Positions 1 through 25,209 of a stretch of 25,209 bases of DNA are shown in pieces; positions within the stretch are counted from its first letter, which is position 1; each line of letters starts with the position of its first letter. The position numbers and the translations under genes were made by a program. The notes beneath the pieces were generated by a model, which saw nothing but the letters and a program-made list of their open reading frames with translations, was not told the DNA's origin and searched no databases. Origin of the DNA: a virus; IMG/VR virus record IMGVR_UViG_3300010389_000122, positions 1 through 25,209 of that record; one strand, given 5' to 3'.

Positions 1-392
1 GAATAAGGAATCATTTCTTGAGCTTCGTGTATATGCTCACATTTTTTTCTCATATAATCTAAAGCTTCTTCTACTGATTTTAGATATACTGGTGGAGTCT
101 CAGGATAATCTAAAATAGTCTCAGCAGCACCTTGATAACCTTCAAGTACTGTATCTATTAGATCTGGAAGTGCTTCATACAACTCACCTAAAGCCATATG
201 CTGTGCAAAAGCTCCGCTACCATTAACTCTTAAGTGCAGTTTATGAAACTCTGGCGTAGTTTTTAGAAGACATCCTAGTGTCATTGCTAAATAAGCACCC
301 GGATCATTAGATGCGGTCATAGAAGATTTCATCATGCCCATAGGCTTGGATTCTTCTGCATCTCTTTTTAAAATTCTACTTTTTTGTATCAT
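1..392 (-). CDS. Dps/ferritin-like domain protein, 3' part cut by window edge
   Basis: The gene starts at the ATG at 392, five bases after the stop of the upstream gene, and runs off the left edge, so only about 130 codons are visible. The visible part is mostly helical, with FHKLHLRVNGSGAFAQH followed by LGELYEALPDLIDTVLEGYQG. The H..HL, H...L.ELYE and D...E pattern is the first-half signature of Dps/ferritin-like four-helix bundles, as in DUF5856-type phage proteins. Such proteins bind or oxidise iron and some coat DNA. In a late structural operon beside four very basic proteins, a virion or DNA-protection role is possible but inferred. The second half with the remaining metal ligands lies outside the window, so catalytic competence cannot be judged. 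Confidence 0.55.
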   Translation of the reverse strand, partial: MIQKSRILKRDAEESKPMGMMKSSMTASNDPGAYLAMTLGCLLKTTPEFHKLHLRVNGSGAFAQHMALGELYEALPDLIDTVLEGYQGAAETILDYPETPPVYLKSVEEALDYMRKKCEHIHEAQEMIPY

Positions 393-397
393 GGGTT

Positions 398-1105
398 TTA
401 GTTATTTCCTTCTACTTGTGAAGAAGCTGTTTGCTGTTGGTTAAATGACTCAATATCACCAGCCAATATCTTAGCAGCCTCATCTATAAATAATTCAACA
501 ATATCATCCTTAAATTCACATTCTACATCAGCTGTAGTAGCTTGTTGTGTATAGGGATCTACACAACCTGCAATTTCTATTCTAATAGGTTGTCTATAAT
601 AAGATAAGATTGCTTCAGAAATATCAAACTCATTATTAGTATAGATACGCACTCTGTTTGTTTTTAATGTACAGAAGGTTTCTCCCCACTCAAAGCTTGG
701 TTGTTTGTTCTTATCTCTAAGTAGCTCATCTACGTTTGCCTCTTCAGCTAAGTAGATAACCATGTTTCTTTTATCATTGCAACAGTTATTGTCTGCTTTA
801 CCGGTGATTCTTTTCCATTCCATATAATCATCAGGTAAAATCAAAGATGATTCATAATAAAGATCCTTCTTAGAAAGATTAATTACTTCTTCTTTAAGTA
901 ATATTTGTAAATCATCTATACGTCTTTTAGACTGCTCATCTCCCGTTTGTTTCACGTTAAGACCATGCAAGTTTCTACGACACCATGCAACTTGGCCTTT
1001 ATTAAAAGCCTCAACAATTTGCCAGCACTCTATATTATCATAGTCTAAACTAGCAATCTTATTAAGCCTTTGCTTTATCTTAAGTTGTATAGTTGCGTTA
1101 TTCAT
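398..1105 (-). CDS. putative head-tail connector / portal-proximal ring protein
   Basis: A 235-aa protein with an ATG at 1105 that overlaps the upstream stop codon (TAATG), implying translational coupling. The N-terminal half is helical. The middle contains SLILPDDYMEWKRITG and a beta-rich stretch ending in ILSYYRQPIRIEI, then a helical C-terminus rich in D/E and Q. The length, the fold pattern and the position downstream of capsid genes resemble the adaptor (tail-tube or ring) proteins under the portal in podoviruses and crAss-like phages. No single motif proves it. It could also be another virion protein. Confidence 0.45.
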   Translation of the reverse strand: MNNATIQLKIKQRLNKIASLDYDNIECWQIVEAFNKGQVAWCRRNLHGLNVKQTGDEQSKRRIDDLQILLKEEVINLSKKDLYYESSLILPDDYMEWKRITGKADNNCCNDKRNMVIYLAEEANVDELLRDKNKQPSFEWGETFCTLKTNRVRIYTNNEFDISEAILSYYRQPIRIEIAGCVDPYTQQATTADVECEFKDDIVELFIDEAAKILAGDIESFNQQQTASSQVEGNN

Positions 1106-1287
1106 TACTTAGCTTTTCTTTTCTTACCAGCAGCTGCCATTTTAGCCATTTTCTTTTTTCCATATTTCTTACGTCCTATAGAAGCAGCAATAGCTTTAGC
1201 TGCTTTTTCAGATTTACCGCTTTTCTTAATTTTATCTTTAAGAGCTTTAAATCTTTTACCTGTTCCTAACTTTGGTTTCTTTTTCAT
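1105..1287 (-). CDS. small lysine-rich phage protein (60 aa)
   Basis: A very basic 60-aa protein beginning MKKKPKLGTGKRFKALKDK and containing IGRKKYGKKKMAKM. I use the ATG at 1287; a longer frame would need a TTG at 1296. The KLGTG.RFKAL...IGRKKYG pattern matches small basic proteins I recall from tailed phages, where the function is unknown. It ends in a TAATG overlap with the next gene. It is one of four consecutive Lys/Arg-rich proteins after the capsid genes. A DNA-condensing or packaged virion role is inferred from charge and location only. Confidence 0.6.
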   Translation of the reverse strand: MKKKPKLGTGKRFKALKDKIKKSGKSEKAAKAIAASIGRKKYGKKKMAKMAAAGKKRKAK

Positions 1288-1314
1288 GTATCCCAATATA
1301 TAAAAAACAAATCA

Positions 1315-1620
1315 TCACCATTTGACTTTATGTGACCAGTATCTAGCTGAGAAGATATCTGGCTTGCTGTCTTGAGCATTGTGTCTTGCGTAATAACTTT
1401 TTTTTCTGGCTTTATCTTTTGCTGATTTAGGATTTTTTCCTGCTCCCTTAACTCCTTGTTGTCCAAATCTTATTAGTTTAGTTTTATCACCTTTTTTAGC
1501 TACAACCACATGTGACTTCTTTGGATGACTAGGTGTACGTTTAGGTTTGTTATACCCAGAAACCCCAGCTCTTGCAAGCTTGGGGTCTTTTTTCTTGGTA
1601 TTACTTTTTTTAGTTGCCAT
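1315..1620 (-). CDS. small basic conserved phage protein (101 aa)
   Basis: A basic 101-aa protein starting at the ATG at 1620, which overlaps the previous stop (TAATG). Recognisable blocks are GYNKPKRTPSHPKKSHVVVA, LIRFGQQGV, KKSYYARHN and the C-terminal YWSHKVKW. This combination matches a family of small basic proteins that recur in marine phages (possibly DUF6321, from memory). Their function is not established. Conserved aromatic and His residues suggest a folded domain rather than a simple basic tail. The setting is the late operon, with the other small basic proteins. Confidence 0.65.
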   Translation of the reverse strand: MATKKSNTKKKDPKLARAGVSGYNKPKRTPSHPKKSHVVVAKKGDKTKLIRFGQQGVKGAGKNPKSAKDKARKKSYYARHNAQDSKPDIFSARYWSHKVKW

Positions 1621-2015
1621 TATCTCTTTTTACCTTTATGTAAACCGTGTTTAGCATGTTGCTTACCAGCTTTAGTAGCAGCCCTCTTTTTCTTATTAGC
1701 AGCTGCTAGTTTTTTTCTGCCACCGGAAGTACTTTTTAATTTAGCTATAGTTTTAGCAGGTGCATAAACTTCACCTGTTTTAGATGACTTTTTACCTGAT
1801 GGAGTTCTCCATTTCTGTTTACTCCATTTAGATAAACTGTTCTTAGAAGACTTCTTGCCAGAATATCCTCCTCCAGCTTTTTTGTAAGCTTTGACAGCAG
1901 CCTGCGCTTTACGTGCAGACCACTGACCAGCTTTTGTGCCGTGTGAAGCTTGAGATTTTATTCTAGAAACTATACGTTTCCAAAGAGCACTATTAGTCTT
2001 CTTAGCAGTAGACAT
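1620..2015 (-). CDS. DUF5872-like basic protein (131 aa)
   Basis: A 131-aa, Lys/Ser/Gly-rich protein. The block LWKRIVSRIKSQ ... GQWSARKAQAAVKAYKKAGG ... NSLSKWSKQKWRTPSGKKSS followed by a GEVYAPAK region matches the DUF5872 family, which I know from giant viruses and phages and which has no firm function. The C-terminal third is a low-complexity K/A/H tail. The ATG at 2015 nearly touches the preceding stop (TAA at 2018-2016). The stop overlaps the start of the next gene, so it is coupled in the basic-protein cluster. DNA binding is plausible from charge but unproven. Confidence 0.65.
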   Translation of the reverse strand: MSTAKKTNSALWKRIVSRIKSQASHGTKAGQWSARKAQAAVKAYKKAGGGYSGKKSSKNSLSKWSKQKWRTPSGKKSSKTGEVYAPAKTIAKLKSTSGGRKKLAAANKKKRAATKAGKQHAKHGLHKGKKR

Positions 2016-2261
2016 TTATTTCATCTTTTTAGAAAGCCCTGGTAAAAGTTTGTATGAACCTCCGCACTTATATGCTTCCATTGAAGATCCTCCCATTTTG
2101 TTATAACCTTTAGATTTCATTGAAGATCCCCCCATTTTCTTATAACCTTTAGCTTTCAAAGCATCAAATAAAGCTTGTCCACCTTTACCCATTTTAGGTG
2201 CTCCTGACTTGTTTCCACTTACGTTGAAAACATTTGTTTTTGTTTTCTTATCAAATAACAT
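2016..2261 (-). CDS. Gly/Lys/Met-rich small protein with tandem 13-aa repeat
   Basis: An 81-aa protein starting at the ATG at 2261. Residues around 40-62 contain two near-identical copies of a KGY(K/N)KMGGSSM unit, encoded by a 39-nt tandem DNA repeat. The C-terminus is basic (LLPGLSKKMK). I do not recognise a family. It is the first of four small basic genes after the 379-aa head-region gene. The 47-nt gap upstream holds only AT-rich sequence. The repeat suggests a flexible or multivalent segment rather than an enzyme. Confidence 0.6.
   Translation of the reverse strand: MLFDKKTKTNVFNVSGNKSGAPKMGKGGQALFDALKAKGYKKMGGSSMKSKGYNKMGGSSMEAYKCGGSYKLLPGLSKKMK
2079..2156 (-). repeat. 39-nt tandem repeat, two copies, in frame
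   Basis: CATTGAAGATCC starts at 2079 and again at 2118, each copy followed by a CCCATTTT and TTATAACCTTTAG block. The unit is 39 nt (13 codons), so copy-number change keeps the frame of the 81-aa gene. The copies differ at only a few positions, suggesting recent duplication. Confidence 0.75.
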
Positions 2262-2308
2262 AACTAAATTTTTTATAAACAGTTTACTATATAATATAGC
2301 AAAAAAAA

Positions 2309-3448
2309 TTAATTATTCCAATAGTTTTCAATCTCATCCATAATTCTGACAAGCATATCTTCATTTAATGGATTCTTTAGATATAGCACTACGTCAGATA
2401 CATTTCTTCCTAGCATTGTAGATGATTGGCTATGATAAAGCATACCGTCAGCTTTTAAAGAAATAGTTTTGTAGAATGATGCATCTTTAACTAATGCTTT
2501 TAGTTTAAGAGTTTCCATATCTAACTTTGCTGTTTCAATAAATCTATCAGCAGCTTTAGTTTTGTTTGACTCTGCACCTTCACCAGCAATATATTCATCT
2601 AGTACATCATAAAGAACATCTGCTGGAGTATGTAACTTGTAAGTTGCACTATCTGTATCTAATACTTTAGTAACATATAATAGCTTCTTATGGTTTTTGT
2701 TAGCCATATTATCCAGAAGACCAATTGCTTTATTACGTAATTTTTTGTAGCTAGTTCTTGCAGATACTGTGTGTACTTCTTTATCTAAATAAAATTTAGG
2801 TGAAACTGGTTGTGCTACAGCGTCTTCATAGCTTTTACCAATAAGATCAAATCCTCCTGCTTCAATTGCAATAAACTTAATTAAATCATAAGGATCTTGC
2901 ATTGGGTTTAAATGTACAGGCTCATTACCTACACGTAATGAAATCTTACTCCAAAACTCATGATTATCAGGACGTAACAATTTAACTTTACTCCAGAATT
3001 CTTCATCTTCAATTTTAATTACATTAGTTGCTAACATTTTTTCTAAATGGGCAACTATAGCTCTAATGTTATAAATAACACTTTCTTTTTGTTCAGGATC
3101 TTTTATGTTTTGAACTTCCGGAGCAAACTCATCTAGTCCAGTAATGTAACGTACAATACCATTTCTTTCAATAGCAGCTAATTGTTCTATATGATAAATA
3201 CCTGGGAATACAGCATAACCATAATCTTCTAGACCCATGTTTTCTTTAAAACGGTCTACATAAGGTTTAATGCTAATTTTACCAGAACCATTGAACATTG
3301 TAGTTAAAGGATCTGCTTTAGCTTTCTTTTTAGGTAACTCCATAGTTACTGTTTCAGGGATTGATGCTTCTAGTGTTGAAGCGTTTGGTGATCCTTTTAC
3401 TTCTACAGTATCACCTTCTACCATTTGGGGTGTTTGTTTTTTTGCCAT
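2309..3448 (-). CDS. conserved head-region structural protein (379 aa), function unknown
   Basis: A 379-aa protein starting at the ATG at 3448, the first gene after the terminator that follows the major capsid gene. The N-terminus (about 60 residues) is low-complexity with TPQMVEGDTVEVKGSP. The rest looks globular and mostly alpha-helical, with PGIYHIEQLAAIERNGIVRY, HLEKMLATN and a C-terminal ENYWNN. I recognise no catalytic motif. Its place directly after the capsid gene suggests a virion component such as an auxiliary capsid, head-fibre or cargo protein; this is inferred from synteny. The leader contains the ACCAACAAA sequence also seen before two other late genes. Confidence 0.5.
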   Translation of the reverse strand: MAKKQTPQMVEGDTVEVKGSPNASTLEASIPETVTMELPKKKAKADPLTTMFNGSGKISIKPYVDRFKENMGLEDYGYAVFPGIYHIEQLAAIERNGIVRYITGLDEFAPEVQNIKDPEQKESVIYNIRAIVAHLEKMLATNVIKIEDEEFWSKVKLLRPDNHEFWSKISLRVGNEPVHLNPMQDPYDLIKFIAIEAGGFDLIGKSYEDAVAQPVSPKFYLDKEVHTVSARTSYKKLRNKAIGLLDNMANKNHKKLLYVTKVLDTDSATYKLHTPADVLYDVLDEYIAGEGAESNKTKAADRFIETAKLDMETLKLKALVKDASFYKTISLKADGMLYHSQSSTMLGRNVSDVVLYLKNPLNEDMLVRIMDEIENYWNN

Positions 3449-3483
3449 TTTTTTAAAATTTGTTGGTTATTAAACTGACTTGT

Positions 3484-3512
3484 AAAAAAAAGGGAGGAGT
3501 TTACCCCCTCCC
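3484..3512 (-). terminator. intrinsic terminator after the major capsid gene
   Basis: On the minus strand a GGGAGG stem (complement of 3507-3512) pairs with CCTCCC (complement of 3492-3497) around a short loop, followed by eight U (A-run 3484-3491). It lies 18 nt past the capsid stop codon. It may cap capsid mRNA or lower expression of the downstream genes relative to the capsid protein. Confidence 0.85.
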
Positions 3513-3529
3513 TTGTTTTCTATTCTTTA

Positions 3530-5155
3530 TTAGAATGATCCACCAGTAATTGGGTTTCTCATAACAATTTTTAGAACTTTAGTTGGGTCTTTCACCCAGA
3601 TTGCCGGCATGACTTGCGTCATATATACACGGTAACCATTGAACTGTCCAGAAGACTGGAATCCTTGGCTTCTACCCATGTAGTCCATAGTACCATTTTG
3701 ATACCACCACTTCAATTGGTTATCCCAAGATAACTTCAACATATAGATGTTGTCATTAGTGTTATCTGTGATATCAAAGATAATGAATGAGTAAGAAGAT
3801 AATGGATGTCCATCAATAACTGGGTTCTCAATGTCATTAGTATGAACATTGTCAAATGCTGGGTTAATTACAAACTCAACGTTTGCCAAGAATGGAATTA
3901 CATAGCTAGTGTATGCGTATCCAAACCCTAGGTTCATACCTTTACCAGTAATTGCTCCAATTCCGCTTTCTTCTGCGTTCAATGTAAAGTTTTGAGAAGA
4001 TGCTTCACGCTTAATAGCTTCATTAACCATGCGCATTCCACCCATACCTGTTTGAACAATGATCTTACGTTTCGGATCTGGACCAGTAAACTCAACACGT
4101 CCATTGTAGAAGTTGTAAAGTTCAGCACGGAATAACTCCAAGTTGAAAGAAGACTTGTTGTATACTCTTTTGAAAGAGTTATCCAACTGCTTCCAAAGAC
4201 CAACAGACATTCTGATATCATCTGGACCGTCTTGACGTACTCTACCTCCGTGACCCCACATCAAGTAAGTTTCAATGTCAGTAGCAATTTTGCTCAAGTG
4301 AGCAGCTTCCAAAGATGTCAAGAAAGTTCTAGAAAGATCTCCGTTAGCCATTGCACGCTTAACATAGTCTTTACCCATAGTTCCTACCATTTCCTCAATA
4401 GTAGATACAGAAGGATTCATGTTTTTATCAAAGTTTCTCCAGATTTCAGTTACAGGAACTGTTCCGTCTGCATTCATTCCTCCTTTAATCTGCATGTCTG
4501 CACGTGAAGAAATTGAATAGTGTACGTGAGCTTCAGCACCACCTACATAGTTATAGAACTCACGGAATCCTGATTTAGTTGTGATATCAGAGAAACGCTC
4601 TCCGTACTCACCTCTTGCAGAACCTTTACGGAAGAACTTAGTACCAGACTTCAAGAATTGGTTATCTAAGAACTTGTAAGAGTCATTGTTTACCAACTGT
4701 ACTGTGTAAACAAATCCATCTCCTAAAGGAAGAATATCATCCTCAGCAGATACAAGAAGTTCCACACCATTGTACTTGTCATAAGTAATGATATCCCCAT
4801 GTCCAAACTCACGCTTGTTAAGCTTGATTTTGAATGTAGTACCATCAATACCTTTCTGAAGATTATTTGGTTCAATGTCTTCAGTGATGTAAGGAAGATC
4901 CTGAGAAACAGGGGTCTGCCATTTGTACTCACCGCGTACATTATCTACTTCAATTACGTTCTTTCCACCAAAGCTAGACATTTGATAAAGAGGCATCTCT
5001 ACTTTTTGAGTCATAGCCCAGATATCAACTGGTCCCATGTCAGTAGGTTCCGCATCTTTAAGCATGTTAGCCAAGTGATAAGAATCAATGTGTGAGCTTG
5101 CCTGATATGAAGTATCTCTCAGAAACAGCCCATTGTTAAAACTTGGTGTTGCCAT
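3530..5155 (-). CDS. major capsid protein
   Basis: A 541-aa protein from the ATG at 5155. The N-terminus carries SYHLANMLKDAEPTDMGPVD and the C-terminal region IKREASSQNFTLNAEESGIG, FLANVEFVINPAFDN and the closing IVMRNPITGGSF. I associate these with HK97-fold major capsid proteins of crAss-like phages. Length and position (portal, scaffold candidate, capsid) fit. It would form the icosahedral shell. The gene ends just before a strong terminator, matching the need for high, discrete expression. GC content looks slightly higher than in neighbouring genes, common for highly expressed capsid genes. I see no truncation or frameshift. Confidence 0.85.
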   Translation of the reverse strand: MATPSFNNGLFLRDTSYQASSHIDSYHLANMLKDAEPTDMGPVDIWAMTQKVEMPLYQMSSFGGKNVIEVDNVRGEYKWQTPVSQDLPYITEDIEPNNLQKGIDGTTFKIKLNKREFGHGDIITYDKYNGVELLVSAEDDILPLGDGFVYTVQLVNNDSYKFLDNQFLKSGTKFFRKGSARGEYGERFSDITTKSGFREFYNYVGGAEAHVHYSISSRADMQIKGGMNADGTVPVTEIWRNFDKNMNPSVSTIEEMVGTMGKDYVKRAMANGDLSRTFLTSLEAAHLSKIATDIETYLMWGHGGRVRQDGPDDIRMSVGLWKQLDNSFKRVYNKSSFNLELFRAELYNFYNGRVEFTGPDPKRKIIVQTGMGGMRMVNEAIKREASSQNFTLNAEESGIGAITGKGMNLGFGYAYTSYVIPFLANVEFVINPAFDNVHTNDIENPVIDGHPLSSYSFIIFDITDNTNDNIYMLKLSWDNQLKWWYQNGTMDYMGRSQGFQSSGQFNGYRVYMTQVMPAIWVKDPTKVLKIVMRNPITGGSF

Positions 5156-5193
5156 TGTAACGGGTTTTTATTTATTATTAATTGTTTACTAAT

Positions 5194-6465
5194 TTATCTC
5201 CCAAAGAAATTTCTACGTGGTCTTTGGATTCCACTTTTTCTTTTTCCAGTATCTCTACCATCTTCTCTAGCAGTAGAAATATTTTTTGTTGATTGCTCAG
5301 TTTTTAATGTGCGCAATACTTTTTCATTTGTTTCTTGCTCTACGTTACTTTTAATGTTATTTCTGTAGCCATCTGGATCAGCCAGTAACCAAAGAGCTTC
5401 TGCAATTAAATCATGTCTTGGCTCAACCCACTGGTACTTTTCTAATAAGTGACCTAACATGTTTGTTTGCTTTCCACTAATAGATGGATAATTAGATTGC
5501 ACTAATCCTGCGTATAGCATGTTTTGTGTTTTATTATCTAAATCTATTCCGTTTAGTTTACCTTTCTCTAAAGTAGAGTAAACACTCTCAATATATCTTT
5601 GAGATTGTGCTTGTCTCTTTTTAGTTTCTTCTTGCTGCTTTGCAAGCTTCTGTTCAATTACTTGTTGTTGCATTGCATCAAGCTTAGGTTTAAACTGATT
5701 TGCTTTTTTCAACAAGTCACCTCTATCTTCTAAACTATAGATTTCATCTTCTATCTCTTCCGGTGTTCCATAATTAGTAGCTTGTAAATAAGCTCTGATT
5801 ATTTGTTTCTGTCCACCCTCTGATCCAGGATCTAAATCTTTAATCTCATTACTTGCAGCTAAAGCACTGAACATTCCTTTTAAGTCTTGTCCTCCATTTG
5901 CAATATAATTATATGCTTGTTGCATTTCTGGAGGTAACTGTGAAAAGAAAGACTCAGGTACTTGATTCATTAACTTATTTTCAAGTGCTTCAAAGTTAGC
6001 TGTGATTAGTTCTTGAAAATCATCACTTGTATAATCATCAATTGGTTCATCATTACCCTTATCATCTTGAAAAGGTTTTAACAAGCCTTTTTCAATTAAT
6101 GATTTAGCCGCAGTAACTAATGCTGTTGGTCTACCTCCTTTGTTTTTCTTTTCAGGTGCATCATACTCATCATCATCATCATCTGACGGTATTGCTAAGG
6201 TATCCTCCAGGTCTTGTTTAGTTAACCTTTCTTTCTTTTCTGCAGTTGGCTCTGTAGATGTTTCATCTTCAGCTTCTACAGTTTTTTCTTCAGTTGCAGT
6301 AACGTCTGCATTGTCAAGGAACGTTGTGTCTACGGTCATTGGAGAAAAAACGTTTTTCTTCTCTGGTTTTTCTTCTGCTAACATAACAGTGTCAACCCCC
6401 GTACCTAATAGTTCATCCAGATTTACATCTATTTCTTGAACACTAGTGTTATCTTCTTTATTCAT
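5194..6465 (-). CDS. putative scaffold / capsid-assembly protein
   Basis: A 423-aa protein between portal and major capsid protein, the usual place for a scaffold. The N-terminal ~110 residues are strongly acidic and low-complexity (including SDDDDDEYDAPEKK). The middle is helical with a likely coiled coil around KANQFKPKLDAMQQQVIEQK. The C-terminus is basic (QRPRRNFFGR). Acidic disordered N-terminus, helical core and basic capsid-binding tail are typical of scaffolds, but no sequence signature confirms it. The start is the ATG at 6465, preceded by the AAACCAACAAA leader. The 113-nt gap before it is AT-rich and may hold a promoter. Confidence 0.5.
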   Translation of the reverse strand: MNKEDNTSVQEIDVNLDELLGTGVDTVMLAEEKPEKKNVFSPMTVDTTFLDNADVTATEEKTVEAEDETSTEPTAEKKERLTKQDLEDTLAIPSDDDDDEYDAPEKKNKGGRPTALVTAAKSLIEKGLLKPFQDDKGNDEPIDDYTSDDFQELITANFEALENKLMNQVPESFFSQLPPEMQQAYNYIANGGQDLKGMFSALAASNEIKDLDPGSEGGQKQIIRAYLQATNYGTPEEIEDEIYSLEDRGDLLKKANQFKPKLDAMQQQVIEQKLAKQQEETKKRQAQSQRYIESVYSTLEKGKLNGIDLDNKTQNMLYAGLVQSNYPSISGKQTNMLGHLLEKYQWVEPRHDLIAEALWLLADPDGYRNNIKSNVEQETNEKVLRTLKTEQSTKNISTAREDGRDTGKRKSGIQRPRRNFFGR

Positions 6466-6578
6466 TTTGTTGGTTTTTTGTTATTACTAACTACTATAAT
6501 ATACAACAAACTTATTAAAAATTAAATATATCAGGTTTGATATTTTGCTATCTTTAAAAATATTTTGCCATTATATAG

Positions 6579-9374
6579 CTATGATTTTTTCTTAGTATCT
6601 TTTTCTTTAGTTTCTTTTGGTTTTGCAGTTGGCATATCATACCTGTTTTTATTCTCTCTAGCAATTTCTAAATCCTTAGCTTTCAGCTCTCTCTGAAGAT
6701 TCATCTCTTCTTTTTTAAGATTCATCTTTTCTCTAGCTATCTCTCTATTATCATTAGCTTTGCTTTGCTGAAGATTTATAGTCTGCTGATATTGCTCTGA
6801 TTTTTTAATCTTTTCCATGTTGTCCATGAAGTCTGACTGCAGGTTCTGATTAATATCTTGCATTGCGCCATAACCAGATGCTCTGATTTCTGCAACCATA
6901 AGATCTTTACGTCTTTCTTTTTCTGCTTCTCTTTCTTTGTGTTCAAGCTCCATAGCTTTTTCTTGTTGAGCTTGTTGTGCAGCAGCTTGTTGCATTTTTT
7001 CTGCGTGAGCTCTTTCTTCTTGCATTTTCTGCATGTTTTTATCTTCAACGCTTTTAAGAGCTGAGGTAAGCGTTGCCATAGAGTCTGCTTGGATAATCTG
7101 TCCAAGATCATATATAGATGCACCCGTTGTATTATTATTTGCTGCTAAACTTTTCATTTTTTCAAGAATGTCCCTGTGATTTGCTTTAGTTGTACAATAA
7201 ACATTAAAGTCTCTAAGCATTAAATCCTTACCGTTAATTTCAAAGTTCACTCTTTCATCTAAACTAGTTACATGTTGAAGTCTAATAGAAGGTTTTGTAG
7301 AATGATACCATTGTGCTAAGTTAGTACGCATCTCATGTACTCTTGGCATTAAATGATCTGAGTGTTCTACAAAATGCATTTCTGTTTGTGCATATGAACC
7401 AGATACAGCTTGTTCCATTCCAGTAGCTGTATTAGTTTGTCCTATTTGTTGTCCTAAACGTTGGGGTGATACTCCTACTACCTCATAAGCTTGTTGCTTA
7501 AAGAACTGTGCTAGCTGGATTCTAGACATTAGACGGTTGGTCTGAGATAGATCAAGTTGTTGGAAGTGTTGAAAGTTTAGCGCGTTCTCTGTATTGGTAA
7601 TAGAAGTATCAAGAGGTAACATACTAAAATCTTTCATAGCTACATATGCTTTAGCTAAGTTACCTTTCCCCCAATCTTCTCCAAGTGAATGTTTAGGAAG
7701 AGTGTTTTGGTCTAGCATTATTACTGTACCAATTTCATCAATAAGTATATCAGATATCTGATTATTTACAATGTTGTATCCAATTTGAAAAGGTTTCATT
7801 GAATCTACTAAAGATGTAGATCTTGTATTACGGTCTGAAAACACACGTCCTTCTACAGGAAGTTTTGCACCGTACAAAGTGTTATCACCTTTAAACTGGA
7901 ACTTAAGCGGTTTAATATTATTTTGATTAACTCCTAAATAGATTGGGTTAATACCACCTGAGTTTTCAATACCTAAGAATGTAGGAGCGTTAGGACCAAT
8001 TTTTACACCACCATATACATGGTTAATCCATACCCATTCTATGTGTTCTCCAAATACTAAGTTTTGTTTAGTCTTGTTTGCAATAAGACTTGTATTGTAA
8101 ACAGGTTTTTCTGTTATAGTATATTCTTCACCTATAATTTGTGTAGTAACTTTACCGGCCTCATCAATCTTTGTAAGATGTCCTACTTTACGTTGAGACT
8201 TCCAGTAAGCTGTAGTTACACGTAGCATATTAGGTGCTCCATCAGAAAGATAGTCTTCTGATTCACCTAGTACCCATTCTATAATATCATTACCATGGTA
8301 AACAAAGTTGTCACGCATGGATGTAAATTGACGGTAAGCTAATGATGGTGAACCAACGTTCCAGTCATGTGATTTAGTAGCATCATAGAATGTACCGTCA
8401 TTTTGGTATCCTGCAATTGGGTATCCAGCTGCACCTATTGGGTAATGTCTTTGTAATGATTCAAGCTGTTGTTCATTCATTAACCATCCATACTTATCTA
8501 TAACGTCAGCGGCTGACATCATTTCTATTTTACCTACCCAGCTACCTTGAGATATATATCTTACATCTGGAGATTTGTGATAGAATGTAACTACGGGGTT
8601 CCATACTTCAATGTCATAATCATCCTCCATCATATGGAAATGCCAGAACTCACGGTCAGCAATTAATTTATCACGGAAAGCTCTTTCTTCTAATTCATCC
8701 ATACGGAATCTTTCTTCATCTATAAGGTATTGTTTAGAAGCCCATTTCTCTGCTAAGATTTCATAGTCTTTTGTATAGAAGTCCTGGATCTCTGGTAAAC
8801 GTTTTAAAGCCTCCGGTGAAGTTTGTTGTTTAAATGCTTCTTGTGTTTTAGGGTCATCTAATGACATGCCCATCTCAATCATCTGAGCTACAAGTTTACC
8901 TTCAGCATATTTTACAAGTACGTCTTCTATTTCTGATCTTTTGCGTTCTAGTATCTCATTATATGTAAACTCATCAACAGCTCTGAAAGTAATACGCTTG
9001 TTTCTTTTTGCAAATTCTGAAACCAGAGTGTTTACAACATTAGGAATAATAGGATAAAACTTCAGTTCTAATGCATCAAATTCATCATCTGAAGCTAACT
9101 GTTGTACTATATCCTTCATTTCATTTTCTTCTTCACTGATATAGTCTGTTTTATCTATGATACCTTGAGCAAGTTTATAGTTCTTCATTAAACGTCTAGC
9201 GTTTCTACGGATTTGTTTTAAACCATTCCACTCAAGCCAGTCCATATTCCAGGCTGTCCACTGATCATCTTTTTCTGCTAGAGGTAAAAACTGAAGAGGT
9301 TGTGATACCGCCCACAACCTATTATGTTCTGCTTTTGCACCTTTCTTAAGATCTAACGCATTTAATATTTTCAT
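6579..9374 (-). CDS. portal protein
   Basis: A 931-aa protein whose ATG at 9374 overlaps the TerL stop (ATGA), so TerL and portal are coupled. It is long for a portal but fits the large portals of crAss-like phages. The first ~650 residues look like the clip/stem/wing core, with VVTFYHKSPDVRYISQGSWV, GVSPQRLGQQIGQTNTATG and HLMPRVHEMRTNLAQWYHS. The last ~170 residues are an extended K/E/Q-rich coiled coil (about 770-910), probably the crown or barrel extending into the head. Portals form the dodecameric DNA channel and dock the terminase. Identity rests on length, position after TerL and overall pattern. Confidence 0.8.
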   Translation of the reverse strand: MKILNALDLKKGAKAEHNRLWAVSQPLQFLPLAEKDDQWTAWNMDWLEWNGLKQIRRNARRLMKNYKLAQGIIDKTDYISEEENEMKDIVQQLASDDEFDALELKFYPIIPNVVNTLVSEFAKRNKRITFRAVDEFTYNEILERKRSEIEDVLVKYAEGKLVAQMIEMGMSLDDPKTQEAFKQQTSPEALKRLPEIQDFYTKDYEILAEKWASKQYLIDEERFRMDELEERAFRDKLIADREFWHFHMMEDDYDIEVWNPVVTFYHKSPDVRYISQGSWVGKIEMMSAADVIDKYGWLMNEQQLESLQRHYPIGAAGYPIAGYQNDGTFYDATKSHDWNVGSPSLAYRQFTSMRDNFVYHGNDIIEWVLGESEDYLSDGAPNMLRVTTAYWKSQRKVGHLTKIDEAGKVTTQIIGEEYTITEKPVYNTSLIANKTKQNLVFGEHIEWVWINHVYGGVKIGPNAPTFLGIENSGGINPIYLGVNQNNIKPLKFQFKGDNTLYGAKLPVEGRVFSDRNTRSTSLVDSMKPFQIGYNIVNNQISDILIDEIGTVIMLDQNTLPKHSLGEDWGKGNLAKAYVAMKDFSMLPLDTSITNTENALNFQHFQQLDLSQTNRLMSRIQLAQFFKQQAYEVVGVSPQRLGQQIGQTNTATGMEQAVSGSYAQTEMHFVEHSDHLMPRVHEMRTNLAQWYHSTKPSIRLQHVTSLDERVNFEINGKDLMLRDFNVYCTTKANHRDILEKMKSLAANNNTTGASIYDLGQIIQADSMATLTSALKSVEDKNMQKMQEERAHAEKMQQAAAQQAQQEKAMELEHKEREAEKERRKDLMVAEIRASGYGAMQDINQNLQSDFMDNMEKIKKSEQYQQTINLQQSKANDNREIAREKMNLKKEEMNLQRELKAKDLEIARENKNRYDMPTAKPKETKEKDTKKKS

Positions 9375-11590
9375 TTCCTTCCAATATGTTTAAAGGGTGA
9401 TCTTCCTTTTTTACTACTCATCATAGATTGTTTAGACTTACCTAAATTACGGAACGCACCTCTATTTAATTTATATAAATTTTCTGAATTTTGCAAGTTA
9501 TTATCTATTTCATTTTCCACTCTTATAGGTCTATTTGTATTAGATTCTCTAATTTTTACAAAAGCAATAAGAGCTGCTAATGATACTAAACGGTCAACGT
9601 TGACCCCTGGTCTATAAGCTTCCATTTCAACTAAAGCCATTTTATCTGGAATCCTTCTGATACCATAATGCTTTTTAGATATAGTGCCATCATCCTCTAT
9701 ATCTTCATCTACAACTTCTTTTAACCACTCTATTAAGTAGCTTAGAAGATGTGTTTTAAATAATGTACCAGTGTTTTTCCAGCCGTATTCTTGATACACA
9801 GTTTTATTAGCCTGTGCTTCTTTTAGGAAAAGCATTTGATTTTTAGGAACTAGATACTGCTGCTTGCGTTCTTTGATCATATACATTATGAATAGAGAGA
9901 TGTTATTCTCCACTAGTGTCCAGGCATTATACCATTGTATGATTAAACGCAGTCTTTTATGTGTTTCATTAATGTCATCAAATCTACCACACCATGCTGC
10001 AACAACTTTGTCTCCTTCAATAAAATTTTCTATATCTCCTTGTTCAGTAGTTCTTTGCACTTGAGTAGCGGTCTTATATACGTAAATAGAACATAGTGAT
10101 TCTGATGTTGTTGTTTTACCTTCAGAAACAGGGTCAATAGAAGCTATGTATTGTCCAAATGGAGGATCTTTATCTGGACGCTCCCATACTACAAGGGATC
10201 CTGTTTTATCTTCTTCATTAAGTTTAATAGGAAATGTAGATATAGGAGGCTTATTAGTTTTTCTCACAGTAATAGTACCATCAGCTTTTTCATCTAAGTC
10301 AATCAGCTCATAAGGATAATACTTCTCTTCTATTTGCCTTTTCTGATTTTCAACAAGATTCAAAGGAAATACAGACTCATCTCTAAACGCTAAAGCTTCT
10401 TTAATGTTTCTTGGGTGTTGCGAAATACGCAACTGGTACAACTCAGGTCTTAATTCTTTTTTCCATTGCGCAAACTTTACATCTAATGCAGTCAATGCTT
10501 CTTCAACTAAAGAGTTACCATTGTTATCTATATAAGGAGGCATTCCCCATTGTTCTGGGATAAATAAAGCGGAGCGTCCTTCTAATCCTGTTTCATCTAT
10601 TAGATTACTTTCTACAGCATATATACCATTTTCATCAGGATATAATGTAAAGTTCTTTAAAGGATCACAGTCTTTCAAATCACCCACAGAACCCGCTGCT
10701 ATAAACATTCCTGTAGTTATATCACCAGATTGCATTGCAGGACGTAAGTACTCAAAGGTTTGATCCATAGTTGGTGCAATACCAGCCTCTTCATAAAAGA
10801 ATAAAGTACACGGACCCCCTACACCTTTTGTGGCGGACTGTTCAAAAGACATACCTTGCATCATACCTTTTAAACCTACTTCTCTTTTTCTACCATTCTG
10901 TGTTACTTCAATCTTCTGTTGCCAAGTTAAAACTTTACCAGGGTTCATTGGTCTATACCATGCAGTAGAAGAGTTTAGGAAAGTTTTATATTCATCTAAG
11001 AATTTCCAAGATCCTTGTAAGTTGATATAATCTTTTAATGAGGCACCTATTTTTAAGATAACCCCTTCATCAAACCATATACGGTTTATAAACTTACCCA
11101 TGTGAAAATAAGAAGATGCTATCTGACGTTTCTTTAGTATAGCACTATGCTTATAATTTAGCTCTGCTAGTTCTTCATAAAGTGCCATGTGAAGCTGTAC
11201 ATCCCATACTTGAGGGAAATCAAACTTCTTTTTTATCTTATCATAAATAGGTAAAAAGTTTATCCAGAAATAATAGTCTCTAGGTAAGTACCAAATATTG
11301 GTACCTTTTTTAAAGATGACACCATTAATAGACTTTTCTTTCTCATGATTCCAGTATGCTACAAAGTCTTTACTTCTAAAAGGAGCTAAGCAATAAACAT
11401 CTCCTTGCTCTCTAAACTTTCTAGCTTGTTCATTAAATATCTTAGATGTTTCATCTAAATTGTATTTACCAGGTTCTCTAAATGTAGACTTAACAAAAGT
11501 TCTGAAATCATCTAGACTTGTAAACTCCGTCTCCGTCCATTCTCCGTTATCCCATGTAGGTATCTTCTTATAAAAGTCTAACAGTTCCAT
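9371..11590 (-). CDS. terL: terminase large subunit (ATPase/nuclease)
   Basis: A 739-aa DNA-packaging motor. A deviant Walker A, KKRQIASSY (about 153-161), is followed by a Walker B-like CTLFFYEEAG (about 261-270) with the catalytic Glu pair. The C-terminal RNase H-fold nuclease shows IASIDPVSEGKTTTSES with the first catalytic Asp near 486, a second acidic position at VENN (about 560-563) and the third Asp in VNVDRLVSLAAL (about 666). The protein cuts concatemeric DNA and pumps it through the portal encoded next. The start is the ATG at 11590, two bases after the upstream stop. All key residues seem present, so it should be functional. Confidence 0.93.
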   Translation of the reverse strand: MELLDFYKKIPTWDNGEWTETEFTSLDDFRTFVKSTFREPGKYNLDETSKIFNEQARKFREQGDVYCLAPFRSKDFVAYWNHEKEKSINGVIFKKGTNIWYLPRDYYFWINFLPIYDKIKKKFDFPQVWDVQLHMALYEELAELNYKHSAILKKRQIASSYFHMGKFINRIWFDEGVILKIGASLKDYINLQGSWKFLDEYKTFLNSSTAWYRPMNPGKVLTWQQKIEVTQNGRKREVGLKGMMQGMSFEQSATKGVGGPCTLFFYEEAGIAPTMDQTFEYLRPAMQSGDITTGMFIAAGSVGDLKDCDPLKNFTLYPDENGIYAVESNLIDETGLEGRSALFIPEQWGMPPYIDNNGNSLVEEALTALDVKFAQWKKELRPELYQLRISQHPRNIKEALAFRDESVFPLNLVENQKRQIEEKYYPYELIDLDEKADGTITVRKTNKPPISTFPIKLNEEDKTGSLVVWERPDKDPPFGQYIASIDPVSEGKTTTSESLCSIYVYKTATQVQRTTEQGDIENFIEGDKVVAAWCGRFDDINETHKRLRLIIQWYNAWTLVENNISLFIMYMIKERKQQYLVPKNQMLFLKEAQANKTVYQEYGWKNTGTLFKTHLLSYLIEWLKEVVDEDIEDDGTISKKHYGIRRIPDKMALVEMEAYRPGVNVDRLVSLAALIAFVKIRESNTNRPIRVENEIDNNLQNSENLYKLNRGAFRNLGKSKQSMMSSKKGRSPFKHIGRK

Positions 11591-11592
11591 TC

Positions 11593-12105
11593 TTACATCT
11601 GATCATACCCTAGCTGCTGTCCACCTCTTACATGAGCTTGCTGTTCAGCTTCTAAGTCTTTAGCAATACCTTTATATGATTGTCTTATTGAATCAAATTC
11701 TTTTGCAATACGCAGTAAGGAGTTTATGTTACCATCTCTACCTGCTGTTACAGCTGTAGTACTCATATACTCTGTAAGATTATCTAGCATAGTTGTTATA
11801 CCATTATAAGCCCTTACTGTTGGTGTCTCATACATCTTAATTGCTTTTTCTAAAGCTTCTATAATTTCATCTTCTTCTAATGAAAAGTCTATACCCAAAT
11901 CCTCAATAACTGTTTCTTCTCTAATCTCCATAGGAAGATTAAAGTAAGGATTCTCTTGACTAGGGCATGCCATGTAGAAAATGTATCCATAGATTTTTAG
12001 ATAATTATCTGGAAACTTTTCTTCTATGACATTTAACCATTTAATTGTCTTACAGTGAACGGTTGGTATAACTGTATTGTTTTCTATATCTAATAACTTA
12101 ATCAT
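11593..12105 (-). CDS. uncharacterised protein upstream of TerL; small-terminase candidate
   Basis: A 170-aa, mostly helical protein whose ATG at 12105 overlaps the end of the nuclease gene by eight bases and whose stop is two bases before terL. The N-terminal region (KTIKWLNVIEEKFPDNY, YMACPSQENPYF) looks globular. The C-terminal half (about 100-160) is a helical or coiled-coil stretch ending LEAEQQAHVRGGQQLGYDQM. Size, acidity, helicity and position next to terL fit a small terminase subunit. I see no clear helix-turn-helix, so this stays a positional guess. Confidence 0.4.
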   Translation of the reverse strand: MIKLLDIENNTVIPTVHCKTIKWLNVIEEKFPDNYLKIYGYIFYMACPSQENPYFNLPMEIREETVIEDLGIDFSLEEDEIIEALEKAIKMYETPTVRAYNGITTMLDNLTEYMSTTAVTAGRDGNINSLLRIAKEFDSIRQSYKGIAKDLEAEQQAHVRGGQQLGYDQM

Positions 12106-12922
12106 ATAGTTCAGGGTGTGTTTTAAGATACTTAATAATACTATTAACTTCTTTTTTCATGTAAGGTACTTCATAAGGAACTACCTCTTTTACTAACGGA
12201 TCTCCTGCGGCATCAGTTGCTATAATTGGGTACCCATTCTTATCCTCTCCTTCTTTCTCAAAAACAATATGATGTATTTCTAGCTTACCTGGTTTTAATG
12301 TATGATTGTGCTTAAGAATAATATACATGTAGATAGATAGCTGCAAAGCGTAATGCATAAGATTACAGTCATCAACATGTGCAAGAGGAGGATTCATTTT
12401 GCTTACCTTACCTTCCCAGTTTTTAAAACCTTCTGTTTTAATCTCCTTATTAGTTTTATAGTCATAGACGTTAACTACGTTACCTACTACTTCTATTCTA
12501 TCTGCTTGGCCACAAAGACCTGCAGATTTTAAATAAACTAAATGCTCAGGATATATTCCAGCAACTAAGTTTTGATCCGGAGATAACTTTACACCATCTT
12601 GCTCTATAGGTCTAAATATCTGTAAGTTAACACCATTACGTTGTAATGTATCACAAGCTATTAATTCTTTTTCACGTTGATCATGATACCAGCTTCCTAA
12701 TTTTATAGCACGGTTAGTTTCATTTTCCCAAGCCTCAATTATTTCTTCTGGTGTCATACCATACCACTTAGACTTTTTGTTTTTGGATGATTTTAAAGCA
12801 GTTGCTTCTTTATCAAATTTTGGTTTAAATAGACCTACTGCACTAGTTACACTAAGCCATTTTTTACTTGGATCATCAATAGATTCATATTTGTGAGTAT
12901 CAGCTTTGAATTGTAATTCCAT
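12098..12922 (-). CDS. PD-(D/E)XK superfamily nuclease (RecB/Cas4-like)
   Basis: A 274-aa protein with a C-terminal half typical of RecB-family nucleases: AGLCGQADRIEVVGNVVNVY leads directly into DYKTNKEI, giving the G.aD...(D)xK active-site pattern (Asp of QADRI, Asp and Lys of DYK). The downstream helix LMHYALQLSIYMYIL carries the conserved Q..Y. motif. The N-terminal part (KWLSVTSAVGLFKPKFD) is also seen in phage exonucleases of this class. It probably acts on phage DNA ends in recombination, repair or packaging. Such nucleases are known from crAss-like phages. No Cys cluster for a Cas4 iron-sulphur site is evident. Confidence 0.75.
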   Translation of the reverse strand: MELQFKADTHKYESIDDPSKKWLSVTSAVGLFKPKFDKEATALKSSKNKKSKWYGMTPEEIIEAWENETNRAIKLGSWYHDQREKELIACDTLQRNGVNLQIFRPIEQDGVKLSPDQNLVAGIYPEHLVYLKSAGLCGQADRIEVVGNVVNVYDYKTNKEIKTEGFKNWEGKVSKMNPPLAHVDDCNLMHYALQLSIYMYIILKHNHTLKPGKLEIHHIVFEKEGEDKNGYPIIATDAAGDPLVKEVVPYEVPYMKKEVNSIIKYLKTHPELYD

Positions 12923-12924
12923 AA

Positions 12925-13236
12925 TTATTCTTCTTCTTTGTTAAATCTTTCTTCTAACTCATCTTCTTGTTCTTCAGTTAAAAGAGCTATCCATTTTTTA
13001 TCAGGACAAGCTGAAGACAAAGATCTTGTTTTAAACTTAAGACTACATCCACAAAGATTGCAACACGGTCCTGTTTTAGGTACAGCACATTTATTTCCTT
13101 TATGTTCACAGTCATTACAAACTGCTAATCTTTGTCCTGCAATATCTTCTACATATTCATCATAAATAAGAGCGTTCTTCATTCCTTCAAAGATTTTTTT
13201 ACGCTCTTTCCAAATAGCTATTATTTTATTTGCCAT
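12925..13236 (-). CDS. zinc-ribbon-like Cys-rich protein (103 aa)
   Basis: A 103-aa protein with a Cys cluster in the middle: C..C followed by GNKCAVPKTGPCCNLCGCS and then ACPDKKW. The spacing suggests one or two zinc-binding knuckles. The N-terminus is a basic helix (MANKIIAIWKERKKIFEGMK) and the C-terminus is acidic (EEQEDELEERFNKEEE). Small Cys-rich proteins with a CG..K...LSS.CP..KW ending occur near packaging and late genes of several tailed phages, where the role is unknown. A DNA- or RNA-polymerase-binding role is possible but not shown. It overlaps the IHF-like gene upstream by 11 bases. Confidence 0.65.
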   Translation of the reverse strand: MANKIIAIWKERKKIFEGMKNALIYDEYVEDIAGQRLAVCNDCEHKGNKCAVPKTGPCCNLCGCSLKFKTRSLSSACPDKKWIALLTEEQEDELEERFNKEEE

Positions 13237-13591
13237 ATTTTCTTTTTAAAAAATCGTGCCTGCGCTTCTTTTCTTCATTAAGCAACTCTTGTAATTCTAA
13301 TACCTGTTTTAATTTAAGCTCTACTTCTTTTTTAATTGCCATTTGATTAAAGGTATCTGTTTTTAAAACACTTAAATGCTTTTCATACTTTTTAATCAAG
13401 TAAGGTATCTTTTGCTTCTTAACACTAAAGCTACCTATATTCTCTACTTGTATATTATGACAAGCAAATCCACTAAGAGCTTTTCTTAAAGAAGCGTAAT
13501 AAAAAGATACTACATCTTCAACCATCTGACTATCTAAACTAAGATCCTCAGCTGTAGGTATTATATAATGTTTACTGTTCTTGGGTAACAT
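13226..13591 (-). CDS. IHF/HU-like DNA-bending protein
   Basis: Starting at the ATG at 13591 (a longer frame would need TTG at 13615), this is a 121-aa protein. Residues ~20-75 show the HU/IHF pattern: helices VEDVVSFYYASLRKALSG, then IQVENIGSFSVKKQKI. The NIGSF.VK block corresponds to the HU signature before the DNA-clasping arm. A C-terminal helical extension rich in K/E/L (about 75-121) is longer than in bacterial HU. IHF-like subunits are known in crAss-like phages. It likely bends phage DNA during packaging, replication or transcription. It overlaps the upstream gene by 20 bases. Confidence 0.65.
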   Translation of the reverse strand: MLPKNSKHYIIPTAEDLSLDSQMVEDVVSFYYASLRKALSGFACHNIQVENIGSFSVKKQKIPYLIKKYEKHLSVLKTDTFNQMAIKKEVELKLKQVLELQELLNEEKKRRHDFLKRKYGK

Positions 13592-13943
13592 GGAATATTT
13601 TAAAGTCCAGGACAATATTTCCTTGTGTTTGAATTTTCAAGTCATCATTTAATCCTATCTTCTTTTTATTAGTTCCGTCTTTGTAGATCAGATTCATTTT
13701 ACGTTCTGCTTTAGTTAAGAAGTTTCTAACTGTCTGTGCAGTTTTGAATATCTTCTCCTCTACAGCTAGATTACAAAACTCAGCTAATTCTGATTCTACA
13801 AACACACCCAATAAAGTAAGACAATCTAGCTCATTATTTGAGAGCCGGATGTCATTCATAAAACAGTAAGTGATCAGCTGATACTTAATGATATCACGCT
13901 GATTCATTCTTACTTTTTTCTGTACTAAATTTGCTTTAGCCAT
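13572..13943 (-). CDS. conserved hypothetical protein (123 aa)
   Basis: A 123-aa protein starting at the ATG at 13943, after an ATAAACCAACAAAT leader. It is basic at the N-terminus and helical, with MNDIRLSNNELDCLTLLGVF and AQTVRNFLTKAERKMNLIYK. The second block has a helix-turn-helix-like look, so DNA binding is possible. The C-terminal ~40 residues look beta-rich (NIVLDFKIFHVTQEQ). It sits between the endolysin and the IHF-like gene in a packed operon. I cannot assign a family. Confidence 0.5.
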   Translation of the reverse strand: MAKANLVQKKVRMNQRDIIKYQLITYCFMNDIRLSNNELDCLTLLGVFVESELAEFCNLAVEEKIFKTAQTVRNFLTKAERKMNLIYKDGTNKKKIGLNDDLKIQTQGNIVLDFKIFHVTQEQ

Positions 13944-13953
13944 ATTTGTTGGT

Positions 13954-14847
13954 TTATAGACTTAATAACATGTCTATTAACTCTGGTTGCGGGAAGCAAT
14001 CCATTTTATCTTTTCTTACATTAGTATGAGTTAATAAACCTTTTATTTTTCCTTCATAAGCATCTTGATTAAACTCAAAAGCTTTAATTGGACCGTGATC
14101 TTTGATCCACCGTATTAGACCTTTCCTTATATCTATATCATCTCTACTTGCAATATAAAGGATAAGTTTACCTAAAGCTTTTATCTGTTCATCTGAATAT
14201 TTATGCCAGTAAGCTTTGTTTTTGAAGGGTTCATCTAATTTTATTACTTGCTCAACAGCTGCTTTAACTCCTGTATAAGTTCTATGATCTCCTGTCAAAT
14301 ATCCAAAAGAACATATTTCAATACCTACAGAATGTCTATTCATGTAATAAGATTCAGTAGCTCCTAAATGCCAGCCTTGACATCCTTCAGGAAAAGCTTG
14401 TAAAACTTTACCGTCATAATCATTATTGTTATTTCTAACATCCTGACCGCCTAGAACAAACTCTGTTGCTACTTTACCTCTAGAATCTCTACCCCAATAA
14501 TCTATACATCTATATGGATTAGGGCCTCCTGCTGTGTGGTGTAGAAACAAGTAGTCATTTAGAATCTTATGCTCTGCTTCTATATACTCTCTTTTAGGTA
14601 AGAAATATCTCTCAATAGATAAACCTTCTTCAGTCATAAATGCAGAACCTTTAATATCTGTGTCTAGTATTCCCATAGCTTCTAAAGTCTTAGGTCCTAC
14701 TATACCGTCAGCTACTAGATTATTTAAACTCTGCCATCTTATTACTGCAGCAGTAGTTTTAGGTCCCCAGATTCCATCTATAGTAGCATTAACTACTTGT
14801 TGAATCTGTTTAACCATTGCGCTATCTTTTGATCCTGCCTTATACAT
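13954..14847 (-). CDS. N-acetylmuramoyl-L-alanine amidase endolysin with peptidoglycan-binding domain
   Basis: A 297-aa endolysin using the ATG at 14847 (the preceding TTG is less likely). Residues ~1-62 are a PG_binding_1 domain with the paired DGIWGPKT and DGIVGPKT repeats. Residues ~98-255 are an amidase_2/PGRP fold: LFLHHTAGG supplies the first zinc His (about 103-104), GWHLG another conserved His (about 160), with SVGIEIC (about 174-180) and a later DHGPIKAF. The enzyme cleaves the lactyl-amide bond between MurNAc and L-Ala. No signal peptide is seen, so release would need the nearby holin-like protein. It overlaps the upstream gene by eight bases. Confidence 0.9.
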   Translation of the reverse strand: MYKAGSKDSAMVKQIQQVVNATIDGIWGPKTTAAVIRWQSLNNLVADGIVGPKTLEAMGILDTDIKGSAFMTEEGLSIERYFLPKREYIEAEHKILNDYLFLHHTAGGPNPYRCIDYWGRDSRGKVATEFVLGGQDVRNNNNDYDGKVLQAFPEGCQGWHLGATESYYMNRHSVGIEICSFGYLTGDHRTYTGVKAAVEQVIKLDEPFKNKAYWHKYSDEQIKALGKLILYIASRDDIDIRKGLIRWIKDHGPIKAFEFNQDAYEGKIKGLLTHTNVRKDKMDCFPQPELIDMLLSL

Positions 14848-15130
14848 CAACTTCTTGTTTTAATGTTCTTTTCTTCTTTTTAGGTGCTTCTTCTTCTTGC
14901 TCCATAGAAGCAAAGATTTGTCCAGCTCTAGCCATAGCCATGTATCTACGGGTTTTGTGTTCTTCAACATCTGCAGCCCATTTCTCATACTCTGCTTGTA
15001 CCTTTAGAAAAGTAATTTCTGCTTTGTAATTGGCAATCATGTTTTTACGCATGGTCTCTAATTGCTCAGGTGTGTACTGAGTTTCTTGATCAAGAACTTG
15101 ATCTTCTGTGTTGTTGGTTTTTTGTGACAT
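14840..15130 (-). CDS. coiled-coil hypothetical protein (96 aa)
   Basis: A 96-aa protein from the ATG at 15130, the first gene downstream of a Bacteroidota-type promoter. It is hydrophilic and helical (LETMRKNMIANYKAEITFLK, then KWAADVEEHKTRRYMAMAR) with a charged tail KKKKRTLKQEVDV. There is no membrane segment, so it is not a holin. Its overlap with the endolysin start suggests coupling with lysis or late functions. Family not recognised. Confidence 0.5.
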   Translation of the reverse strand: MSQKTNNTEDQVLDQETQYTPEQLETMRKNMIANYKAEITFLKVQAEYEKWAADVEEHKTRRYMAMARAGQIFASMEQEEEAPKKKKRTLKQEVDV

Positions 15131-15158
15131 AATAAAACTTATTTAGTTATACTTATTA

Positions 15159-15189
15159 CAAATATAATCAAATAAGTTTAAATGTCAAA
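15159..15189 (-). promoter_or_regulatory. Bacteroidota-type -33/-7 promoter for the late operon
   Basis: On the minus strand a TTTG (complement of 15186-15189) is followed after 19 nt by TATATTTG (complement of 15159-15166). This matches the known Bacteroides consensus of -33 TTTG and -7 TAnnTTTG with 19-21 nt spacing. The predicted start is near 15150, about 20 nt before the ATG at 15130. It would drive the endolysin-nuclease-terminase genes with host RNA polymerase. No experimental evidence. Confidence 0.6.
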
Positions 15190-15204
15190 TGTTTAGATAG
15201 GAAC

Positions 15205-15510
15205 TTATTTTTTGTTAAGTTCTGTAGTTAGTTCATGGATAGCTTTAATGATACGCATTTCCATAGCGTTCATTTCTGCTTTAAGATCAGTAACAGCAGT
15301 TTCATTTTTTTCTTTGTTAGTTTCAACTACAACTTTTAACTTGCTTATCCTTTCTTGAGCTACTTCAATTGCATCTTCCATTGTTGTAATTTTAAGTTCT
15401 TGCAATTCTACTTTACCTTTAAGCTTAAACCAAACACCTAATGCGCCAGCAACACCAGAAAGTATTGCCATTAAAAGTGATAAAGAAATTTGTAATCCTG
15501 AAGCATCCAT
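15205..15510 (-). CDS. holin-like membrane protein with cytoplasmic coiled coil
   Basis: A 101-aa protein with one N-terminal membrane segment (about residues 6-30, ISLSLLMAILSGVAGALGVW) followed by a long charged coiled coil (about 33-101). Similar one-helix proteins with long helical tails serve as holins or membrane anchors in tailed phages, and it lies one gene from the endolysin. The start is the ATG at 15510. It sits downstream of a bidirectional terminator and upstream of the -33/-7 promoter, so it may be its own transcription unit. A TAGGTTTG -7-like box lies at 15557-15564. Holin function is inferred from topology and location. Confidence 0.55.
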   Translation of the reverse strand: MDASGLQISLSLLMAILSGVAGALGVWFKLKGKVELQELKITTMEDAIEVAQERISKLKVVVETNKEKNETAVTDLKAEMNAMEMRIIKAIHELTTELNKK

Positions 15511-15634
15511 TTTTATTAAGTATTAAAAGCCAAGTGTTATATAAAAAAAATTTAAACAAACCTACTTAGAATTTCCCTAAGTAATTCTACTAATAATATA
15601 ATATATTTAGTTTGCTCTGGCAACTTTTTACAAC

Positions 15635-15671
15635 AAAAAAAGGGAAGATCAATGATCCCCCCTCTTTTTTT
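15635..15671. terminator. bidirectional intrinsic terminator
   Basis: A run of A, then AGGG..GATC, a three-base loop and GATC..CCCT, then a run of T (from 15664). Either strand reads as a hairpin plus U-run. It lies between the 152-aa gene (15720-16178) and the holin-like gene. In the direction of late transcription it separates them. The 209-nt space around it contains no gene. Confidence 0.75.
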
Positions 15672-15719
15672 CAATGTATAACCTTTAAACAATCAAGAAC
15701 TCAAATATAATAAATTTTT

Positions 15720-16178
15720 TTATAAATCATCAAAATCACCATCAGAATTATCTAATTCTTCATTAGGATCTATATCCATATAGTCTTCATACGCTTTAGT
15801 AATCTCTCTATTTACTTCTTCTAGTATGTATGAATAAATCCTCATAGTTTCAGAAGCTATCCCTATATCTAGCTCTTCTAAAATATTCCAAACTATATTG
15901 CTTGACTCAAATACAATCAAGTCTCTGATGTCAGGCGCGTTTTCATCATCACTTACTAGAAATATACTTACGATACCCGTCCCTTTTAAAGGATGCTTTA
16001 TCAACGAGGTCATTGAATTAAACCCAGGATCTGTAGTAATGGAGAGGCCAGGATACTTATCTTCAATAATTCTAGGTGCAATAAAAGCGTCATTACAAAA
16101 AAACACATCATAAATAACAGGAAAAAGAGGTAGCTTAATTTGCTGATGAAAGATCTTACCATGACTATTGTTTTCCAT
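15720..16178 (-). CDS. hypothetical protein (152 aa), possibly a degenerate peptidase-like fold
   Basis: The ATG at 16178 gives 152 residues; the longer frame would begin with TTG. The N-terminal half is beta-like (IKLPLFPVIYDVFFCNDAFI). The middle IVFESSNIVWNILEELDIGI is followed by SETMRIYSYILEEVNREI and an acidic tail. This spacing recalls phage proteins I have seen with a zinc HE..H helix, then GI....SEE..AY. Here the His positions are replaced (FESSN), so any such enzyme would be inactive; this is a weak analogy. It is the leading gene of the minus-strand block. A TATATTTG -7-like box precedes it. Confidence 0.5.
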   Translation of the reverse strand: MENNSHGKIFHQQIKLPLFPVIYDVFFCNDAFIAPRIIEDKYPGLSITTDPGFNSMTSLIKHPLKGTGIVSIFLVSDDENAPDIRDLIVFESSNIVWNILEELDIGIASETMRIYSYILEEVNREITKAYEDYMDIDPNEELDNSDGDFDDL

Positions 16179-16196
16179 ACGTTTGATTTTAAAAAA

Positions 16197-16204
16197 CAAA
16201 TATA
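16197..16204 (-). promoter_or_regulatory. -7 element (TAnnTTTG) for the first minus-strand gene
   Basis: The complement of 16197-16204 reads TATATTTG, the Bacteroidota -7 consensus, 18 nt before the ATG at 16178. No TTTG is present 19-21 nt upstream, so only half of the promoter is supported. Confidence 0.35.
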
Positions 16205-16249
16205 CTTAAAATTTCATTACTTTACGTGATCTTTCATTTATATAATACT

Positions 16250-16275
16250 TAATGACTAATCCTTTGTAGTCATTA
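16250..16275. repeat. perfect 9-bp inverted repeat near the divergent boundary
   Basis: TAATGACTA (16250-16258) and TAGTCATTA (16267-16275) form a perfect inverted repeat with an 8-nt spacer. A further TTAGTCAT lies at 16304-16311. It could be an operator or an RNA hairpin. No gene covers it. Confidence 0.55.
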
Positions 16276-16307
16276 CCTATTATTCTCCCTAATAGATCTG
16301 TAGTTAG

Positions 16308-16511
16308 TCATATGGATGAATGCCCGGGGACTGTACTAAACACATTAATAGGTTTAAACTCCTCAAACAAAGGAACCGGTGTCTGTCCTCCTACATAAGA
16401 GTATAAACAAACACATAAGGAAAGTAATAAATATCTTATAAGCGTAATAGTATCTTCTATAGTATAAGATAACAATTTAACCCCGGTAAACCAAATATTC
16501 TGTAATAGCAT
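16308..16511 (-). CDS. possible small membrane protein (67 aa), doubtful
   Basis: From the ATG at 16511, 67 residues can be read with a hydrophobic segment TLIRYLLLSLCVCLYSYVGG and a C-terminus FKPINVFSTVPGHSSI. The composition looks protein-like downstream of this ATG but not upstream, where the frame crosses the hairpin array. No promoter or family supports it. Otherwise 16179-16863 has no gene and is regulatory or structural DNA. Confidence 0.25.
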   Translation of the reverse strand: MLLQNIWFTGVKLLSYTIEDTITLIRYLLLSLCVCLYSYVGGQTPVPLFEEFKPINVFSTVPGHSSI

Positions 16512-16586
16512 ATGTGAGGGGTCTTTATATAAACCACCCCCGGCCTGCTCCTGAGTTGGGGCTACCCCCCACACTTGCCAGCACAC

Positions 16587-16801
16587 GCATGCTTTTTCTT
16601 GCAGAAAAATAAAAAAGCATGCTTTTCCTACAGAAAGTTTGACACTTTCTGATCCCACTGCCCTCACACTCTCCTGCACACACAAGCTCACATGCTTGTC
16701 TTGTACTTGTCAGACAAGACAACATGCTCACTTGTTCCAACACAGTCACAGACCTCCTCCTCACTTATAAGGCGCATGATCTTATCAGATCAACTGCCTT
16801 A
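16587..16801. other. array of strong hairpins between the divergent gene blocks
   Basis: Four consecutive perfect inverted repeats are seen: GCATGCTTTTT/AAAAAGCATGC (16587-16622, 11 bp), CAGAAAGT/ACTTTCTG (16631-16651, 8 bp), ACAAGC/GCTTGT (16682-16699), which competes with TTGTCTTGT/ACAAGACAA (16696-16722, 9 bp), and TAAGGC...GCCTTA (16768-16801) enclosing TGATCT/AGATCA. The stretch is C-rich and atypical of the genome. It may be a replication origin, a structured RNA leader, a packaging site or a stack of regulatory sites. It ends just before the first early promoter. Confidence 0.6.
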
Positions 16802-16814
16802 ACGTTCCGCTCTT

Positions 16815-16846
16815 TATTATTCCATCCTTGTCTTAAACTTGTAATC
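16815..16846 (+). promoter_or_regulatory. early promoter element, copy 1
   Basis: TATTATTCCATCCT, then TGT, CTT, five bases and TGTA (16840-16843). It matches five other copies with identical internal spacing. The ATG of the 47-aa gene lies 21 nt after TGTA, leaving a short AU-rich leader that ends in TTTATC before the start codon. Confidence 0.75.
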
Positions 16847-16863
16847 ATAAATATATATTTATC

Positions 16864-17007
16864 ATGAAAAGTTTTATTGCAAAAGAAGTAGTTAACGGAG
16901 TCTACAAAATGGTTCAGTACATTACGTACTCTAATGGTTCACGTGTTAAACGTGTATTAGGTAAGAACGGTATTCCAGAATCCGTTGAACAAATTAAAGG
17001 GAAGTAA
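16864..17007 (+). CDS. small early protein (47 aa)
   Basis: A 47-aa protein starting MKSFIAKEVVNGVYKMVQY and ending EQIKGK. It is basic, with a likely small beta-sheet (VYKMVQYITYSNGSRVKRVL). It is the first gene rightward of the divergent boundary, has its own promoter copy 1, and ends inside a terminator whose loop holds the stop codon. It is therefore a complete single-gene transcription unit. It is too short for most gene finders but well supported by the promoter, leader and terminator. Family not recognised; small first-expressed phage proteins often target host machinery, but that is only inference here. Confidence 0.7.
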   Translation: MKSFIAKEVVNGVYKMVQYITYSNGSRVKRVLGKNGIPESVEQIKGK

Positions 17008-17018
17008 TTCCCTTTTTT
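16996..17018 (+). terminator. terminator overlapping the stop codon of the 47-aa gene
   Basis: AAAGGGAA and TTCCCTTT form an 8-bp stem with loop GTAA, followed by T's to 17018. The TAA stop straddles the loop. Confidence 0.85.
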
Positions 17019-17026
17019 GTTTTAGT

Positions 17027-17057
17027 TATTATTCCATCCTGTTCTTGGACTTGTAGA
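17027..17057 (+). promoter_or_regulatory. early promoter element, copy 2
   Basis: TATTATTCCATCCT, GTT, CTT, five bases, TGTA (17052-17055), the same spacing as the other copies. It begins nine bases after the previous terminator. The leader to the ATG at 17118 is longer here (62 nt) and could fold through GTGG/CCAC. Confidence 0.75.
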
Positions 17058-17117
17058 TGAGTGGCTACGCTTAGACCACAACATGCTATGCAAATTATTA
17101 ACCTTAAATTATTTATC

Positions 17118-17315
17118 ATGTTTAGTATTAACAAAAGAACTGTTAGGTTCAGCGGAGAAATCCGCAGATGTTTAGGTCTTGCTATTGGTCAAGACAAGTG
17201 GTCTTATATGTATAAGACTAAAAGAGAGTGGTCACTTATACTAGGATGTTTCATCTTACGTATGGTTGTGACAAACCACAAAGATGAACCAAAAGGGAAT
17301 AGCTATGAAGTATAG
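17118..17315 (+). CDS. small early protein (65 aa)
   Basis: A 65-aa protein from the ATG at 17118, chosen because it follows the TTAAATTATTTATC leader shared with other early genes. An upstream GTG at 17061 would add 19 residues. It is basic in the first half (FSINKRTVRFSGEIRRC) and has one hydrophobic stretch (LILGCFILRMVV, about 43-54) that may be a membrane or buried helix. It is the first gene of a two-gene unit. Its 3' end overlaps the next start. Family not recognised. Confidence 0.55.
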   Translation: MFSINKRTVRFSGEIRRCLGLAIGQDKWSYMYKTKREWSLILGCFILRMVVTNHKDEPKGNSYEV

Positions 17316-17535
17316 TAATTCATACATTGGGTGCATGCTACTGGGAGTAGTGTGCGCCCTTAATGCTATTTGGCTTATGGTTGAACACCATTCACCTGGT
17401 GCTTGTGCTGTAATGTGTGTATCTGCATTCATATTCTTATGGGTGCCTCAGATGTTTCCTGATGAGGATAAGTACAGAGAACACACATACACTGGCAATG
17501 AGAAACGTCACAGAGATAACTCTAGAAGTAATTAA
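17305..17535 (+). CDS. two-helix membrane protein (76 aa)
   Basis: A 76-aa protein with two predicted membrane helices, about residues 8-26 (IGCMLLGVVCALNAIWLMV) and 31-48 (GACAVMCVSAFIFLWV), and a charged C-terminal tail (DEDKYREHTYTGNEKRHRDN). The ATG at 17305 has an AAGGGAA sequence seven to ten bases upstream, unusual among these genes; an in-frame ATG at 17284 is an alternative. It overlaps the previous gene, so the two are coupled. The topology suits an inner-membrane modifier such as a superinfection-exclusion protein, but no family is recognised. Confidence 0.6.
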   Translation: MKYSNSYIGCMLLGVVCALNAIWLMVEHHSPGACAVMCVSAFIFLWVPQMFPDEDKYREHTYTGNEKRHRDNSRSN

Positions 17536-17593
17536 CATTTAAAAGACTGGTTCAATAGAATGAACCTGTGATAGATAAATGGTGGTTACAAAC

Positions 17594-17624
17594 AGAGAGA
17601 GCTTTAACGGCTCTCTCTTGTTTA
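17594..17624 (+). terminator. terminator of the two-gene unit
   Basis: AGAGAGAGC (17594-17602) pairs with GCTCTCTCT (17610-17618) with a 7-nt loop, followed by a short T-rich tail. It abuts the next promoter copy. A smaller hairpin GGTTCA/TGAACC lies upstream at 17549-17566. Confidence 0.75.
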
Positions 17625-17653
17625 TTATTCCATCCTTTGCTTGTTACTGTATT
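17623..17653 (+). promoter_or_regulatory. early promoter element, copy 3
   Basis: TATTATTCCATCCT, TTG, CTT, five bases, TGTA (17648-17651). The ATG at 17674 follows 22 nt later after an AU-rich leader ending GTATC. Confidence 0.75.
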
Positions 17654-17673
17654 AACCAATTAATTTATGTATC

Positions 17674-17970
17674 ATGAACTACGGAATTAAGTTCTTTGGC
17701 CAGCATGCCATTATAAAACTGCGTTGTAATGTCACACCTGAAGACCGTGACAGAATCAGGGAACAGTATCCTGACTTGCACGTTTACCATACTGGTAGAC
17801 GCACTGCAATAGAGGGCTGTTTACATGCGTCAGAATATCACGGCTTTAAGAAGTACGTTGATGACTGCACTATTAGCTACAAGATTGCAGAGCTTGAGGA
17901 CAAGCGTGCAAGTCTTTGGGCTCCTGAAGGTACGTTCATCATGGATATAGATGATGACTTACCGTTCTGA
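17674..17970 (+). CDS. small early protein with SSB-like C-terminal tip
   Basis: A 98-aa protein whose last nine residues, MDIDDDLPF, differ by two conservative changes from the C-terminal peptide of E. coli SSB (MDFDDDIPF, known to bind the chi subunit, PriA, RecO, RecQ, exonuclease I and others). The body (about 1-85: FFGQHAIIKLRCNVTPEDRD, DLHVYHTGRRTAIEGCLHAS) is too short and does not look like a complete SSB OB-fold. Inference: it may recruit or occupy host SSB-interacting proteins, or be a small DNA-binding protein using the same docking code. It has its own promoter (copy 3) and terminator. Confidence 0.7.
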   Translation: MNYGIKFFGQHAIIKLRCNVTPEDRDRIREQYPDLHVYHTGRRTAIEGCLHASEYHGFKKYVDDCTISYKIAELEDKRASLWAPEGTFIMDIDDDLPF

Positions 17971-17976
17971 GTTATT

Positions 17977-18005
17977 GGGAGAGTGTAACAGCTCTCCCTT
18001 TTTTT
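17977..18005 (+). terminator. terminator after the SSB-tip gene
   Basis: GGGAGAG (17977-17983) pairs with CTCTCCC (17992-17998), followed by seven T. A strong intrinsic terminator. Confidence 0.9.
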
Positions 18006-18086
18006 GTTTAACCTTTTAATCTTATCTTAAGTTAGATGTGTTACTATCATCCACCACACAAGCCTGCTCCGTACTCCGTACTCCGC

Positions 18087-18117
18087 TATTATTCCATCCT
18101 CTCCTTATTATTGTATT
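18087..18117 (+). promoter_or_regulatory. early promoter element, copy 4
   Basis: TATTATTCCATCCT, CTC, CTT, five bases, TGTA (18112-18115). A tandem CCGTACT repeat precedes it (about 18069-18083). The ATG at 18137 follows 21 nt after TGTA. Confidence 0.75.
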
Positions 18118-18136
18118 AATCATTAAATTTATTATC

Positions 18137-18256
18137 ATGAGAAAGTTTATCAAAGAAAATGGTCTTGGTTACGTTGTTATTGTCTCTACAATATTCAGCG
18201 GTTTCCTAACTTGGTTAACCTTTGTTGTTATTAGTCTTATTAGAATATTTGCCTAA
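18137..18256 (+). CDS. one-helix membrane peptide (39 aa)
   Basis: A 39-aa peptide, MRKFIKENGLGYVVIVS followed by a hydrophobic run to IRIFA. The N-terminal charges and the single helix (about 11-36) suggest an N-in inner-membrane peptide. The ATG at 18137 is preceded by the TTAAATTTATTATC leader. The stop overlaps the next ATG (TAATG). It is the first gene of a three-gene unit under promoter copy 4. Family not recognised. Confidence 0.6.
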   Translation: MRKFIKENGLGYVVIVSTIFSGFLTWLTFVVISLIRIFA

Positions 18257-18411
18257 TGGAATACGCAAAAGTTTACCACATAAGTATAAAGGGCGTTGGT
18301 ATACGCCCTATATACGCCTACTCTGTTTGGCATGCTATAGATAAGGCATATACAGAGTACCGTAATAAACAGCCTAATAGGCTATTGTATAAATCAACTT
18401 ATAAGAAATGA
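18256..18411 (+). CDS. small basic protein (51 aa)
   Basis: A 51-aa protein beginning MEYAKVYHISIKGVGIRPIY and ending QPNRLLYKSTYKK. A beta-rich start is followed by a helix (SVWHAIDKAYTEYRNK). It is linked at both ends by start/stop overlaps (TAATG at 18254-18258; ATGA at 18408-18411), which strongly supports a real, coupled gene although it is very short. Function unknown. Confidence 0.6.
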   Translation: MEYAKVYHISIKGVGIRPIYAYSVWHAIDKAYTEYRNKQPNRLLYKSTYKK

Positions 18412-18617
18412 AAGCAAGACTTGAATGGATAGAGTTAGAAGACTCTATTAAGGAGGATATCAAACATATGATGACCTCCTCAGACGGAAATCTGTTTCTA
18501 GCCTTAATGGATATGAAACAAGCTATGTTAAACATGGAATGTTACACCATGTTAGCAAACTTAAGGGACTTGGAAGAAGAAATGGACTGTCCAATTCCTT
18601 ACAAACTATGTGTATAA
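18408..18617 (+). CDS. small acidic helical protein (69 aa)
   Basis: A 69-aa protein that looks all-helical: LEWIELEDSIKEDIKHMM, then LFLALMDMKQAMLNMECYTM and LANLRDLEEEM. It is Met-rich and acidic, with no membrane segment. Its ATG overlaps the previous stop by four bases. It ends at a hairpin terminator, closing the promoter copy 4 unit. The family is unknown. Size and acidity are compatible with a protein-protein interaction factor. Confidence 0.6.
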   Translation: MKARLEWIELEDSIKEDIKHMMTSSDGNLFLALMDMKQAMLNMECYTMLANLRDLEEEMDCPIPYKLCV

Positions 18618-18637
18618 GGGGGATCTTCCCCCTTTAA
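18616..18637 (+). terminator. hairpin terminator overlapping the stop of the 69-aa gene
   Basis: AAGGGGGA (18616-18623) pairs perfectly with TCCCCCTT (18627-18634) with a 3-nt loop; the T tail is short. Promoter copy 5 begins a few bases later. Confidence 0.65.
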
Positions 18638-18642
18638 CCCCC

Positions 18643-18673
18643 TATTATTCCATCCTTTTCTTAAATCTGTATT
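18643..18673 (+). promoter_or_regulatory. early promoter element, copy 5
   Basis: TATTATTCCATCCT, TTT, CTT, five bases, TGTA (18668-18671). The ATG at 18697 lies 25 nt after TGTA. Confidence 0.75.
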
Positions 18674-18696
18674 ATTAACCTTTAAATTTTTATATT

Positions 18697-19119
18697 ATGA
18701 AAGCAACATTATTGCGTCAGTACCCTTCTAAGAAGAACATTGGTCAAACTAACTACACTTATGTGTTAGACGGAACTCCTGAAGAGAATGCACTTTATGC
18801 AGAATCTCAGGGAGACTTCCTACGCACACATGATGACGGTAGATACCTGTTCTTCACTGACAAGTTTGGTGTCACAGAGGTTAAGTTCTCATCTAAAGGA
18901 GAACCGTTTGCGGATACGTCATCATATGACAACGCTAACAGCCTTATTGACCAACTTCCTGACGGTATTCTCAAAGAGAAAACTGCGGAGGCTATGGCTC
19001 AAGCACTACTTGCTCAGGCAGGCTTTAGTGCTAAGGCACAGGCAGTCATTCAGAAGTTTGACAAACCTGCATCTGAACCTGCAAAGGCAGATGACGCAGA
19101 GGACTTAGGTACTCTGTAA
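18697..19119 (+). CDS. conserved phage protein, paralogue A, with acidic C-terminal tail
   Basis: A 140-aa protein homologous to the gene at 20098. Shared blocks are RQY near the start, ENALYAESQGDFLR, YLFFT, SSKGEPFADTSS and a C-terminal KPASEPAKADDAEDLGTL. A beta-rich N-terminal domain (about 1-70) is followed by helices (about 75-120) and a disordered acidic tail ending in a hydrophobic Leu. I recall this family from other phages but know no function. It has its own promoter (copy 5) and terminator. The tail has the general logic of a docking peptide, as in SSB-like proteins, but a different sequence. Confidence 0.7.
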   Translation: MKATLLRQYPSKKNIGQTNYTYVLDGTPEENALYAESQGDFLRTHDDGRYLFFTDKFGVTEVKFSSKGEPFADTSSYDNANSLIDQLPDGILKEKTAEAMAQALLAQAGFSAKAQAVIQKFDKPASEPAKADDAEDLGTL

Positions 19120-19126
19120 TCCTATT

Positions 19127-19158
19127 AGGGGCATCCTCACGGGTGTCCCTACATTTTT
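19127..19158 (+). terminator. terminator of paralogue A gene
   Basis: AGGGGCATC pairs with GGTGTCCCT (9 bp including two G-U) around a 6-nt loop, then TTTTT at 19154-19158. Confidence 0.75.
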
Positions 19159-19178
19159 ATTCACCAAATCTATCTACC

Positions 19179-19295
19179 ATGCAAAAGATACAAGTAACAC
19201 AGCAGGAAATACAAGACGCTATGAAACATAGAGTTCATAGAAACAAGAAGAAGTATTACCGTAAGACTAAACACAAGAATAAGACTAATGACTAG
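19179..19295 (+). CDS. very small basic protein (38 aa)
   Basis: A 38-aa peptide, MQKIQVTQQEIQDAMKHRVH and then a Lys/Arg/Tyr-rich end (KKKYYRKTKHKNKTND). The ATG at 19179 follows a CTATCTACC leader. The TAG stop lies in a terminator stem, as in other units here. No separate copy of the early promoter precedes it, so it may be expressed by read-through. Nucleic-acid binding is plausible from charge. Family not recognised. Confidence 0.5.
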   Translation: MQKIQVTQQEIQDAMKHRVHRNKKKYYRKTKHKNKTND

Positions 19296-19307
19296 TCTTA
19301 TTTTTTT
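19281..19307 (+). terminator. terminator overlapping the stop of the 38-aa gene
   Basis: AAGACTA (19281-19287) and TAGTCTT (19293-19299) form a 7-bp stem with the loop ATGAC, followed by seven T. Confidence 0.85.
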
Positions 19308-19337
19308 CCTTGGTGTTCACTCCGTTCACGCTTTGTT

Positions 19338-19436
19338 ATGATCAGACTTATATGTCTGCTCAGCTCATTAGCTATAAAGCTTACTATCATCCTATCACTA
19401 TCTGCTGAAATACTTGGTGGACTCACAGAAAATTAG
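19338..19436 (+). CDS. possible membrane peptide (32 aa)
   Basis: An ATG at 19338 opens a 32-residue hydrophobic peptide (MIRLICLLSSLAIKLTIILS, ending GGLTEN). It fits the style of the other tiny membrane proteins here and occupies otherwise empty sequence. No promoter copy or conserved leader supports it. It could be chance. Confidence 0.3.
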   Translation: MIRLICLLSSLAIKLTIILSLSAEILGGLTEN

Positions 19437-19450
19437 TATATTAACTGTAT

Positions 19451-19753
19451 ATGGCAACAAAGAAAGTACCTCAAAGAAGAAATAGCAAAGCCGGTAAGTC
19501 TACTGGCAAGAGCAGGTCTGCTAAATACTTTGCAAAGAACAAGGCAGCCAGAGATAAAAAGAAGAAGTATGATACTGCGTACCACAGCTCACCTGAGCGT
19601 AAGAAGTACAGAGCCAAACTGAATAAGGTTACCAGAAAGAAGAGTATACCCGGTAAGGACGTAAGCCATACTAAATCCGGTAAGCTAGTAAGAGAGAAAA
19701 GATCTACTAATAGGGCGCGTAACGGTAAGAACGGTAAGAGCACTAAGAAGTAG
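19451..19753 (+). CDS. lysine/arginine-rich conserved phage protein (100 aa)
   Basis: A 100-aa, extremely basic protein. The core YDTAYHSSPERKKYRAKLNK, then GKDVSHTKSGKLVREK and STNRARNGKNGKSTKK, matches a family of small basic proteins I recall from many phages. The DVSH motif and NRARN end are characteristic. The function is unknown; some are annotated as structural. The N-terminus (MATKKVPQRRNSKAGKS) resembles that of the 101-aa late basic protein. The ATG at 19451 is preceded by ATATTAACTGTAT. No clear terminator follows. DNA or RNA binding is likely from composition. Confidence 0.65.
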   Translation: MATKKVPQRRNSKAGKSTGKSRSAKYFAKNKAARDKKKKYDTAYHSSPERKKYRAKLNKVTRKKSIPGKDVSHTKSGKLVREKRSTNRARNGKNGKSTKK

Positions 19754-19836
19754 CACTGAGTATACGGCCTCTGCGTAGACTATACCATCTTATCTTATAT
19801 TCCATCTTTTTTTCCCCACACACATTCCTTCCCCTC

Positions 19837-19869
19837 TATTTTCACCATCCCTTGCTTGGGTTTGTATAG
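19837..19869 (+). promoter_or_regulatory. early promoter element, copy 6 (diverged upstream part)
   Basis: TATTTTCACCATCC, then C, TTG, CTT, five bases and TGTA (19863-19866). From CCATCC onward the spacing equals the other five copies exactly; the AT-rich upstream part is altered. No start codon follows within 40 nt; the next well-supported gene begins at 20098. Confidence 0.6.
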
Positions 19870-20097
19870 AGTGTTATCAGTATACGCCTTGTTAGCTACT
19901 ACCGCAGGGAAGCAGATCCCTTAAATGCAGATAAGAAGCATTAGTTTATAGCTTAACAGGCCTATAAGATTACAAGCTTACACAGTTGGATAAGCACATG
20001 AGTATACCCCATCCCCTACTTGCACAAGTTGTGGATAGGCATATGAAAGCTTATCAGTCAAATAGTTTTATTGTTTAACCCTAAAAAGAAAATCAAG
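19870..20097 (+). other. long leader or ncRNA region before paralogue B
   Basis: The 344-nt stretch 19754-20097 contains no convincing gene. After promoter copy 6 there are about 230 nt of leader with small hairpins (GGGA/TCCC near 19908-19921) and AGTATAC at about 19877 and 20000, with a third copy before the promoter near 19760. It also has CCATCCCCTACTT at about 20008, a DnaA-box-like TGTGGATAG at about 20031-20039, and a 26-codon frame (19998-20078) that could be an upstream ORF. It ends with a CCTAAAA...AATCAAG leader. Confidence 0.4.
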
Positions 20098-20496
20098 ATG
20101 AAAGGGACAAAAATCAGACAGTACCGTAAGGATAACGGTAATCTAGTACACGTGTATGCAGTTAGCGGAACAAAGCAGGAAATTGCATTATTTGAAGAAT
20201 GCCAAGGAGATAACTTGGTAGTTGATAACGGACAGCCTTTATGGTTTACCGTTAATTATGCTGGTGAGTCTACAGACTTAGTAGCTACTAGTAAGGGTAA
20301 CATCATTGCTGATACTAGCAAGATTGATGCTGCTATGTCATTAGCAGATCAGTATGCAGGTACTGCAACTGGTGATGCTATTGCGGCTAGATTAGCAGAT
20401 CAGCTAATTGGTGGCTTGTTTGCTAGTAAGCCTGCCAGCGTACCAGCTCCTCAGAAAGAGGCAGAAGAGTCTTCAGAAGACTTTGGTACACTGTAA
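20098..20496 (+). CDS. conserved phage protein, paralogue B, with acidic C-terminal tail
   Basis: The ATG at 20098 gives 132 residues; an in-frame TTG at 20071 would add nine but breaks the match with paralogue A. Shared blocks are MKGTKIRQY, ALFEECQGDNL, LWFT, SKGNIIADTS and a C-terminus KPASVPAP...SSEDFGTL. The domain plan is as in paralogue A: beta-rich N-terminal half, Ala-rich helices (about 85-110), acidic tail. The two genes are about 1 kb apart with small genes between, so they likely arose by local duplication and diverged. Function unknown. It is preceded by a long leader and followed by a strong terminator. Confidence 0.7.
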   Translation: MKGTKIRQYRKDNGNLVHVYAVSGTKQEIALFEECQGDNLVVDNGQPLWFTVNYAGESTDLVATSKGNIIADTSKIDAAMSLADQYAGTATGDAIAARLADQLIGGLFASKPASVPAPQKEAEESSEDFGTL

Positions 20497-20509
20497 TAGT
20501 GTAAGAAAT

Positions 20510-20542
20510 GCTCCTGGAACGTAAAGTTCTGGGAGCTTTTTT
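20510..20542 (+). terminator. terminator of paralogue B gene
   Basis: GCTCCTGGAAC (20510-20520) pairs with GTTCTGGGAGC (20526-20536), 11 bp with two G-U pairs and a 5-nt loop, followed by six T. Confidence 0.9.
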
Positions 20543-20692
20543 AGCTTTTTGCCTGCTTAAAGCACTAAAAACTGCAATACTGCGTAGGTTTTTCCTGCTC
20601 ACGCGCGTAAAAAGATAAAAATGTGTAAAGATATGTGTGTTATAGTTCTAATACCACTATATCTTTATACTCTCTCTTAGCTCTCTATACAA

Positions 20693-20714
20693 ATAGTATA
20701 ATATATAATACTAT
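20693..20714. repeat. AT-rich inverted repeat before the 79-aa gene
   Basis: ATAGTAT (20693-20699) and ATACTAT (20708-20714) form a 7-bp inverted repeat within a 150-nt very AT-rich stretch. The rest of 20543-20758 shows no gene; it probably holds the promoter for the next gene, but no copy of the repeated early element is present. Confidence 0.45.
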
Positions 20715-20758
20715 ATAAATATATATAGCTACAATATTAACATCATTTATATTTGCTT

Positions 20759-25209: not shown

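Follow-up and report, generated by a model that had tools for sequence, protein, structure and literature searches.

Why should a small phage protein in which no SSB can be detected end in the peptide on which bacterial SSBs gather their partners? The SSB C-terminus (SSB-Ct) is the hub on which the enzymes of bacterial genome maintenance dock; PriA, RecO, RecQ, DnaG and UDG are its classical partners. The question is raised by P98, a 98-aa protein encoded at positions 17674–17970 (+ strand) of a 25,209-base IMG/VR virus fragment, referred to here as the window. The open reading frame and its translation, which ends ...GTFIMDIDDDLPF, established that a 98-aa protein terminating in MDIDDDLPF is real, as the original prediction had it. 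The coordinates given there for the tip (17944–17970) are slightly shifted, as they leave out the Met codon and take in the stop; the nine codons of this putative SSB-Ct-like docking peptide occupy 17941–17967 (+) and are followed by TGA at 17968–17970. The near-exact likeness to the E. coli SSB tip that had been described also stands, as MDIDDDLPF and MDFDDDIPF are equal at seven of nine positions and the E. coli tip hexapeptide is DDDIPF (PMC5872125).

The tip was compared, as had been proposed, with SSBs of Bacteroidota, and the identical sequence DIDDDLPF ends SSBs of Bacteroidales and Flavobacteriales, as well as those of Balneolaceae and Sphingomonas. A pattern search of 84,980 prokaryotic genomes for DIDDDLPF followed by a stop returned 55 stretches, 48 of which were resolved to ORFs, and an HMM of the SSB core, applied with the tip cut off, assigned 41 of these 48 to SSB. 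Among the remaining seven, four and a truncated fifth resemble DUF3127 (by eye), and two are unrelated. Proteins of Balneolales/Balneolaceae that resemble DUF3127, again by eye, end in exactly DIDDDLPF (L120, L136, L151 and L164). The Bacteroidota tip collection was preselected by pattern and does not allow the frequency of DIDDDLPF in the phylum to be estimated. Higher counts obtained with an HMM that included the tail (47/48 genome ORFs and 52/117 viral ORFs) were set aside because matches to the tip alone were scored as SSB; trimming the tail from the models gave 41/48 and 40/117. Judged by its sequence, the acidic P98 tip, ending in Pro-Phe, is a genuine SSB-Ct-type sequence.

P98 has this tip in common with bacterial SSB (PF00436) but differs from it in other respects: it is 98 aa in total, has no detectable SSB or OB domain, and is one of many tip-bearing bodies in its clade. 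Searches of Pfam and PHROGs returned no match, with nothing below E 0.3, including the gp32-like, DUF669 and other PHROG SSB families; an SSB-core HMM without the tail did not match P98, and an SSB model with tails included made significant contact only at the last 12 residues. Direct homology searches (tblastn on phages and plasmids, a degenerate-pattern scan of IMG/VR, PHROGs and Pfam) yielded nothing usable, and the SSB of LBR48, at E 3, was rejected as a match that is not significant and for which the tip is the likely source. The AlphaFold2 model of P98, built with two sequences, is of low confidence throughout (pLDDT 50.6; residues 67–98 below 50), has an E-H-E-E-H-E order with a disordered tail, and gave no significant match in Foldseek. 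The earlier description of the body as unlike an SSB is borne out by these searches and by the non-OB topology of this low-confidence model. An ordinary OB-fold, the outcome that was to count against the idea, did not appear in a model of pLDDT 50.6, and P98 is likely, if not proven, to be something other than an OB-fold. With a net charge of 0 and a pI of 7, the body is not obviously DNA-binding as judged from its composition.

The window is assigned to an environmental crAss-like phage (Crassvirales) since its head protein matches phrog_11589 (E 9e-35) and, in tblastn, annotated crAss-like major capsid proteins, and its terminase matches phrog_6681 (E 1e-51). Its clade resembles the described crAss-like phages in the major head protein, the terminase, a UDG and replication genes of the DnaB type (PMC7886860), but it is environmental, and the phage collection contains no isolate close to it. 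From the terminase as first anchor, and then from conserved early neighbours, about 30 records of related phages were gathered. No close nucleotide relative spanning P98 was found, and L002, whose terminase is 99% identical, stops at window position 16801. One relative, G003, is a contig of 109,874 bases that is apparently circular, its early genes continuing across the contig ends as they do in L103. The G003 strand equivalent to that of P98 encodes DnaB, a Toprim primase, a helicase and UDG, and G003 also encodes a PDDEXK nuclease. Its UDG is clearly related to E. coli UDG, with the chain of structure 3uf7, a complex of UDG and an SSB peptide, among its relatives. The original prediction had also called for a comparison with any SSB in the rest of the phage; in 32 records of the clade the search for PF00436 recovered no SSB, while positive controls did match. 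The text of a 2021 survey of crAss-like phages makes no mention of SSB (PMC7886860).

The earlier description of P98 as an early protein finds support of an indirect kind. P98 lies on the strand opposite to that of the structural genes, the equivalent strand of G003 carries the replication genes, and P98 is preceded by a repeated leader and flanked by terminators of its own. The 46-nt leader (17623–17668, +; TATTATTCCATCCT...TGTATTA..., repeat families D1/D2), a probable early promoter/leader, has further copies at 16815, 17027, 18087 and 18643, upstream of early ORFs, with an ATG 27–51 nt downstream of the TATTCCATC core of the leader copies. One terminator-like hairpin lies 5′ of the leader (17594–17618, +), and another, followed by a T-run, is directly 3′ of P98 (17977–17998, +). 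Because it has its own leader and is flanked by terminator-like hairpins, P98 was interpreted as a one-gene cassette. A different repeated leader precedes the G003 equivalents of the early ORFs in the window.

Downstream of P98 lies a conserved two-copy early family, p18697, which served as a synteny anchor; each of the 17 distinct related phages has it at this locus. The first member in the window (18697–19119, +) ends ...AEDLGTL and the second (20071–20496, +) ends ...SEDFGTL; the tails of the family are variable and often acidic, as in the copies of G003 (...EEEFPFE) and G020 (...EEEVPFETDESSDVSDL). Between both members is a small, conserved basic protein (19451–19753, +), 79% identical to its L103 equivalent over the alignment, which provided a further synteny marker. 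The AlphaFold2 model of p18697 (pLDDT 69) has a β-β-α-β-β-β-α-α topology without a significant fold match; an OB-fold SSB is not claimed for this family, which is possibly a replication protein. Two other neighbours are recorded here. Positions 21330–22733 encode a 467-aa protein, conserved in G003, that matches phrog_850 ("RNA-binding protein") and Pfam DUF7788 and DUF2828, and positions 15720–16199 encode a homologue of the protein at L103 5579–6028, in which the zinc-peptidase-like motif HEAVH of the L103 protein is replaced by FESSN and seems lost.

Is the tip kept in the relatives of P98? A weak syntenic homologue is found in L103/G003, and in G003 this counterpart is a 125-aa protein, directly before the homologue of window 18697–19119, with the end MEDIFSDELPW. 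The two proteins are 22% identical over 89 aa, with a blastp E of 5e-4 in a 13-sequence set and a phmmer E of about 0.1–0.5 in local gene sets, so that homology is weak and rests largely on synteny. Homologues without a conserved tail had been named as evidence against the idea, and the outcome was divided: in the nearest syntenic relative an acidic-LP-aromatic tip persists, Phe being replaced by Trp, while more distant P98-like proteins, which have only an N-terminal motif in common with P98, have no such tail. The latter (in L207, L213 and L219_4550) were not taken as proof either way, as their overall homology is unconvincing.

A broader answer came from the clade as a whole, in which gene calls were scanned for the pattern [DE][DEN].?[ILVFM]P[FWY] at the C-terminus and the expectation was obtained by shuffling the last 40 residues. 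Genes were called by simple rules (ATG starts, a minimum of 45 aa, greedy non-overlap), so tip counts may shift slightly; narrower motif searches were abandoned because the residues before LPF vary and tips were missed. In the first records, four of 1,404 unique gene calls carried the tip, versus 0.05 in shuffles. These four come from four phages: P98 itself, its G003 counterpart, and proteins of 118 aa in G020 (ADNDFPF) and 74 aa in G018 (DEEDILPF). All of them lie beside the same locus. Adjoining the G018 tip protein is a protein of membrane type (L087 6476–6853, −) that carries the doubled motif DIPFEDIPFED close to its end. Applied unchanged to neighbourhoods newly fetched by means of the p18697 family, the pattern identified five more proteins in three phages, where 0.013 were expected. 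Over 30 records, 11 strict tips were found in 1,807 unique gene calls, against 0.085 in shuffles and 0.16 from the internal rate. Tip-like C-termini are thus about 100-fold above shuffled expectation in this clade and are not due to chance.

None of the 11 tip bearers is more than 7.5 kb from a gene of the p18697 family, a clustering with a Fisher p of 6e-6 (3e-5 when the distance is set at 3.5 kb). With QDLPF in G039 and G040 counted as clear loose forms, the tip occurs in 11 of the 17 distinct phages with the locus visible, and 5 of the 17 have no tip protein within the sequence covered. The original idea concerned one protein, and the tip proved to recur in kind in its nearest syntenic relative, in mostly unrelated small proteins and in PcfJ-like proteins. 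At least eight body types carry it: the P98-like proteins (98/125 aa), a 74/72-aa family, the G020 protein (118 aa), proteins of 68 and 118 aa in G044, 88 aa in G045, and 79 and 102 aa in G049, and the PcfJ-like proteins, of which that of G040 matches PF14284 (E 1.8e-6) and those of G038 and G046 were assigned by similarity to G040. The two G044 proteins are adjacent, unrelated early proteins (L238 5343–5699 and 5781–5987; 118 and 68 aa) with the tips IDDLPF and DDDLPF. In the PcfJ-like pair G038/G040, the body is 95.4% identical over 327 aa and the linker 35% over 20 aa, while the last four residues, DLPF, are identical; in the 74/72-aa pair G018/G039, LPF is kept at 34% identity overall. A variable linker with a fixed tip is also characteristic of real SSB tails, and the sequence comparisons, together with the enrichment, indicate that the acidic stretch and hydrophobic-Pro-aromatic end at the free C-terminus are under selection. 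The tip is better regarded as a tag that belongs to the locus and is independent of the body than as a feature of P98 alone.

What such a tip marks in other phages bears on the main rival explanation, in which P98 is itself a small, non-orthologous phage ssDNA-binding protein whose tip connects the phage ssDNA that it coats with the enzymes that process it. An IMG/VR scan with one codon choice gave at least 117 ORFs ending in DDDLPF, and 40 among the 117 listed are PF00436-type SSBs by core HMM. Of 65 listed ORFs left unassigned by the tail-inclusive HMM, many match ssDNA-binding families in PHROGs (phrog_1192, 19; phrog_378, 15; phrog_224, 14; overlapping) or Pfam gp32 (19) and DUF669 (7), with single or few matches to, for example, DUF3127, SpoVG, HNH and DnaB helicase. 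One phage DnaB-type helicase with an intein ends in DDDLPF, placing an SSB tip on a helicase (L282 8015–10036, −). These matches suggest that in phages most bearers of the tip are ssDNA-binding proteins, of several folds, so ssDNA metabolism is the general prior for a protein that ends in it, and the lack of a PF00436 SSB in the 32 clade records speaks for the same explanation. However, whereas HK620 SSB (NDYPPF) and the gp32-like and DUF669-like DDDLPF proteins, all phage-encoded with an acidic LPF/PPF tip like P98, are ssDNA-binding by family, P98 matches none of these families, and its body is neutral, with a non-OB model of low confidence. The tip occurs on a variety of unrelated bodies and some phages lack it, which is not how an essential SSB would behave, and the adjacent p18697 family, often acidic-tailed and found throughout, is a better replication-protein candidate. 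We regard this explanation as unlikely.

An explanation that we hold equally improbable is that the tip docks on a phage-encoded enzyme, such as UDG or primase, making P98 an accessory of the phage replisome or repair machinery. The replication and repair enzymes encoded by G003 offer possible partners, and there is a precedent in HK620, in which Sak4 requires the NDYPPF tail of HK620 SSB for binding (PMC5928155), but the close likeness to host-type SSB tips would be unneeded for a purely phage-internal contact. That the acidic-LPF end is a coincidence, or serves an unrelated purpose such as a degradation signal or charge, is very improbable and has largely been refuted statistically: acidic tails are common in the region and several family tails end in an acidic residue and Leu, but the enrichment over shuffles, its out-of-sample replication, the clustering at one locus and the retention of the tip across a diverged linker all stand against it.

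In the reading that we prefer, and to which we give an even chance, P98 is a self-contained early accessory protein whose body displays, at its C-terminal end, a docking peptide of the SSB-Ct type. The peptide itself, its identity to real SSB tips, the absence of a detectable SSB in the body, and the recurrence of the tip on different bodies at one locus are matters of sequence. That the tip docks in one way or another, whether for occupation or redirection of enzymes or for their recruitment, seems probable. In the proposed mechanism, the terminal Phe would insert into the SSB-Ct pocket, basic and hydrophobic, of the enzymes that maintain the genome of a Bacteroidota-type host, with PriA, RecO, RecQ, DnaG and UDG as candidate partners, and an early flood of tips in the cell would occupy host SSB partners or draw them off host SSB. 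This last step, in which the host enzymes are occupied or redirected, is given a chance at or just under even; in a close alternative outcome of the same docking, the same enzymes would be recruited to phage DNA. Because the tip alone is common to all bearers while the bodies differ widely, the tip is favoured as the working part, carried by a body and acting by occupation or redirection. RecBCD/AddAB, which had been suggested as a target, receives no special support here. Phage proteins aimed at host DNA-repair enzymes are known in gp5.9 and Abc2, which act on RecBCD itself (PMC9836394), whereas P98 would act by way of the SSB docking pocket.

Several observations weigh against the preferred reading. 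A small protein offers one tip where an SSB tetramer offers four and would be the weaker of the two, so competition would need high P98 abundance. The phages without a tip protein in the sequence covered, the weak P98–G003 homology, largely based on synteny, and the predominance of SSBs and DNA-metabolism proteins among the DDDLPF proteins of other phages, which favours a DNA-handling role, point the same way.

The open-licence literature searched contained no description of a non-SSB early phage protein that bears an SSB-Ct peptide. A hub peptide on a non-SSB body would give phages a novel means of competing for SSB-partner enzymes, of redirecting them or of shielding against them. Phage SSBs have been reported as triggers of the Nhi, Hachiman, retron Eco8 and Septu defences (reviewed in PMC12904381). 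The tip proteins are natural, ready-made peptides with which SSB-partner contacts in Bacteroidota might be probed or inhibited, and the motif-hopping pattern makes the role of the tip in phages directly testable. More tentatively, and with some doubt on our part, the clade may keep, at a single early locus, an SSB-Ct tag that can be transplanted and that passes between unrelated small proteins, and PcfJ-like proteins, as the bodies turn over, serving in host takeover as a decoy for SSB-partner enzymes. If true, this would constitute viral short-linear-motif mimicry in bacteria, in which the motif, and not the protein, is the heritable unit.
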